Shown: in pieces, positions 1-64,000 of the stretch
Layout: each line of letters opens with the position of its first letter
Numbering within the stretch: the first letter of the stretch is position 1
From: an uncultured Clostridia bacterium
Lineage (GTDB): Bacteria > Bacillota > Clostridia > Christensenellales > Borkfalkiaceae
DNA length: 64,000 nt
Reading direction: 5' to 3'
Assembly (NCBI GenBank): GCA_947625555.1
Contig: CANQOT010000001.1
Span: forward strand, 1 to 64,000
Position numbers and translations under genes: made by a program
Notes under the pieces: generated by a model
The model's input: the letters and a program-made list of their open reading frames with translations, nothing else
Databases searched by the model: none
What the model was told of the DNA's origin: nothing

Positions 1-73
1 GAGCGGCCAAATGGATCAGACTGTAAATCTGACGTCTCCGACTTCGGTGGTTCGAATCCACCTCTTCCCACCA
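1..73 (+). tRNA. tRNA-Tyr (GTA), 5' end outside the window
   Basis: The anticodon stem is at 16-20/28-32 with anticodon GTA at 23-25. A long variable arm follows, as in bacterial class II tRNA-Tyr, then a T arm with TTCGAATCC. The 3' acceptor strand TCTTCCC is at 63-69 and the encoded CCA at 71-73. The 5' acceptor strand and part of the D arm are cut off by the window edge. Confidence 0.93.
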
Positions 74-80
74 CGCATGA

Positions 81-102
81 GGACGGCGTTGCCGTCCTTT
101 TT
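81..102 (+). terminator. Intrinsic terminator after tRNA-Tyr
   Basis: A 7-bp stem (GGACGGC/GCCGTCC, loop GTT) is followed by TTTTT. It sits between a 20-nt segment of the tRNA 3' end (58-77) and an exact inverted copy of that segment (102-121). Confidence 0.8.
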
Positions 103-560
103 GCGTGGTGGGAAGAGGTGGTAGAAAGAACCCCGATATTCTTCGGTGGTTCGCGCGAGGAGAAGGGCACGATAAGCATATTTTTCCCTCAAAGCATTCC
201 CCTTCGACGAAGCTCCCGAGCGTAGCGAAGGGAATCCACCTCTTCCATATTCGTTTTAGGTTATCAATCCACCACGAAAGTCGTGGATAAACGAACCACG
301 TAGTGGTTCGCCCCGCGCGCACGATTGTCTACCAAGCGCGGCACGCCCCGATTGCAGCTTCTGATTGTGCTGCGAAAATCGGCACGAGCCGCAGGCGAAG
401 TAGTTCCCGAAGGGAACGAAGTAATCCACCTCTCGTGGCGGCAGGGTGCCCCTGCCGCCACGTAATTTCCTTTCGGTAGCCGTTAGTCAGTCCCTTTTCG
501 TGACGGTCGAGAACCCGTTAAAGTGAGATTTTTAGTTTTCTGCAAAACCGACTATCGACA
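102..560. repeat. Gene-free region with tRNA-Tyr 3'-end fragments and hairpins
   Basis: No credible gene is seen here. The region carries exact pieces of the upstream tRNA-Tyr: an inverted 20-nt copy of 58-77 at 102-121, a direct copy of 42-54 at 141-153, and a direct copy of 54-68 at 232-246. A shorter AATCCACCTCT lies at 423-433. It also holds a perfect 13-bp hairpin (434-446/450-462) and a 36-bp segment (310-345) that recurs at 8861-8896 with three mismatches. This is consistent with decayed attachment sites or intergenic repeat insertions. Confidence 0.65.
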
Positions 561-562
561 AC

Positions 563-591
563 TTGATTAAATCTTAATAAAGTGATATAAT
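563..591 (+). promoter_or_regulatory. Promoter of the 165-aa membrane protein gene
   Basis: The -35 box TTGATT is at 563-568 and the -10 box TATAAT at 586-591, with a 17-bp spacer. A TG dinucleotide at 583-584 makes it an extended -10. Confidence 0.8.
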
Positions 592-649
592 AGCCATAGA
601 TTTTCAATAATTCAACTTACGCGGGAAAATATAAACAGAGGATATTCAA

Positions 650-1147
650 ATGACGATCAAGGAAGCAGAATGGCAATATCATCTCGCAGTCGAACAGTGC
701 AAATCAGAGCATACGAAGCGGGCAAAGAAATCGCTCATAATATGGAATATAATCGCGGCGGCCTTTCTTGTGATCGGTGTAATTTTGGTGATTGTCGGGT
801 TTACCGCTTCCCCGCAAGAGGTTTTCTACGACGGCACTCGAATATATTCATTGACTGTGACACTCGAGAGGGCGTTCGGAGTGGCGGAGATGGTCATAGG
901 CGCCTTTATCATGATTTTGATGAACGTTGTGTTATGTAGGGCCATAAAAACGAGGCAGATCGATCTTCTGCCGTGCATCAACGATTTGTATTTGAACTAC
1001 GTGAAATGCGAAGATATGAGCGGGGACGATAAAGAATTTTATAAACAAAAATTGGAAGATATCAGAAATGAGAAACTTGTAAACGCGATCCACGATGCGT
1101 CGGCCGCCATGTCGTCTGTCGTGCTGTTCAGCATGTTATGTAAATGA
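650..1147 (+). CDS. Small two-TM membrane protein of unknown function
   Basis: The 165-residue product is not recognised. A charged N-terminal ~30 residues (rich in Glu, Lys, Arg) precede a hydrophobic helix at about 27-50 and a second at about 83-105. A C-terminal ~60-residue soluble, charged tail follows. The pattern fits an integral membrane protein with both tails probably cytoplasmic. The start is set by an AGAGGA ribosome binding site at 637-642 and a good promoter about 60 bp upstream. It is monocistronic, ending at a bidirectional terminator shared with the convergent gene. It lies just past the tRNA-Tyr repeat scar and could be accessory cargo, but nothing in it looks mobile. Confidence 0.75.
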   Translation: MTIKEAEWQYHLAVEQCKSEHTKRAKKSLIIWNIIAAAFLVIGVILVIVGFTASPQEVFYDGTRIYSLTVTLERAFGVAEMVIGAFIMILMNVVLCRAIKTRQIDLLPCINDLYLNYVKCEDMSGDDKEFYKQKLEDIRNEKLVNAIHDASAAMSSVVLFSMLCK

Positions 1148-1205
1148 TATTGAGGCGCCGTATCGGCTCAAAATGACGGCCGTCTCCTCCATAAGAAACG
1201 CGTAA

Positions 1206-1240
1206 AAAACAGTCCGCAAATTTGCTTTGCGGACTGTTTT
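1206..1240. terminator. Bidirectional intrinsic terminator
   Basis: The stem AAAACAGTCCGCAAA/TTTGCGGACTGTTTT gives an A-run on one side and a T-run on the other. It serves the convergent genes ending at 1147 (+) and 1252 (-). Confidence 0.88.
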
Positions 1241-1251
1241 ACCGTAATCTC

Positions 1252-2367
1252 TTAAATCTTTTTTACAAAGGCGCGGCGGCGCTTGTGCTGGACGGCGTGG
1301 AACATCTTCCATTGGTTGATGATCGCGTGGTTATCCTCGAGGTTAAGGTTGGTCTCGCAATATTCCACCCCGTTATCGCGCATCATGTGCAAAAGTTCGT
1401 TGACGAGCACCGAGCCGATGCCCTTGTTGGTGTATTCGGGAATAACGCCGATGAGGCCGAGGTCGACCGTCTTGGGCTTCTTCACCGTTTTGAGGATGCG
1501 CAGAAGGGTGGGGAGGGTGAGCCTTCCGCCCGACTTCTTGACGGCCTCGCCGATGGCGGGGAAGATGATCCCGAGGCAGACGGGGTTCTCGTTCTCGTCG
1601 AGCACGACGCGCACGAACCGCATATCGATGATCTGGCGGAAACTCTTGATGAGCTCCCGCTTCATGTTCTCGGTAAAGGGGACGGTGCCGTAGATGTCGC
1701 TGTACGATTCATCGAGCACCTTGAAGAACTTGTCCGAATACTTCTTCAAAAAATCGTTGGTGTTCTTCGCCTCGCCCAAATGCAGGTTGTATCTTTCGAG
1801 CAGTTTTTTGGAAATGCGGTCGAGCTTGCCGTCGTCGGGGAGAAGGGAGAGGCGGTGTTCGATCCAGTCGATCTCCTTCTCGTAGCCTAGCCCCTCGATG
1901 AGTTTTTGATAGTAGGGGAAGTTATACTGTTCCTCGAAGGTGGACATCTCGTCGAAACCCTCGATGAGCAGGCCCTCGCGTTCGAGATCGGAAAAGCCGA
2001 GGGGACCGACGACTTCCTCCATGCCCTTTTCCTTCGCCCATGCCTCGACCGCGCCGAAGAGGGCGGCGGCGACTTCTTCATCGTCGATACTGTCGAAGCG
2101 GGTGAAGCGGACGCGCTTTTGCCCCCATTTCTCGTTGGCCGTGCGCTGCAAGATCCCCGAGATCCGCCCGACCGTTTTCCCGTCCCGCAGGGCGAGGAAG
2201 TAGACGGCCTCCGCCTGATCGTTATAATGATAGTCGGGGCGGAACACCCGCATCTCGTCGCCGTAGAGGGGAGGTACAAAGTTGGGTGCGTGCTTGTAAA
2301 GCGTTAAGGGGAACCGCACAAATTCCCGTTGCTGTTTCTTCGTTTTGACTTGTAGGATCTCTACCAT
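1252..2367 (-). CDS. GNAT-like N-acetyltransferase family protein
   Basis: The 371-residue protein resembles the large GNAT-type proteins often annotated as putative N-acetyltransferase. The N-terminus has a FVPPLYGDEM segment, and a core follows with GRISGILQ and VVGPLGFSD. A C-terminal GNAT-like acetyl-CoA region has PEYTNKGIGSVLVNELL. The natural acceptor is unknown. The start at 2367 is chosen because a perfect promoter places the -10 box seven bases before the ATG. An upstream in-frame start at 2457 would lie outside the transcript. No Shine-Dalgarno fits, so the mRNA is probably leaderless. It diverges from the esterase gene. Confidence 0.8.
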   Translation of the reverse strand: MVEILQVKTKKQQREFVRFPLTLYKHAPNFVPPLYGDEMRVFRPDYHYNDQAEAVYFLALRDGKTVGRISGILQRTANEKWGQKRVRFTRFDSIDDEEVAAALFGAVEAWAKEKGMEEVVGPLGFSDLEREGLLIEGFDEMSTFEEQYNFPYYQKLIEGLGYEKEIDWIEHRLSLLPDDGKLDRISKKLLERYNLHLGEAKNTNDFLKKYSDKFFKVLDESYSDIYGTVPFTENMKRELIKSFRQIIDMRFVRVVLDENENPVCLGIIFPAIGEAVKKSGGRLTLPTLLRILKTVKKPKTVDLGLIGVIPEYTNKGIGSVLVNELLHMMRDNGVEYCETNLNLEDNHAIINQWKMFHAVQHKRRRAFVKKI

Positions 2368-2374
2368 AATCGCT

Positions 2375-2403
2375 ATTATAAACGCGCCGTTGGGTTTTGT
2401 CAA
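2375..2403 (-). promoter_or_regulatory. Consensus promoter for the GNAT-like gene (leaderless)
   Basis: On the minus strand TTGACA (2398-2403), a 17-bp spacer and TATAAT (2375-2380) are followed after 7 nt by the ATG (2365-2367). Transcription should start at or next to the start codon. Confidence 0.88.
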
Positions 2404-2421
2404 GAAAAAAAGCGATCGCTC

Positions 2422-2450
2422 TTGACAGCGCGGAGAACTTCTTTTATAAT
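2422..2450 (+). promoter_or_regulatory. Consensus promoter for the esterase gene
   Basis: TTGACA at 2422-2427, a 17-bp spacer and TATAAT at 2445-2450. It is back to back with the minus-strand promoter; the two -35 boxes are 18 bp apart. Confidence 0.9.
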
Positions 2451-2471
2451 AAAGCAAAAGGAGGGATCGCC

Positions 2472-3218
2472 ATGATCGACACCATGAAACTCACCCTTCC
2501 CGCCCCCGCGGGCGAGGAATCGCGCAAGGCCTATATCTATTTGCCCGATAAAATGAAGGAGGACGAGACCTTCCCCGTCATGTACCTCTTCGACGGGCAG
2601 ACGGCCTTCTTCGACGATACCGCCCCTTACGGCGAGAGCATGCTCCTCGGCGAATTTCTCAAAAAGAGAAGGACGCGCATGATGGTCGTCTCCGTCGAGG
2701 CGGACAAGGTGAACCGTATGAGCGAGTATTCGCCCTTTGCCTTCACCTCCCCGTTCGGAAACTCCACGGGCTACGGCAAGCAGCATCTCGAATGGCTGAC
2801 GGGGGTGTTCAAGCCCCGCATCGACGAATGCTATCCGACGAAGCGCGACCGCGCCCACACCATGATCGCAGGCAGTTCCTTGGGCGGCCTCATGGCGCTC
2901 TATGCGATCGCGACCTTCCCCGACGTATTCTCCGCCGCGCTCGCCTTCTCCCCGAGCCTCTGGGTAAACAGGGCAGAGATGGCCCGCCTTCTTGAAGGCA
3001 TACGGCCCGACAGCGAGATCTACTTCGACTACGGCGAGAAGGAACTCACCAACTATGCCGAAGTGAAGGAGAGCTTGCAGCTCGCCTGCAACGCCCTCTT
3101 CAAGAGCGGCGCGCCCTTCGCCTTCCGCCTCGCCAAAGGCGCGGTGCATAACGAGGCGGCGTGGAAGAAGCGCCTCTCCTCCGCCTTCGATTGCTTCGAG
3201 ATCACCCGCAAAAATTAA
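2472..3218 (+). CDS. Putative esterase, alpha/beta-hydrolase fold (Fes/esterase D type)
   Basis: The 248-residue protein is a single-domain serine esterase of the putative-esterase family, related to the enterochelin esterase catalytic domain. The nucleophile elbow is GSSLGG with Ser136, and an oxyanion-region VMYLFDGQ lies near residues 36-43. A late Asp (FDYGEKE) and His (AVHNEAAW) can complete the triad. No signal peptide is present, so it acts in the cytoplasm on an unknown ester. The start is fixed by the AGGAGGG site at 2459-2465, six bases before the ATG and downstream of the promoter. An in-frame ORF extends to 2397 but begins upstream of the promoter. A strong terminator follows directly, so it is transcribed alone. 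Confidence 0.85.
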   Translation: MIDTMKLTLPAPAGEESRKAYIYLPDKMKEDETFPVMYLFDGQTAFFDDTAPYGESMLLGEFLKKRRTRMMVVSVEADKVNRMSEYSPFAFTSPFGNSTGYGKQHLEWLTGVFKPRIDECYPTKRDRAHTMIAGSSLGGLMALYAIATFPDVFSAALAFSPSLWVNRAEMARLLEGIRPDSEIYFDYGEKELTNYAEVKESLQLACNALFKSGAPFAFRLAKGAVHNEAAWKKRLSSAFDCFEITRKN

Positions 3219-3231
3219 AAGATCGGCATAA

Positions 3232-3259
3232 AAAAAGCGGCCCCGCAGGGCCGCTTTTT
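3232..3259. terminator. Intrinsic terminator, bidirectional
   Basis: AAAAAGCGGCCC pairs with GGGCCGCTTTTT around a CGCA loop. It lies between the esterase gene and the convergent zinc-ribbon gene. Confidence 0.9.
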
Positions 3260-3283
3260 GCGTGTCTGATAACGTTTGGATCT

Positions 3284-3664
3284 TTAATAATAAGAGGGAA
3301 TATGCGACATGATCGACGGGACCGTTACCATGATGACGATAACGGCGATGACCGCGATCACGAGTTCCACGATGGAGACGATGAGACCTGCGAGCGCGAG
3401 CCCGTGGCCTTCACCCTGCAACTCCTTCGCTTTACCGAGGCCGATGATGGAGAAGATGAGCCCGAGAACGGGCACGATGAATGCAAACACGAGCCCGAGG
3501 ATAGCCATTGTATTGGATTCGCGGGCGGGCGCGGGTGCGGGGGTGTACGTGGGCGCGGGCGCCTGCTGCGGTGCGGGCTGGTTCGTACTTTTGAGCGATG
3601 CGCCGCAGATGGGGCAGAAGCTCGCATTCTCAGGTACGACATTGCCGCATTTCGTACAAAACAT
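3284..3664 (-). CDS. Zinc-ribbon membrane protein with DUF4190-like C-terminus
   Basis: The 126-residue protein begins with a zinc ribbon (MFCTKCG, then FCPICG about 14 residues on). A ~30-residue Pro/Ala/Gln linker follows, then two hydrophobic helices separated by a short GKAKELQGEG-type loop. This is the common layout of zinc-ribbon/DUF4190 proteins, whose role is not established. The start is taken at the Met of MFCTKCG because AGGAGGA (3671-3677, minus strand) lies six bases upstream. The longer ORF to 3757 reads through the promoter. Confidence 0.85.
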   Translation of the reverse strand: MFCTKCGNVVPENASFCPICGASLKSTNQPAPQQAPAPTYTPAPAPARESNTMAILGLVFAFIVPVLGLIFSIIGLGKAKELQGEGHGLALAGLIVSIVELVIAVIAVIVIMVTVPSIMSHIPSYY

Positions 3665-3694
3665 AGAACTTCCTCCTGAAATGAAGATAGTGTT

Positions 3695-3723
3695 ATTATA
3701 GTACGCCCTCGGGGAAATGTCAA
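3695..3723 (-). promoter_or_regulatory. Consensus promoter for the zinc-ribbon gene
   Basis: Minus strand TTGACA at 3718-3723, a 17-bp spacer and TATAAT at 3695-3700. Confidence 0.88.
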
Positions 3724-3835
3724 TATTTTTTTGGGCGAAGGGCTCCCGCCGCGGCATTTCTCACCGCTTTTTCGGCAGACGTGGCCGCAGATCGCTTCCA
3801 CGGAAGCCCGAGGACGAAAAACACCGCCGATTTTA

Positions 3836-3864
3836 TTTACAAACGGGGCGCAAACCGCTATAAT
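3836..3864 (+). promoter_or_regulatory. Promoter of mnmE
   Basis: TTTACA at 3836-3841, a 17-bp spacer and TATAAT at 3859-3864. The leader is only about 20 nt and has no clear Shine-Dalgarno sequence. Confidence 0.8.
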
Positions 3865-3889
3865 AAAAGAAAAAAACTTCGGGTCGGAT

Positions 3890-5173
3890 ATGGTCATTTC
3901 GGCAATTTCAACGGCGGAAGGGCGGGGCGGCATCGCCGTCGTGCGCATGAGCGGCGAGGGCTGCTTGGAGATCGCAAGGAAGATGTTCTCCCGCAAAGGG
4001 GAGTTTGTTCCCAACATGATGTATGCGGGCACGATCGACGCGGGCAGCTTTTGCGACTTCGGCATGTGCGTCTATTTTCGTGCGCCCAAATCGTTCACGG
4101 GCGAGGACTCGGTGGAATTTCACTGCCACGGCGGGCAGGAGATCGCGCGCGGCATTTTGCGGCGCACGGTGGAGCTCGGCGCCCGTCTCGCCGAACGGGG
4201 GGAATTTACCAAGCGCGCCTTTCTGAACGGCAAACTCTCGCTCTCGGCGGCCGAGGGAATGGCGGATATGATCAACGCCTCCTCCGAGGCCGAGATCCGC
4301 GCGGGCTTCCTCCTCTACGGCGAAAAACTCACGGGCGAGGGCAAGCGCTTGCAGGGGCTCATAAAGACGGCGCTCGCGGGCGTCGAGGCGGACGTAGATT
4401 TCCCCGAAGAGGACCTCAATGCCGACTCCCGCACGGAAACGGGGCATACCATGTCCGAGGTCGAGGCCTCACTTTCCGCGCTCTGCGCACAGTACAGCGC
4501 GGGCAGAAAGATCAAAAACGGCGTCGCCGTCGCCATCTGCGGCAAGCCAAATGCGGGCAAGAGCACCCTCTTTAACGCCCTGCTCGGCTATGACCGCGCG
4601 ATCGTCTCCGACATCGCCGGCACCACGCGCGACACGGTGGAGGGAGCCATCGAGATTTGCGGCGTGCTTTTCCGCCTCATCGATACGGCGGGCATCCGCC
4701 AAAGCGGCGACGCCATCGAACAAGAGGGCGTAAGAAGGGCGGAGCGCGCCATTGCGGCGGCCGACCTCATCCTCTATCTCAAAGAGGAGGGCGCGCGCGC
4801 GGAATTGCCCGAAGGGATCCCCGTCATCACCGTGGGCGCAAAGTGCGACCTCGGGCGCAAAGAGGGGTGCGACGTCCTCGTCTCGGCCGTCACGGGCGAG
4901 GGGATGGAGACGCTGAAAAAGTTGATGTTCGAACGCGGGTACGGGCGGGAAAACGGCGAGGCATACCTCATGGAAGAGCGGCATTATCGGGCGGCGGAGC
5001 GCGCGCTCGAAGCCGTGAAGAGGGCGCTTTCGGCCATCCGCGGCGGCCTTCCCCCCGAGCTGTATGCCGAGGACATGCGTCAGGCCTATGCCGAGCTCGG
5101 CCTGCTCTCGGGCGAAACGGCCTCCGAGAATGTCATCGCCGAGATCTTCTCCAAATTCTGCGTCGGCAAATAA
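3890..5173 (+). CDS. mnmE: tRNA modification GTPase MnmE (TrmE)
   Basis: MnmE works with MnmG to add the carboxymethylaminomethyl group at U34 of certain tRNAs. The 427-residue protein is slightly shorter than the usual ~450. It has the N-terminal folate-binding domain (GRGGIAVVRMSG near residue 11), a helical region and an inserted G domain. The G domain shows a P-loop GKPNAGKS, AGTTRDTVEG and DTAGIR. The C-terminus ends in the family motif FCVGK. The G4 motif, normally NKxD, reads AKCD here, an odd substitution in the guanine-specificity loop. The start MVISAIST is chosen because the promoter's -10 box ends only 25 bp upstream; a longer in-frame ORF begins before the promoter. The gene is alone, with mnmG not in the window. 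Confidence 0.95.
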   Translation: MVISAISTAEGRGGIAVVRMSGEGCLEIARKMFSRKGEFVPNMMYAGTIDAGSFCDFGMCVYFRAPKSFTGEDSVEFHCHGGQEIARGILRRTVELGARLAERGEFTKRAFLNGKLSLSAAEGMADMINASSEAEIRAGFLLYGEKLTGEGKRLQGLIKTALAGVEADVDFPEEDLNADSRTETGHTMSEVEASLSALCAQYSAGRKIKNGVAVAICGKPNAGKSTLFNALLGYDRAIVSDIAGTTRDTVEGAIEICGVLFRLIDTAGIRQSGDAIEQEGVRRAERAIAAADLILYLKEEGARAELPEGIPVITVGAKCDLGRKEGCDVLVSAVTGEGMETLKKLMFERGYGRENGEAYLMEERHYRAAERALEAVKRALSAIRGGLPPELYAEDMRQAYAELGLLSGETASENVIAEIFSKFCVGK

Positions 5174-5187
5174 CCCAATCTCAAATC

Positions 5188-5225
5188 AAAATCGCCCGAA
5201 GGTATTTTTACCTTCGGGCGATTTT
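5188..5225. terminator. Intrinsic terminator, bidirectional
   Basis: A perfect 17-bp stem (5188-5204/5209-5225) with a TTTT loop, with A-run and T-run ends. It serves mnmE and the convergent orphan gene. Confidence 0.9.
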
Positions 5226-5257
5226 GTCATAGACAAGCTCACGCCTAAATGCCAAAA

Positions 5258-5623
5258 TTATATTTCATTTAATTTTTCTATGAGTTTGTCCCTAGCAATA
5301 CGACACAATGCTCTTATATAAAACCGATTGAATTCTCCTTCTGCCAACATGATGTTTTGGTTATACGGCATTTTTACAGACGTGAAAGTGCCGTTTGAAT
5401 TTGTCCTTAAATATGTAGGATTAAATTTCCCTAAAAGAGATTGCGCCAGTGTAGCTTCGGTTCCGCTCTCAATACTTTTTAGTAATAAGGCGGGATATAC
5501 TGATTTACCTACAGTAGATAATCTTTCGGATATGTAAAGAATATTTTTCTGAAGGTCATAGTTAACTTCTTCAGCCATATAGCGACGAGTTTCATTTGTT
5601 AAATTCTTAAAAGTGAACGCCAT
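5258..5623 (-). CDS. AT-rich orphan protein, unknown function
   Basis: The 121-residue soluble protein is not recognised. It has no signal peptide or membrane segment, no cysteine motif, and is mixed alpha/beta by composition. Its codons are clearly more AT-rich than the surrounding genes (many AAT, TTA, ATA and AAA codons), which suggests recent acquisition. Two ATGs are adjacent; the second (5621-5623) is preferred because the GGAGG site at 5630-5634 is six bases from it and only three from the first. A promoter (TTGAAA-17-TATAAA) lies just upstream. It is transcribed alone, towards the mnmE terminator. Confidence 0.7.
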   Translation of the reverse strand: MAFTFKNLTNETRRYMAEEVNYDLQKNILYISERLSTVGKSVYPALLLKSIESGTEATLAQSLLGKFNPTYLRTNSNGTFTSVKMPYNQNIMLAEGEFNRFYIRALCRIARDKLIEKLNEI

Positions 5624-5643
5624 CATATTCCTCCTTTCTAAGT

Positions 5644-5672
5644 TTTATATACCACCCTTAAAGTTATTTCAA
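5644..5672 (-). promoter_or_regulatory. Promoter of the orphan gene
   Basis: Minus strand TTGAAA (5667-5672), a 17-bp spacer and TATAAA (5644-5649). Confidence 0.75.
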
Positions 5673-5684
5673 ACGCTTTTAATA

Positions 5685-5723
5685 TAAAAAATGGGACGCA
5701 AGTTTAGTTCAACTTACGTCCCA
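5685..5723 (-). terminator. Terminator of tRNA-Ser
   Basis: The arms TGGGACGCAAGTT (5692-5704) and AACTTACGTCCCA (5711-5723) pair with one mismatch. On the minus strand they are followed by a T-run (5685-5691). Confidence 0.82.
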
Positions 5724-5725
5724 CT

Positions 5726-5815
5726 TGGCGCAGAGAGAGGGATTCGAACCCCCGGATACATTCCTGCATCACACGATTTCGAGCCGTGCGCAATCGACCA
5801 CTCTGCCATCTCTGC
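5726..5815 (-). tRNA. tRNA-Ser (CGA)
   Basis: A class II tRNA with acceptor GCAGAGA/TCTCTGC, D arm, and anticodon loop CTCGAAA with anticodon CGA (complement of 5779-5781). It has a long variable arm, a T arm with GGTTCGAATCC, and an encoded CCA (5726-5728). Confidence 0.95.
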
Positions 5816-5828
5816 AAAAACATCTATC

Positions 5829-5857
5829 ATTTTACACGAAACGCCGCAAAAAATCAA
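5829..5857 (-). promoter_or_regulatory. tRNA-Ser promoter lying in a terminator hairpin
   Basis: Minus strand TTGATT (5852-5857), a 17-bp spacer and TAAAAT (5829-5834), 13 bp before the tRNA 5' end. The -35 box occupies the loop of the hairpin 5838-5875 that follows the histidine kinase gene. Confidence 0.75.
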
Positions 5858-5875
5858 GGGATTTTGCGGCGTTTC
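5838..5875 (-). terminator. Terminator hairpin after the two-component operon
   Basis: A perfect 14-bp stem GAAACGCCGCAAAA/TTTTGCGGCGTTTC with a 10-nt loop (5852-5861). It ends the kinase transcript, although the U-run is inside the stem rather than after it. Confidence 0.65.
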
Positions 5876-5895
5876 TGAAATTTCTTTTTTCCGAT

Positions 5896-7959
5896 CTACG
5901 AGAGGGGAATAAGGACGGTGAACACCGTTTTCCCATCTACGCGGTCATAATGGAGCTTCCCGCCCATGTCGTGCATGAGTTCGCGGCAGATGTAGAGCCC
6001 AAGCCCCAAATTTTGTCCCGGTATGCCACCCTCCGTCTTGTAGGGGAGGAAGGGGTCGATGTTCTCGCTCAACCCCTTGCCGTCGTCGGTGATGTTGATG
6101 ATGCAATCTTTTCGAATGCGCGCACACGACAAATAGATATTCTTACAATCGGCGTGTTCGAGAGCGTTGAAGATGAGGTTGTTGAGCACCACGACGAGGG
6201 TATTTTTCCGGCAGAACGCAGAGATCTTGTCCGCGTCGAGGTGGAGATGCACGTTATTTGCCTCGCAGTCGGGGGAAAGGGCGTCGTAGACGCTCGCGAG
6301 GATCTCGGCGAGGTCGATCCGCTCGGGGTGTTCCGCCGAGAAGTTGAGCTTGGCGTATTTTTGCAGTTCGACGAGATTTTTATCCACCGCCGCGATCTTG
6401 TGTTGCACCGTGCCGAAGGTCTTTTGCCGCACGGGGTCGGTCTCCGACGCGGAGAGCTCGCCCACGAACCGTTTGATCCCGATGATGGGTTTGCGGAGAT
6501 CGTGCGAGACATAGCGCAAGATCCTGTCGCGCTCCTCGACGACGCTTTTAAGATCCTCCGTCCTGCGCGCGACTTCCGCCTGCAAGTTGTTCGTCAAGTA
6601 CCTGCTCGTCTGTTCCGTTCGCGCAAATTCCTTAAAGAACACGGCGATCGTGACGATGAGGATGGCGAAGAAGAGGTAGATGACGGGCTGGGAATAGGAC
6701 GTGAGCGCATAGAGGGGGATGAAGGGGCTGATGACGGCCGTCGCGGCGGCGAGCACGGGCAGGGCGGCCTCGGGAATGCCGTATTGCCGCTTGAAGGAGA
6801 GATATCCCGCGCACAGGAGCACGGCCGCGGCGAGCACGATGCCGCTCACGATGCGGTAGATATGCAGTGCGCCGAAGAACGTCGGCGGGACAAAGACCAT
6901 CGCCACATGCAACACGATGTTGGCCGCACCCACGCCGGAGAGCACCTTCCATACGGGGAAGTTTTTGATCTTGATGCGCATCATGAAGGTGGGCGCAAAG
7001 ATGATGAACGAGAGCCCCAGCATGCCCGCCGCGGAGAGGAAATAGGGCGTGGTCGACGAACTCCACAACAGGATGCGGGAGACGCAGGTCAGCAGCACGC
7101 CCGTAAGAACGCCGATCTGGGGCAGGAAGGACAGGGAATGTTTGAGAATGCACAAGAGGACGAAGACGACGAAGGACACGGCCGCAATGATGATGCCCGC
7201 CGTCGCAAATTTGAGGTCGACCCCCACGAGGGAATCCACCTCCTGCGAGGTGCCGATGTAGGGCGTCCCGCGCATGCCCGAGAGCATCCGCCCGTCCGAT
7301 TCGAAGTGGATGGTGATGAGGTGCCCCGCACGCTCGCCGATGCCCACGCCTTCGAGACTTCCGCCGTAGAAGGAGATATCGAGCCAGATCCCGCGCGTCC
7401 CGTTCTTATGTTTGGTCGTCTGCGCGAGATAATTTTGGTTATAGTCCGAAAAATCGTAGTTCGAAAGCTGTCCTGCGGTGGCGACGAGCTCTTCGTCGAG
7501 ATAGACGGCCGAGGCGGCGAACACGGTGGGGATATATACCGTAAGGTGGAGATTTCCGTCATAGCCCAAGTATTTTTTCTTCATGGCGGCGAAGGTCTCC
7601 TGCGCGCCGTCGCGTTCGGCGTCGATGTGCGAGAGAACGAACTGATACGTCCCCTTGCCGTGCGCGGGAATATGCTTTTTCAGGTCGATGAGCTCGCCCT
7701 GCGGCAGTCCGTTTTTGAAGGGAACGACATATTCGCCCTCGGTGTAGTTGGCATAGGTGAGCGCGGCGAGCCCGTCGAAATCGCCCAAACGGACCGCGGC
7801 CGTCTCCTTCCCGTCGTTGTATTGGGTATAACTCGACGAGAGGGGAGCCCCGGGCGGCATCGACGCACCGAGAAAGACTGCCGCGATCAAAGCGGCAGCG
7901 AGAAGGATGGAGGCGCAGAATACGAGAAACGCGCCGTATTTTTTGAAGATTTCTTTCAT
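5896..7959 (-). CDS. Sensor histidine kinase with 7TMR-DISM-like sensor
   Basis: The 687-residue protein has an N-terminal membrane anchor and a ~230-residue extracytoplasmic beta-rich domain. Seven hydrophobic helices between about 255 and 460 follow, then a short coiled coil and HisKA and HATPase_c domains. Phospho-acceptor His486 lies in SHDLRKP, the N box is NNLIFNAL, and DDGKG and GLGLYICREL form the G boxes. The layout matches 7TMR-DISM sensor kinases, which usually sense extracellular, often carbohydrate, ligands. The start at 7959 is four bases after the response-regulator stop; an in-frame start at 8004 would overlap that gene by 41 bp. The pair diverges from the 4,245-residue surface protein gene, a plausible but unproven target. 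Confidence 0.9.
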   Translation of the reverse strand: MKEIFKKYGAFLVFCASILLAAALIAAVFLGASMPPGAPLSSSYTQYNDGKETAAVRLGDFDGLAALTYANYTEGEYVVPFKNGLPQGELIDLKKHIPAHGKGTYQFVLSHIDAERDGAQETFAAMKKKYLGYDGNLHLTVYIPTVFAASAVYLDEELVATAGQLSNYDFSDYNQNYLAQTTKHKNGTRGIWLDISFYGGSLEGVGIGERAGHLITIHFESDGRMLSGMRGTPYIGTSQEVDSLVGVDLKFATAGIIIAAVSFVVFVLLCILKHSLSFLPQIGVLTGVLLTCVSRILLWSSSTTPYFLSAAGMLGLSFIIFAPTFMMRIKIKNFPVWKVLSGVGAANIVLHVAMVFVPPTFFGALHIYRIVSGIVLAAAVLLCAGYLSFKRQYGIPEAALPVLAAATAVISPFIPLYALTSYSQPVIYLFFAILIVTIAVFFKEFARTEQTSRYLTNNLQAEVARRTEDLKSVVEERDRILRYVSHDLRKPIIGIKRFVGELSASETDPVRQKTFGTVQHKIAAVDKNLVELQKYAKLNFSAEHPERIDLAEILASVYDALSPDCEANNVHLHLDADKISAFCRKNTLVVVLNNLIFNALEHADCKNIYLSCARIRKDCIINITDDGKGLSENIDPFLPYKTEGGIPGQNLGLGLYICRELMHDMGGKLHYDRVDGKTVFTVLIPLS

Positions 7960-7963
7960 GCGG

Positions 7964-8632
7964 TCAAGCCTTGATAAAGCTATACCCCTTTCCGTATTCG
8001 GCAACGATGAGGTTCTTGCCCGTTGCCGCCAACAGTTTTTGCCTGAGGTTGGAGATGTGATATCTTATCGCATTGGATTGGAAGCTCGGTTCCTTCCAGA
8101 TGCCTTCGTAGATCTTATCGGCGGGGAAGAATTCCCCCGCGTTTTCCATGAGAAATTTGAGGGTGTTGAACTCCGTCCCCGTGAGCACGATGGGCTTTCC
8201 GCGATAATCCACCGTCCGCGCCGCGATATCGAGGGTGAGCCCGTCGAGGCACAGTTTGGATTCCGAAGAGGGGAGAAGGCGGAGCGAGAGCCGCGCTTCC
8301 AAAATTTCGGCCGAACAGGGCTTCACGATGTAATCGACTGCCCCGAGCGAAAAACCCTCGAGCATATCGTACTCGTCGGCAAGCGTCGTCATGATGATGA
8401 CGGGCGGCAGCCCGCCCATGTCGAAGAGTTCGAGCCCTTCGCCGTCGGGCAGGATGAGGTCGAGGACCACGGCGTCGAACCGCCCCTCGGTCAAGGCCTC
8501 GCGCGCGTCTGCAAGTGTAGAGACCGCGACAACTTCGTTGCCCCGTTTTGCAAAATAATCTTCCGTCTCGCGCGAAAGAGCCAAGTTGTCCTCTACGATG
8601 AGCAGCCGCCTGCCCACGACAGGTTTAACCAT
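7964..8632 (-). CDS. Response regulator, OmpR/PhoB family
   Basis: The 222-residue protein has a receiver domain (residues ~8-122) with phospho-acceptor Asp58 in VVLDLILPDG, acidic pocket VEDN, Thr82/83 and Lys104 (VKP). It has a C-terminal winged-helix DNA-binding domain (IVLTGTEFNTLKFLMEN, then SNAIRYHISNLRQKL). It is the first gene of the operon and its partner is the downstream kinase. A TATAAT (8646-8651, minus strand) lies only ~11 nt before the ATG with no Shine-Dalgarno, so the mRNA is nearly leaderless. That may limit its translation. Confidence 0.92.
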   Translation of the reverse strand: MVKPVVGRRLLIVEDNLALSRETEDYFAKRGNEVVAVSTLADAREALTEGRFDAVVLDLILPDGEGLELFDMGGLPPVIIMTTLADEYDMLEGFSLGAVDYIVKPCSAEILEARLSLRLLPSSESKLCLDGLTLDIAARTVDYRGKPIVLTGTEFNTLKFLMENAGEFFPADKIYEGIWKEPSFQSNAIRYHISNLRQKLLAATGKNLIVAEYGKGYSFIKA

Positions 8633-8998
8633 GAATTTAGTATATTATATCCTTGCAAAACCATTCAAGAGAGAATCCCGCCCCAAATTGTTAGGAATTG
8701 TTAGTTTTACGACAACTTTCCCTAAAACGCGACATGGGGTGCTATAATGAAACGTGGCTATTTGTCTCGTCTACGCGCGCGATGAGCACGCGCGCGAGAG
8801 ATAGGCGGCGGTGAGGGTTTTACCCTCATTTCGAACCGCCGCAGGCCAACGCGTCATCCTGCCCCGCGCGCACTATTTTCTACTAAGCGCGGCACGAGCG
8901 CCAATGGCGCGAAGTAGGAGCGAAGCGACCGAAGGATCCCGAAGTACGCAGTCCGTACAAAAAAATAAATGATTATCTTGCGAAAAGAGGTGACTCGA
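8633..8998. other. 366-bp divergent intergenic region with promoter and repeat
   Basis: It separates the response regulator (-) from the giant MBG/YDG gene (+) and holds no gene. A plus-strand extended -10 promoter (TGCTATAAT at 8740-8748) has no good -35 box. After it come GC-rich inverted repeats (including GAGGGT/ACCCTC near 8812-8827). Next is the 36-bp repeat 8861-8896 shared with 310-345, then the ribosome binding site AGAGGTGA at 8986-8993. The leader of the giant gene is therefore about 240 nt and structured. Confidence 0.6.
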
Positions 8999-11900
8999 AT
9001 GACGAAGAACATGAAGAAAACGAGAAGATATTCGGTAGCGGCGCTAACGATGCTCCTTTCCGCGACGTTTGCATGCGGATTGGCGTTTTCCGACCGTGGC
9101 GGGCAGGGAGGCAGCACGCTCGAAGCTGCGGCCGCCGAGCTTTCGGTCACCAAGCAAGTTTTCGGCGACGGCACCACGGGCAACGGCGGCTTTACGCATG
9201 AGCATGTCAACGACATGGTCGGCAAGATCATCAACTGGAAACGCGTCAGCGGGACCACCTATTCTCGCACGGCTGGAGATATTGAAGATAATACGCTTTC
9301 CGTTGCGCGCGTAACGGACGGCGCGCCGCGCATCAAATATTTTGCAAGCGGTAAATCGGCGGTAGGATATTACATGGTTCCGGATAAAGGTTCCAAAGCA
9401 ACGATTTCGGATAGCGATTATACCCAACAGATCACAGATGCAAGTGTCACAAAGTACCTGAAATACGATCCGACGACAAAAGAGGGCTATTTCGTCGTCG
9501 GGAATGAGGGCGGCGGCGCAAGCAATTTTGAAAAAGCCTCGGCCTGGTCTGCCGCGATCAAACAAACATATACCAACGATTCGGACGTGATCAAGCAAGG
9601 CGCGGGGAATTATGCGAACGTTGCGGTCTATAACACCGTGCAGCTTTATGTCAGGGTAAAGATGCTTGAAGATTGGACTGCCACCCGCGGGGGGAAGGAG
9701 TACGACTTAGTAGAAAACGTTCCGACGGGTACATCGAAAGCGAACCATTATCAGCAAAATGCGGACGTTACGACCTTCGAAGTAATAGAAGAACAAGATG
9801 AAAAGGGAGAATCTAAGCCCAAGTTGCAAGCAAGCGGCGCAATTCAAGGGACAGAGGACGGCGCCGGAACACAAGTCAACGAACACGATCCGTTTACATT
9901 CGGGCGTCTCGGTATCCCGACAAAATCCTATGTCATTCTCGACTTGAACGGCAAAACGATCGACCGCGCCATGCCCGACAGCGGCGTGGCGAGGAACGTC
10001 GCGACGGGGAAGACGGGTGCAACGAATAACTATACCCACTCCTCGGTTTTCAACGTGGGTACATATGCGCGTTTTGAGGTCTACGATAGTACGGCGAAGG
10101 ACAATGAACCCGCGGGCTCGGGCAAGATCACGGGCGGCCGTACATGGGAAGACACAAACGGCTACAATGAAAACAACGAAAATAAGGGCGGCGCGATTCA
10201 TTTGGAGGTATATTCGGAAGTTACCCTGCACAGCGGCTCGCTTACCAAGAACGTCGCTTGGCTGGGCGGCTCTTTCTATGGTTTGACCCGTTCCGTATTC
10301 AACCTGTTCGATGGCGCGATCACCCAAAATTATGCGGGAAGCATGGGCGGCGGCACTTACTGCGCTTTGGATAGCCACATGGTGTTCAACGTCTACGGCG
10401 GCTTGATCGCCAACAACGCGGCAGCCAACCAAGGCGGCGGTCTTTGCGGGAATGGGGGGACTCATATTACGATCTATGGCGGCACCGTGACGGGGAATGC
10501 AGCGCGCGAGGGCGGCGGCATCCACGTCATGCAGAACAGCTACGTCAAATTTTACAACGGCAATATTTACGGGAATGCCGCAACGGGTGCAGGCGGCGGC
10601 GTCAACCTTCTCGGGACGGCGAAGGGCGTCTATATCAACGGCCCCGCGCGCATAGCCGAAAACTTCATGGTCGCAAAGGCAAAGGCGAAGGATAGCTCTA
10701 CCCCGCAGGGCAGCGCGGGAAACTTCAGCAATACCGCCGACCAGCAGGATTTTATCTATGCCCATAATATCAAGACACAGGATATCCTCGATTATAAGCG
10801 GGTGCAGAGCATTACGCTCCAAGACGACAGCGGAAAGCAAATGTCCCGCCCCGACGGTTCGCCCTATACGATAAACTTCGAAGAGGCGAGCAACCTCTAT
10901 CTGAACACAGGCCGCGCCAAAAACGACACAACGAACAATCCCGGCAATCTTGATTATGCCGATATCAAGGTGGAAGGGCCTTTGAGCGTAGGCGGCAAGA
11001 ATGCCGAGATCTACGTCTCGCCCGCCTCCGGGCAAGCGGGCAACCGCTACGGCCGCATTATGCGCGGCTTTACCCAGTACGGCTACGACGATAACAACAA
11101 CCAACGCAATACAGGCAAAGACGACGTCGATAATTGGAGCGGCACAGGCGGCGGGGCAGGCACATGGGATCATGAGCCGAGCGGCGTGGATAATTACAAT
11201 TACACCGCCTATTTACGCGATCAAGACGTCAGTTACTACTTCAAGACGGACAACGGTGCCGACCTTGTCGAAAAGCAGTATGATAACGGCCCTTGGGTCG
11301 AGATCCTCGACCTTACGCATTCCCGCACGGCCGACGTGCATTGGCAGTACCGCACATTAAAATCGGGTTCGCCCGACGAAAACGGCGACGCCACTTGGGA
11401 TTGGACAAACGAATGGACGGACGTACAGCCCGAATACACCTATAACGGCAAAGTCAACTGGCTCGAAGGCGTCAGGCTCATCTATAACAAGTTCGACCAG
11501 ACCAACGGCTCCAACTACGATCAGATGCGCACCTACATCGTGAGCTTGCAATATGTCGATGGCAAGTACCAATTCCAGTACACCATGACCTATTATGCGC
11601 TGAAAGCGGGTAAGACAACGAGCAAGGACGCGAACGATTACGATACAAGCAAGCCCAAGGACGGGACGATCGCCTCGACGGCCGTAGGCGGATATTTCGA
11701 CGTCAGCGTCGAATATTTCCTGCAAGCGGGAAGTTCGTCCGAAAAGACAAAAACGTTTACCGACGACCTCGTCTCAAAGGACGCGGGCACCTATACCTTC
11801 GCCATCAGTCAGGAGGCCATCGGCGACGGTTCGGGCGCCATGTTCAGCCGTTCGGATATCATCACGCAGAGCAGCATCTCCTTCATCGTCAACCGCCTCG

Positions 11901-14900
11901 GTTTGACCGTGACGGGCGTCGAGATCACCAAGACGTACGACGGCAAGATCGACGTGACGGACGACCTCAATACCGCATACACAAACGGGGATATCAACCC
12001 CACGATCGCGGGCGGGCTCTTGTATGAACACCGCAACGCGGTCTCGATCGTCCCCGCCAAGGATAGCGTCAAGACCTTCTCGGACATCATTCTCGATAGT
12101 CCCGACGTCGGAACGCATATTTCCACAAAGTTCCCGCAGCTCGAAGTCGCCTTGCAAGATAATAACGGCGGCGATACGATCTCGCGGAATTATACCGTTG
12201 CGGGAGACCTTTCGAATATCACTGTCATCATCACGCCCGCCGTGCTCCAAAACGGCACCGAAGGACATACCGGGGGGGGTACCCCTTATTGGACCCTCAA
12301 AGGCGGTGTAGAGGGCGGCATATGGAGCTTTAATTCAGAGAAAAATGCACTTCTCGCGACCTACACGGGTCAGCCCATCAATCCCGAGCTCGAGATCCAC
12401 GGCCTCGAAGCCCAAACGGAAAAGAAAGCGGACGGCAGCTTCACGACGCGCCAAGATAATGTCATCCTCGAATACCAGGGCACGCAGACCAACGCCAACG
12501 CCGATAAGGACGGCAACCTTCTCAAAGACAAGGCTGCCTACACCGTCACTGCCAAGATCACGACGGCCTACCAAGGCTCGAACTATGTTTTCGAAGGGGG
12601 CGATACGACCTTCACCTTCCCCTTCTATTTGAAGCAGAAGGAACTCACCGTCAACGAATGGACGGCGAGCGGCAACATTTGGAAAGAACATACCGCGACG
12701 AGCGGCAGCTACATCTATGACGGAACAATATTCACGGCCGCGTCCGTTGAGGGCAACCTGACGCCCACCTTCACGGGGCTCACCGAGGTAGACAGCGCGC
12801 CTTCCTTCACCCTCGCCCTCACTGCGGAAAACAGCAAGACTTCCCACGCGGAGAACACCTACACCGTCACGGTCAACGCCATCACCGATGCGCCCAACTA
12901 TTACCTTGGCAATGGCGGCGCATTTGCCGTCACGATCGCCAAGCGCGAAGTGAAGGTGCTCGTGCACGAGCTCACCGATACCTATGCGGGCGAGAAATAT
13001 CTCCTCGATACGACCACAGGGCTCAAACAGGGCGTCCAACTTGCCGACGTATTCGGCACCGTGGACTCCAACCCCAACTCCACATGGCAGTACGCCGACG
13101 ATACTCCCAACCAATTCATCGGCACCGACAGCAGCGAGCTTTACTTCTACCTCGCTGGCACAACAGAAGTGCCCAAGGCCAAGCCCACCGCAGGGGAGAA
13201 GTTCGCCGTCCCGGGTACATACTACCTTTGGTGCACCTTCGCCGAGGGCAAGGACCTTGCGGGCGACTACTCTGTCACCTTCGAAAAGGGCGAAAGCGGC
13301 GGCGGCGACCCGCAACTTACCATAGAGCCCGCGACGGCCGAGGTCATTTCGGCGGATTGGCAGCTCTCCAACGGCTTTGCCGCGGACGGCTACAAGGTGA
13401 ACATCACCGAGGAGATCAACGCAAATTACAGCTGGATGCGCTTTAAGGGCGACGTCAAGTATAAAGAGAATATCGACGGCAAGTCCTTCCAAGTCACCTA
13501 TACTTTGGAGCCCACGGCTCAACAGAAGCAAGGGACCGATTACACGGTGGACGGCAGCGGCATCTACACCGTCATAACCGTCGGCACCTACACCTTCACC
13601 GTCACCGTCGAGGCGCCCTATCACAATACGATTACCCATAAACTCCTCGTCTACATCTCGCAGGAGCACGTCACCGTCACCTTGAAGGAAGAGGACATAA
13701 CGTTCACCTACGGCGGCGAAGGTCTCTTGCAGAGTGGAAACGACATCTCCACGTGGCTTCTTAACTTGTTATTCAATACGGATCATATCGAGAGCATCAC
13801 GGGCTTCACCAACCACGAGATGGGGCAGGACGAGGGGCAGGATGGCCCCGCCTCCATTGCCATGGAAGCGGTCGAGAGCCTCGAACAGATCATAGAGAAG
13901 CTCCGCGAGCTCGTCACGCTCTCCTTTACGGGCGATAACAGCGCGCTGTTTAGCGGCGCGGGCTACCTCAAAGCGGGCAGCTACACCGTGCATATCGCCT
14001 TCAAGGGCGACACTTCGGGCGATACCAAGAACCGCACCATCACCTTCGTCAATGCGGCGAATAAGATCGTCGTCACCCCCAAGACCCTTACAGCGAGCGA
14101 CATCATTTGGGTGGAAACGGGCAACGGCTGGTCGGAAGAGGGCGGCAAGCTCTCCCACACCTATTCGGGCATTGCTTCCATTGCCCTTGGCAACTATCCG
14201 AAGGTGAAAGAGGGCGGCAACGCCTTTACAGGCGATAAATTCAACGAGAGGGGCATCTCCGCCTTCATCGAGGCCCAAGAAGAGGGCGCATGGGTCGCGC
14301 ATACGGGCGTCTGCCACGTCGGCACGACGTACCGCATCTACATCAGCGATTCCAACCCCGGCGGCGCGGACGGCGCGAACTACACCTTCGACCCCGCTGC
14401 CTTGGCAAAGGAATTTTCCATAAAGCCGCTGGCGATCACCTTAAAGCTCAAAAACTTTTCCGACGTCTACGGCAACACGCACCCCGATTTTGGGCAGACG
14501 CTCGAACTTATCAACCACTTCGATTATTCCGGCGCCAAGTTCGCCGAGGGCGATAACATCGGCCTTCTCAACCTGCAACTTGCCTATGTCGATACGATAA
14601 CCAATGCAACCGCGGTCGGACACTATGCCGTCAAGGCAACATGGAGCAACGCCGATTATGCCGTGACGTTCACGGATGAGAGCGGAACCGCGGCCACGGG
14701 CGAAGCGGATTGGTGGAAGCTCGAAGACATCTTCGAAATCACACCGCGCGAGATCGAGATCGTCTGGGAGGCCGAAGATAGCTACACCTTCAACGGCATT
14801 GATCAGAGCGGTGCGGTCAAGGCGCACTACGTCGACGCAGTCGATGGAGAGAGCACCCACGCCCTCGCCGTCACCTTCTCGGGCAAGGGCACGCAATTCC

Positions 14901-17900
14901 TCAACGCGGGCGGCTACACCGCCACGGTCGCCTTCGCGGGAGGGGATACGGGCAGCTCCAACTACGCACTTCCCTCCGACTACACGCGGGAATTTACGAT
15001 GGCGAAGATGTCCGTCTCGGTCGTTTGGGACGGGACATACACCTACAACGGCACCAATCAAACAGCGGCCCTTCGAGCGCACTACCTGACGTTTGATAGG
15101 CAGTCTGCCGCGCTTACCGTTACGCTCAAAGACGCCAGCGAATTCAAGAATGCGGGCGATTACAGCGTGACCGCTGACTTCAAAGCGGATGACGGGCAGA
15201 GCGGCAACTACGAGCTCACCGATACGACGCACACCTATACCATGTCCCGCGCCAAGGTCACCGTTTCGGGGATCACGGCAATCGACAGGATCTACGACGG
15301 CACCACTTCCGTCAGCCTCTCCTTCAACGGTGTGAAGTTCGAGGGCCTTATCGATGGCGACGAGCTCACCCTTTCCGCCGTCGGCGAAATGAACGATAAG
15401 GACGCGGGCGAGGGGAAAGCGGTCACCGTTTCCGGCCTTTCTTTGAGCGGCAAGAGCCACCTCAACTACGAGCTCGCAAATGAGGAATATTCGGAGAGCG
15501 TGACCGTCAACATCACCCCGCGCACGATCTCTATCTCGGGGATCACCGCCAAAGACAAGACCTACGACGGGACGACGGCAGCCACCTTCGACATGAAGGG
15601 GCTTACATTCGAAAACCTTCTGCCCGCCGAAGAAGCCCGCTTTACGGGCGATGGCGCAGAAAAATACGTCACCGTCGTGGTGAAAGGCGCCTTCTCCGAT
15701 AAGAACGCGGGGGTGGGCAAGGTCATCACCGGCCTCACATTCTCCCTCGAAATCAACGAGGCGGGCCAAGCGGAGGGCTTCAAAGCGGAAAACTACACCA
15801 TTCTCACGACGGTGCAGGGCCTCACGGCGACCATTTCTCCCGCCGAAGTGACGGTAACAGGCGGCGTCGTCGCAGAGGAAAAAGTCTACAACGGCACGAC
15901 GGATGTGCAGCTTAATGGCGGCTCGCTCGTGTTCCAAGTCACGGGCAAGGAAGGGCCGGGCCTCTACGACGGCGATTCCCTCACCGTCACGGGTAGGGGA
16001 ACCTTCGATGATAAGAACGCGGGTAGCGGAAAGACTGTCAAAATCACAGAGCTTGTGCTTGGCGGCACTTCCGCCTCCAACTATACTTTGGCCGAGAGCG
16101 GGAACCAAGCCGAGACGACGGGCACCATCACCCAAAAGCCCGTTGCCGCGAACGAGATCGTTTGGCCGAAGCTCACCTTCACCTATTCCGCGCTCGATCA
16201 AAGGGACGCAATCCAACCCTATTTCGAGGGCGTAGCGGCCGATGGGCGCATCTACCTCGCCATCGTCATAGAAGGCGACAAGTTCACCGATGCGGCCACT
16301 TACACCGTTCGGGCGACGCTCAAAGGCGTAGAGGGCGGCGAAAATTATACATTCAACGCCGAGGATTATTCGCACCAATACACGATCGCCCCCTACACGG
16401 TCGAGATCGAGTGGACGGAGTGGAGCGAGGAACAAGCCACGTTCAACGGAGAGGAAAAGTCGGTCACGGCGACCTTCCAACCCCTCGAGAAGGACGCTGA
16501 CCTCGTCACGCTGACGGTAAAGATTACGAAGACGGGCACGGGGGAAGAAGTGGTCCTTCTCAACGCAGGGACCTACACCGCGACGGCCTCCTTCGGCGAT
16601 ACGTCGGGCGGCACGTCGAACTACACGTTGGATGAAACTTCCCTTACCCACACCTACATCATCCAAAAGGCCGAGTTCGTCATCGAGACGGACGAAGGCA
16701 AGACTTATACCTTTAACGGAACGGCCCAAGGCGATCCCATCACCGTCCAAGGCGTCGAAGGGGATAAGAACTTCCCCGAAGAGGTCACGATATCCTATCT
16801 TTCCAACTCGGGCAACCATAACGGCATCAATGCGGGCGTTTACGAGATCGAGTACCTCGTCCTCGGAACGGAGAACTACAAAGAGGCGCGCGGCACCTAT
16901 ACGTTCACCATCGAAAAAGCCGAGATTGTTGTCACGGTAGAGAGTAAGAGCTACGAGTATAACGGCGAAGCGCAGGGCAATGCGGCCGTCATCGGCGAAA
17001 CGCCCGATACGCATTACACGGTTGTATATACCTACAAATACACGCCGAACGTAGAGGGCCATAGCGAGGGCACGGTCACAGCGCCTCTATTCATCGAAGC
17101 GGGCCAATACGCGGTCACCGTCACCGTCTCGGGCTCCAACTACGTCACCAATGAGCAGCATTACACCATCACGATCGAGCGCGCCCAAACGGGGCACACC
17201 GTGCAAAGCGAGCTCCACTTCAACTATACCGGCGCACAGCAGACGGCGACCCTTTCCGATGCCGTCATCGGCGCGGCAAGCGAGCTCACCTATGCCCTCA
17301 AAGAGGGGTCAGTGCTTCCCGAGGGCGCATCGTTTGATGCCGCAAGCGGTACGTTCACCTTCAAGAACGTCGCCGAGGGCAACGGCGTCGTGTTTACGGT
17401 CACCGTCAACGCGGATAACAACCACGAGGCGGCGTCGGGCGATGTGAAGATCGTCGTGAACAAGGCGGCGGCCTCCCTCGATACGTCCCATATCACGGCG
17501 GAGTACACCTACACGGGAGAAGTGCTTGAACTCGACCTTACAGAAGAGGGCCTTCTCAACCACAGCGAGGGCGCCGCACTTTCCTATACCGTCGGGGAAG
17601 GCAAGACCATCAAGAATGCGGGCATTTATTCCGTCACGATCACCGCGGCGGCAACCGACAACTATTTGAATGCAGAGGCCACCGTCAGCATTACAGTCAA
17701 CAGGGCAACGTTCGATAAGGTGGAAGATCAGACCTTCGTCTACAACGGGACGCCGCAGGGCGATGCCATCGTCCTCAAACTCAACGGGAAGCCCGTAGAC
17801 GTCGCGGCGGAGAACATCACGATCCGCTATAACGGCTCCGAAACGCCTCCGCAATACTCCCTCGTCAATGCCAACGCCTTTGTCGTCAACTTCACGGCGG

Positions 17901-20900
17901 AGGGCGCCAACTTCGTGACGTACGAGGGCAGCTACACCATCACCATTACGCCCGGCACGCTCACCGTCTCCGCACCGACAAAAACAACGTACACCTATAA
18001 CGGCGCCCCCGTCGATGCTTCGGCCACCGTCGAGGCGATCGACAACAGCTACGAGCTCTCCTACGATGTGACCTATTCGCCTCTCGAAGGCGGGCACGAA
18101 GCGGGCACGATCGAAGGCGCACACTTCACCGAAGCGGGCGAATACAAGGTCACCGTGACCGTCTCGGGCAACAACTATCACAAGGCGACGTGTTCCTACA
18201 CCGTCACCATCGGCAAGGGGGAATACACCGTCGAAAACAGCGAGAATGCGACCTTCACCTACAACGGGGAGTTGCAGGGCGGCGAGGTACGCGTCACGAC
18301 GCTTACGGGCAGCGAACAGGAAGTCGTCTACACGGGCGCACACACTTTCCGAGATGTCTCCAACAACACCGTTCAATGGAGCGTCGCGGCGGATAACAAC
18401 CACAACGCCGCGAGCGGAAGCTATACCGTGACGATCGTCTGCAAACAGTTGACCGTCTCGGGCTATTCCGTCTCGGGCAAGATCTACGATAAGACCACTT
18501 CCGCAAACGTCGTCGGCGGCTTCCTGCAAGGGGTGTGCGGAGGCGACGGTGTCTCCTTCACCATTTCGGCCGCGTTCGAAGATGCAAATGCGGGCAATGC
18601 GAAGCCCGTCACCGTCACCATCGAGCTCACGAACGACGAGGCGGGTAACTACACCTTCGGCGAAGAGGGCGCAAAGCGCGTCACCAAGTTGACCGCCACC
18701 CTCACGGCGGATATCGACAGAGCGCTCCGCACGATCGATACCGAAGGCGTCCTGACGGAATACACCTATAACGGGCAGGAGCAGACGGTCGATCTTTCGA
18801 GCGTCACCTACACGGGCCGGGAAGAAGGGGGCGGCACGCTCACCCATACGAACAACACCTTCACGAACGTCGTCGAGGGCAACGGCCTCCTCATCGAGGT
18901 GCAAGTCAAGGGCGGCAAGAACTACCTCGACGCCGTCGCCTATATCACCCTCACCGTGACGCCTCAAACCCTCACCGCTACCCTCAAAGAGCGGACGAGG
19001 ACGTTCACCTACGACGGCACTCCTCACGGCGGCGAAGAGATCGTCACCGTCACGGGCGGCACCGTCTACGTTAAGGACGAAGGGCAGGTGTTCGCATACA
19101 TCGTCGACGGCGGCAGTCCCTACCTCGAAGTTCCCGCCTTTACCGCGGGCACGCACACCGTCGAAGTGCGGCCGCGCAACGAAAATTATCACGTCGACTT
19201 TGCGGACGGCAACAGCCAATACACCGTGCAGATCGAAGTCGCCGAAGTCGTGGTGCAACTCGTCGTCGATCCCTTGCTTCGCGGCAGGGCGCGTGCGGCC
19301 GACCTCGTCTATAACGGCGGCGACCATGCGAGCGGCTTCTTCGAAGATAACTTCCGCGTCACGCTGCGCGGCGAGCCCTACACCATCGACCAAAAGAACT
19401 ATCTCGTCACATGGCGTTCGGCCGAGGGCATCGTCGGGCTCAATGCCATCGACGCGGGCGACTACACGCTCGTCCTTTCCCTCCTCGGCGAGGCGGCGGA
19501 GAACGTGCGCTTCAAGGAGGACGCCCGCTACACCGTCGAGGGCACGACGCTCACGTGGAACGGTCCCACCCTGCACATCGAAAAGGCAGCCCTCACCGTC
19601 ACCGCCCCCGCGGATATCGAGACCTATTACGACGGCACCCTCTACGGCGGCGAGGCGAACGTGCAGGTCTTGGGCCTCGTTGCGGGCGACGAGGGCTACA
19701 CCCTCGAATACAGCTCCGACGGCGAGAACTTCTCCACCGAAAAGCCCGTCTTTATCAATGCGGGAAGGCACACCGTCCACTTCCGCATCGCGGCCCGCAA
19801 CTACACGGCCGAGGGCGGCAGCTATCTCATCAATATCAAGAAGGTGCACCTCACGCCCACGCTCAACGAGGGGAGCTATTCTTACCGCGGCTATGCCTAT
19901 TCGCCCTTCGACGTCTGGACGCTCAAAGCCGAACAGGGCCGCAACCTCCTCACGACGGACGATATCGCCGTGACCTACACCTACACCTCCGTCGCGGGCG
20001 TGGCGGGAAGTGCGACCTCCCTCCTCAACGCGGGCACCTATACGCTCGGCGTCGAACTCTCGTCGGAGAACGCCATCACGAACTACACCCTCGGCGAGGG
20101 CAAGCTCGTCATCACGATCGCACCCGCCGAGGTGGATATCTCCGCCCGGCGCGAGATCACCTACCGCGAGAGCGGCTACGAGGTCGGCGAGGTCGTGCGC
20201 TTCATTTCGCAGATCCCGACGACGGGCGCCTTTGTGCTCCGTCTCGAAGGGGCCGACCGCATCCTCGACGCGGGCGAATACACCGTCGTGGTCGAACCCG
20301 TGGGGGATGCCGCGAACAACTTCGCCTTCACGGCAGAGTCGATCGCGATCGTCGTCGATCCCGCCGAAGTCTATGTTTGGTCGGACGGGGATCTCACCCG
20401 CACCTACGACGGCAAGGACCATTTGAGCGAGGCGCGCGTCACCGTCACGCGGCGGGATAACAGCGTCGTCGTCGATCCTTCGCTCTACGACGTCGCCTAC
20501 TACATGCTCGTGGGCGGGGAGCGCGTTCTGACGGACGATATCGTCTCCGCGGGCGACTACAACGCCGTCGTCACCCTCAAAGATACCAGAAATTACAAGC
20601 TCACGGGTGCCATGAGCACGCGCATCGTCATCACGCGCGCGGTGTTCGGCCTCGTCGAAGGGTACGAGGACACCTACAACGGCGCCGCCGTCGATCCCGC
20701 CGTCCTCGTCGAAAGGGAAGAGGGCGCGCCCGAACCCGAGTACACCGTCAGCATCAAGCGCGACGGCAAGACGGTCGAAAGGATCTGCGATGCGGGCTTC
20801 TACACCGTCTACTTTACGGGCGGGCCGAACTTCCTCGCCTCGGTGCCCTTCGTCTATGTGACCATCGGGCAGAGGACGCTCACCGTCGGCGAAGTTCCCT

Positions 20901-21736
20901 TCAAGGAGACGACGCGCGTCTACGACGGCACGACGGACGTCACAGCCCTTCTCGCTTCGTCCACGGTGCTCGCAGACGGCGCCGCAGACGAAAAGGTGGA
21001 AGTTGCCGTTTCGGCCGCCCTCGCCTCCAAGGACGTCGGCGCACAGAGGGCCATCCTCACCTTTGCCATCGCCGATCCCAACTATATTTTAGATGAAGCG
21101 CGCGCGGCCGAGCTCTTCGGCTCCATTCTCATCACCGTGACGGCAAAGCCCGTGCAGGTGCTCTACAACGAGGATTCCGTGAAGAAGGGCGGGCCGTTCT
21201 CGGCGACTTCCAACGATTTTGTCCTCGGCGACGATGTCAAGCTCGTCTACACTTCGGATGATTCGGGCAACACGATCGTGGCCGAACTCTCCCTCGAAGG
21301 CGCAGACGCGGGCAACTACACCCTCACCGAGACCAAGGTCGTCATTCCGCTCCGCCTGCTCGAAAACAAGTGGATCGTGGAGTACTACCGCGCCGATTGG
21401 AAGGAGGGCAGAACGCCTTCCGAGGTCGTCGATGCGGTCGCGCAGTACGGCGGCGTCGCTTCCGTCAGGTACTACACCGACGAAGCCTGCACCACGGAGA
21501 TCTCCGAAGAGGAACTCAAAACGGCCGCGGCGGGCACCTATTACGCGAAGTACACCGTCGAGAGAGGGGACTACTACGAGGGCATGTTCGGCGTCTCCTC
21601 CTTCGAGATCTTAAAGGCCGATCCCGATATGGGCCTTCCGATCATTCTCCTCATCGTCTGCGCGGTGCTTCTCGCGACGCTCGTCACCGTCGTCGCAGTC
21701 ACCAAACGCAGAAAGCATAAAAAGAACATTCAATAA
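8999..21736 (+). CDS. Giant surface protein: beta-helix, ~32 MBG/YDG repeats, C-terminal anchor
   Basis: The 4,245-residue protein begins with a signal peptide (basic MTKNMKKTRRYS, then ~18 hydrophobic residues). An N-terminal region has Pmp-like beta-helix repeats at about 370-580, with recurrent GGG-I and YGG-x-V-x-GN motifs. From about residue 970 to 4,130 there are roughly 32 units of MBG or YDG type, each starting with a Y-[DN]-G core such as TYNG or YDGTT. At least five are clear YDG units (for example RIYDGTTSV, KTYDGTTAA, RVYDGTTDV). It ends with a single hydrophobic helix and the basic tail KRRKHKKNIQ; no LPXTG motif is present. It is probably a very long adhesin-like stalk held in the membrane. 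The start at 8999 is supported by AGAGGTGA; an in-frame start at 8969 lacks a site. Confidence 0.88.
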   Translation: MTKNMKKTRRYSVAALTMLLSATFACGLAFSDRGGQGGSTLEAAAAELSVTKQVFGDGTTGNGGFTHEHVNDMVGKIINWKRVSGTTYSRTAGDIEDNTLSVARVTDGAPRIKYFASGKSAVGYYMVPDKGSKATISDSDYTQQITDASVTKYLKYDPTTKEGYFVVGNEGGGASNFEKASAWSAAIKQTYTNDSDVIKQGAGNYANVAVYNTVQLYVRVKMLEDWTATRGGKEYDLVENVPTGTSKANHYQQNADVTTFEVIEEQDEKGESKPKLQASGAIQGTEDGAGTQVNEHDPFTFGRLGIPTKSYVILDLNGKTIDRAMPDSGVARNVATGKTGATNNYTHSSVFNVGTYARFEVYDSTAKDNEPAGSGKITGGRTWEDTNGYNENNENKGGAIHLEVYSEVTLHSGSLTKNVAWLGGSFYGLTRSVFNLFDGAITQNYAGSMGGGTYCALDSHMVFNVYGGLIANNAAANQGGGLCGNGGTHITIYGGTVTGNAAREGGGIHVMQNSYVKFYNGNIYGNAATGAGGGVNLLGTAKGVYINGPARIAENFMVAKAKAKDSSTPQGSAGNFSNTADQQDFIYAHNIKTQDILDYKRVQSITLQDDSGKQMSRPDGSPYTINFEEASNLYLNTGRAKNDTTNNPGNLDYADIKVEGPLSVGGKNAEIYVSPASGQAGNRYGRIMRGFTQYGYDDNNNQRNTGKDDVDNWSGTGGGAGTWDHEPSGVDNYNYTAYLRDQDVSYYFKTDNGADLVEKQYDNGPWVEILDLTHSRTADVHWQYRTLKSGSPDENGDATWDWTNEWTDVQPEYTYNGKVNWLEGVRLIYNKFDQTNGSNYDQMRTYIVSLQYVDGKYQFQYTMTYYALKAGKTTSKDANDYDTSKPKDGTIASTAVGGYFDVSVEYFLQAGSSSEKTKTFTDDLVSKDAGTYTFAISQEAIGDGSGAMFSRSDIITQSSISFIVNRLGLTVTGVEITKTYDGKIDVTDDLNTAYTNGDINPTIAGGLLYEHRNAVSIVPAKDSVKTFSDIILDSPDVGTHISTKFPQLEVALQDNNGGDTISRNYTVAGDLSNITVIITPAVLQNGTEGHTGGGTPYWTLKGGVEGGIWSFNSEKNALLATYTGQPINPELEIHGLEAQTEKKADGSFTTRQDNVILEYQGTQTNANADKDGNLLKDKAAYTVTAKITTAYQGSNYVFEGGDTTFTFPFYLKQKELTVNEWTASGNIWKEHTATSGSYIYDGTIFTAASVEGNLTPTFTGLTEVDSAPSFTLALTAENSKTSHAENTYTVTVNAITDAPNYYLGNGGAFAVTIAKREVKVLVHELTDTYAGEKYLLDTTTGLKQGVQLADVFGTVDSNPNSTWQYADDTPNQFIGTDSSELYFYLAGTTEVPKAKPTAGEKFAVPGTYYLWCTFAEGKDLAGDYSVTFEKGESGGGDPQLTIEPATAEVISADWQLSNGFAADGYKVNITEEINANYSWMRFKGDVKYKENIDGKSFQVTYTLEPTAQQKQGTDYTVDGSGIYTVITVGTYTFTVTVEAPYHNTITHKLLVYISQEHVTVTLKEEDITFTYGGEGLLQSGNDISTWLLNLLFNTDHIESITGFTNHEMGQDEGQDGPASIAMEAVESLEQIIEKLRELVTLSFTGDNSALFSGAGYLKAGSYTVHIAFKGDTSGDTKNRTITFVNAANKIVVTPKTLTASDIIWVETGNGWSEEGGKLSHTYSGIASIALGNYPKVKEGGNAFTGDKFNERGISAFIEAQEEGAWVAHTGVCHVGTTYRIYISDSNPGGADGANYTFDPAALAKEFSIKPLAITLKLKNFSDVYGNTHPDFGQTLELINHFDYSGAKFAEGDNIGLLNLQLAYVDTITNATAVGHYAVKATWSNADYAVTFTDESGTAATGEADWWKLEDIFEITPREIEIVWEAEDSYTFNGIDQSGAVKAHYVDAVDGESTHALAVTFSGKGTQFLNAGGYTATVAFAGGDTGSSNYALPSDYTREFTMAKMSVSVVWDGTYTYNGTNQTAALRAHYLTFDRQSAALTVTLKDASEFKNAGDYSVTADFKADDGQSGNYELTDTTHTYTMSRAKVTVSGITAIDRIYDGTTSVSLSFNGVKFEGLIDGDELTLSAVGEMNDKDAGEGKAVTVSGLSLSGKSHLNYELANEEYSESVTVNITPRTISISGITAKDKTYDGTTAATFDMKGLTFENLLPAEEARFTGDGAEKYVTVVVKGAFSDKNAGVGKVITGLTFSLEINEAGQAEGFKAENYTILTTVQGLTATISPAEVTVTGGVVAEEKVYNGTTDVQLNGGSLVFQVTGKEGPGLYDGDSLTVTGRGTFDDKNAGSGKTVKITELVLGGTSASNYTLAESGNQAETTGTITQKPVAANEIVWPKLTFTYSALDQRDAIQPYFEGVAADGRIYLAIVIEGDKFTDAATYTVRATLKGVEGGENYTFNAEDYSHQYTIAPYTVEIEWTEWSEEQATFNGEEKSVTATFQPLEKDADLVTLTVKITKTGTGEEVVLLNAGTYTATASFGDTSGGTSNYTLDETSLTHTYIIQKAEFVIETDEGKTYTFNGTAQGDPITVQGVEGDKNFPEEVTISYLSNSGNHNGINAGVYEIEYLVLGTENYKEARGTYTFTIEKAEIVVTVESKSYEYNGEAQGNAAVIGETPDTHYTVVYTYKYTPNVEGHSEGTVTAPLFIEAGQYAVTVTVSGSNYVTNEQHYTITIERAQTGHTVQSELHFNYTGAQQTATLSDAVIGAASELTYALKEGSVLPEGASFDAASGTFTFKNVAEGNGVVFTVTVNADNNHEAASGDVKIVVNKAAASLDTSHITAEYTYTGEVLELDLTEEGLLNHSEGAALSYTVGEGKTIKNAGIYSVTITAAATDNYLNAEATVSITVNRATFDKVEDQTFVYNGTPQGDAIVLKLNGKPVDVAAENITIRYNGSETPPQYSLVNANAFVVNFTAEGANFVTYEGSYTITITPGTLTVSAPTKTTYTYNGAPVDASATVEAIDNSYELSYDVTYSPLEGGHEAGTIEGAHFTEAGEYKVTVTVSGNNYHKATCSYTVTIGKGEYTVENSENATFTYNGELQGGEVRVTTLTGSEQEVVYTGAHTFRDVSNNTVQWSVAADNNHNAASGSYTVTIVCKQLTVSGYSVSGKIYDKTTSANVVGGFLQGVCGGDGVSFTISAAFEDANAGNAKPVTVTIELTNDEAGNYTFGEEGAKRVTKLTATLTADIDRALRTIDTEGVLTEYTYNGQEQTVDLSSVTYTGREEGGGTLTHTNNTFTNVVEGNGLLIEVQVKGGKNYLDAVAYITLTVTPQTLTATLKERTRTFTYDGTPHGGEEIVTVTGGTVYVKDEGQVFAYIVDGGSPYLEVPAFTAGTHTVEVRPRNENYHVDFADGNSQYTVQIEVAEVVVQLVVDPLLRGRARAADLVYNGGDHASGFFEDNFRVTLRGEPYTIDQKNYLVTWRSAEGIVGLNAIDAGDYTLVLSLLGEAAENVRFKEDARYTVEGTTLTWNGPTLHIEKAALTVTAPADIETYYDGTLYGGEANVQVLGLVAGDEGYTLEYSSDGENFSTEKPVFINAGRHTVHFRIAARNYTAEGGSYLINIKKVHLTPTLNEGSYSYRGYAYSPFDVWTLKAEQGRNLLTTDDIAVTYTYTSVAGVAGSATSLLNAGTYTLGVELSSENAITNYTLGEGKLVITIAPAEVDISARREITYRESGYEVGEVVRFISQIPTTGAFVLRLEGADRILDAGEYTVVVEPVGDAANNFAFTAESIAIVVDPAEVYVWSDGDLTRTYDGKDHLSEARVTVTRRDNSVVVDPSLYDVAYYMLVGGERVLTDDIVSAGDYNAVVTLKDTRNYKLTGAMSTRIVITRAVFGLVEGYEDTYNGAAVDPAVLVEREEGAPEPEYTVSIKRDGKTVERICDAGFYTVYFTGGPNFLASVPFVYVTIGQRTLTVGEVPFKETTRVYDGTTDVTALLASSTVLADGAADEKVEVAVSAALASKDVGAQRAILTFAIADPNYILDEARAAELFGSILITVTAKPVQVLYNEDSVKKGGPFSATSNDFVLGDDVKLVYTSDDSGNTIVAELSLEGADAGNYTLTETKVVIPLRLLENKWIVEYYRADWKEGRTPSEVVDAVAQYGGVASVRYYTDEACTTEISEEELKTAAAGTYYAKYTVERGDYYEGMFGVSSFEILKADPDMGLPIILLIVCAVLLATLVTVVAVTKRRKHKKNIQ

Positions 21737-21763
21737 TTCTTCACACATCGGAGGTAACAAGCA

Positions 21764-22153
21764 ATGACTATTTTCGGACATGAACTCACGATCGACAGCG
21801 CCGTTTTCTGGATCATCGTCGTACAGGCGATCTTCATCCTCATCGCCGCCATCATTATCATCGTGCTCGTCGCGCGGGCGATCGCGGCGAAGCGCGAACG
21901 TGCAAAGCGCGCGGAGGAATATGCCAAGACGCACCCGCAGATGGCCCAACCCGATCCCTCTTTCAGCCTCACACAGGTCTACACGTCGCCCGAATTTTCC
22001 GATAAGGTGGAGAAGTATGTCGAGGAGATCTTGGAGCAGACCAAGAACGCGTCCAACATCGGCGCCTCCTCGCCCACATACAGCGGGCCCTACTACTATG
22101 CCGACATGACGCCCGGCGCGCAGAACTCTCCCGACGGAAGGCCGCTGCGCTGA
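21764..22153 (+). CDS. Small single-TM protein co-transcribed with the giant surface protein
   Basis: The 129-residue protein is not recognised. It has a short N-terminus, one long hydrophobic helix (about residues 13-40, very Ile/Val rich), then a basic KRERAKR segment and a soluble, Tyr/Pro/Ser-rich C-terminal part. The positive-inside rule puts the long tail in the cytoplasm. The gene lies 27 bp after the giant gene with its own GGAGGT site (21750-21755) and no terminator between, so they form an operon. It may help membrane placement or export of the giant protein; this is inferred only from position. Confidence 0.75.
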   Translation: MTIFGHELTIDSAVFWIIVVQAIFILIAAIIIIVLVARAIAAKRERAKRAEEYAKTHPQMAQPDPSFSLTQVYTSPEFSDKVEKYVEEILEQTKNASNIGASSPTYSGPYYYADMTPGAQNSPDGRPLR

Positions 22154-22252
22154 CCTATCCTGCCCGCCGCTTCTATTTGCCAAACGCCCTGCCCCCGCAA
22201 AAGGGGGCGGTCGGCGAGTGCAGCGAGAGGGGCATCTTTGCTTTTCGGCAAA

Positions 22253-22294
22253 TAAAAAAAGAACGGTTTCACGCGGAAGCCGTTCTCTTTTTTT
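22253..22294. terminator. Bidirectional intrinsic terminator
   Basis: AGAACGG(TTTC)/(GGAA)GCCGTTCT stem around ACGC, with A7 before and T7 after. It ends the giant-gene operon and the convergent YjzC-like gene. Confidence 0.85.
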
Positions 22295-22297
22295 GAC

Positions 22298-22462
22298 TTA
22301 TTCGTGGTCCATGACCCAGTAGCCGCCCTCATGCTGCAAAGGGGGGAACGTGGTCCCTTTTTCGAGATAGGTCTTTTCATCGTCGTGGCTCTTGCCGAAC
22401 TTGTCGTATGCCTTGTAGTGGCAGGACATGGGCACGGTATCGCCGCTTCTGAATTTTTCCAT
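22298..22462 (-). CDS. YjzC-like small protein
   Basis: The 54-residue acidic soluble protein starts MEKFRSGD and has YLEKGTTFPP near the C-terminus. The layout recalls the short YjzC family (a glycine-turn start, then a K-G-x-x-F-P-P segment); function unknown. The start is fixed by GGGAGGTAA six bases upstream; longer ORFs to 22513 lack a site. It is convergent with the giant-gene operon and divergent from aspA. Confidence 0.6.
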   Translation of the reverse strand: MEKFRSGDTVPMSCHYKAYDKFGKSHDDEKTYLEKGTTFPPLQHEGGYWVMDHE

Positions 22463-22580
22463 ATCTGTTACCTCCCACTTGCATTTTGCGCCGCCGCGGG
22501 CCGTTTTATACATCTCTGAAAACTTGCCCCGCCGTCCGCAAAGAATATGCGATCTTTCCGCAGAAATGCCGATAGAATGC

Positions 22581-22609
22581 TTGCAATTTTATGCACATAA
22601 GGATATAAT
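22581..22609 (+). promoter_or_regulatory. Promoter of aspA
   Basis: TTGCAA at 22581-22586, a 17-bp spacer and TATAAT at 22604-22609. Confidence 0.78.
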
Positions 22610-22652
22610 ATTGCATAATCAAAGGGAGATTTTCGCTTACTACGGGGTAAAT

Positions 22653-24047
22653 ATGGAAAAAGAATTCAGAACAGAGCACGATTCGGTGGGGGAACTCTCC
22701 GTCGACAGTTCTGCATATTACGGCATTCAGACGTTGCGCGCCAAGGGCAATTTCGAGATCACGGGCACGCGGCTCACCTTTGCTTTCGTCAAGAACGTCG
22801 TCCTCATCAAGAAGGCGGCCGCCACCGTGAATAAGGCCTACGGGCTCCTCGACGCGCGCAAGGCCGATGCCATTATCGCCGCCTGCGACGAGATCTTGCA
22901 CGGCAAGCACAGGAAGGATTTCATCGTCGACGCCGTGCAGGGCGGGGCGGGCACTTCGGCCAATATGAACGTGAACGAAGTCATCGCCAACATCGCCATC
23001 GAGCGCCTCGGCGGCAAGCTGGGCGATTATTCCGTCATCAGCCCCAACGACGACGTCAATATGGAGCAGTCCACCAACGACGTCATCCCCACGGCGGGCA
23101 AGCTCACCGTCCTCTCGCTCGCCTCCGACCTTCTCACCCAGCTCAACCACCTCCACCGCGCCCTTCTCAAAAAGGCAAAGGAGTTCGACGGCATCCTCAA
23201 AATGGGCAGGACGCAGCTGCAAGACGCCGTTCCCATGCGCCTCGGGCAGGCCTTCCACGCTTTCGCGACGGCCATTGCCCGTTCCAAGGAACGCATCGAA
23301 AATTCTCTCGCCGAAATGCGCGTCATCAACATGGGCGCGACGGCCATCGGCACCGCTATCAACGCGCGGGAGGCCTACTTCGCCCACATCACCGAGGAGC
23401 TCTCGACGCTGACGGGGGAGAACTTGAAGCGCGCGGACGACCTCTTCGACGGCACGCAGAACGTCGACGGCTTTGCGGCCGTCTCGGGGACGTTGAAGGC
23501 CCTCGCCGTCAATCTCTCCAAGATGTGCAACGACCTGCGCCTCATGTCAAGCGGCCCCCGCACGGGGCTCGGCGAGATCATTCTGCCCGCCAAACAGAAC
23601 GGCTCTTCCATCATGCCGGGCAAGATTAACCCCGTCATTCCCGAGGTCGTCAACCAGGTCGCATTCCTCGTCATCGGGCACGATGTGACGGTGACGATGG
23701 CTGCCGAAGCGGGCCAGCTCGAACTCAACGCCTTCGAGCCCGTCATCTTCTACCAACTCTTCGAATCCCTCCGCGCGCTCACGGGAGCGGTGAATACGCT
23801 CTCGGAGAACTGTATCGTGGGCATCGTCGCCAACCGCGAACGGTGCACCGAGTGGGTGAACCGAAGCGTGGGCATCGTCACCGCGCTCAACCCCTACATA
23901 GGGTACTTGAAGGCCGCCGAGATCGCGAAGGAATCGCTCAAAACGGGGGAGAGCATCCGCTCCATAGTCCTCCGCGAGGGTCTTATGGACGAGAAGAAGT
24001 TGGATGAGGTGTTGGACCCGTTGCTTCTCACCGAACCCCGCGGGTGA
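22653..24047 (+). CDS. aspA: Aspartate ammonia-lyase
   Basis: It converts L-aspartate to fumarate and ammonia. The 464-residue length is normal for the fumarase/aspartase superfamily. The N-terminal part has SAYYGIQT, then QGGAGTSANMNVNEVIAN and the substrate-binding NMEQSTNDV. The signature loop is SSIMPGKINPVIPE, with the aspartase form (KINPVIPE) rather than fumarase (KVNPTQ). It is cytoplasmic and a homotetramer in the family. The start MEKEFRTEH is preferred because the promoter lies at 22581-22609; the longer ORF to 22428 runs through it. The ribosome binding site is weak (GGGG). It is monocistronic, followed by a long repeat region. Confidence 0.93.
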   Translation: MEKEFRTEHDSVGELSVDSSAYYGIQTLRAKGNFEITGTRLTFAFVKNVVLIKKAAATVNKAYGLLDARKADAIIAACDEILHGKHRKDFIVDAVQGGAGTSANMNVNEVIANIAIERLGGKLGDYSVISPNDDVNMEQSTNDVIPTAGKLTVLSLASDLLTQLNHLHRALLKKAKEFDGILKMGRTQLQDAVPMRLGQAFHAFATAIARSKERIENSLAEMRVINMGATAIGTAINAREAYFAHITEELSTLTGENLKRADDLFDGTQNVDGFAAVSGTLKALAVNLSKMCNDLRLMSSGPRTGLGEIILPAKQNGSSIMPGKINPVIPEVVNQVAFLVIGHDVTVTMAAEAGQLELNAFEPVIFYQLFESLRALTGAVNTLSENCIVGIVANRERCTEWVNRSVGIVTALNPYIGYLKAAEIAKESLKTGESIRSIVLREGLMDEKKLDEVLDPLLLTEPRG

Positions 24048-24847
24048 ATTCACAAATTTTGTTTTGCGCAGGGGAACCCTCCTCATTCCGAGGCCCCTAA
24101 GGGGCCGAGTGAATCTTTTCATACGCAGTCCGCAAGAGCTGCCCCCAAGGTGGGGAAGCCTTTCCTCATTCCGAACCCCTAAAAGGGGCGAGTGAATCTT
24201 TTCCCACGTACGCCCAAGTACGCTCCCTTCGGAAATGCTCCTTCTCCTTGTCTCGCTTGCAACTCTGCGATTTGACGGGGAACCCGTAAGGGTTACCCGT
24301 CATTCCGAACCCGCGAAGCGGGTGAGTGAATCCCCTTATACGCAGTCCGAAAGCCCCCTCCATGGAAGGGGGGTAGGGGGGTGGGGTGACCTGCCCCTGT
24401 TTACGGGGTCGCAAAACGCAGTTCTGCGCAACGGCACAGTGTGCCGTGCGCTGCGTTTTGCGGTGAGTGAGCGCATCGGAAGGCGCGAACGGTGACCGAA
24501 CGCGGGGCTCTACCCGCGTGAGAAGGTGGCACGGCGAAGCCGTGCCAGGTGGGGGCCTTGCCCACCCCTCGAGGGGTGGGTGTCACGCCGCGTGCGGCAT
24601 GACGGAAGGGGTGTTCGCAATCGAAAGCGACACCCCCTCAGTCTCGGCTTTGTCTCGACAGCTCCCCCTCAAGGGGGCGCCAAGAGAACACGTCCCATCT
24701 ACTTTGCCTCGTTTGCTCCTCCCACGGAGGAGCCTTTTTTCTTGTTCTTTTTTTGTCCATACCCCCCCCAATTTCGCTCAAATTATATAAATTTTGCCTG
24801 TGGAAAAAAAATTTTTGCAAAAAATTAAAAAATTTTTCAAAAAAGTC
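24048..24847. repeat. 800-bp gene-free block of palindromic repeats
   Basis: No gene is supported. The block holds three 32-bp hairpin elements (24084-24115, 24167-24198, 24301-24332). It also holds a GCCCCCTCCAtgg-type hairpin (24353-24390) and a composite repeat (24556-24687) that recurs at 33541-33658. A C8 tract (24762-24769) and an A/T-rich stretch follow, leading to the next promoter. These are small non-coding intergenic repeats; none encodes a transposase. Confidence 0.75.
24084..24332. repeat. Three copies of a 32-bp hairpin element
   Basis: Copies at 24084-24115, 24167-24198 and 24301-24332 share CATTCCGA at the start and GAGTGAATC at the end. The stems between differ but still pair (GCCCC/GGGGC, ACCCC/GGGGC, ACCCG/CGGGT). 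Confidence 0.8.
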
Positions 24848-24874
24848 TTGACAAATGGACGGGGGGGGTACAAT
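24848..24874 (+). promoter_or_regulatory. Promoter with a G8 tract in a 15-bp spacer
   Basis: TTGACA at 24848-24853 and TACAAT at 24869-24874 are separated by only 15 bp, eight of them a run of G (24861-24868). Other clear promoters in the window have 17 bp. Confidence 0.65.
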
Positions 24875-24880
24875 ATATGA

Positions 24881-24897
24881 TGTCATAAAAAATGACA
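24881..24897. promoter_or_regulatory. Candidate operator TGTCAT-N5-ATGACA
   Basis: A perfect 6-bp inverted repeat lies just downstream of the -10 box. TGTCATA also occurs twice around the -10 box of the 37807 gene. Confidence 0.35.
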
Positions 24898-24921
24898 AAA
24901 TTTTCATTATGGAGGAAAGTT

Positions 24922-26925
24922 ATGAACAAAAAGAGTTGGCTCATTGTGGGATTGTCGCTCGCAATGGCCGCAAGCATCGGCGTGGGCATCTCTGCCTGCG
25001 GTGGAAAAGAACCCGACACCCCGCCCACCCCCACGGACCACACGCACACCTACGACGCGTGGGACTACAACGAAACGCAGCACTGGAAGTATTGCGACGA
25101 GCACGGGACGGACAAGTCCAACATCGACGAGACCACGCGCGAGGACCATATTTTCACCAACGGCACTTGCGAATGCGGCATGAAGGAAGCGGACGTCACC
25201 CCCGACGAGGGCCTCGACACGCGCGTTTTTTACGTTGTAGGTTCGGGCGCGGGCGACCTCAGCAAGTGCAGCTTCACCGAACTTAAATCCAACTTCATGC
25301 TCACCAAGCAGCCCAAGAAGGACGAAAACGGTTACACCGTCTATACGACTTCCATTTTAACGCTCTATACGGGCGACACGATGAAAATTGTGCAGGATCT
25401 CGACTGGGACGAAGGCCTTGGCTACTTCGGGGTCTCCAACATCAAGAACAACGACGGGTCGCTCGTTGACGGCGGTGGGCCGGGCAATATCACGCCCGCA
25501 GTGGGCAAGGACGGCAAGTATCGCTTCACCGTCCGCACAAAGCCCGATATTACATTCTCTGAATGTACGCTCGAGTTTGAATTCATCGAGGCTGTAGAAC
25601 CGCTCAAAAATACAGCGCAGATCTATATCGTCGGCAATCTGCAATACTGCGACACCAAATGGCCGAGCGGCACGGATGTCACGGGCTGCAAAAAGCTTGA
25701 CTACGACGAGGCAACGGGCGAATGGAGCATTACGCTTCGTTTAGGGCGTGCTCCGGGAGAAATAGGCGGCGATGAATTCAAACTCTATAATTCCGTCAAC
25801 GGCGCTTATATCCCCGACGGCGTAAATAATAACAAACAATACGGTGCGAACAATGCCGGCGATTACAAAATCAGTTGGAAAACGGGCGAAACCGACATCA
25901 CCTTCACCAAGCTCGAGCATACCCATGTCTTCGACCGTCAGACGAAAGACGATACACAGCATTGGAACATCTGCTGGCTTGATGATACCGCCGACGAGCA
26001 ATCCCGCGAAGGTCACGTCTACACCGACGATCAAGATAGCAAGTGCGACACCTGCGGTTACACGCGTCATATACATAGCTTCACCAAGCAAAACAAGGAC
26101 GAAACACAGCACTGGATGGAATGTCCCGCAGACGGGACGATTTCTCCCGAAGGAAAGATCGACCACGTCTACGACCAAGAGGGCGGCAAGTGCGTCTGCG
26201 GTGCGGAGAAGGCGGACGACTGCGCCCACGACGGGAAGATCATCTTTGATTATATGGGAGATACTCTGCCCGCAGGGGCCACGGCCGGCGGCACGATCAC
26301 GGGCAAGTGCGAAAAGTGCGGCAATCCCATCGAAGTCTCTTATGACAAGTATGTCGAATTTGCCGCAAGCGTTCCGATGTCCGGCGACCCGCTCCCGCCC
26401 GCAGTCATGGAGAACGACAAGAAGTATTACGGGAAGATCACAAGCACAGCGAGCTCAAGCTATGGCGGCGCGTATTTGGGTTATAAGATCGAAGCAGCGG
26501 GGACTCTCACCGTGACGATGGACGTCGTTTGCAGTTGGCAAAAGAATGCGGCAGGGACGGCTGACTTCGCAATACGCTATATGGCGATCGTCGATACGCC
26601 GCTCGAGACCGGTCTTAAATCAAGCGGAATTAAAGACATTATCAGTAAGAGCCAATGGAATACAAGCAGTTCAAAGACTGAAAAAGTTGCGAAGTGGAAG
26701 GAGCAAATTACATTTGACACGACGCTCGGCGAGGCTTTCCACAGCATAACGCTTACCTTCACAGAGGAGGACGTCGGTCAGAATGTGTACTTCCTCATCA
26801 CAACGAACATAAACATGATACTCACCAATTCCGCGTTCCTGTTCGAGACGTCCTTCTCGCCCGCCGCGGCAGCCGCTACCGTCGCTCCGCAGGAAGTCGC
26901 AATGCTGCCCGAGAAGAAGGACTAA
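24922..26925 (+). CDS. His/Cys-rich lipoprotein with starch-binding-like modules
   Basis: The 667-residue protein has a lipoprotein signal with lipobox ISAC (Cys26), so it should be anchored on the outside of the membrane. A Pro-rich linker leads to repeated short modules that begin with HTHTYDAW, HTHVFDRQ or HIHSFTKQ. Each has a following HW..C and ends in a C-x-C-G type pair, which suggests metal-binding knuckles. Two segments (about 90-205 and 215-330) with VFYVVGSGAG and IYIVGNLQY look like SusE/SusF-type starch-binding folds. The C-terminal ~180 residues are unrecognised. The start is set by GGAGGAAA (24911-24918). It is flanked by repeats and transcribed alone. Its knuckles match those of the broken lipoprotein at 31760. 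Confidence 0.8.
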   Translation: MNKKSWLIVGLSLAMAASIGVGISACGGKEPDTPPTPTDHTHTYDAWDYNETQHWKYCDEHGTDKSNIDETTREDHIFTNGTCECGMKEADVTPDEGLDTRVFYVVGSGAGDLSKCSFTELKSNFMLTKQPKKDENGYTVYTTSILTLYTGDTMKIVQDLDWDEGLGYFGVSNIKNNDGSLVDGGGPGNITPAVGKDGKYRFTVRTKPDITFSECTLEFEFIEAVEPLKNTAQIYIVGNLQYCDTKWPSGTDVTGCKKLDYDEATGEWSITLRLGRAPGEIGGDEFKLYNSVNGAYIPDGVNNNKQYGANNAGDYKISWKTGETDITFTKLEHTHVFDRQTKDDTQHWNICWLDDTADEQSREGHVYTDDQDSKCDTCGYTRHIHSFTKQNKDETQHWMECPADGTISPEGKIDHVYDQEGGKCVCGAEKADDCAHDGKIIFDYMGDTLPAGATAGGTITGKCEKCGNPIEVSYDKYVEFAASVPMSGDPLPPAVMENDKKYYGKITSTASSSYGGAYLGYKIEAAGTLTVTMDVVCSWQKNAAGTADFAIRYMAIVDTPLETGLKSSGIKDIISKSQWNTSSSKTEKVAKWKEQITFDTTLGEAFHSITLTFTEEDVGQNVYFLITTNINMILTNSAFLFETSFSPAAAAATVAPQEVAMLPEKKD

Positions 26926-27390
26926 ATAAGGCTTCCCCCCTGCCCCCTCCATGGGAGGGGGATTAAGGGGGTGGGGTGACCTGCCCCGAATAAAAGGCTT
27001 CCCCCCCTGCCCCCTCCATGGGAGGGGGATCAAGGGGGTGGGGTGACGTTCTAATTCGTCACCCTGCCCCGACCGCGGCTTCTATTGATTATCCAAGGTC
27101 GGCACGAGCCGAAGGCGAAGTAGCCTGTCGAAGGGTCTCCGCATTATAAAAATAAGGAGATGTTTCGACACGCGCGTACCGCGCGGCTCAACATGACGGA
27201 ATTATAGCTCGCCCCACCTCAGTCACGCTGCGCGTGACAGCTCCTCCCACGGAGGAGCCTTACGGACGCGTTAGACTTTCGCCCCTTATACACAGCTCAT
27301 CCTCCATAAATTCCCTTCGTCGGTGCGGGGCCCCATCCTCGCACCGACCCCCGCAAGGGGGGTAGGGGAAGTTATGAGAAAAATTACAGT
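26926..27390. repeat. Tandem and mixed intergenic repeats after the lipoprotein gene
   Basis: Two near-identical ~55-bp copies of a GGCTTCCCCCC...GGGGTGAC element lie in tandem (26926-26980 and 26992-27046). A composite element (27066-27206) follows, containing an imperfect inverted repeat TGTCGAA-GTCTCC/GGAGA-TTTCGACA. The next copy (27211-27257) is of an element found inverted at about 52170-52217. No gene is seen. Confidence 0.75.
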
Positions 27391-27422
27391 ACAAAAAAAC
27401 CGAGGTCTCCTCGCTTTTTTTG
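27391..27422 (+). terminator. Intrinsic terminator
   Basis: CGAGG/CCTCG stem with a TCT loop, flanked by A7 and T7. It is probably the end of read-through from the lipoprotein gene and insulates the exporter operon. Confidence 0.7.
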
Positions 27423-27543
27423 TGATTTGCGCCCCCTCCATGGGAGGGGGCGTTTCAAATTCACACTTCGGCTGTTTGATTTTTTCCTAAAATTATCATT
27501 ACCGTTTATTTTGTGAAAAAATAGAATATCGTTCCTTGTTTAT

Positions 27544-27572
27544 TTGACATTTTTTGTGCGAGATGTTAATAT
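27544..27572 (+). promoter_or_regulatory. Promoter of the ABC exporter operon
   Basis: TTGACA at 27544-27549, a 17-bp spacer and TAATAT at 27567-27572. Confidence 0.78.
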
Positions 27573-27589
27573 AGAAACAATCAAGAGAG

Positions 27590-27622
27590 GAAACGTAAAT
27601 TGTCCCGCGAGATTTACGTTTC
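27590..27622 (+). promoter_or_regulatory. 5'-leader hairpin of the exporter operon
   Basis: A perfect 11-bp stem GAAACGTAAAT/ATTTACGTTTC with an 11-nt loop, beginning about 10 nt after the predicted transcription start. It may be an operator palindrome or an mRNA-stabilising hairpin. Confidence 0.5.
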
Positions 27623-27667
27623 TTTGTACGTTTTCAACCTTGTTTTTTGGGCTATGGAGGTGATTTT

Positions 27668-29482
27668 TTGATAAAGACTCTGGCAAAGAGCATACGGGAA
27701 TATAAATTCGCGTCCATTCTCTCCCCGCTCTTCGTTTCGGGGGAAGTCGTGCTCGAATGTCTTATTCCCTTCATCATCACCAAACTCGGCGAATCCATCG
27801 AAGAGGAGAGCGGCCTCATTCTTTGGGGTACGGGCGCGGTGCTCGGCGTGGGGCAGTATGCCCTCATTCTCGTCGGCATCTCCCTTCTCTCCCTCCTTTG
27901 CGGCGCCTTGGCGGGCGCGTTCTGCGCCAAGGCCTCGGCCGGGTTTGCAAAAAATTTGCGGAAAGATCTCTACTACAAAGTACAGGAGTTCTCCTTCGAG
28001 AACATCGATAAGTTCTCTACGCCCTCCCTCGTGACGCGTATGACGACGGACGTCGGCAACGTGCAGATGTCGTTCATGATGATCGTGCGCACCGCCATCC
28101 GTTGCCCGCTCATGATGATCTTCTCCGTCGTGATGGCCTTCGTGATAGGGGGGAACCTTGCATGGATCTTCGTGGGCGTCATTCCGCCCCTTGCAGTCAT
28201 TCTGTTCCTTCTCATGCGGAAGGCGATGCCCCTCTTCCACCGCGTATTCAAGAAGTACGATAACCTCAACGAGAGCATTCAGGAAAACATCGCGGGCGCC
28301 CGTGTCGTGAAGTCGTACGTGCGCGAGGACTTCGAGAAGCAGAAGTTCGACCGCGCCGCGACCGATGTGCAGATCGATTTCACCAAGGCCGAACGTATCC
28401 TCGCGTGGAACCAGCCCGTCATGCAGGTCTTTTTCTACGGCGTGCTCTCTTCGGTGCTCTTCCTCGGCTCCTATCTCATCTTCAAGACGACGGGCCTCAC
28501 GGTATGGAGCGTCTCCCAGCTCGTCGTGTACGGCATGCAGATCCTCATGTCGCTCATGATGTTCTCCATGGTCTTTGCCATGATCGCGATGTCGCTCGAA
28601 AGCGCCCGCCGTATCTGCGAGATCCTCAAAGAGGAGAGCACCCTGCACAGCCCCGCCGATCCCGTCTACGAGGTCGCGGACGGCTCCATCGACTTCGACG
28701 ACGTCTCCTTCAAATACTCTTTGGCCGCGGAAAAGAACGTGCTCGACGATATCGACCTTCACATTCGCTCGGGCGAGACCATCGGCATCATCGGCGGAAC
28801 GGGCTCTTCCAAGACTTCGCTCGTGAACCTCATCTCCCGCCTCTATGACGCGACGGAGGGGAGCGTGAAGGTGGGCGGCCGTGACGTCAGGGAGTACGAC
28901 CTCGAAGCCCTGCGCAACCAGGTCGCCGTCGTTTTGCAAAAGAACGTCCTTTTCTCGGGCACTATCAAGGAAAATCTTCGCTGGGGCAACCCCGACGCGA
29001 CCGACGAAGAGCTTCAAGAGGCTTGCCGTTTGGCACAGGCAGACGAGTTCATTCAAGGCTTCCCCGAAAAGTACGATACTTATATCGAACAGGGCGGGAC
29101 CAACGTCTCGGGCGGGCAGAAGCAGCGCCTCTGCATCGCGCGCGCCCTCTTGAAGAAGCCCAAGATCCTCATTTTGGACGATAGTACCTCCGCCGTGGAT
29201 ACGCACACCGACGCCCTCATCCGCAAGGCGCTTCATGACTATATCCCCACGACGACGAAGATCATCATCGCCCAGCGTACCTCGTCCGTCGAGGACGCCG
29301 ACCGCATCGTCATCATGGAAAACGGCAAGATCGACGCCGTGGGCACCCATGCGGAGCTCCTGGGCGTCAACCCCATCTATACCGAAGTGTACACCACGCA
29401 AAACAAGGGCGGCAAGGCCGTCTCCTCCCTCGAAGAAATGGGGGACTTAAAGGAAGAAGGAGGTGAAGACGATGCCTCCTAA
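27668..29482 (+). CDS. ABC exporter half-transporter with degenerate ATP site
   Basis: The 604-residue protein has a six-helix type IV exporter domain (about 1-310) and a C-terminal ATPase domain. The Walker A is GGTGSSKTS (~375-383), with Ser where Gly is usual. The signature VSGGQ is canonical. The Walker B ends LDDST, with Asp in place of the catalytic Glu, and the H-loop reads AQR, with Gln for His. This is the degenerate half of a heterodimeric exporter of the TM287/288 or BmrCD type. The start is taken as TTG at 27668 because GGAGGTGAT lies at the right distance; no in-frame ATG has a site. Its 3' end overlaps the partner gene by 11 bp. The substrate is unknown. Confidence 0.88.
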   Translation: MIKTLAKSIREYKFASILSPLFVSGEVVLECLIPFIITKLGESIEEESGLILWGTGAVLGVGQYALILVGISLLSLLCGALAGAFCAKASAGFAKNLRKDLYYKVQEFSFENIDKFSTPSLVTRMTTDVGNVQMSFMMIVRTAIRCPLMMIFSVVMAFVIGGNLAWIFVGVIPPLAVILFLLMRKAMPLFHRVFKKYDNLNESIQENIAGARVVKSYVREDFEKQKFDRAATDVQIDFTKAERILAWNQPVMQVFFYGVLSSVLFLGSYLIFKTTGLTVWSVSQLVVYGMQILMSLMMFSMVFAMIAMSLESARRICEILKEESTLHSPADPVYEVADGSIDFDDVSFKYSLAAEKNVLDDIDLHIRSGETIGIIGGTGSSKTSLVNLISRLYDATEGSVKVGGRDVREYDLEALRNQVAVVLQKNVLFSGTIKENLRWGNPDATDEELQEACRLAQADEFIQGFPEKYDTYIEQGGTNVSGGQKQRLCIARALLKKPKILILDDSTSAVDTHTDALIRKALHDYIPTTTKIIIAQRTSSVEDADRIVIMENGKIDAVGTHAELLGVNPIYTEVYTTQNKGGKAVSSLEEMGDLKEEGGEDDAS

Positions 29483-31469
29483 AATGTCCATGGCGCGGCC
29501 CGCACGCGGCGGGCATTCCGCAAAGGCGCATGTGAAGGCCCCGAGGGGGACGTTCATGCGCGTCGTGAAGTCCATCTTCCATTTCTATCCCAAGATGATG
29601 ACGGTCGCCCTTTTGTGCATCATCTTCAACGCGATCGTCTCCGCTCTGCCCTCCATCTTCATGGAGCGCGTCTTTTCCGTCGTCGGCGCGGCGACCGAAC
29701 AGGGCGTCGGCTGGGGCGGGCAGGTGACCTTCGAAAGCTCGACCTTCGTCGTCGGCGGGGCGATCACCCGCTATATGCTCACCCTCATCGGGCTCTACAT
29801 TCTCTCCCTCATTGCGACGGGCGTCTATCACCAGCTCCTCGCCATCATCACGCAGGGCTTTTTGAAGAAGATGCGCGGGCAGATGTTCGACGAGATGCAG
29901 GAACTTCCCATCCGCTACTTCGATACGATGAGCCACGGCGATATCATGAGCTATTATACCAACGATATCGACTCGCTCCGTCAGATGATCGCGCAGAGCG
30001 TGCCCCAGCTCATCACTTCGGGCGTCATGGTCATCACGCTCTTCTGCATCATGCTCTATTATAGCTTTTGGCTCGCCCTTATCGTGCTCGGCGGGGTGGG
30101 GGTCATCCTCATCATCACCAAGGTCGTGGGCGGCGGTGCGGGGAAATATTTCCTCGGCCAGCAGAGGGCGGTCGCCGCGACGGAGGGCTTCATCGAGGAG
30201 ATGATGAACGGCCAGAAGGTCGTCAAGGTATTCTGCCACGAGGAAGAGGCCAAGCGCGATTTCGACAAGGTCAACGACCACCTCTACGATCAATCCAACC
30301 GCGCCAACCGCTATGCGAACATGCTTATGCCCATTTTAGGCAACTTCGGGCACGTTCTCTATGTCATCATCGCCGTCGTCGGCTGCGTATTCGTGTTGGA
30401 GAGCGTGCACAACGTGGGCTTTATCACCCTCTTCGGCATCGAGGCGGGCACCTTCGCCGTCGCGAACATCGTCTCCTTCCTGCAAATGACGCGGCAGTTC
30501 TCCAACAACGTCAACCAGGTCTCCAACCAGGTCAACTCCGTCGTCATGGGCCTTGCGGGCGCGGCCCGCGTGTTCGCCCTCATCGACGAGAAGCCCGAAG
30601 AGGACGAAGGGTACGTCACCCTCGTCAACGTGCGCGAGGAGGAGGACGGGACGCTCATCGAGTGCGGGGAACGCACGGGGCTGTGGGCATGGCGTCATCC
30701 GCATGCGGCCGACGGCACCGTCACCTACACCAAGCTCGAAGGGGATATCCGCATGACCGACGTCGACTTCGGCTATACCCCCGATAAGATCGTCCTGCAC
30801 GATATTTCGCTCTACGCAAAGCCCGGGCAGAAGGTCGCCTTCGTCGGGGCCACGGGTGCGGGCAAGACGACGATCACCAACCTTCTCACGCGGTTCTACG
30901 ATATCGCCGACGGCAAGATCCGCTACGACAGCATCAACGTGAACAAGATCAAGAAGGGGGAACTGCGCCGCGCGATCGGCATGGTCCTGCAAGATACCAA
31001 CCTCTTCACGGGCACCGTCATGGAAAATATTCGCTACGGCAAGCTCGACGCGACCGACGAAGAGTGTATCGCCGCGGCCAAACTTGCGGGGGCGGACGAC
31101 TTCATCACCCGCCTTCCCGAGGGGTACAACACCATGCTGCACCAGAACGGAGCCAACCTCTCGCAGGGGCAGCGGCAACTTCTCTCCATTGCCCGCGCCG
31201 CCGTCGCCGACCCGCCCGTCATGATCCTGGACGAGGCGACCTCCTCCATCGATACGCGCACGGAGGCCATCGTCCAGCGCGGCATGGATAAACTCATGGA
31301 GGGCAGAACGGTGTTCGTCATTGCCCACCGCCTCTCTACCGTCAAAAATTCCAACGTCATCATGGTGTTGGAGCACGGCCGCATCATCGAGCGCGGCACG
31401 CACGAACAGCTCATCGAGCAAAAGGGGAAGTATTACCAGCTCTACACGGGCGCGTTCGAACTCGAATAA
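29472..31469 (+). CDS. ABC exporter half-transporter with catalytic ATP site
   Basis: The 665-residue partner has an N-terminal basic extension of ~30 residues, six membrane helices and an ATPase domain. Its Walker A is GATGAGKTT (~459-467), the Walker B ends LDEATS with the catalytic Glu, and the H-loop is AHRLST. The signature reads LSQGQ instead of LSGGQ. The consensus ATP site therefore forms from this Walker B and the partner's VSGGQ, as expected for a heterodimer. A ~50-residue insertion before the ATPase domain (about 385-430) is longer than usual. The start ATG at 29472 has AGGAGG (29458-29463); the GTG at 29463 overlaps that site. It is translationally coupled to the upstream gene. 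Confidence 0.9.
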   Translation: MPPKMSMARPARGGHSAKAHVKAPRGTFMRVVKSIFHFYPKMMTVALLCIIFNAIVSALPSIFMERVFSVVGAATEQGVGWGGQVTFESSTFVVGGAITRYMLTLIGLYILSLIATGVYHQLLAIITQGFLKKMRGQMFDEMQELPIRYFDTMSHGDIMSYYTNDIDSLRQMIAQSVPQLITSGVMVITLFCIMLYYSFWLALIVLGGVGVILIITKVVGGGAGKYFLGQQRAVAATEGFIEEMMNGQKVVKVFCHEEEAKRDFDKVNDHLYDQSNRANRYANMLMPILGNFGHVLYVIIAVVGCVFVLESVHNVGFITLFGIEAGTFAVANIVSFLQMTRQFSNNVNQVSNQVNSVVMGLAGAARVFALIDEKPEEDEGYVTLVNVREEEDGTLIECGERTGLWAWRHPHAADGTVTYTKLEGDIRMTDVDFGYTPDKIVLHDISLYAKPGQKVAFVGATGAGKTTITNLLTRFYDIADGKIRYDSINVNKIKKGELRRAIGMVLQDTNLFTGTVMENIRYGKLDATDEECIAAAKLAGADDFITRLPEGYNTMLHQNGANLSQGQRQLLSIARAAVADPPVMILDEATSSIDTRTEAIVQRGMDKLMEGRTVFVIAHRLSTVKNSNVIMVLEHGRIIERGTHEQLIEQKGKYYQLYTGAFELE

Positions 31470-31488
31470 AGTAAATGCAAAAAAGCGG

Positions 31489-31528
31489 CGGGGCAGACGG
31501 GATTTCTCGTCTGCCCCGTAATTTGTGT
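31489..31528 (+). terminator. Terminator of the exporter operon
   Basis: Perfect 11-bp stem CGGGGCAGACG/CGTCTGCCCCG with an 8-nt loop, followed by the modest U-run TAATTTGTGTTT. Confidence 0.7.
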
Positions 31529-31550
31529 TTGGCGATTTTCATAAAAAGTG

Positions 31551-31579
31551 TTGTAAAAGTTTGCGTTTCGTGGTAGAAT
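31551..31579 (+). promoter_or_regulatory. Promoter of the structured leader RNA
   Basis: TTGTAA at 31551-31556, a 17-bp spacer and TAGAAT at 31574-31579. The predicted start falls at the first base of the 31586 hairpin. Confidence 0.7.
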
Positions 31580-31585
31580 AGAACA

Positions 31586-31728
31586 TGCGACACAAACGAA
31601 TACTGACAGAACAAAGATACAACGGGCATCGGTGTATCCTTATTCCTATGTTCTGTTAGGGTTTGTGTCGCAACAATTCGGGGATACTCGGAGCGGGCGC
31701 CTCGGATTGGGGCGTCCTTAATTTTTTG
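31586..31728 (+). ncRNA. Candidate structured RNA or leader attenuator, family not recognised
   Basis: Three nested perfect stems build a long interrupted hairpin: 31586-31597/31661-31672 (12 bp), 31606-31613/31649-31656 (8 bp) and 31616-31621/31633-31638 (6 bp). After 24 nt comes an intrinsic terminator: GGGCGCCTC pairs with GGGGCGTCC around GGATT, followed by TTAATTTTTT. A promoter ends 7 bp before the first stem. It is either a ~140-nt small RNA or a cis-acting leader controlling the lipoprotein gene that starts at 31760. It does not match a riboswitch class I can recognise. Confidence 0.55.
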
Positions 31729-31759
31729 CCAGCAAAAAAATAAACAGGAGAAAAGAAAC

Positions 31760-33514
31760 ATGAAACACAAACTTTTACCCATTCTTTTGGCAGCCGTCGT
31801 GGCAATCTGCCTCTCGTCGGGCCTTGCCGCCTGCGCCCATACCCATACCTTTGCTACCGAGTGGTCGAAGGACGAATCGGGGCATTGGCATGCCGCCACC
31901 TGCGGACACGCCGAGGAGAAGGAAGACTTCACCGCCCATAACTATGAGGACGGCAAGTGCACGGAATGCAATTACGAGCATGCGAGCCACGCCTTCGTCT
32001 ATTCCAACAAGACGGAGACGGGGCACACGGGAACATGCTCGGTCTGAGGAAAGACCGTGACGGAGGCGCACAATTACGAAAACGGCGTCTGCGAAGATTG
32101 TGCGTACGAGCATGCGAGCCACGCCTTCGTCTATTCCAACAAGACGGAGACGGGGCACACGGGAACGTGCTCGGTCTGCGGAAAGACCGTGACAGAGGCG
32201 CACAATTACGAAAACGGCGTCTGCGAAGATTGCGCGTACGAACATGTAAACCACGCCTTTGAATATTCCAATAAGACGGAGACGGGGCACACGGGGACGT
32301 GTTCGGTGTGCGGAAAGGTCGTGACGGAGGCGCATACTTATGCAAACGGCGCTTGCGAAGATTGCGAGTACGAACATCTAAATCACGACTTTGGCGCATA
32401 TGAAAAGACGGAGAGCGGGCATTCGCAGACCTGTACCGTCTGCGGAAAGACCGTGATGGACACACATCATTATGCAAACGGTTTCTGCGAAGATTGTACG
32501 TATCAACATCAGGATCACATATGGGGCTTCGATTACACCTGCACCGTCTGCGGCGCGAAAAGACCGCTCTACACGGTGAGCGAGGACGGCACAAAAATCT
32601 ACTTTGGGGAATATCCGCAAACGGAAGTGACGGACGCAAACGACAGCGACAAGTCGCTCCGCAATAGTCTGAATATGGACGCGGGCGTCCCGTCGGCGGA
32701 AAATCGCGGCGAGTGGACGGATTACGGCTACTACATCGAGGGCGCCGTGCAGAGCTATATGTGGTATATTGACGTGGAGTATCAGGACAGCCGCTACCGC
32801 GGGGTGTACTTTACGAGTTACAGACCGTGTTATACGGCGGCCAGTTCTTCCACAGACAACAGCTATCAGGACGACAACGGGTACTATATCAACACGGCGT
32901 ATTGGTTCAAGTACGAGCCCATCGAATGGCGTATTTTGGAGGAAAAGGACGGGACGGCGCTGCTCATGGCGAACATCATCCTCGATAGCCAGCAGTATTA
33001 TCATACGGATTCGGGCACACGCACGGTAGGCGGCAAGACGGTGTATCCGAACAACTACAAGGAGAGCGACATCCGTGCGTGGCTCAATGGGACGTTCTAT
33101 GAGACGGCGTTCGATGAATACGCGCAAGAGATTATCGAGACGACGGCGGTGGATAACAGCGCGTCCACAACGGCATCGAGCTACAACCCCTATGCGTGCG
33201 AGAACACGCAGGATAAAGTGTTCTTGTTGAGCTATAAGGAAGCAGCTACAAGTTCATATGGGTTTAATCCGACCACACGCCAACTGAAGAGTACGGACTA
33301 TGCGAAGTCTCAGGGCGTAATTGTAGCCCCGGATATAGTCACGGATTTGCGCGGGAACGGCTGGTGGTGGCTTCGCTCGCCGAGTGGCTATGATAGCTAC
33401 GATGCCTACATTGTCTTTGGCGGGGGCAGCTTGGGCTGCGCGGGCAACGGAACGAATAATTATGTCTACTCTGCAGACGGCGGTGTTGTCCCCGTTTTGC
33501 GGATCCGCCTGTAA
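31760..33514 (+). pseudogene. His/Cys-repeat lipoprotein with DUF6273-like domain, split by in-frame TGA
   Basis: One reading frame of 585 codons is interrupted by TGA at 32045-32047. The first part (31760-32047, 95 residues) has a lipoprotein signal with lipobox LAAC (Cys25), an AGGAG site at 31746-31750 and the first HTHTF knuckle. The second part continues in the same frame from a GTG at 32057 to 33514. It holds further knuckle units (HASHAFVYSN ... HTGTCSVCGK) and a C-terminal ~330-residue domain. That domain resembles DUF6273, with EWRILEEKDG, ILDSQQYY, IRAWLNGTF and WWLRSPSG. The stop replaces the second Cys of a C-x-x-C pair; the neighbouring repeat has TGC there. The simplest reading is a nonsense mutation; a sequencing error, read-through or selenocysteine remain possible. 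Confidence 0.7.
31976..32503 (+). repeat. Four tandem 132-bp coding repeats
   Basis: Units begin at 31976, 32108, 32240 and 32372, with a period of exactly 132 bp (44 codons). The first two are almost identical in sequence. The TGA stop lies in the first unit. Confidence 0.9.
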
Positions 33515-33540
33515 GCGCCCCGAGGAAGATCTTTGTCCAT

Positions 33541-33658
33541 CTTGCCCACCCCTTGAGGGGTGGGTGTCGCCAAAGGCGACGGAAGGGGTGTTCCTCAACT
33601 CAAATGACACCCCCTCACCGCCTGCAGCGGAGCTCCCCCTCGAGGGGGAGCCAAGAGA
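33541..33658. repeat. Composite palindromic repeat (copy of 24556-24687)
   Basis: Both copies run from CTTGCCCACCCCT to CCAAGAGA and consist of consecutive short hairpins. Several stems have changed sequence but keep pairing, for example GTCGCC/GGCGAC here against GTCACGCCG/CGGCATGAC there. Confidence 0.8.
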
Positions 33659-33676
33659 TTATGGAATTTTCCATTC

Positions 33677-33708
33677 AAAAAAGACGCAGCAAACGCTGCG
33701 TCTTTTTT
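33677..33708. terminator. Intrinsic terminator, bidirectional
   Basis: Perfect 14-bp stem AAAAAAGACGCAGC/GCTGCGTCTTTTTT with an AAAC loop. Confidence 0.85.
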
Positions 33709-33861
33709 GTCAGTTGATCGGCTCGAAGCCGTTCTTTGTTCGGATTATTCTCTGCCTGCCATCTTCTTGTAGCCGCGTCTTTCTCGCCCTTTTCCGCAAG
33801 TTCGGGATTGTAGCGGGCCGCCCGCCGTGCATTGCACGGCGGGCGGCTTTTCGATTTGCGT

Positions 33862-35106
33862 TTATGCGATTGTGACGCTATTCCCGTCAAAGGTAATGCG
33901 CGCCTTGAAGAGGGTGGCAAGCGCCTTTTCGAGCTCGGCAAAGTCCTTCCAAGCCATCGTCTCGGCGGCGGAGTGCATCGCGAGCTGGGCGATCCCGATA
34001 TCGACGGAGGGGATGCTCACCTGCCGCATGGAGATCGCGCCGAGCGTCGAGCCGCTCCGCACATCCGAACGGTTATAGAAGGGTTGCACCTTCACGCCGG
34101 CGTCTGTAAGGACCTTTTTGACGATGGCGGCCGTCATGCCGTCCGTCGTGTAGGCTCCGCCCGCATGCGCCTTGATGACGACGCCTCCGCCCATCACGGC
34201 GCGGTTGGTCGGGTCGCACTTTTCGGGGTGGTCGGGGTGGAGGGAATGGGCGTTGTCGAGGGAGACGAGGAGGGAGGAAGCGAGGGCTGTAAGCTCCTCT
34301 TCGCGCGTCTTTCCCTGCGCGTCGGCAATGCGCGAGAGCACGCCCCGCAGAAGGTCGCTGCCCGCGCCGCCCTGCGTGGAGCTGCCGATCTCCTCCGCCT
34401 CGAAGCAGGCCGCAACGAGGGTGTGCGCGGTGCTTTCGGCCCCGATGAGCGCATGCAGCGAGGCATACGCGCCCGCGAGGTCGTCGAGCCGCGGCGAGGT
34501 GAGAAATTCCCCGTTCGCGCCGCCGAAAAAGGGTTCCTCGGCGGGCGTCAAAAAGAGGTCGTAGGCGATGAACGGGCCTACCATGTCCGCGATCGACACC
34601 TCACCGAGCCCCGCAAGAGCGAGTTCCGTCTGCAAATTGACAGAGAGCTTTTCGTTGGCCTCGCGGTTTTGATGGATGGCGAGAGAGGGGAGCACGAAGC
34701 GGGAAGCGCTCACATACGTTTCGGCGACGAGCCGATCGCCGACACCGCGCACCACCCTGCCCGCAAGGGCGAGAGGGCGGTCGAAGAAGGTGTACCAAAG
34801 CCCTCCGCCGTACCCCTCCGCGTTGAGGCGCGTAAACGTCCCGTCGCAGAGCGCGGCGTTTTCTTTCAGTTTGAAGCAGGGAGAATCGGTATGCGAGGCG
34901 ACGATCGCGAAGGGCCCCGTCGGCGCATAGCGGAAGGCGACGATGCTCCCGCCCCGCGTCACATAGTATGCGCCGCCCGCCTTTAAGTTCCAGGGCTCCT
35001 GTTCTTTGAGGCGGGCAAATCCCGCCCTTTCGAGCATCGCGGCGGCATTTTCCACCGCATGGTAACAGGTATAGGAATTTTTCAAAAATTCGCAAAGTTC
35101 AAGCAT
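33862..35106 (-). CDS. M18 family aminopeptidase
   Basis: A cytoplasmic, dinuclear zinc aminopeptidase of the aspartyl aminopeptidase family that releases N-terminal residues, typically acidic ones. The 414-residue length is normal. Metal-binding and catalytic features include SHTDSPCFKLK (His and Asp near residue 70), the SPRLDDLAG segment, FEAEEIGSST with the Glu pair, and DNAHSLHP. A late His near IGIAQLAMHSAAE completes the metal site. The start at 35106 is set by AAAGGAG six to eight bases upstream and by the TATAAT at 35126-35131. The gene diverges from the GH3 gene across a 128-bp region with both promoters. Confidence 0.92.
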   Translation of the reverse strand: MLELCEFLKNSYTCYHAVENAAAMLERAGFARLKEQEPWNLKAGGAYYVTRGGSIVAFRYAPTGPFAIVASHTDSPCFKLKENAALCDGTFTRLNAEGYGGGLWYTFFDRPLALAGRVVRGVGDRLVAETYVSASRFVLPSLAIHQNREANEKLSVNLQTELALAGLGEVSIADMVGPFIAYDLFLTPAEEPFFGGANGEFLTSPRLDDLAGAYASLHALIGAESTAHTLVAACFEAEEIGSSTQGGAGSDLLRGVLSRIADAQGKTREEELTALASSLLVSLDNAHSLHPDHPEKCDPTNRAVMGGGVVIKAHAGGAYTTDGMTAAIVKKVLTDAGVKVQPFYNRSDVRSGSTLGAISMRQVSIPSVDIGIAQLAMHSAAETMAWKDFAELEKALATLFKARITFDGNSVTIA

Positions 35107-35125
35107 GTTCTTCTCCTTTTGACCC

Positions 35126-35154
35126 ATTATACAATAAACCTCGCCCGAATGCAA
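35126..35154 (-). promoter_or_regulatory. Promoter of the M18 aminopeptidase gene
   Basis: Minus strand TTGCAT (35149-35154), a 17-bp spacer and TATAAT (35126-35131). Confidence 0.8.
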
Positions 35155-35187
35155 TGATTTTTATGGGGTGGGTTTGTCACCTCATTC

Positions 35188-35216
35188 TTGACACCCCAGG
35201 TCCTCCATGCTATAAT
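35188..35216 (+). promoter_or_regulatory. Consensus promoter of the GH3 gene
   Basis: TTGACA (35188-35193), a 17-bp spacer and TATAAT (35211-35216). Confidence 0.9.
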
Positions 35217-35234
35217 GCAAAAAGGGGGTGGCCT

Positions 35235-37595
35235 ATGCCAAAAACGGTACAAGAGCGTCTCAAAAATTTTGCCGCGAGGATCTTTTTCCGCCTCACGGGG
35301 AGCGCGCTCTCGCAAAAGGAGAACGCACATTTCGCCGTCGGGGCGACCGTTTCGCAGGCGACCTCCGCGCTCCTTCGCCGTGCTGCGGCCGAGGGGGCGG
35401 TGCTCCTCAAAAACGACGGAACGCTCCCGCTCTCGAAGAAGTTCGCCCTCTTCGGCAGGGTGCAGGGGGATACCTTTTACACGGGCTACGGCTCGGGCGG
35501 CGACGTCGTTCGGCCGTACGTCGTGAGCATAGCCGAGGGGCTCGAACGGGCGAACGCCCCGCTCGTCTCCTGCGTGCGGGAATTTTATGAAAAATGGCGG
35601 CAGGACCACCCCGCGCCCGAGGGGAGCTGGGGGAACTGGCCCTATTCTTACCCCGAGGCCGAACTTCCCAAAGAAGCGCTCGAGGCGGCCGCGGCGGAGA
35701 CGGATACCGCCGTGATCGTCATCGGCAGGGCCGCAGGCGAGGACCGCGAGAACGAGCTTTGCGAGGGCAGTTTCTACCTCACGAAGGCCGAGCGGCGGTT
35801 CCTCAAAGAGGTGACGGAGACCTTCTCCCACGTCGCCGTCGTCTTGAATATCGGCAACATCATGGACTTTTCGTGGACGGAAGAGTATCCGCTCGGCGCG
35901 CTCCTTCTCATTTGGCAGGGCGGCATGGAGACGGGAAACGCCTGCGCCGACCTTCTCCTCGGCAAGGTCTCGCCCAGCGGCAAGCTCCCCGCCTGCATCG
36001 CGAAAAGTTACGAGGATTACCCTGCGCAGAACTTCGACGGCCTGCATTTCAACGAATATCGCGAGGACATCTATCTCGGTTACCGCTATTTCGAGACCTT
36101 TGCGCCCGAACGCGTCCTCTATCCCTTCGGCTTCGGGTCGAGCTATACGAAGTTCAAAATAGAGGCCTCCTTTGCGGAAAACATTGTCCGTTACCGCGTG
36201 AAGAACGTCGGAGACCGTGCGGGGCGCGAAGTCGTCGAGGTGTATGTGAAAAAGCCCGACGGCGCCCTCGGCAATCCCGCCCGTACGCTCGCCGCATTCA
36301 AAAAGACCGCGCTCCTTTCCCCCGACGGCGAGGAGGGGGGAGAGCTCGCCCTTCCCGTGCGTGCGTTTTGCTCCTACGACGAGGCCCGTTCGGCCTATGT
36401 TCTCCTCGCGGGGGACTATGCCGTTTACGTCGGATCTGACGTGCGCACCGCGGACATGGTAGGGGGATTTTCCGTCGAAGAGGACAAAATCGTCGAACAA
36501 CTTTCCCAAAATTGCGCCCCGCGAGATACCTTTGACGTCCTCGCGAAGGAGGGGAAGAGACGGGTGCGTACGGCGCAGAAGGACCTTAAAGCGGAGATCT
36601 TGTCGCGCCTCCCGCCCGAGGTCCCCTACACGGGGGATCGGGACATCCGCTTTGCCGACGTCAAGGCGGGGCGGGCGACCGCCGCGGCATTTTTGGCGCA
36701 GTTGACTGCGAAGGACCTCTTCGCCCTCACCCGCGGCGCCCTCAAAATGGACAGTCCCTTGGGCGCCCCGGGCAATGCGGGCGTCATGGGCGGCGTCACC
36801 AAAAATCTTCGCGCGCTGGGCGTTCCCTGCGTCACGATGACGGACGGCCCCTCGGGCATCCGCCTCAAAGCGCCGTGCTCGCTCATCCCCATCGGCACTC
36901 TCCTCGCAAGCGCCTTCGATCCCGCCCTCGTCGAAGAGGTGTACGCCCTGCTCGCGGACGAGATGAAGCAACGCGGCTCCAACGTGCTGCTTGCCCCCGC
37001 CCTCAACCTCCACAGGAACCCCCTCGGCGGGCGCAACTTCGAATATTTTTCCGAGGACCCGCTCCTCGCGGGGAACATCGCCGCGGCGGCCGTCCGCGGT
37101 CTGCAAAAGGGGGGCGTCTCCGCCTGTCCCAAGCACTTCGCCTGCAACAATCAGGAATTCAACAGGAGCAAGAACGATTCCCGCCTTTCCGAACGCGCGC
37201 TCCGCGAGCTCTATCTCTTCGCCTTCGAGATCTGCGTGAAGGAGGGCCGCCCCGATTTCCTCATGACCTCCTACAACAAGATCAACGGCGTCTGGGCGCA
37301 CTACAACTACGGTCTTGTGCGCGGCATTCTGCGCGATGAGTGGGGCTTTGAGGGCTGCGTCGTCACCGATTGGTGGATGAAGTGCGCAAGGAGCCCCGAA
37401 TTTCGCCGCGTCAAGAACAACGCCTACCGCATCCGTGCGGGCGTCAACGTGCTCATGCCGGGCGGCGGTTACCTCGGCAAGAGGGTGCAGGGCGGCTCGC
37501 CCGTAAGGGGGCTCGGCGGGAAGGATGCGCTCACCCGCGCCGAGCTCTTCGATTGCGCCCTCGCTGTCGTGACCGTCCTCGCGAAGATGTCATAA
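35235..37595 (+). CDS. GH3 beta-glucosidase with swapped domain order
   Basis: The 786-residue protein is a glycoside hydrolase family 3 enzyme, probably a beta-glucosidase or related exo-glycosidase. The order is inverted relative to most GH3 proteins. The alpha/beta C-domain comes first (AEGAVLLKNDGTLPL near residue 50, then GEDRENE with the likely acid/base Glu). A fibronectin-like domain follows, and the TIM-barrel N-domain is last (from about 540). The nucleophile is Asp712 in CVVTDWW, near the C-terminus, and KHFACNNQE is the usual substrate-binding segment. The same swap is known in Ruminococcus albus and Butyrivibrio enzymes. No signal peptide is seen, so it acts inside the cell. The start is set by the GGGGGTG site and promoter. 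Confidence 0.92.
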   Translation: MPKTVQERLKNFAARIFFRLTGSALSQKENAHFAVGATVSQATSALLRRAAAEGAVLLKNDGTLPLSKKFALFGRVQGDTFYTGYGSGGDVVRPYVVSIAEGLERANAPLVSCVREFYEKWRQDHPAPEGSWGNWPYSYPEAELPKEALEAAAAETDTAVIVIGRAAGEDRENELCEGSFYLTKAERRFLKEVTETFSHVAVVLNIGNIMDFSWTEEYPLGALLLIWQGGMETGNACADLLLGKVSPSGKLPACIAKSYEDYPAQNFDGLHFNEYREDIYLGYRYFETFAPERVLYPFGFGSSYTKFKIEASFAENIVRYRVKNVGDRAGREVVEVYVKKPDGALGNPARTLAAFKKTALLSPDGEEGGELALPVRAFCSYDEARSAYVLLAGDYAVYVGSDVRTADMVGGFSVEEDKIVEQLSQNCAPRDTFDVLAKEGKRRVRTAQKDLKAEILSRLPPEVPYTGDRDIRFADVKAGRATAAAFLAQLTAKDLFALTRGALKMDSPLGAPGNAGVMGGVTKNLRALGVPCVTMTDGPSGIRLKAPCSLIPIGTLLASAFDPALVEEVYALLADEMKQRGSNVLLAPALNLHRNPLGGRNFEYFSEDPLLAGNIAAAAVRGLQKGGVSACPKHFACNNQEFNRSKNDSRLSERALRELYLFAFEICVKEGRPDFLMTSYNKINGVWAHYNYGLVRGILRDEWGFEGCVVTDWWMKCARSPEFRRVKNNAYRIRAGVNVLMPGGGYLGKRVQGGSPVRGLGGKDALTRAELFDCALAVVTVLAKMS

Positions 37596-37644
37596 TTTCA
37601 CGATACGGCGGGAAAATGGTCTCCGGCCCGCCCCAAAGACCCGC

Positions 37645-37671
37645 TCCACCCTATAAGGGTGGATTTTTTTT
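37645..37671 (+). terminator. Terminator of the GH3 gene
   Basis: 8-bp stem TCCACCCT/AGGGTGGA with an ATA loop, followed by T8. Confidence 0.9.
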
Positions 37672-37710
37672 GAAATTTTGTAACATTTTGAATTTTTTAT
37701 CACGATTCCC

Positions 37711-37748
37711 TTGACATCATGTCATAAACTTGGTACAATCGTGTCATA
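37711..37748 (+). promoter_or_regulatory. Promoter of the 4,733-aa protein gene with TGTCATA repeats
   Basis: TTGACA (37711-37716), a 17-bp spacer and TACAAT (37734-37739). TGTCATA occurs at 37720-37726 and 37742-37748, 22 bp apart (about two helical turns), either side of the -10 box. A regulator could bind here. Confidence 0.7.
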
Positions 37749-37806
37749 GACCAATATTACAACTGTCATTTCCGTGTTGTGACTTCTTTGCGTTAGGGGG
37801 TACAAT

Positions 37807-40800
37807 ATGCGTTATAAGAGCAAACCTGCGAAAAATTCGGGCGTCAGGAGCGGCCATTGGAGCGTGGCGATGAAGACCACGGCCGTCCTCGCGGCATTCG
37901 TTGCCGTGGGCGTCGGGGGAGGGAGCATCGTTGCGGCGCTCACCAAGACGGCCGAGCGCAACGCCGTCGACCTTTCCTACGGTTCCGTCTCAACGGCCGT
38001 GGAGGAAGGGGAGGTGTTCGTCGATGACGGAACGTACGACGCCGTCGATATCTTCGCCCGCCTCAACTGGCGATTTGCCCGCCAAAAAGAGTGGTACGGC
38101 GAGTATTCGGGCTATGTGAATACCGTCGTCACGCAGGACGTACATACATACAAATACTACAAGGACGGGATGTTGATCTCGGCCGATATCACCAAGAGTT
38201 CCCTCGTAAATGCGGCGCGGGAATTTTGCTATATAAAAGAGGGCGACCGCGTCCTTTGGAGGGAAGCGGCGGGCGGCTCTTCCACCTACGATAAACTCGA
38301 TACCCCGTGGCAGGAGGGCGAGCCCTACCGCAACATGACGATCTCGGGCGAGAACGGCTTCAAGGCCCTCAACGGCCTTCCCGCCTACGAGCTCAGCCCC
38401 TACGTCATCGAACCCGATACCGTGCTCTCTTCCACCGTCGAAGAGGCGGAGGACGGGCTCTACAAGGCGACCTTCGTCATGAACCCCGCGACGTGGAAGG
38501 ATGTCGATGAGAACGGCAACGAGATCGTCAAGGGCGCGAACGCCTACTATATCAACCAGATGATTTTCACGGGCGGCCTGCCCGAAGCGCCCGAGTTCAG
38601 CGCGCTCACCATCACCTATTATTTCGACGAAGATTGGATCACCTACAAGACTGTGGTCGAAGAAAATTACAGCGCCGCCTACGGTCCCATCAAGGCGCCC
38701 TGCAAGGGCGGCGGCACCACGACGTATTCCTACGAGCCCTACAATTCGACGGACAACGTCTATCCCGACGCCTACGACGAATACTTCCAATATTGGATCG
38801 ACGAGGAACCCGATACCGACTTCGACCGTCCCATCACCGCGCTCGACGCGCTCGCCGGGGCATTCGGCCCGCTGCTCGCCGAGCCCTCGACGCTCGCCCT
38901 CGACCTCGATATCAACGGGCAGAAGGCGGCGGGCACCGTCTTTGTCGATTTGAGCAAGACCGACCTTTCCGCCTTCGACGTCACCGCCATCGAAGCGCGC
39001 CTCGGCCTCGGGGCCCTCAACCTTTGGGTGGAGGGCGGCAAAGCCTACATCAACTACGGCGGGGTCAAGCTCTCGCTCGATCTCTCCGCCCTCATGGGTC
39101 TCTTCGGCTCGGCTTCGCCGCAGGCGGAAGGGGAGGAGAGCGGGGGGCTCAATACCGACGATCTCCTCGGCGCCCTCGCGAACGGCGCCTTCACCGCGGA
39201 GGACGGTAAGGCGGAACTTCACTCCGTATTGCCCCTTCTCGGCTACGAGATCCCCATTGATTTCTACTTCAACGTCGACGAGGAGAAGAACGTCACGCTC
39301 GATCGCGCAGCGGTTGCCGTCGACGCCGATCTTCTCTCCCTCGGCGCCGAGATCTCCTTCGGCGGAGAGGCCATCCCCGCCCTCGGCGAGGTGGAAAAGG
39401 CGGACTATGCCGAGCTCATGCCGCACATCCAAAGCCTCATCGACCTGTTCACTTCCGAAAATCTTCACGCCGCTCTCGATTACGAGGGCCACGGCATCAA
39501 GGTCGGGGGCGGCATCGATATCGCCCTTTCTCCCTTCTCCTTGAAGGGGGAGATCGCCCTTTCCGTCCCCGAATACGGCGCAGAAAAGAAGATCGCGCTC
39601 GCCTATGATGACGGCGAGGTCTACCTCGACCTCGGCGGCATCAAGGTCGCGGCAAATGCCGCCGACGCCGTCGCGCTCGTCGGCAAGTTCCTCGACCTCG
39701 GTTCTCTCGCGGAAGGCGGGCTTCCCTTCGATCTCGGCGAGATCGTTCAAACGCTCCTCTCGCCCGAATTTGCGCAGAACATCGTCTCTTCGGAAGAGGA
39801 GAGTAAGCTGCATTTGCTCCTTCGCGGGACGAAGATTCTGGAAGCCCTCGGCATCGACTTTGCCCTCGGCGACGTCTCGCTGCAAATGGGCGAAGAGACG
39901 CTTACGGCGGGCGTGCTCGGCCTGACAGCCACCCTTACAAAGGGCGACGGCTTCACCTTCACGCCCGAGGGTTACACCGAACTTATCCCTTACGTCGCCC
40001 GCATCGTCGAGCTGGCGAAGGGGGGCAACCTTACCGCCGAAGTCACCTACACGGGCGATACGCTCTCCGTGTCGGGCGAACTCGGCCTCGACCTTAAAGC
40101 TCTCGCCGCGAAGGCAGACCTTGCCCTTACCTACAAGGGCGCTACCAAGACGCTTTCGGTCGTCTATGCGGACGGCGCGCTCTACCTCACGGTGGACGGG
40201 CTTCGCATCAAGGCCGACGTTAAGGAAGCCATCGAACTCGTCAAGGAATATCTCGACGTCTCGTCGGGCGACGGCGATGCGCTTAAAATCGTTGCCGATA
40301 TCCTTTCCCTCGACTTTTCCACCCTCATCGAGCTCTCCCAAACGGGCGACGACCTCACCGTCGCCGTCGCGGGCACCGAACTTTTGCGCGCGCTCGGCCA
40401 CTCGTTCGACCTCGGCAGGGTCGAACTCACCGTCGGCAAAGAGGAGATCGTCCTCACCGCGGCGGGCGCCGTCGTCACCGTCAAGGCGGGCGCGCCCTTC
40501 ACCTATACGACGGAGGGCTTCTCCGAGATCGTCAAGTATGCGGGCACGCTCCTTGGGATCTACAAGAGCGGCTACCTCGACCTCGATCTGAACTACGCGA
40601 TCGGCGAACTCGCCATCACGGGCGAGGTCCATCTCGACCTCACGACATTCAACGTCTCCGCTTCGGTCACGCTCGCTTCGGGCAGGGCGTCCAAAACGGC
40701 GGAGATCCTGTATATGGGCGGCGAGATCTTCCTCGGCCTCGGCGAAATCCGTCTCAAAGTCAATGCGAAGGAGGCGGCCGCCCTGCTCGGCGGTCTCATC

Positions 40801-43800
40801 GACCTCGGCGCTTCGGGCGAGGAGATGGACGCGGTCGAAGCCCTGCTCTCGGCTGATTTCTCCACGCTCATTCCCGAACTTTGGGAATCGGACGGCGCCC
40901 TTCATATCACCGTCGCGAGCGGCAACCTGCTCTCGCTGTTCGGCCTCGATCTCGACCTCGGCGATCTTCGCCTTGCAGTGGACGGAGAGGGGGCGACGCT
41001 CAAACTCGGCAGGGCCGTCGTCACGGCCAAGGCGGGCGCGCCGTTTACGCCCGTCGCCGAGGGCTACCTCGACATCACGGATTATCTCGGCGCAGTCGCG
41101 GGCTTTGCAGAGGCAAAGGCCCTCACGCTCGACGTGGCATACTCGGGCGAAAAGATTTCGCTTGAAGGGGACATCGATATTTTGCTCGACGGCACGGCCG
41201 CACAGGGCGACCTCACCCTCACCTATACGGACGAGGAAGAGGGCGCTCAAACCGAGCATGCCGTCTATCTCCTCTGGACGAAGGGGGACGGTACCCTCTA
41301 TCTCTCCATCGACGGCGTGAAGGTCAAGGCGAACGTCTCGGATGCGATCTCGCTCATCAAGACGGTCGTCGGCTCGAAGAGCTCCGAAGGGCAGGCGGAA
41401 GGTGCGGGCATCTCCACCCTCGCGCTCACCGACGAGGAACTCACCGCGCTCGAAAAGCTGCTCTCCTTCGACCTCGGCGCATTCATCGACCTTGCCGAAC
41501 ACAGGACGGAGGAAGGGGGCACGCTCACCCTCACCGTGCGCGGTACGGAGCTTCTCTCCGCCCTCGGCGCCTCCTTCGACCTCGGCGACGTGGCCCTCTC
41601 GCTGGATACGGAAGGGCACATCGCACTCTCCGCCATCGGCGGCAAGCTCACCATCGGCGTCCGTGCGGGCGAGTCCTTCGAACAAGGCGACGTCGGGGAC
41701 TACATCGACATCGTCAAGTACGGCGAATACCTTGCAGGGCTCTTCTCCAAACGGACGTACAAGATCTCGGCCTCCTACGAGGTCGATGCGCTCAAAGTGC
41801 GCGCCGACGTCTCCTTCGATACCGTCGGGAAGATCGTCGTCGGCGACCTTATCCTTATCTATAAAGGGGCGGCGAAGGAGGCATCCTTCACCTACGAGGA
41901 CGGCTGGTTCTACCTCGACCTCGACGCCTACAAGATCAAGACAAAGACGGCGGGCGCCGTCGCCCTCATCGCGGGCTATCTCGGCCTCTCGGGAACCGAC
42001 GGGGTGAAATTCGAGAGCCTCGCCTCGGCGCTCGATACAAGCCTCGACGGCCTCCTCACCCTCCGCGAAACGGCGGAAGGCGAACAGCAGATCCTCACCG
42101 TCCTCATCGACGGCACCGCCCTCATGAAGGCGCTCGGCCTCTCCGTCGATCTCGGCAATGTGGATATCCGCGTTGCGGAGGACTACCTCTATGCCTCCCT
42201 CAAAGGCTTCGGTTGCGAAGTGACGGGCAGCGGCGCGGCGCTCGAAGGCCTCAAAGAAGAGGACAAGGCGGGCTTCACCGATCTTTCCGACTATCTCGAC
42301 GGTTTCGTGAACGTATTCAAACAGGACTATATCACCGTCGCCGTCCGCTACGACGAAAAGGGCGTGAAGGTCGTGGGGGATCTCTACATCGACGTGAAGA
42401 ACAAGCAGGCGCGGGCCGACCTCACCCTCACCTTGAACGGCATGGAATATGTGTTCGGCGTCGTGTACGAAAAGGGCGGCATGCTCTACGTCGACCTCGA
42501 CGGGGCGAAGATCAAGGCGGATACGCAGGAGATCCTCGACCTTATCAAAGGCCTCTTCACGAAGAAGGGGGAGAGCGCGCGCAACAGGAAGCTGCGTGCC
42601 TCTGCCGATGCGCCCGCACAGATCGCCCTCTCCGAGGAACAGAAGAGCAAGCTCCTCGGCATTCTCGAGACCGTCCTTTCCCTCGATCTCGACAACTACT
42701 TCATCCTTTCCGAGAGCGGGGACGATACCCTCACGCTCACGGTGAGGGGGACGGAGCTCCTCTCCAAACTTCTCAAAAAGGATATCGCCCTCGGCGACGT
42801 TGAAGTCAAAGTCGAAAAGACGGGCGGCATCTCGCTCTCCGTCCTCGGCGCGACCCTCACCGCCACCGGCAGCGCCGAAGGCTTCGACCTCTTCAAAGAC
42901 GGCGACAAAGCACAAAACTATGCCGACATTCTCGACTACGTCGGCTATCTCACCGACCTCTTCAAGGCGGAAGCGCTCACCCTCACGATCGACTCTCTCG
43001 AAGTCACAGCGGGCACAACGTCGATCAATGTGGAGGGTACGGTCGACATCAAGACGGACGGCACGCTCGCGGGCGGCACGCTCACCCTCACCGTGGGCGG
43101 TAAGTCCTTGACGGCCACCCTCTATTACGAGAAGGCGGACGGCGAAAATATCCTCTACATCGGCGTCGCAGGCATCAAAGTCAAGGCGAGCATCGAGGAT
43201 ATCAAGGCCCTCGTCGATAAGATCAAGAACAAGGAGCCCGCAGCGGCGGCATTCTTCACCGTCGCGGCGACCGTCGCGGAAGGCAGGCTCTTCGGTATCT
43301 TCGAAGAGGACGGTGTATTGCAACTCGCCGTCGCCGGCGGAAAGCTCGGGAAGCTCTTCGGCTCCGACCTCGGGCTCGACGAGATTGGCCTCGAAATTGC
43401 GGAGGGCAGGCTGGGCCTTTGCCTCTCGGGCGAAAAGTTCTCGCTCGACGCAACGCTCAAAGGGGCGGACTCCGTCGCCTTCGATCCGCTTGAAAACAAG
43501 GACGGCTATATCGACATCGTGAAGTACGTCGACTTCGCCGTCGACCTCTTCCGCGCAGACGCCTTCGAGCTCGGGCTCGGCTTTACGAAGGGCGCCTTCA
43601 CCCTCACGGGAAGCGCCTCCTTCGCGCCTCAGTCCAAGGTTGCATCGGGCCAATTCACCATCACCTATCAGACGACGTCCAAGCACGCGTCCTTTGCCTA
43701 CGTCGACGGCACGGCCTATGTTGCTCTCGACGGCTCCAACGGCCCGTTGAAGTTCAAGGCCAAATCGGCGGCGGCCGTGGGTCTGCTTGCGGCCTACTTC

Positions 43801-46800
43801 GGCTTCTCGGGCGCAGACGGCGAGACGGACAACACCTTCGAAGATCTCTTCCAAGATCTGTTCGGGAACTTCGATTCCCTCTTCGAACTCGCCGAGAACG
43901 CCGAAAAAGACGTTCTTACCCTCCTTGTCGACGGCACGCAGCTCCTCGAAAAGCTCAAAATTTCGCTCGGCAACTTCGAGCTCGGCGACATCGGCGTCAT
44001 GCTCGGCAAGAACAGCCTCACGCTGCATGTGCTCAATGCCCAACTCACGCTCGGCGGCACCGATGCGGCGCCCGTCCTTCCCTCCGCGGAGGAACTCGCG
44101 ACCTACACCGACCTTTCCGATTACGTCGATACCTTTGCCGACCTTGCCGCGAGCGACTGCCTCGAAATCGCGCTTTCCTACCGATCGGACGACGGTACGC
44201 TCACGCTTACGGGCACGCTGTCCATCGACGTCAGGAACAAGTTCGCCCGCGCCGACCTCACCGTCGCGAAGGGGGAGACGACGATCGACCTCGGCATCGT
44301 CTACACCGAAGGGGGCATGCTCTACATCGACCTCGACGGCGCGAAGATCAAGGCCAACGTCCGCGATGCGGTCGATTATGTCAAGGAACTCGTCGGCGGA
44401 AACGCGAAGGGCAGGGCGCGCACGGTGCGCAATGCCCCCAAGGCCATCCTTTCCGACGAGCAAAAGAGCAAGCTCTCCGACCTTCTCACGAAGCTCTTCA
44501 CGCTCGAACTTGACGACTTCTTCACCCTTTCGGAAGAAAAAGGCGCCCTTTCCCTCCTCATCGACGGCACGGGGCTCCTCAACAAACTTCTCAATAAGAA
44601 TATCGAACTCGGTTCGGTCACGCTTTCCGTCGCAAAGAGCGTCTATGGCGAGGACGGCGCCCTCACGGCGTGCGGCTCCGTGACGCTCAAAGCTTTGGGT
44701 GCAGAGATCGTCTTGCGCCGCGGCGCGGCCTTTGTCGCCTTCCCCGACGGGGACAAAGAAGAGGACTATACCGACATTTTGCAATACGTCAAGTGGGCGG
44801 CGGCCATCTTCGCACAGAACGAAAAGCACATCGACCTCACGCTCGCGGCGGGCGAACTTTCCGTCGGCCTCGGGCTCGACGTCATCAAGGGCAACGCCTT
44901 CGTGAAGGGCGTCATCACCCTTTCCTACCGCGGCAGCAGCAAGGATTTTGCCTTTGTCTACGATAAGCAGGGCGGCGAGAGCGGCGACGAGGGCTGGATC
45001 TATCTCGACCTCGACGGCGTGCAGATCAAGGCAAATACCGACGACATTATGCAGCTTTTGAAGAGCCTCTTCTCCAATCTCGCCGGCAAGGAAGCGGAGG
45101 GCCCCGAAAAGATCGCCCTCGGCTATGCGGCGGCCGCCATTCTCGAAGTCGACGCCATCTCCTTCGAGAGCTTCGATACCTTCTCGCTCACCGAGGAGGA
45201 GGGCGTTCTCACCCTCGCCGTGAGCGGCGAAAAACTCATGTCTCTCCTCGGCGAAAAGCTCCGCTCCCTCCTCGACGGGAAGTTCTCGCTCGCAAGCGTG
45301 GGCGTCTCCGTCTCCGAGACACTCTTCTCGGTGGAAGCGGACGCGACCCTCTCGGGCGACAGCGTCACCCTTTCCGTCGGCATCTCGAAGGGCGAAACGT
45401 TCGAGATCGGCGAAGAGGAGAGGAAGTCGCTAACAAGCTACATCGACGTGTTCAAATACGGCGCGATGGTGAAACGTCTCTTCACCCAATCGACGACGTT
45501 GCAGGCGGAGATCTCCGCCACCCTCGGCGGGAAGGAACTCGGCCTCACGCTCAAATTCAACAAGGACTTCACGATGGCGCAGGGGACGCTCCAATACGGT
45601 TCCATCGACCTCGACCTCATGTATGTGCTCGAAGACCGCGAAGGGGCGGAGGGCGAAAAGGACGTCCTCATCTATGTGAAGGTGGGCGATAAGGTCAAGC
45701 TCATGGCCAACATTTCCGAGGTCATCCGCCTCGTGAAGGATGCCAAGGAGAAGAAGGGCCGCGCAATGCCTGCGGCCATCGCCCTCACGCCCAAGCAGGA
45801 GACCATGCTCGAAAAGTTCCTTGCCCTCGATCTCGGCGAAGTGATAAAGCTCACCGAAAAACTCGCTGCGGCAGGGGAGGGCGATTCCCTCGCCGTCACC
45901 GTCAATTCTCGCAAACTTCTCGATGTCTTTGGGGCCTCGTTCGACCTCGGCACGATCGAAGTCACCATCGAAGAGGGCGAACTTATCATCGCCCTTCCCG
46001 ATAAGGCCAACCTTTCGGTCACCATCTACGGCACCACGCGCGCCGTCGCGCTCGAAAAGCCCGCGGAAGGCGACTATCACGACATCACGCCCATTGTGAA
46101 GCGCGTGTTCGATCTCATCGAGGCGCAGGGCATCGAATTTTCGGGCGAACTCGCGCTCGGCGAAACCAAGCTGACCGTCGAACAGGGCATCGTCACATGG
46201 AAAACGGGCGAAGATAAGAAGTTCTACCTCAAAGGTTCTCTCGGCGATTTTGTCCTCGAACTTTCCATCGTCGGCGAGAACGCACAGCTCAAACTCGGCA
46301 ATTTCGGCATTGAGTTCGCCTTCTCGGATATCGGCGACCTCATCAATGCCGTCAAGGGCCTCATCGCCCGCGTGAAGGGCACCCTCTCCACCGTCAAGGC
46401 GAACGTCACGGGCACGGCCAAGCGCGAAGAGCTCATCGGGACGCTCCAAGGCATCGTCGATGTGCTCAACAACTTCATCGATTTCCTCAAAGGCGGCGAG
46501 GCCGCCGCAAGCGCCGCGGCTTCCGCCAAGGCGGCGTACGAGATGGGCGGCATGGCGGTCGTCCCCGCGGCCTACAAGCCCGAAGGGGAGGCAAAAGAGC
46601 TCCTTTTGAGCTTTGTCCTCGGCAAGATCACGCTCGAGATCTTCGATGAAACGGGGTACGAGAACCGCGGCTTCCTCGGCCTCGGGCTCACCCTCGCATC
46701 CGACGCGTTCTCCGTCTCGGCCGTCGTCGATACGGCAGTGTTCACGGGCGAGATCCCCGAACTGACGGGCGAGTTTTACAAACTTCATGATTTCATCGAG

Positions 46801-49800
46801 ATCCTCGGCTATGCGGGCGATGCCGTCGCCCTCGTCGCGGAGCCCAAGCTCACCGCAAAGGTGGGCGGGAACGTCCTTTCGACCAACCTCTCCATGTATC
46901 CCGACGACGGGCTCGTCTACGACATCTCGGGCGAAATGGAATACTTTTCGGGCGACTTGGACGACAAATTCCCCATCCGTCTCGATATGGACGAGAACGT
47001 CATCGAAGTGAATACCGATCTCTTCGTGCACTTCAAGCTGCTCATCGCGGCGGGCACGCAAAAGACGGAAGTCAACGGTGAGACCGTCGATACCACGCCC
47101 AAGAATATCTATCTCGATATCTTTATCACCGACTGCGATCTGAATGGGGATTCGAACGGCGAGCTCGACTTCTTCGTTACCATCTCCCAAGTCGGAGAGG
47201 GGAAGACCGGCTACGACCCGCTCAAACTCTACGCCCCCGCAAAGGAGATCCTCACCATTCTCTCGGGCGCCGCTTCCATTCTCGGCATGGACAGCGTGAC
47301 CTATGTCAACGAGTATCTCATCAAGCCCCTTCTCGATCCCGATATGGTCGCCCGCCTCAAAGGGTTGGGCGTGAGCCTCATCCCCACCATCCTCGATATG
47401 CTCTTGAAGGACGACGGGGCGGCGGACGGCGTTGCGGCCATTGCGAACGGCGTCGAGATCCCCGCGGATGCTTTCGGGTTCGGCTTCGGCAACGTGCAGC
47501 TTCGCTTCAAGTCGGAAGGGGAGGGCGATTCCACCTACCTCGCCTCGCTCGGCGTGACGACCTCCAAGGAAGAGGCGGCGGGCGAAAAGACGTATACCAA
47601 GACGACCGACCTCGCATTCTCCTTCTCGCGCACCGTGACGGAAGACAGAAAGCCCGCAGATCTTACGGGATTCTTCGATATCGAGGGCGTCGACGAGCTC
47701 ATTCTCGCCCTCGGCAGAACGGCGACCCATATGGCGACGCCCGACGAAGTGATCGCGGGCATCGCCGAGGAAGGGGAGTACGTCCGCAACGATGTGTTCT
47801 TCATCGACGGGAAGTTGCACCTCGACCTCTCGATCATCGGCATCAATCTCGAGACCATCGAGATCAATGTAGACGGCCTCACCGTCAACTTCGATGCCAA
47901 TAACAAGATCAGCCTGAATGCGAAGCTCTCCTATCAGGGCGTCCACAATGCTCTGGCGGGGCTTGTCGGAAGCAGCGATATCATTTTGGGCGATACGACG
48001 CTCGACCTCACCATCAAGGGCGACATGATGTATCTGCGCCGCACGCAAAAGACCCACTTCGACGGAAGTACGGAGAAGGATCTCACGGTGCCCGAAGTCA
48101 TCTACCGCGCCTTCCCGCTCAAAAACTTCATGAAGGACACCCAGACCATGATGAACCATCTGTGCTTCATGTTCAATTTGAGCGAAGCGCTCGTGACCCG
48201 CATCATGGGCATGGTCGGCACGGGCGGCTCGACCCCCGCGGCGCAACCCACCGACCTCGGCGGCTTCCTCGATCGTTATATTACGGGGTGCACTTACGAG
48301 CCTCATGCGCCCAAAGACGGCCTTTCCAACCTCATCTATACCCTCGTTCTGAACGGCGCGGGGCTCACGAACAGCGATACCTTCGATGATATCACCGTCA
48401 AGCTCGGCGTGGAGAGAGGGGTGCTCCGCAGCATCGATATCCCGCAGTTCTCTATCGCGAGCGTTGTGCATATCAATGCGAATTTGCGGCTCCGCAACCC
48501 CGAATATGTATGGGACGACGGAAGCTACGATACGACGGAGAGCATCGCCGACGTTCTCGAACAGGCGATGGCGAACAAACTCAAATCGGTCGATTGGCTC
48601 GAAACGGCCTACCTCGAAGGGCAGCTCGCGAACGTCACATATATGCTCGGCGACCAGGAGATCGGGCACCAGCAGATCGTGTTCGACCCCACCACCAAGG
48701 AGCTGTATGCCAACTTCTCCTACCCGTCCATCAAGAACTTCCTCGACAAGAACCCCGAGTATGCACAGGACGGCTATACCTATGAATGGGAGAGGTACGA
48801 CCCCGCGAACTTCAAGTCGGAAATGACCCTATATGCAAAGCCCAAGGCCAATGTCTACGATCTGATCTTCATCATCGAGCAGGCGGACGTCGAAAAGTAT
48901 CGCGTCACCGAGGAAGAGCTCGAAGAGGCGGGCTATTCGTGGAACGATGAGTACAACGCATACGTCCATATCTATCACTGGACGTACAATCCCGAAAACT
49001 ACATCGCTCTTCCGTACGTGACGACGGTCGCGGGGCGCACCATCGGCTTCTTGTGTCCGAACGGCAATCTCCACAACGAAGATCACCGCGGGCTCGACTT
49101 CTACGACCAACCTATCGTCAAATACAAGGCGGTTTGGGACTATATCGATTATACCGTGACCTTCGAGCTCGGCAACGGGCAGCCTTCTATAAAACAGACG
49201 GGGCACTATGGCGATACGGTGAACTATCCCGATAACCCCGCCCGCGAAGGCTATGATTTCAACGGCTGGGATAAGACGATAGGCACAATCGTGGGCAACG
49301 ATACCGTCAAGGCGACGTGGACCCCTTGCACCTACGAGGTCAAGCTCGTCAGCGAATATCCCATCACATGGCCGGGTTTGGAATTTGTCGAAGAGAATGG
49401 AAAGTACGTCGCGACGATCACGTTCACGTATGATAGCGACGTCGAGCTTCCCAAGAACATCGAATATGATTCCGAGAGCGCGGGCACGGTCATTCTCAAA
49501 GGCTTCTCAAAGGACGGCGTGCTCTACTCCGAGTATCTGCCCAACGTCACGGGCGCGGCGACCTTTACCGCAGTCTGGGATGAACGCGGCTTTAAGATCG
49601 AGTTCACCGACGGGGACGGCAACGTCTATGCGACCCGCTATAAGCGCGCGGGCGAGAGCTTCACGCAAAGCGAGCTTCCCGATCTTGGCAAGTTGCGCCG
49701 CAATGGCTACACCGCCGAATGGAACATCGATATCAATTCCTTTAAGGCGAGCGACGATTGCACGGTTTCCGTCAAGTACACGGGCATCACCTACTATATC

Positions 49801-52008
49801 CATGAATATAGTTTGAAGCGCGTCGACGGCTTTACGGAAGTCAAGGGCGAATTCGATTCCGAGGGCATTCAAGGGACGTCTTATTGGAAAAAGACCTATG
49901 CCTATGTCTATGGCGGCACGCCGCACCCGCTCACCCTCGGCGTGAGCGAAGATGTGCGCGGCTTCGACTTCGACGGCTACTACACCGAACGTTTCGGGCA
50001 GGGCACCAAGATCGACCCCGCCGTCATCAACGATGAGATGATTGAAAAGATCTTCAAATTCAGAGTGGGCAACAGCGAAGATTTCTACGAGCAGAACGTC
50101 CTCTTCGCGAATTGGATCGATAATTCCGTCGAGGTCCACCTGTACAGCGACTTCGACTTCGTGGGTAGCATGGGGCACGACATCGACGGGTACTATAAGT
50201 CCGTCAAGAAGATGGAAGGGGACTATGATATCTCCGGAGAGACGCTCAACCTCAGCGGAAATACGGGACTCCGCCGTCTCGGCTGGTGGTATTTCGACGA
50301 AACGACGGCGAATTGGTCCGCGATCGATAACGTCGAAACATTCCGCAATACCGATCTCAGGACGCAGGCGACCGTCAAGATCTTCGCCATGTGGATCGAA
50401 GATATCGATATCAAGATCACGAGCTTCGACACGAACAGCATGTTGGGCGGCGCACAGTACAACATCGGAGGCACGCTCACGGGCGGCATTCCGAGCGGCG
50501 TGAACAGCATCAGCATCTATAATGCGGTCAAGATGGCTCCCACGACCACGGGCTACTACGTGCTGTTCAACAAAGACGGCAGCACGAGCGATACCCCCGG
50601 CGGCAAGCGGGATATCACCGTCACGCGCGACCCCGTCAGCAACGTGGGCAGTTTCCAGCAGACGGGCATGAACAGCGGCACGTTCGGCGCATTCGTATGG
50701 ACGGAGCGCGCTTCGTACGGCGGCGTCATCATGCGCATGGAGTTTACATACGGGTCCGATTCCATCGTGTTCTACGGCGGAAATGTTGTCTCGATGGAAA
50801 CCTACACCGTCACCTATCATAAGGAAGGCGGCGACGTCGTAGGGCAGGTCGAAGGAGTACGCACGGGCTATAACGGCAAATATAATTTGAGCGACTTCTC
50901 CGGTTGGGGAGTCACGGCCGCCGACCTCATGTTTGACAACACGGTCTATGCCGACGAACTTGCCGCGGAAAATGGCATCGCCTGCCCGCAGGACGGTTCG
51001 AGGGCGGACGAAGGGAACTATGAATGGCCGCACAGGGCGATCACGGGCAACGCGGATATCTATCCTTCCTTCGTGCTCGCCCCCGTCACCGTCGTGTTCA
51101 CGAGTAACTTTAAGTTCTCCAACGCATGGAGAGCGAGCGCAGACGGCAAGACCTTCACCTATACGACCAAGATGCGCCCGTATTCGACGATCGAGTTTAT
51201 CGCGAACGGTATAGTGTTCGAGACATACACCGTCGAGGAAGGGAAGCAGAGCCAGACCTTCGCAGTTCCCACCGATCTTCCTTTGGCGGCGGATGTGCGC
51301 AAGGGTTATTGGACGGAGGGATCGGCCGTCATCGGCGAATACGGCGCAACCTTCACCGTGCAGTACAGTCCGGATACGATAATCTATTACAGCGAACTCG
51401 GCTTCAATGTCACCGCCAAGGACTACACATACGGGTTTGATGCGAAGACGGAATATTCCTTCGAATATTCGAGCGAACACACCCTCATCGTCCCCGACAA
51501 CAACGCAACGACGGTCGACGGCGTCACCTATCGCTTCCTCGGTTGGTATGCAAAGAATACGGACGGCACATGGAGAAAACTTGGCGCAACATTGAAGATC
51601 ACGGCTTCCGAGGAGCCCACTTACGCCCATGCGTTGTGGATGAGCGAACTCGTCGTGACGGTCACGAAGGCGACGGCGAAATATAATTTGAGAGTAAAAT
51701 ATGATTACACCATCGCCGCCTCCATCAGAGGAGGGAAGCTCGTCGGCGCCTTTGCGAACGAAGGGGTCTCGGTCAAGACGATATACCGCTTCTATGCCAA
51801 TAACAATACCGATCACGAAGCGGGCACGTCGAACGGAGGGCATACCTATAACGATTACAGGACTTCGGACAGTGTGGACTTCTCCATCAGCAACATTGCG
51901 GGACAAAACAAGAAGCAGGGGCATGCTGTCGTGACAGTTGAATACACCTATCAAGGCATTACGGTCTCTACGGGCGAGGTCCATGCAGTCAAAGCGATAA
52001 CCACCTAA
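37807..52008 (+). CDS. Giant exported protein with ~13 tandem beta-rich units and InlB-type repeats
   Basis: The 4,733-residue protein has a 21-residue basic N-terminus and one hydrophobic helix (about 22-45), an uncleaved anchor or signal peptide. Residues ~50-370 form a unique domain. From about 370 to 2,900 there are some 13 units of ~190-215 residues. Each has a V/L-x-V-x-GTELL-x-x-L-G segment, a FDLGDV-type strand, and a DI-x-x-Y helix. A ladder of alternating hydrophobic strands then ends in LYLDLDGxKIKA. The strand pattern recalls LolA/LppX-like lipid-binding folds (inference). The region 2,900-3,700 is divergent, and the C-terminal ~950 residues contain InlB/Listeria-Bacteroides type repeats (YTVTFELGNG ... 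FNGWDKTIG). No LPXTG or C-terminal anchor is present. AGGGGG precedes the ATG. Confidence 0.85.
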   Translation: MRYKSKPAKNSGVRSGHWSVAMKTTAVLAAFVAVGVGGGSIVAALTKTAERNAVDLSYGSVSTAVEEGEVFVDDGTYDAVDIFARLNWRFARQKEWYGEYSGYVNTVVTQDVHTYKYYKDGMLISADITKSSLVNAAREFCYIKEGDRVLWREAAGGSSTYDKLDTPWQEGEPYRNMTISGENGFKALNGLPAYELSPYVIEPDTVLSSTVEEAEDGLYKATFVMNPATWKDVDENGNEIVKGANAYYINQMIFTGGLPEAPEFSALTITYYFDEDWITYKTVVEENYSAAYGPIKAPCKGGGTTTYSYEPYNSTDNVYPDAYDEYFQYWIDEEPDTDFDRPITALDALAGAFGPLLAEPSTLALDLDINGQKAAGTVFVDLSKTDLSAFDVTAIEARLGLGALNLWVEGGKAYINYGGVKLSLDLSALMGLFGSASPQAEGEESGGLNTDDLLGALANGAFTAEDGKAELHSVLPLLGYEIPIDFYFNVDEEKNVTLDRAAVAVDADLLSLGAEISFGGEAIPALGEVEKADYAELMPHIQSLIDLFTSENLHAALDYEGHGIKVGGGIDIALSPFSLKGEIALSVPEYGAEKKIALAYDDGEVYLDLGGIKVAANAADAVALVGKFLDLGSLAEGGLPFDLGEIVQTLLSPEFAQNIVSSEEESKLHLLLRGTKILEALGIDFALGDVSLQMGEETLTAGVLGLTATLTKGDGFTFTPEGYTELIPYVARIVELAKGGNLTAEVTYTGDTLSVSGELGLDLKALAAKADLALTYKGATKTLSVVYADGALYLTVDGLRIKADVKEAIELVKEYLDVSSGDGDALKIVADILSLDFSTLIELSQTGDDLTVAVAGTELLRALGHSFDLGRVELTVGKEEIVLTAAGAVVTVKAGAPFTYTTEGFSEIVKYAGTLLGIYKSGYLDLDLNYAIGELAITGEVHLDLTTFNVSASVTLASGRASKTAEILYMGGEIFLGLGEIRLKVNAKEAAALLGGLIDLGASGEEMDAVEALLSADFSTLIPELWESDGALHITVASGNLLSLFGLDLDLGDLRLAVDGEGATLKLGRAVVTAKAGAPFTPVAEGYLDITDYLGAVAGFAEAKALTLDVAYSGEKISLEGDIDILLDGTAAQGDLTLTYTDEEEGAQTEHAVYLLWTKGDGTLYLSIDGVKVKANVSDAISLIKTVVGSKSSEGQAEGAGISTLALTDEELTALEKLLSFDLGAFIDLAEHRTEEGGTLTLTVRGTELLSALGASFDLGDVALSLDTEGHIALSAIGGKLTIGVRAGESFEQGDVGDYIDIVKYGEYLAGLFSKRTYKISASYEVDALKVRADVSFDTVGKIVVGDLILIYKGAAKEASFTYEDGWFYLDLDAYKIKTKTAGAVALIAGYLGLSGTDGVKFESLASALDTSLDGLLTLRETAEGEQQILTVLIDGTALMKALGLSVDLGNVDIRVAEDYLYASLKGFGCEVTGSGAALEGLKEEDKAGFTDLSDYLDGFVNVFKQDYITVAVRYDEKGVKVVGDLYIDVKNKQARADLTLTLNGMEYVFGVVYEKGGMLYVDLDGAKIKADTQEILDLIKGLFTKKGESARNRKLRASADAPAQIALSEEQKSKLLGILETVLSLDLDNYFILSESGDDTLTLTVRGTELLSKLLKKDIALGDVEVKVEKTGGISLSVLGATLTATGSAEGFDLFKDGDKAQNYADILDYVGYLTDLFKAEALTLTIDSLEVTAGTTSINVEGTVDIKTDGTLAGGTLTLTVGGKSLTATLYYEKADGENILYIGVAGIKVKASIEDIKALVDKIKNKEPAAAAFFTVAATVAEGRLFGIFEEDGVLQLAVAGGKLGKLFGSDLGLDEIGLEIAEGRLGLCLSGEKFSLDATLKGADSVAFDPLENKDGYIDIVKYVDFAVDLFRADAFELGLGFTKGAFTLTGSASFAPQSKVASGQFTITYQTTSKHASFAYVDGTAYVALDGSNGPLKFKAKSAAAVGLLAAYFGFSGADGETDNTFEDLFQDLFGNFDSLFELAENAEKDVLTLLVDGTQLLEKLKISLGNFELGDIGVMLGKNSLTLHVLNAQLTLGGTDAAPVLPSAEELATYTDLSDYVDTFADLAASDCLEIALSYRSDDGTLTLTGTLSIDVRNKFARADLTVAKGETTIDLGIVYTEGGMLYIDLDGAKIKANVRDAVDYVKELVGGNAKGRARTVRNAPKAILSDEQKSKLSDLLTKLFTLELDDFFTLSEEKGALSLLIDGTGLLNKLLNKNIELGSVTLSVAKSVYGEDGALTACGSVTLKALGAEIVLRRGAAFVAFPDGDKEEDYTDILQYVKWAAAIFAQNEKHIDLTLAAGELSVGLGLDVIKGNAFVKGVITLSYRGSSKDFAFVYDKQGGESGDEGWIYLDLDGVQIKANTDDIMQLLKSLFSNLAGKEAEGPEKIALGYAAAAILEVDAISFESFDTFSLTEEEGVLTLAVSGEKLMSLLGEKLRSLLDGKFSLASVGVSVSETLFSVEADATLSGDSVTLSVGISKGETFEIGEEERKSLTSYIDVFKYGAMVKRLFTQSTTLQAEISATLGGKELGLTLKFNKDFTMAQGTLQYGSIDLDLMYVLEDREGAEGEKDVLIYVKVGDKVKLMANISEVIRLVKDAKEKKGRAMPAAIALTPKQETMLEKFLALDLGEVIKLTEKLAAAGEGDSLAVTVNSRKLLDVFGASFDLGTIEVTIEEGELIIALPDKANLSVTIYGTTRAVALEKPAEGDYHDITPIVKRVFDLIEAQGIEFSGELALGETKLTVEQGIVTWKTGEDKKFYLKGSLGDFVLELSIVGENAQLKLGNFGIEFAFSDIGDLINAVKGLIARVKGTLSTVKANVTGTAKREELIGTLQGIVDVLNNFIDFLKGGEAAASAAASAKAAYEMGGMAVVPAAYKPEGEAKELLLSFVLGKITLEIFDETGYENRGFLGLGLTLASDAFSVSAVVDTAVFTGEIPELTGEFYKLHDFIEILGYAGDAVALVAEPKLTAKVGGNVLSTNLSMYPDDGLVYDISGEMEYFSGDLDDKFPIRLDMDENVIEVNTDLFVHFKLLIAAGTQKTEVNGETVDTTPKNIYLDIFITDCDLNGDSNGELDFFVTISQVGEGKTGYDPLKLYAPAKEILTILSGAASILGMDSVTYVNEYLIKPLLDPDMVARLKGLGVSLIPTILDMLLKDDGAADGVAAIANGVEIPADAFGFGFGNVQLRFKSEGEGDSTYLASLGVTTSKEEAAGEKTYTKTTDLAFSFSRTVTEDRKPADLTGFFDIEGVDELILALGRTATHMATPDEVIAGIAEEGEYVRNDVFFIDGKLHLDLSIIGINLETIEINVDGLTVNFDANNKISLNAKLSYQGVHNALAGLVGSSDIILGDTTLDLTIKGDMMYLRRTQKTHFDGSTEKDLTVPEVIYRAFPLKNFMKDTQTMMNHLCFMFNLSEALVTRIMGMVGTGGSTPAAQPTDLGGFLDRYITGCTYEPHAPKDGLSNLIYTLVLNGAGLTNSDTFDDITVKLGVERGVLRSIDIPQFSIASVVHINANLRLRNPEYVWDDGSYDTTESIADVLEQAMANKLKSVDWLETAYLEGQLANVTYMLGDQEIGHQQIVFDPTTKELYANFSYPSIKNFLDKNPEYAQDGYTYEWERYDPANFKSEMTLYAKPKANVYDLIFIIEQADVEKYRVTEEELEEAGYSWNDEYNAYVHIYHWTYNPENYIALPYVTTVAGRTIGFLCPNGNLHNEDHRGLDFYDQPIVKYKAVWDYIDYTVTFELGNGQPSIKQTGHYGDTVNYPDNPAREGYDFNGWDKTIGTIVGNDTVKATWTPCTYEVKLVSEYPITWPGLEFVEENGKYVATITFTYDSDVELPKNIEYDSESAGTVILKGFSKDGVLYSEYLPNVTGAATFTAVWDERGFKIEFTDGDGNVYATRYKRAGESFTQSELPDLGKLRRNGYTAEWNIDINSFKASDDCTVSVKYTGITYYIHEYSLKRVDGFTEVKGEFDSEGIQGTSYWKKTYAYVYGGTPHPLTLGVSEDVRGFDFDGYYTERFGQGTKIDPAVINDEMIEKIFKFRVGNSEDFYEQNVLFANWIDNSVEVHLYSDFDFVGSMGHDIDGYYKSVKKMEGDYDISGETLNLSGNTGLRRLGWWYFDETTANWSAIDNVETFRNTDLRTQATVKIFAMWIEDIDIKITSFDTNSMLGGAQYNIGGTLTGGIPSGVNSISIYNAVKMAPTTTGYYVLFNKDGSTSDTPGGKRDITVTRDPVSNVGSFQQTGMNSGTFGAFVWTERASYGGVIMRMEFTYGSDSIVFYGGNVVSMETYTVTYHKEGGDVVGQVEGVRTGYNGKYNLSDFSGWGVTAADLMFDNTVYADELAAENGIACPQDGSRADEGNYEWPHRAITGNADIYPSFVLAPVTVVFTSNFKFSNAWRASADGKTFTYTTKMRPYSTIEFIANGIVFETYTVEEGKQSQTFAVPTDLPLAADVRKGYWTEGSAVIGEYGATFTVQYSPDTIIYYSELGFNVTAKDYTYGFDAKTEYSFEYSSEHTLIVPDNNATTVDGVTYRFLGWYAKNTDGTWRKLGATLKITASEEPTYAHALWMSELVVTVTKATAKYNLRVKYDYTIAASIRGGKLVGAFANEGVSVKTIYRFYANNNTDHEAGTSNGGHTYNDYRTSDSVDFSISNIAGQNKKQGHAVVTVEYTYQGITVSTGEVHAVKAITT

Positions 52009-52016
52009 AAACACGA

Positions 52017-52090
52017 GCGCGGGGCTTTCGCCCCGCGCGAAGTTTATTTCCAAAGGAAAAGAGAGGCGTTTTGCCTCTCTTTTCCTTTGG
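52017..52090 (+). terminator. Double hairpin terminator after the giant gene
   Basis: A 9-bp stem GCGCGGGGC/GCCCCGCGC is followed by a perfect 18-bp hairpin (52050-52067/52073-52090) with a GTTTT loop. The U-rich arm lies within the second stem. Confidence 0.7.
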
Positions 52091-52292
52091 GCCTCATCTT
52101 TGCCCCCTCCGTGGGAGGGGGTAGGGGGTGGGGCGGGTGTCGAACGTAGTGAGACAGGTGGGGGAGAGCTTCTCCCCGGGGAGGAGCTGTCACGCGTACG
52201 CGTGACTGAGGTGGGGGATTCCAAATGCCATACCGCTTGCGGGAGCCCTCTAATGTCGGTAAGGCCTCGTCGGCGGTCTCGTTCTATCATTT
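52091..52292. repeat. Intergenic repeats between two related long hairpins
   Basis: The stretch has a GCCCCCTCC-type hairpin element (52102-52134). It also has an inverted copy of the 27211-27257 element (about 52170-52217, with GTCACGCGTACGCGTGAC). No gene is present. Confidence 0.7.
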
Positions 52293-52331
52293 CCAAAGGA
52301 AAGGGAGAGACTTCTGTCTCTCCCTTTCCTT

Positions 52332-52334
<3 letters not shown>
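52293..52334. repeat. 19-bp perfect hairpin abutting tRNA-Thr
   Basis: Arms 52293-52311 and 52316-52334 pair perfectly around TTCT. The outer CCAAAGGAAA/TTTCCTTTGG is identical to the 52050-52090 hairpin, while the inner stem differs but still pairs. One arm contains the tRNA-Thr CCA end, so it may also act as that tRNA's terminator. Confidence 0.75.
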
Positions 52335-52395
<61 letters not shown>

Positions 52396-52407
<12 letters not shown>

Positions 52408-52453
52408 ATACTTTGCATAAGCGGGCTTTTGCCCGCGAAGTAGCTACACCAGC
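52396..52453 (-). repeat. Duplicated tRNA-Thr 5' end around a small hairpin insert
   Basis: AGCTACACCAGC (the complement of the tRNA 5' end) occurs at 52396-52407 and again at 52442-52453. The 34 bp between them include GCGGGC/GCCCGC. The outer copy sits 14 bp from the -10 box, the expected native position of the tRNA start. Confidence 0.75.
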
Positions 52454-52467
52454 GCAATTACCTAATC

Positions 52468-52496
52468 AGTATAGTAAAATCCGCGGATTTCGTCAA
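52468..52496 (-). promoter_or_regulatory. tRNA-Thr promoter lying in a terminator hairpin
   Basis: Minus strand TTGACG (52491-52496), a 17-bp spacer and TATACT (52468-52473). The -35 box is in the loop of the hairpin 52476-52515 that follows dapB. Confidence 0.78.
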
Positions 52497-52515
52497 GCGA
52501 TAATGCGCGGATTTT
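52476..52515 (-). terminator. Terminator hairpin of the asd-dapA-dapB operon
   Basis: Perfect 10-bp stem AAAATCCGCG/CGCGGATTTT with a 20-nt loop containing the tRNA-Thr -35 box. Confidence 0.6.
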
Positions 52516-52542
52516 GTAAATTTCGAAAAAGAAATTTTCCCG

Positions 52543-53298
52543 TCACGGCACAATGTCTTGGAGAAGGTCATCCATACCGTAGAGCGAGGGGGCCTTCCCC
52601 ATGATCCATTCTGCCGCGCGGAGGGCGCCGACTGCGAACACCCTGCGGCTGCGTGCCGAGTGGGATAGGGTGACGATCTCGTCCTCGCCGTAAAAGCCCA
52701 CTTCATGCTCGCCGACGACGTTTCCGCCCCGCACGGCATGAATGCCGATCTCGCCATAATGACGAGCTCCGACCATACCATGTCTGCCATAGACCCGTTC
52801 GGTATGGCCTTCCCGCGCCTCTTCGACGGCCTTTGCGAGCATGAGCGCGGTGCCCGAGGGCGCATCCTTTTTTTGATTATGATGCCGCTCGACGATCTCG
52901 ACGTCGAAGTCCTCGCTGAGCACGGCGGCCGCCCTTTTCGCGAGCATCTGCAAGAGGTTCACGCCGATGGACAGGTTGCCCGTCTTGAAAATGGGAATAT
53001 AAGCAGAATATTCCCTTACGAGCGCTTCGTCCGCCTCCGAATACCCCGTCGCCGCAAGCACGATGGGGAGGGCATGCGCCGCCGCAAAGGCAAGCCGCTC
53101 TTCGAGCCCCCAAACTGACGAAAAATCCACGATGACGTCCGCCTTTTCTGTCACATCGCGAAAGGAGGGATAGAGGAAAAAGGGGACGGGCTTCATGTCG
53201 ATGTCCACGCCGCAGACGATCTCGACGCCGCGCTCTTCGCAAAGCCGCGTCACTTCGCCGCCCATTCTCCCGCACGCGCCGCACAATATAATTTTCAT
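52543..53298 (-). CDS. dapB: 4-hydroxy-tetrahydrodipicolinate reductase
   Basis: It reduces the DapA product to tetrahydrodipicolinate in lysine and diaminopimelate synthesis, using NAD(P)H. The 251-residue length is typical. The N-terminal nucleotide-binding fold has GACGRMG at 7-13. The catalytic segment is ERHHNQKKDAPSGTA, with His139/His140 and Lys144. GEIGIHAVRGG and GEHEVGFYG are further family landmarks. It is the last gene of the asd-dapA-dapB operon. Its ATG overlaps the dapA stop in an ATGA, with GAGGTG as ribosome binding site, so translation is coupled. Dipicolinate for spores comes from the same branch, which fits the spore gene in this window. Confidence 0.95.
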   Translation of the reverse strand: MKIILCGACGRMGGEVTRLCEERGVEIVCGVDIDMKPVPFFLYPSFRDVTEKADVIVDFSSVWGLEERLAFAAAHALPIVLAATGYSEADEALVREYSAYIPIFKTGNLSIGVNLLQMLAKRAAAVLSEDFDVEIVERHHNQKKDAPSGTALMLAKAVEEAREGHTERVYGRHGMVGARHYGEIGIHAVRGGNVVGEHEVGFYGEDEIVTLSHSARSRRVFAVGALRAAEWIMGKAPSLYGMDDLLQDIVP

Positions 53299-54185
53299 TC
53301 TTTCACCTCGAGCCCGAATTTAAGCATTTCTTCTTTGAGAAGTGCGCGGTGCGCGTCCTCCAAAGGAGTGAGGGGGGAACGCGGCGTGCCCGCGCGGAAG
53401 CCCAAAAGGTTCAACGCCTCCTTCACGGGGATGGGGTTGACTTCCGAAAAGAGGGCCTTCGTGAGGGGGAAGAGTTTATCCGCGAGCTTGTTCGCCATGT
53501 AGAGTTTGCGCTCAAAGACGGCCTTTACGAGGTCGCAGACCGCCTTCGGTGCGACGTTGGAGACGACGGAAAATACGCCCGCGCCGCCCGCGCAGAGAAT
53601 GGGAAAGTTGAGGAGATCTTCTCCCGAATATACATCGCAGTTGCCCCGCACGCGGCGCAAAATATCGAGGGTGAGGGCCATATCGCCGCTCGCCTCCTTG
53701 ATGCCCGCAAAGTTGGGGATCTTGGCGAGTTCTTCCGCCGTCTCGGGGAGCATGGAAACGCCCGTACGGGAGGGTACATGGTAGGCGATGACGGGGATCT
53801 CCACCGCCTCGCAGATGGACCCGTAATAGGAAAGGAGCCCCGCCTGCGTGCACTTATTGTAGTAGGGGGTGATGGCGAGCGCGCCGTCCGCCCCGAGCGC
53901 CTGCGCCTGCCGCGTATTTTCTACCGCTTGCGCCGTGCTGTTGCTCCCCGTCCCCGCGACGATCTTCACTCTTCCCGCCGCCTTTTCAACGGCAAAAGAA
54001 ATGGTTTTTGAACGTTCATCCTCGGACATGGTAGCGGGCTCGCCCGTCGTGCCGAGGATACAGAGCGCTTCCACGCCGCTCGAAATCTGGTATTCGATCA
54101 TCTCGCCCAAACCCTCGAAGTCCACGCCCGAAGCGCAAAAGGGAGTGATCATTGCGGTGACGCATCCATGCAAAAATCCTGTCAT
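53295..54185 (-). CDS. dapA: 4-hydroxy-tetrahydrodipicolinate synthase
   Basis: It condenses pyruvate with aspartate semialdehyde, the first committed step towards lysine and diaminopimelate. The 296-residue TIM barrel has GTTGE at 45-49, Tyr135 and Arg140 in YHVPSRTG, and the Schiff-base Lys163 in GIKEASGD. It is cytoplasmic and a homotetramer in the family. It lies 44 bp after asd, with an AAGGAG site, and overlaps dapB by four bases. Expression should follow the lysine riboswitch at the head of the operon. Confidence 0.96.
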   Translation of the reverse strand: MTGFLHGCVTAMITPFCASGVDFEGLGEMIEYQISSGVEALCILGTTGEPATMSEDERSKTISFAVEKAAGRVKIVAGTGSNSTAQAVENTRQAQALGADGALAITPYYNKCTQAGLLSYYGSICEAVEIPVIAYHVPSRTGVSMLPETAEELAKIPNFAGIKEASGDMALTLDILRRVRGNCDVYSGEDLLNFPILCAGGAGVFSVVSNVAPKAVCDLVKAVFERKLYMANKLADKLFPLTKALFSEVNPIPVKEALNLLGFRAGTPRSPLTPLEDAHRALLKEEMLKFGLEVKE

Positions 54186-54229
54186 AAATTTCTCCTTATC
54201 CTAATGTATGAGGAATGAGGGGCATTTGC

Positions 54230-55312
54230 TCAATCGAAGTATCCCTTGGCGGCGAGGAGTTCGGCGAGGAGCACGCCTCCGCCCGCCGCACCCCGCAGGG
54301 TGTTGTGCGAACAGCCGATAAATTTCCAGTCGAACACGGTGTCCTCCCGCAGCCGTCCCGCCGTCACCGCCATGCCCTTTTCGCACATTCTGTCGAGTTT
54401 GGGCTGGGGGCGGTCGGGTTCTTCATAATAACGGAGGAACTGTTTGGGCGCAGAGGGGAGGCAAAGCCGCTGCGGTTCGCCGCAAAAGCTCTCCCACGCC
54501 GAGAGGATCTCCTCCTTCGACGGCTTTTTCGCGAAGGAGACGAACACCGCGGCCGTGTGCCCGTCGGAGACGGGAACGCGCACGCATTGCGCCGAAATGC
54601 GGGGCTTCTTGGCATCTACAACGACGCCGCCCTGCACCTTTCCCCAAATTTTAAGGGGCTCGCGCTCGCTCTTTTCCTCTTCCCCGCCGATGTAGGGGAT
54701 GATGTTATCCACGATTTCGGGCATCGTCTCGAAGGTCTTGCCCGCCCCGGAGATCGCCTGATAGGTGCACACGGCGACCTCTTTGAGCCCGAATGCGCGC
54801 AGGGGCGTAAGAAGGGGGACGTAGGATTGCAGCGAGCAGTTGCTCTTGACGGCGATGAACCCCCGCTGGGTGCCGAGGCGCCGCCTTTGCGCCGCGATGA
54901 CCGCGAGATGTGCGGGGTTGACCTCGGGAATGATCATGGGCACATCGGGCGTCATGCGGTGGGCGGAATTATTGGAGACGACGGGGATCTCGCAGCGCGC
55001 ATATTCCTCTTCGAGGGCGGCCGTCTCTTCCCTGCCCATATTGACGGCGCAGAACACGAAGTCCACCTTGCCCGCGAGAGCGGCGACGTCTGCCCCGTCC
55101 CGCAAGATCATCTCCCGCGCATAGGCGGGAATGGGGGAGGGCTGTACCCACCGCCCTTGTACGGCCTCGGCGTAGGGCCTCCCCGCGTTTTTCTTGCTCG
55201 CGAGGAGCACGGCGGGCTCGAACCACGGGTGGTTTTCGAGCAGGGAGACGAACTTTTGGCCGACGGTGCCCGTCGAGCCGACGATGCCGACGCGATATCT
55301 TCTTTTTTGCAT
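54230..55312 (-). CDS. asd: Aspartate-semialdehyde dehydrogenase
   Basis: It reduces aspartyl phosphate to aspartate semialdehyde with NADPH. The 360-residue protein has GSTGTVGQ at 12-19, catalytic Cys159 in KSNCSLQ and His252 in RVPVSDGH. The length and the SNCSLQ context suit the archaeal/fungal-like class rather than the short Gram-negative form. It is first in the operon. A ~240-nt leader with a lysine riboswitch precedes it. Upstream lysC and downstream dapD/dapL genes are not in the window. Confidence 0.93.
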   Translation of the reverse strand: MQKRRYRVGIVGSTGTVGQKFVSLLENHPWFEPAVLLASKKNAGRPYAEAVQGRWVQPSPIPAYAREMILRDGADVAALAGKVDFVFCAVNMGREETAALEEEYARCEIPVVSNNSAHRMTPDVPMIIPEVNPAHLAVIAAQRRRLGTQRGFIAVKSNCSLQSYVPLLTPLRAFGLKEVAVCTYQAISGAGKTFETMPEIVDNIIPYIGGEEEKSEREPLKIWGKVQGGVVVDAKKPRISAQCVRVPVSDGHTAAVFVSFAKKPSKEEILSAWESFCGEPQRLCLPSAPKQFLRYYEEPDRPQPKLDRMCEKGMAVTAGRLREDTVFDWKFIGCSHNTLRGAAGGGVLLAELLAAKGYFD

Positions 55313-55394
55313 AGCGTTCTCCGAAATGAAAACGAGGCGGGCGCGCCGTCTCGTTGAAGTCTATAAAGACATTGCCGAAAAAGCGCTTCACCGC

Positions 55395-55543
55395 GGGGTG
55401 ACAGGAAGGCGGGTATTCTCCCGCAGACCCAACGCGCCGCGCAAGGAATAAGGCGCGTTTCGGCGGCGATACCCTTTCTTCCGCATTCACGGGGATCTCC
55501 TGCCATCCCTCCCGCGGAGTACTCTTGTTCGGCCGCTCCTCTT
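55395..55543 (-). promoter_or_regulatory. Lysine riboswitch (L box) of the asd operon
   Basis: Read on the minus strand, the leader shows core elements of the lysine riboswitch in order. These are AGAGGAGCGGCC near the 5' end (55542), AACAAGAGTA, a GGxGG...GTGAAT segment, GAAAGGGTATCGCCG with CCGAA, and a distal GGGTCTG. They sit about 10 nt after the predicted transcription start and 80 nt or more before asd. High lysine should lower expression. I see no textbook terminator after it, only GCG/CGC followed by TTTTT near 55380, so the output mode is unsure. Confidence 0.82.
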
Positions 55544-55556
55544 TTTAGCAAAATCG

Positions 55557-55585
55557 ATTTTACCATAGGCTATCGGAAAAATCAA
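55557..55585 (-). promoter_or_regulatory. Promoter of the asd-dapA-dapB operon
   Basis: Minus strand TTGATT (55580-55585), a 17-bp spacer and TAAAAT (55557-55562), with TG before the -10 box. Confidence 0.78.
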
Positions 55586-55606
55586 TCAATTTTGCCTTAT
55601 TTTTCA

Positions 55607-55635
55607 TTGAAAAAATTTCGCGCATGTGTTATAAT
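55607..55635 (+). promoter_or_regulatory. Promoter of the 55690-61092 operon
   Basis: TTGAAA (55607-55612), a 17-bp spacer and TATAAT (55630-55635). Confidence 0.82.
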
Positions 55636-55689
55636 GACGAATAGGGCGGTGTCGCCGCCCGAAATTCGGCACATTCGCGGAGTTGAACT

Positions 55690-56973
55690 ATGGCAGAAAA
55701 ACGCAGGGGTGCGGTATCGCGCTGGCTGGAAGGGAAGGAATACGAGGGCGATATCGTCCGCACCGTTCCCCCGACGGGGCGCATCCGCCTGTTTTGGGAT
55801 ACATTCAAGGGCAGATTCGGTCGGCTCATCTTGGTCAATTTCCTGATGATCCTCTTCTTCCTGCCCCTGATCGCCGTACTCTTCTACCGCGTCATGAGCA
55901 TCGGCGGGCAGCAGACGTTGGGCCCGTGGGGCTCGGGTCTCGGCGTGGGCTATCCCATCGTGCCCGACGTGACGGGGGTCTACGAGCTCATGATCCTCCG
56001 CTCCGATCTCATCTTCTTTGCCCTCCTCATTCCCTGCCTTCTCATCGGCGGCATCGGCCTCGCGGGAGGGGCATACCTTACGCGCAACCTCATCCGCACC
56101 GAGGGCATCTTCATCTTCAAAGATTTTCTCCGCGGGATCAAGCGGGGATTTTGGAGCGTTTTCGAGGCCGCGTTCATTTTCAGCCTCATCCTGTTTTTGG
56201 CGCGCTATACGGGCAATCTCGCCGATTACTATGTCGCAAGAAGCCTTCCCATGTCGGGCTGGCTTATCGCCTCCAAGGTGATCGGCTATCTCCTCGTCGC
56301 GCTCTTTTCCGTCATCTGCCTTTGGATGATCGGCCTCGGGACGAGCTATAAACTCGGCCCGTGGGCGCTCTTCAAGAACGCCTTCGTGTTGTCCTTCGGC
56401 ACCTTCCCGCAGACGGTGCTCTTCGCGGCCCTTGCCGTATGGCCCGTCTTTCTCGTCATCTTCACTTCGGGGTTCTGGTCGCTCCTCGGCATCTTTTTGT
56501 TCATTCTCTTCGGCTTCTCGTATGCCTGCCTCGTGTGGATGGACTATGCCGATTGGGCGTTCGATAAGTTCGTGAGCCCGCCCGCCGTACCCACCCCCAA
56601 GGAGGAGGCGAAGGCGGCCGCACGCGATGTTACCGAGGCCCGCGAGGATGTCCAGCGGCTCATCTTCTCGCACGGGAAGTCCGACCTTGCCTCCCGTCCG
56701 CTCCGTCCCATCGACGACGGCGCGGGGATCTACCGCCTGCCCGAGAAGTTCTCCCGCGACGACCTCAAAAAACTCAACGACAGCAAGGCGAACATGCAGC
56801 GCGAGATCGACGAATATGTCGAAGCGCACAAAAACGATCCCCAATATGTGGAATACAACCGCCTCTTCGAGGAGCGCGAGCGCGCCTTGCAGGAAGCGCA
56901 AAAGGCCAAGGATAAGAAGAACAAGAAGAAGTCGCCCAAGCCGCCCAAACTTCTCACGGGCGGAAAGAAGTGA
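55690..56973 (+). CDS. DUF624/YesL-like membrane protein with long C-terminal tail
   Basis: The 427-residue protein has an N-terminal cytoplasmic segment, then about six hydrophobic helices between residues 45 and 290. GGAYLTRNLIR and DFLRGIKRGFW in the middle are typical of DUF624 (YesL) proteins. A ~130-residue charged, coiled-coil-prone tail ends in a Lys-rich stretch (KKNKKKSPKPPK). Function in the family is unknown. The CGGAG site lies before the ATG. It is the first gene of an operon in which the next stop and start overlap (TGATG). Confidence 0.8.
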   Translation: MAEKRRGAVSRWLEGKEYEGDIVRTVPPTGRIRLFWDTFKGRFGRLILVNFLMILFFLPLIAVLFYRVMSIGGQQTLGPWGSGLGVGYPIVPDVTGVYELMILRSDLIFFALLIPCLLIGGIGLAGGAYLTRNLIRTEGIFIFKDFLRGIKRGFWSVFEAAFIFSLILFLARYTGNLADYYVARSLPMSGWLIASKVIGYLLVALFSVICLWMIGLGTSYKLGPWALFKNAFVLSFGTFPQTVLFAALAVWPVFLVIFTSGFWSLLGIFLFILFGFSYACLVWMDYADWAFDKFVSPPAVPTPKEEAKAAARDVTEAREDVQRLIFSHGKSDLASRPLRPIDDGAGIYRLPEKFSRDDLKKLNDSKANMQREIDEYVEAHKNDPQYVEYNRLFEERERALQEAQKAKDKKNKKKSPKPPKLLTGGKK

Positions 56974-57716
56974 TGGGGGCAGACGCGATGTCGCACGCCT
57001 ACGACTTTCTTGCCGATTGGTTCGAGATCCTGAATGACGACTGCGACTATCCCCAATGGTCGCAGTATTTTATTGAGGGGCTTTCCCGTCTCGGCGCGGG
57101 GAAGAAGGGCATGGAGCTCGGTTGCGGGAGCGGCGCTTTTTCGCGCGCGCTCGCAAGGGCGGGCTACGAGATGACGGGGGCCGACCTCTCCCTTCCCATG
57201 CTTACGAAGGGGAAGGCGCTCGCGGCGGAAGAGGGGCTCCGCATCCGCTTCTTGCAGGCCGACGCCCGCACGGTCCGTTCGATAGAAAAGTTCGACTTCA
57301 TCCTCTCGCCCAACGACTGTTATAATTATATGCCGCCATCCGCGCTCGTGTCCGCCTTCCGCCATGCCGCGGCCTGCCTCAAAAAGGGCGGGATCTTTTG
57401 GTTCGACGTGAGTTCCCCGTGCAAGCTGCGCAACAAAGTTGCAAATAATATGTTCGCCGACGACCGCGACGACGTGACCTACCTCTGCTTTTCTGCGCTT
57501 TCGGACGATCGCGTGGACCTCGACGTGACCCTGTTCGTCAAAGAACGGAACGGCGCCTATTCCCGCTTCGACGAAAAGCATACGCAATATATCCACGAAG
57601 AGGGCGACATTTTGGCGGCCCTCGTGCAGGCGGGCTTTACCGTCGAGAGGGTCGAAGGGCACCTCGGCGAGGACAAAGAGGGCTCCGACAGGTGGAATTT
57701 CATATGCAGAAGATAA
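56973..57716 (+). CDS. Class I SAM-dependent methyltransferase
   Basis: The ~247-residue protein has a Rossmann methyltransferase fold. Motif I is MELGCGSGAFSRALA (about residue 47), then an acidic ADLS, LQADARTV, and motif IV-like FDFILSPNDCYNYM. The family acts on varied small molecules or RNA; the substrate is not evident. The ATG at 56973 overlaps the previous stop by one base. A second ATG at 56988 with a GGGGG site eight bases upstream gives MSHAYDFLADWF and is about as likely. Its 3' end overlaps hslO by 13 bp. Confidence 0.85.
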   Translation: MGADAMSHAYDFLADWFEILNDDCDYPQWSQYFIEGLSRLGAGKKGMELGCGSGAFSRALARAGYEMTGADLSLPMLTKGKALAAEEGLRIRFLQADARTVRSIEKFDFILSPNDCYNYMPPSALVSAFRHAAACLKKGGIFWFDVSSPCKLRNKVANNMFADDRDDVTYLCFSALSDDRVDLDVTLFVKERNGAYSRFDEKHTQYIHEEGDILAALVQAGFTVERVEGHLGEDKEGSDRWNFICRR

Positions 57717-58591
57717 GCTATATCTTAAAAACGCTCATATTCGGCGGGGAGGTCTCCCTCGCCGTTTGCGATACGACGGCGCTCGTGCGCGAAGCCATCC
57801 GCCGTCATCACCTCTCGCCCGTCGCCGCGGCGGCATTGGGGCGTACCATGTCCGCGACGGCCTACCTTTGCAGTTGGTTGAAGGACGAGGAAAGTTCGCT
57901 CTCCGTCACCGTCGCAGGGGACGGCGCGGGCGGCAAGATCTGCGTTGCGGGGGACGGCGCGCTGCACCTTCGCGGCTTTGCGGAGCGTCCCGAAGTCTCC
58001 CTTCCCCCGAGAGCGGACGGCAAGCTCGACGTAGGGGGCTTTGTCGGCCGTTGCGGGACGCTCACCGTCATCCGCGACGACGGGGAAGGCATTCCCTTCG
58101 TTGGGACGAGCGAGCTCGTCTCGGGCGAGATCGCAGAGGATATTTCCGCCTACTTTCTCACGAGCGAACAGCGTCCCACGGCGGTCGCGCTCGGGGTGAA
58201 GATCGCACCGGACGGCGATTGCATCGCGGCGGGCGGGGTCTTTTTACAGCCTCTCCCGGGGGCCTCGGAAGAGGCTATCGCGCGCGCCGAGGAGGCCATA
58301 GCGGGCTTTTCGCGCATCTCCTCGCGCATCGAGGAAGAGGGGGCCGAACGCATCGTAGCATCCTTTTCGCCCGAGACGGACGCAGAAAGGCGGGAGATCT
58401 TTTTCCGCTGCCACTGTTCGCGGGAGCGCATTTCCTCCGTCATTGCCTCGCTCGGCAAGCAAGAGGCGGAGAATATCATAAGGGAGCAGGGCAAGATCTC
58501 GGTCTATTGCCACTACTGCAACACGACGTACGATTTCACCGGGGAAGAGGTCGCAGCGATCTTTTCCGAAGAGGGGAAACATGAAGGATAA
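57704..58591 (+). CDS. hslO: Redox-regulated chaperone Hsp33
   Basis: Hsp33 is a holdase activated when its zinc-bound cysteines are oxidised. The 295-residue protein has the N-terminal chaperone domain and a C-terminal redox switch with the four cysteines in C-x-C-x30-C-x-x-C spacing (CHC ... CHYC). The spacing is normal for the family. The start MQKISYIL is chosen because AGGTGG lies eight bases before the ATG; four extra upstream residues are possible. It overlaps both neighbours, so translation is coupled within the operon. Confidence 0.95.
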   Translation: MQKISYILKTLIFGGEVSLAVCDTTALVREAIRRHHLSPVAAAALGRTMSATAYLCSWLKDEESSLSVTVAGDGAGGKICVAGDGALHLRGFAERPEVSLPPRADGKLDVGGFVGRCGTLTVIRDDGEGIPFVGTSELVSGEIAEDISAYFLTSEQRPTAVALGVKIAPDGDCIAAGGVFLQPLPGASEEAIARAEEAIAGFSRISSRIEEEGAERIVASFSPETDAERREIFFRCHCSRERISSVIASLGKQEAENIIREQGKISVYCHYCNTTYDFTGEEVAAIFSEEGKHEG

Positions 58592-60236
58592 CGTGAGACG
58601 GCTGCAATTTGACGACGAATTTCTCCTCGAAAGCGCGGAGAAGCGCTTCGACGAGGGGGATTATTTCGGCGCGCTCAAAATGCTCAATAAGCGCGAGGAG
58701 ATGAACGATCCTCTCGCCGACGCCTATGCGGTCTACGCCGACATCTACGAGGCACTCGAGCTCTGGTCGCTCGCCGCCGACGCATGGTTCCGCTTCCTCG
58801 ATACCTGCAACGAGGCCGATTTTTCCGAGGGCTACGAGGGGCTCGCCATTTGCTTCATGAATATGGGCAACGAGCTGCAATCGGGCATCTACTATCACCG
58901 CGCCCTCACGACGGACGGGCTCTCCGAGGACGATCTCGACGAACTCTTCGAGCCCCGCGAGGAGCGGCCCCGCCTCCGCCTCGTCCATTCGGCGGGGGAA
59001 CCTGCCGCCGATCCCGAGGCCATTGCCGAGGGGCTGGCGCTTCTGCGCGTCGGCGAGCTCGAACAGGCAAAGAACGCCTTTTCGGAGGTGGAAGAGGAGA
59101 GCGCCGACTACCCCTCCGCGCAGGGGCTCGCAGCGATGTGTTCCCTCATGCTCGGCGACGAGAAGGGGGCCGAGGAGGCCTGTAAGGAGCTCGTCGCGAA
59201 ATTCCCCGAAAACGTGCAGGTCCTCACGACCTATTGCGCCGTTCTCGGCGCGCAGGAGAGGCCCGAAGAGGCGAGGGAGATCGCGCGGCGGCTCTCCCAA
59301 GTGGATGCCACCTCGACGGACGACCTCTACCGCGTCGCCACGGCCCTCTGCGAGACGGGCCTCGACGAGCTCGCGAAGGAGAAGCTCGAACTCCTCAAAA
59401 AGCGCCTTCCCTACGACGAGAACGTCCTGTGGTTCCATGCGGTCGCTTCCTTCCGCGTCGGCGATGTCGACGCCGCGATCGCCTCGTTGGAGCTCCTCAC
59501 CCTCCTCTTCCCGCGAAAGGCCGTTGCGCTCCGCTATCTCGAAAATATGCGCCGCGTCCGCGACGGGGAAGGGGAAGTCAAGATCAACTATTTTTACCGT
59601 CTGCCCGAGGATCAGTACAGGGGCGTCGCGTCTTTCTTTTTGAAGGCGAACGCCCTCGACGCGAAGGAGGGGGAAGAACTTGCCAAGGGCGAAACGTTCA
59701 AAGAGAATTTCCGCCTCGCCTTCGACGAGATGGAGGGGCGCGACGACAAGTTGCAGATGCTCGCCTCGAAGGTGGCCGTCCGCTTCCGCGCCGACGCCCT
59801 CATCCGCGACGTCCTCCTCAACTGCGACGGCGACGAGATCGTCAAATTCTCCATCTTGCACGACCTCGTCTGCCGCAACGAGGATAATTCCTTCGGCACC
59901 GTCATCTGTAATCTCTATAAGGAATTTTTCATGCACGAGATCGAGATCGGCAAAAGGAAGGGCGGGGCGTTCATGCAGGCCTTTGCCGACGTCTATTCCA
60001 AGTACGCCCTTCTCGGCGAGGAATACGAGCGCAAGATCTGCGCGGCGGGGGAGGACCTCTACTACGCCCTCTCCGAAGCGGGCGCATGGGAGCTCTTCGA
60101 CGAACGGAACGCTCTCGCCGCCGCCATCTACCGCGAGGCGCGCATGCGCAAGGGCGAGCGCTCCTTTGCGGAGGTGTGCAAGCTGTTTGATGCGGATCGC
60201 GTCACCGCCGAGCACATTCTCAACTATATGATGTAG
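58581..60236 (+). CDS. Tetratricopeptide-repeat protein
   Basis: The 551-residue soluble, acidic protein is almost wholly helical. TPR-like units are visible at about 15-110 and 150-330 (for example GDYFGALKMLNKRE and EQAKNAFSEVEEES). The C-terminal ~220 residues are unrecognised. No enzyme motif, signal peptide or membrane helix is seen; it is probably a scaffold. Its ATG overlaps the hslO stop by 11 bases and has a GAGGGGAAA site. It ends seven bases before the next gene. Confidence 0.8.
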   Translation: MKDNVRRLQFDDEFLLESAEKRFDEGDYFGALKMLNKREEMNDPLADAYAVYADIYEALELWSLAADAWFRFLDTCNEADFSEGYEGLAICFMNMGNELQSGIYYHRALTTDGLSEDDLDELFEPREERPRLRLVHSAGEPAADPEAIAEGLALLRVGELEQAKNAFSEVEEESADYPSAQGLAAMCSLMLGDEKGAEEACKELVAKFPENVQVLTTYCAVLGAQERPEEAREIARRLSQVDATSTDDLYRVATALCETGLDELAKEKLELLKKRLPYDENVLWFHAVASFRVGDVDAAIASLELLTLLFPRKAVALRYLENMRRVRDGEGEVKINYFYRLPEDQYRGVASFFLKANALDAKEGEELAKGETFKENFRLAFDEMEGRDDKLQMLASKVAVRFRADALIRDVLLNCDGDEIVKFSILHDLVCRNEDNSFGTVICNLYKEFFMHEIEIGKRKGGAFMQAFADVYSKYALLGEEYERKICAAGEDLYYALSEAGAWELFDERNALAAAIYREARMRKGERSFAEVCKLFDADRVTAEHILNYMM

Positions 60237-60243
60237 GAGCATT

Positions 60244-61092
60244 ATGGGAAAACTCATTGATTTCGACGGCCTCTTCGAGGAAAAACTTACCGAATATATG
60301 AGGCGCATGCGCGGCAAATATACCGAGGAGCAGTGGGAGGAGATCATTCCCAAGCTCTACCGCGAGTTCGGCGATACTTATATCCCGCGCGCGAAAAATA
60401 CGCCCAAGGGATACTATGCCGCTATGGCGGACGGGGAGCTCATCGACCTACTCATCCGCCACGAGGAAGAGGGGGTACCCGTCTCCGACTATCTTTGCCG
60501 CGAGCTCGAGTCCCGCCCCGCGGCGGTGCTCTTGCCCCTCCTCTTTCGCAGCGAGCCCGCCCTCGTGACGCTCGCCGTCAATCTGCTCGGCCCGAACGAG
60601 GCGGCCTTTTCGGCCTATTTCGACCTGCTCGAAAGGGAGGGGACGTCGGAGGACGTCGCCGAGGCCGTCTGCGAAAAGCTCAAAGAGCATGCGGACGCCG
60701 CAAAGGAGAGGGCTCTCGCCCTTTGGAAGAGGGACGTGCGCACCGAACTCATGCTCGAGATCCTCTCCCGCGTGAAGGAGCGTTCCGACGAGGTATTCTC
60801 CATCCTTCTTGCGGCATTCAGGGAGAGCGGCGAAGAGATGCCCGTGCGCGCGGGCTATCTTGCAAGCTACGGCGATCCCCGCGCCCTCGACGCCCTCCTT
60901 TCCGTCATCGACAGGGAAGATATCAACTATCTCGAATACCGCGAACTCAAATACGCCATCGAAGCGCTCGGCGGGGAGTACGACCGCCCGCGCGACTTCT
61001 CGGAAGATCCCTACTATTTACAGCTCGAAAATTACCTGCGCGCGTCCCCCGAGGGCGACCCCGATCCTGCCATAACGCCGCAAAAGAAGTAG
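60244..61092 (+). CDS. HEAT-like helical repeat protein
   Basis: The 282-residue acidic, helical protein has short pairs of helices in its middle (for example VTLAVNLLGPNEAAFSAYFDLLE and later YGDPRALDALLSVID). This suggests HEAT/ARM-type repeats. No catalytic motif is seen. It is the last gene of the operon begun at 55690 and ends at a terminator. Its constant company with the TPR protein hints at a shared complex, by position only. Confidence 0.7.
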   Translation: MGKLIDFDGLFEEKLTEYMRRMRGKYTEEQWEEIIPKLYREFGDTYIPRAKNTPKGYYAAMADGELIDLLIRHEEEGVPVSDYLCRELESRPAAVLLPLLFRSEPALVTLAVNLLGPNEAAFSAYFDLLEREGTSEDVAEAVCEKLKEHADAAKERALALWKRDVRTELMLEILSRVKERSDEVFSILLAAFRESGEEMPVRAGYLASYGDPRALDALLSVIDREDINYLEYRELKYAIEALGGEYDRPRDFSEDPYYLQLENYLRASPEGDPDPAITPQKK

Positions 61093-61097
61093 ATATC

Positions 61098-61128
61098 TCC
61101 CGCCGCAAAGTGACTGCGGCGGGATTTT
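61098..61128 (+). terminator. Terminator of the 55690-61092 operon
   Basis: Perfect 10-bp stem TCCCGCCGCA/TGCGGCGGGA with a 7-nt loop and TTTT. Confidence 0.85.
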
Positions 61129-61130
61129 CA

Positions 61131-61160
61131 GTCATATCCGCGCCTTCGCCGTCATATCGT
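61131..61160 (+). promoter_or_regulatory. Candidate sigma-E promoter of spoIVA
   Basis: GTCATAT (61131-61137), a 15-bp spacer and CATATCGT (61153-61160) approximate the mother-cell sigma-E pattern. No housekeeping promoter of the quality seen elsewhere precedes this gene. Confidence 0.45.
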
Positions 61161-61189
61161 AACATAGCAAGAATTATGCGGAGGCGATT

Positions 61190-62656
61190 ATGAAATCATT
61201 CGGTGTTTACGAGGACGTGGCAGAGCGTACGGGCGGAGATATCTTTATCGGCGTAGTGGGTCCCGTGCGCACGGGCAAATCCACGTTCATCAAGAGGTTT
61301 ATGGAAGAGCTCGTGCTGCCGGGGATCGACGGCGCGAAGAAGCAGCGTTCCATCGACGAGCTCCCGCAATCGGCGGCGGGCAAGACGGTCATGACGACCG
61401 AGCCCAAATTCGTGCCTGAACAGGCGGCGGAGATCGCGGTGAAGGGGGCGGTCGCCCGCGTGCGCCTCATCGACTGCGTAGGCTTCCCCGTCGAAGGGGC
61501 GGTGGGCTTCGAGGAGGAGGGCGCTCCCCGCCTCGTCAAGACCCCTTGGAACGATTCGCCCGTGCCCTTCGAAGTTGCTGCCGAGGAGGGGACGCGCCGC
61601 GTCTGCCATGACCATTCCACCATCGCCATACTCGTGACGACGGACGGCTCGGTGACGGGCATTCCCCGCGCTTCGTACGAGGCGGCGGAGCAGAAGGCGT
61701 TCGACGAGCTCAAAGCCTCGCAAAAGCCCTTCGTCATTTTGCTCAACTGTAAGGACCCTGCGGCGTCGGAGGACCTGCGCGCCGCCCTCGAAGAGAAATA
61801 TGCGACGCCCGTCATCGCGGCCAACGCCGAAGAGATGGACGCCGAACAGGCCGCGGCGGTGCTCGAACGCATTCTCTATGAGTTCCCCGTCGTCTCCATC
61901 GATATCGATATCCCCGATTGGATGCGCATGCTCGACGCCGATACGCCCATCATTACCGAACTTCTGGAAGGCGTGCGCGACGTTGCGCCCAAGATCTGCA
62001 AGATGAGCGATTGCGCCCTCCTCGACACCCTGTTTTCGTCGAGCGGGAAGCTCGCCCCGCCCGTCTCCGTCCGCCTCGACGCCGCCACGGGCACTGCGCA
62101 GTGCAAGGTGGAAGCGCGCGAAGGCGTGTTCTTCGAGGTGCTCGGCGAGCAGTGCGGCGAGGACCTCTCCGACGAGGCCACCCTCATGAACTATGTGCTC
62201 ACCCTCGCCGAGGCGAAGCGGGTGTACGAGCGGGTGGGCAAGGCCTTCTGCGATGCGCAGGAATACGGCTACGGCATCGTCCCGCCCGAAGAGGTGGAGA
62301 TGAACCTCTCCGAGCCCCATCTCGTGAAGAAAAACGGCAGGGTGGGGGTGAATTTGCAGGCGGCGGCGCCCAGTTATCACATCATCCGCGTCGACCTTTC
62401 GGGCGAAGTGCGTCCCGCCGTCGGCACCCTCGAACAGAGCGAAGCCTTCGTCAAGAAACTCAACGAGGACCTCGCGGGCGACCCCGAGCGCGCATGGAAC
62501 ACCAGCATGTTCGGAAGGACGCTCAAAGAGATGCTCGGCGAAGAGCTCACCGTCAAGAACCGCTCGATGGGGGAGGCCGTCAGACGCAAGATGCGGCGCA
62601 CGGTCACAAGGATCGTCAACGAGGGGAAGGGCGGCGTCATCTGCATTCTCCTTTGA
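61190..62656 (+). CDS. spoIVA: Stage IV sporulation protein A
   Basis: SpoIVA is the ATPase that forms the base layer of the spore coat on the forespore surface in the mother cell. The 488-residue length matches the Bacillus subtilis protein. The Walker A is GPVRTGKST with Lys30. The N-terminal TRAFAC-type GTPase-like domain continues with DCVGFPV and CHDHSTIAILVTTDGS. The long helical middle and the C-terminal region ending GGVICILL are full length. GGAGG sits before the ATG. It is monocistronic between two terminators. It is the best evidence here that the organism forms endospores. Confidence 0.97.
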   Translation: MKSFGVYEDVAERTGGDIFIGVVGPVRTGKSTFIKRFMEELVLPGIDGAKKQRSIDELPQSAAGKTVMTTEPKFVPEQAAEIAVKGAVARVRLIDCVGFPVEGAVGFEEEGAPRLVKTPWNDSPVPFEVAAEEGTRRVCHDHSTIAILVTTDGSVTGIPRASYEAAEQKAFDELKASQKPFVILLNCKDPAASEDLRAALEEKYATPVIAANAEEMDAEQAAAVLERILYEFPVVSIDIDIPDWMRMLDADTPIITELLEGVRDVAPKICKMSDCALLDTLFSSSGKLAPPVSVRLDAATGTAQCKVEAREGVFFEVLGEQCGEDLSDEATLMNYVLTLAEAKRVYERVGKAFCDAQEYGYGIVPPEEVEMNLSEPHLVKKNGRVGVNLQAAAPSYHIIRVDLSGEVRPAVGTLEQSEAFVKKLNEDLAGDPERAWNTSMFGRTLKEMLGEELTVKNRSMGEAVRRKMRRTVTRIVNEGKGGVICILL

Positions 62657-62662
62657 ATTTTT

Positions 62663-62693
62663 GCCCGAACGACACCGTTCGGGCTTATTTTTT
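62663..62693 (+). terminator. Terminator of spoIVA
   Basis: 9-bp stem GCCCGAACG/CGTTCGGGC with an ACAC loop, then TTATTTTTT. Confidence 0.9.
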
Positions 62694-62713
62694 GCAAAAA
62701 ACTTGTTCAGTCC

Positions 62714-62742
62714 TTGACATATTTTCGACTGATGGGTATAAT
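62714..62742 (+). promoter_or_regulatory. Consensus promoter of the MscS gene
   Basis: TTGACA (62714-62719), a 17-bp spacer and TATAAT (62737-62742). Confidence 0.9.
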
Positions 62743-62775
62743 ATGCCATGAAATCATGGAAACGGAGGCATTCTC

Positions 62776-63729
62776 ATGGCAGAAGAAACATCGACACCCA
62801 AAAAAATCAAACGATCCACCATCGTCGGACTCGTATTCCTTGTAATCTTTGCGGCTATCACCGTGCTCGGCTTCGTCTTTCACGACGAGCTCCGTTCGGA
62901 GGACGGCTGGTTCAACACCTACGATACGGGCATAGGATTTTTCAACAGTATCCTGCGCCTCGTCCCGAAGATCGTGACGAGCATCATGATCCTCTTTTTG
63001 ACCCTGCTCGTCCTCTATATCGTTTGCACCGTCATCAAGAAGGTGTTCAAGGGCAATCCGAGAAGGATCACGATCGGCAAGCTCGTGAACAGCATCTTCA
63101 AGGTCGTCGTATGGGTGGTATGCGTCATCGCCATCCTCGCCGCATGGGGCGTGAACGTCGCCGCACTCGTTGCGGGCGCAGGCGTCCTTACCCTCATCAT
63201 CGGGCTCGGCATGCAGAGCCTCATCGCCGACGTCGTCGCGGGCATCTTCCTCGTGTGCGACGGCACCTTGCAGGTGGGGGACATCGTCCAGATCGACGGT
63301 TGGCGCGGCGAAGTGCAGGAGATCGGCATCCGCAACACCAAACTCATCAACGCTTCGGGGGATATCCGCGTCGCGAACAACAGCACCATCAAGGTATTCG
63401 TCAACCAGAGCCGCGTCAATTCCTTCCCGATGGTCACCATCGGCGTGGAATACGGCGAAGATCTCAAACGGGTGGAGAAGGTGTTCGAGGAGAACAGGGC
63501 CGCGATGCGCGCCCGTCTCCCGCTCGCCGTGGACGATCCCCGCTATCTCGGCGTTGATTCCCTCGATGCTTCCAGCGTCAATCTTCTCTTTGCCGTGCAC
63601 TGCAAGGAGGGAGATTTCTTTCAGGTCCAGCGCGATATGAAGCGCGAGCTCAAACTCCTGTTCGACGCGAACCACATCAATATTCCCTTCCCGCAGGTCG
63701 TCATCAATTACAGGGACGCGAAGAATTGA
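62776..63729 (+). CDS. MscS family mechanosensitive channel
   Basis: A tension-gated channel that releases osmolytes on hypo-osmotic shock. The 317-residue protein has three membrane segments (about 15-37, 60-90, 107-125). The pore-lining TM3 is rich in Ala and Gly (NVAALVAGAGVLTLIIGLG). The beta domain follows (GTLQVGDIVQIDGWRGEV, then IRNTKLINASGD), with an alpha/beta C-terminal domain. Length and order match MscS. CGGAGG precedes the ATG. Confidence 0.95.
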   Translation: MAEETSTPKKIKRSTIVGLVFLVIFAAITVLGFVFHDELRSEDGWFNTYDTGIGFFNSILRLVPKIVTSIMILFLTLLVLYIVCTVIKKVFKGNPRRITIGKLVNSIFKVVVWVVCVIAILAAWGVNVAALVAGAGVLTLIIGLGMQSLIADVVAGIFLVCDGTLQVGDIVQIDGWRGEVQEIGIRNTKLINASGDIRVANNSTIKVFVNQSRVNSFPMVTIGVEYGEDLKRVEKVFEENRAAMRARLPLAVDDPRYLGVDSLDASSVNLLFAVHCKEGDFFQVQRDMKRELKLLFDANHINIPFPQVVINYRDAKN

Positions 63730-63751
63730 GGTTCGCAAGATGAAAAATTTC

Positions 63752-63784
63752 GGCGGGGCGTTGACAACTCCGCCCTATTTTTTT
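63752..63784 (+). terminator. Terminator of the MscS gene, overlapping the next promoter
   Basis: The 7-bp stem GGCGGGG/CTCCGCC (one G-U pair) has a 9-nt loop with TTGACA inside and is followed by CTAT7. The same bases supply the next gene's -35 box. Confidence 0.75.
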
Positions 63785-63789
63785 ATAAT
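63761..63789 (+). promoter_or_regulatory. Consensus promoter of the last gene
   Basis: TTGACA (63761-63766), a 17-bp spacer and TATAAT (63784-63789). Confidence 0.9.
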
Positions 63790-63820
63790 GATAACAGATG
63801 CACGCCGCGGGAGGAAGGCA

Positions 63821-64000
63821 ATGGACCTTACGGAAAAATTAAGAGCATGCGGACAGGAACACCTTCTCGATACAGAGGGGCTTTCGGAGGCCGAACGGGA
63901 GGCATATCTTTGCGAACTTGCCGCCCTCGATCTCACGGTGCCCGCTGCCCTGCGGGAGACGAAGGGGGCGCGCGGGCAGATCGGGCCCGCAAAGGGCCTC
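63821..64000 (+). CDS. UDPGP-family UTP-sugar-1-phosphate uridylyltransferase, 5' part
   Basis: Only the first 60 codons are in the window. They read MDLTEKLRACGQEHLLDTEG, a helical LSEAEREAYLCELAALDL, and further to ARGQIGPAKGL. This N-terminal helix pair (GQEHLL, then LSEEE-type) is characteristic of the eukaryote-like UDP-sugar pyrophosphorylase family (UDP-GlcNAc or UDP-glucose). The nucleotide-binding motif is not reached, so the assignment rests on the N-terminus only. GAGGAAGG precedes the ATG. Confidence 0.7.
   Translation, partial: MDLTEKLRACGQEHLLDTEGLSEAEREAYLCELAALDLTVPAALRETKGARGQIGPAKGL

Follow-up and report, generated by a model that had tools for sequence, protein, structure and literature searches.

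An earlier note on the DNA analyzed here had referred to tracts in promoter spacers as a known means of switching surface genes. Precedents are porA of Neisseria meningitidis and tp0126 of Treponema pallidum (PMC7864442). In porA, a poly-G tract is located between the -35 and -10 elements, and a spacer of 17 bp is reported to be optimal (van der Ende 1995, as cited in PMC2791445 and PMC7864442); in the account given in the latter source, transcription is lost once the 17 bp spacer is reduced (PMC7864442). The T. pallidum tp0126 promoter performs best when its poly-G tract brings the spacer to 17 bp, and the tprL tract of the same organism, which overlaps the -10 element, is mostly G9, with a range of G7 to G11 (PMC7864442). 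The Vlp proteins of Mycoplasma hyorhinis are described as variable surface lipoproteins encoded by a multigene family (reference cited in PMC11868660), and in the gut commensal Bifidobacterium breve, replication slippage in a G tract controls a surface structure, the pilus (PMC9187656).

The window analyzed here, a stretch of 64,000 nucleotides from an uncultured Clostridia bacterium, encodes on its forward (+) strand a lipoprotein of 667 aa (24922-26925; lipobox ISAC, sequence MNKKSWLIVGLSLAMAASIGVGISAC). As read from the sequence, the predicted promoter of this gene, on the same strand, consists of the -35 hexamer TTGACA (24848-24853; 6/6 match), a 15 bp spacer, AATGGACGGGGGGGG (24854-24868), the last eight bases of which form a G8 tract (24861-24868), and the -10 hexamer TACAAT (24869-24874; 5/6 match). 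The earlier note had described the same arrangement, and its coordinates and bases proved exact on re-reading. A scan of 16-18 bp spacings yielded no better -10/-35 pair nearby on this strand. G8 runs as such are not rare (3 in the window, with 3.7 expected); what is rare is the position inside a promoter. An in-frame G8 run (12272-12279, encoding Thr-Gly-Gly-Gly-Thr) is present in the ORF at 8969-21736, the gene for a putative surface protein of 4255 aa, and slippage in this run would cause a frameshift.

The surroundings of the promoter contain several further elements on the forward strand. A terminator-like hairpin identified by a pattern scan (24715-24733), with an 8-bp stem that includes 6 G-C pairs followed by the T-run CTTTTTTCTT, separates the upstream gene from the lipoprotein gene, and a C8 run (24762-24769), which is C6 in several paralogous copies, lies between this hairpin and the promoter. 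The -35 hexamer is abutted on its 5' side by an A/T-tract-rich stretch (24780-24847) that resembles an UP element and might function as one. Just after the -10 hexamer, close to the predicted transcript start, there is an inverted repeat, TGTCAT-AAAAA-ATGACA (24881-24897), the arms of which are constant across the copies read while the loop varies in length and sequence (AAAAA, AAAA, TATAA, ATAA and CGCAC were seen, as well as UUCG in the paralog on contig C27); this pattern suggests a possible 5' mRNA hairpin or an operator. A short leader with the Shine-Dalgarno sequence GGAGGAAAG precedes the ATG at 24922. The intergenic region at 24061-24340 contains repeats of the type CATTCCGAACCC..GGTGAGTGAATC.

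When the window's own genome (1,646,589 bases in 41 contigs; 99% complete) was searched with the promoter pattern, the 27-bp promoter was identified 11 times, each time ahead of a paralogous lipoprotein gene whose product starts with MNK(K/Q)xWLIVGLSLAMAA. The -35 hexamer is the same in all 11 copies, the A/T-tract-rich stretch is conserved in them as well, and the block that comprises the promoter, leader and signal peptide shows a mean pairwise identity of about 0.8-0.95, with lower values on either side. The spacer is 15 bp long (G8) in eight copies and 14 bp long (G7) in three, so that none is found at 16-17 bp. The -10 hexamer comes in two versions, TACAAT and TAATAT, each of which occurs with both G7 and G8, implying at least two changes in tract length unless the -10 versions themselves recombined. 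The 11 copies, the window promoter among them, share with porA-type phase variation a homopolymer of at least 7 bases between the -35 and -10 elements, and the lipobox of the window gene marks its product as surface-exposed or secreted. As in Vlp-like systems, the genes encode paralogous lipoproteins with a common 5' region and signal peptide and with divergent bodies.

The window protein belongs to a family with mosaic C-terminal modules and has the C-terminal tail common to that family (..APxEVAMLPEKKD or ..QEVALPASKKED among the paralogs). The modules in front of the tail differ, being of the LRR_5 or an unknown type, as if they had been swapped between family genes, and the window protein has 67 matching stretches in its own genome, mostly within paralogous lipoprotein genes. 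A Pfam search with the window protein detected no family and a PDB profile search nothing meaningful; its AlphaFold model, with a mean pLDDT of 48, is too poor for a fold search. Further paralogs of the family have promoters that are unrelated to the cassette, usually with a spacing of 16-17 bp. One family copy with a G7 promoter (L069, C14:32115) carries an in-frame TGA precisely at the codon of the lipobox cysteine.

We consider it probable, at roughly three chances in four, that the G8 tract acts as a contingency-locus switch, operating by slipped-strand phase variation inside a sigma-A-type promoter. Slipped-strand mispairing would alter the number of Gs and, with it, the distance between the -35 and -10 hexamers. 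With a 17 bp spacer, that is, with G10 at this locus, RNA polymerase would be expected to engage the promoter efficiently; a 16 bp spacer (G9) would allow partial use, and spacers of 15 or 14 bp (G8 or G7) poor use. Because all 11 sequenced copies are G8 or G7, the sequenced consensus would correspond to the weak or OFF state. With the same 5' cassette placed ahead of at least 11 paralogous surface lipoproteins, independent slippage could lead to the display of different combinations on different cells. We infer that the number of Gs governs transcription, that a single clone can switch in both directions, and that the variation serves display.

The spacing of promoters at large provides a reference for this interpretation. 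Among ordinary promoters of this genome, with perfect TTGACA and TATAAT hexamers and free of G6 runs, the spacer is 17 bp long in 63 of 81 (78%) and 16-18 bp long in 76; in genomes G097 and G029, 72% and 78% of the ordinary promoters, respectively, are at 17 bp. The previous statement that every other promoter here has a spacing of 16 or 17 bp is thus broadly right. Promoters with G8 or longer tracts show a different distribution: among 127 distinct promoters from the genus, only 11 (9%) are at 17 bp compared to 78% of the ordinary ones (Fisher P = 3e-25), with 27 at 15 bp, 28 at 16 bp, 20 at 18 bp and 24 at 19 bp. When tract lengths were shuffled among the flanks, 20.7 promoters were expected at 17 bp (P = 0.004), indicating that this spacing is avoided beyond mere broadening of the distribution. 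The same pattern was observed in other genera, with 5 of 53 distinct promoters at 17 bp. Shorter G6-7 tracts combined with TATAAT are found at 17 bp in 9 of 18 cases among the matches listed, and C runs behave in the same way (19 of 25 at 17 bp for C6-7; 2 of 19 for C8+). Hence it is the length of the homopolymer, not its sequence, that matters for the loss of the 17 bp spacing. The most frequent tract length in this class of promoters is G9. Thus, homopolymers of a length that permits slippage mostly go with spacers that miss the optimum by 1-2 bp, even as both hexamers remain perfect; in a promoter that was never used, the hexamers should decay.

Activator-dependent promoters typically combine perfect hexamers with poor spacing, and MerR-type activators correct spacers of 19-20 bp. 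The G-rich spacers could, accordingly, be read by a dedicated activator or an alternative sigma factor that corrects the geometry, and the long upstream block and the inverted repeat near the start that are common to the 11 copies would be in line with such regulation. However, the spacings of the G-tract promoters scatter from 13 to 21 bp on either side of 17 bp, the position of the tract within the spacer varies, and C tracts behave like G tracts, all of which is more in keeping with changes in length than with recognition of a specific sequence. We therefore regard dedicated regulation as very unlikely.

Promoters with G-tract spacers are widespread in this lineage. The pattern TTGACA..G6+..TANNAT is present in 87 of the 103 genomes of the genus, and the stricter version with G8+ and TATAAT in 68 of the 103; the reversed patterns produced 0 matches in both searches. 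Among 301 genomes sampled from the family, G8+ promoters were detected in 9 of 18 genera, again with 0 matches in the control, and the C6 version of the spacer pattern was found in 36 genomes. A chance origin of the G-run promoters is ruled out by the reversed-pattern controls together with the C-tract comparison. When named genomes were scanned at the DNA level for the promoter pattern, it hit three contigs of one rabbit-derived uncultured Clostridia bin, the remaining matches being scattered over unrelated taxa and resembling chance hits. With this bin as the one named relative, the bacteria are apparently gut-dwelling and might be gut commensals. We found no report of such promoters from this lineage in the open-access literature searched.

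The genes behind the G-tract promoters are strongly biased toward surface proteins. A lipobox was detected in the next gene for 34 of 60 sampled G8+ promoters compared to 3 of 42 ordinary promoters of this genome (Fisher P = 2e-7), a contrast that is approximate, as a single genome supplied the controls and the lipobox was recognized by a simple pattern. A hydrophobic N-terminus was found in 46 of 60 and 17 of 42 of the next genes, respectively (P = 4e-4). The C9-tract promoters likewise precede lipoproteins. The same design is shared by numerous surface-protein promoters of the family that are unrelated to one another.

Comparison of close relatives reveals changes in tract length between flanks that are otherwise conserved. 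Loci of the sister genomes G180 and G295 that are 98.5% identical and encode the same lipoprotein carry G9 and G10 (18 and 19 bp), and equally similar loci (98.5%) of G001 and G055 carry G8 and G9 (16 and 17 bp). The spacer of a third lipoprotein gene is 14, 15 and 16 bp long in G001, G055 and G084, respectively, and that of a fourth is 13, 17 and 15 bp long in G079, G012 and G016. Length variation within conserved flanks is thus seen among paralogs (G7/G8) and between species at sister-species loci, where some of the one-base differences between assemblies may stem from errors in sequencing or in the consensus. A pair of near-identical promoters with G9 and G10 in G137 precedes different genes and was left out of the orthologous evidence. 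The proposal made in the earlier note, that slippage switches the promoter and that the sequenced form is weak, is supported comparatively by the G7/G8 paralogs, by the G23 and at least G17 tracts described below and by the differences of one G between sister species; at the level of the promoter class, it agrees with the avoidance of 17 bp despite perfect hexamers and with the strong enrichment ahead of lipoproteins.

Other tracts are stable. A similar promoter is present in G002 in 18 copies, all with 15 bp spacers, and the three copies in the sister species G005 carry G7 or G8 and so fall short of 16-17 bp, like the 11 copies here. A secreted-protein promoter, TTGACAACAA-G7-CGCTGTGATAAAAT, with a 19 bp spacer and a TGTG extended -10, is nearly unchanged in six species (L254-L259), so not every G-tract spacer varies and short tracts can be fixed. 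Such stability could mean that the off-optimum spacer simply keeps a constitutive promoter weak, with the G run as a rigid filler or a mutational by-product, and that no switching occurs in the population. This static explanation draws on tract lengths that hardly differ among the copies of a set (15 bp for 8 of the 11 here and for all 18 in G002), on the constancy of the G7/19-bp promoter and on the presence of mutS. It leaves unexplained why 17 bp is lost at G8+ and C8+ but not at G6-7 and C6-7, why shorter and longer spacings occur alike, why orthologous loci differ by one G, and why lipoproteins are enriched, and we deem it unlikely. With slippage as the preferred reading, the uniform G8 in large sets (G002 and G005) suggests either slow switching at this length or a preference for the OFF length; given that the mode of the class is G9, switching at the G7-G8 window promoter may be slow. 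Loss of mismatch repair as a cause is ruled out: a mutS domain was identified in 61 of 61 genomes tested.

When the G8+ runs of the genome were listed and their surroundings read, a second set of promoters ahead of the same lipoprotein family emerged, in which the spacer consists of G only. One internal copy, TTGACA-G23-TACAAT (C15:9575-9597; L270), is assembled through, and the family gene behind it is broken after about eight codons. Six contigs (C5, C7, C15, C19, C24 and C26) terminate within TTGACA-G17 to TTGACA-G26, and C21 terminates exactly at TTGACA. Matching downstream halves are contigs that start with GGCTACAAT or GGCTACAATAGATAATGTCAT.. ahead of family genes (C15 end, C3 end), together with C6, C8 and C30, which start at the initial codons of such genes. 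The contig breaks themselves show long G runs directly behind the TTGACA of the all-G set. They also bear on the possibility that homopolymer errors have distorted the tract lengths of the consensus and thereby created the bias against 17 bp: the assemblies come from metagenomes, two-colour instruments are prone to errors in poly-G, and the length of a G tract at a contig end is not reliable. Against such an artefact, the G run follows the conserved TTGACA in many independent assemblies, the tract is assembled through in most cases, and random length error would not empty 17 bp while leaving 15 and 19 bp filled in two separate sets of genera. Of the explanations considered, this one appears the least probable.

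On balance, we favor, with reservations, the broader view that slippage in poly-G spacers is a general, default-OFF mechanism of surface-lipoprotein diversification across this family, in which the flanks appear adjusted to place the usual G9 tract 1-2 bp off the 17 bp optimum and a single genome deploys a G7-G8 promoter set and an all-G set with G17 or longer ahead of one mosaic lipoprotein family. For a lineage that is known here only through metagenome assemblies of uncultured bacteria, these observations provide many candidates for phase-variable promoters, and a spacing off 17 bp only at long homopolymers is a simple genome-wide signature by which such promoters could be recognized elsewhere.

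The mechanism itself would be of a known kind. As in porA, a homopolymeric G tract lies in the promoter spacer of a surface-protein gene and its length sets the -35/-10 distance, but porA is a single gene of a Gram-negative pathogen with measured expression, whereas the system described here, known from sequence, combines a cassette ahead of a multigene lipoprotein family with many unrelated promoters across a bacterial family. The resemblance to tp0126 and the tpr genes of T. pallidum lies in the presence of several surface-protein genes with poly-G promoters, and the G9 of tprL is close to the modal G9 here; unlike in tprL, the tract is within the spacer rather than over the -10 element, and the tpr system belongs to a spirochaete in which length variation was measured directly. 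The Vlp genes of M. hyorhinis reportedly form a tight cluster, each being proposed to switch independently via a poly-A homopolymer in its promoter. A multigene surface lipoprotein family, a promoter homopolymer for each gene and proposed independent switching are features in common with Vlp, but here the tracts are poly-G and the genes are scattered over the chromosome. The tract of B. breve, in contrast, is in a coding sequence and switches the reading frame, whereas the present one is in a promoter spacer. What is new compared to all these systems is the lineage, the family-wide scale, the off-17 signature and the use of two promoter sets for a multigene family in one genome.
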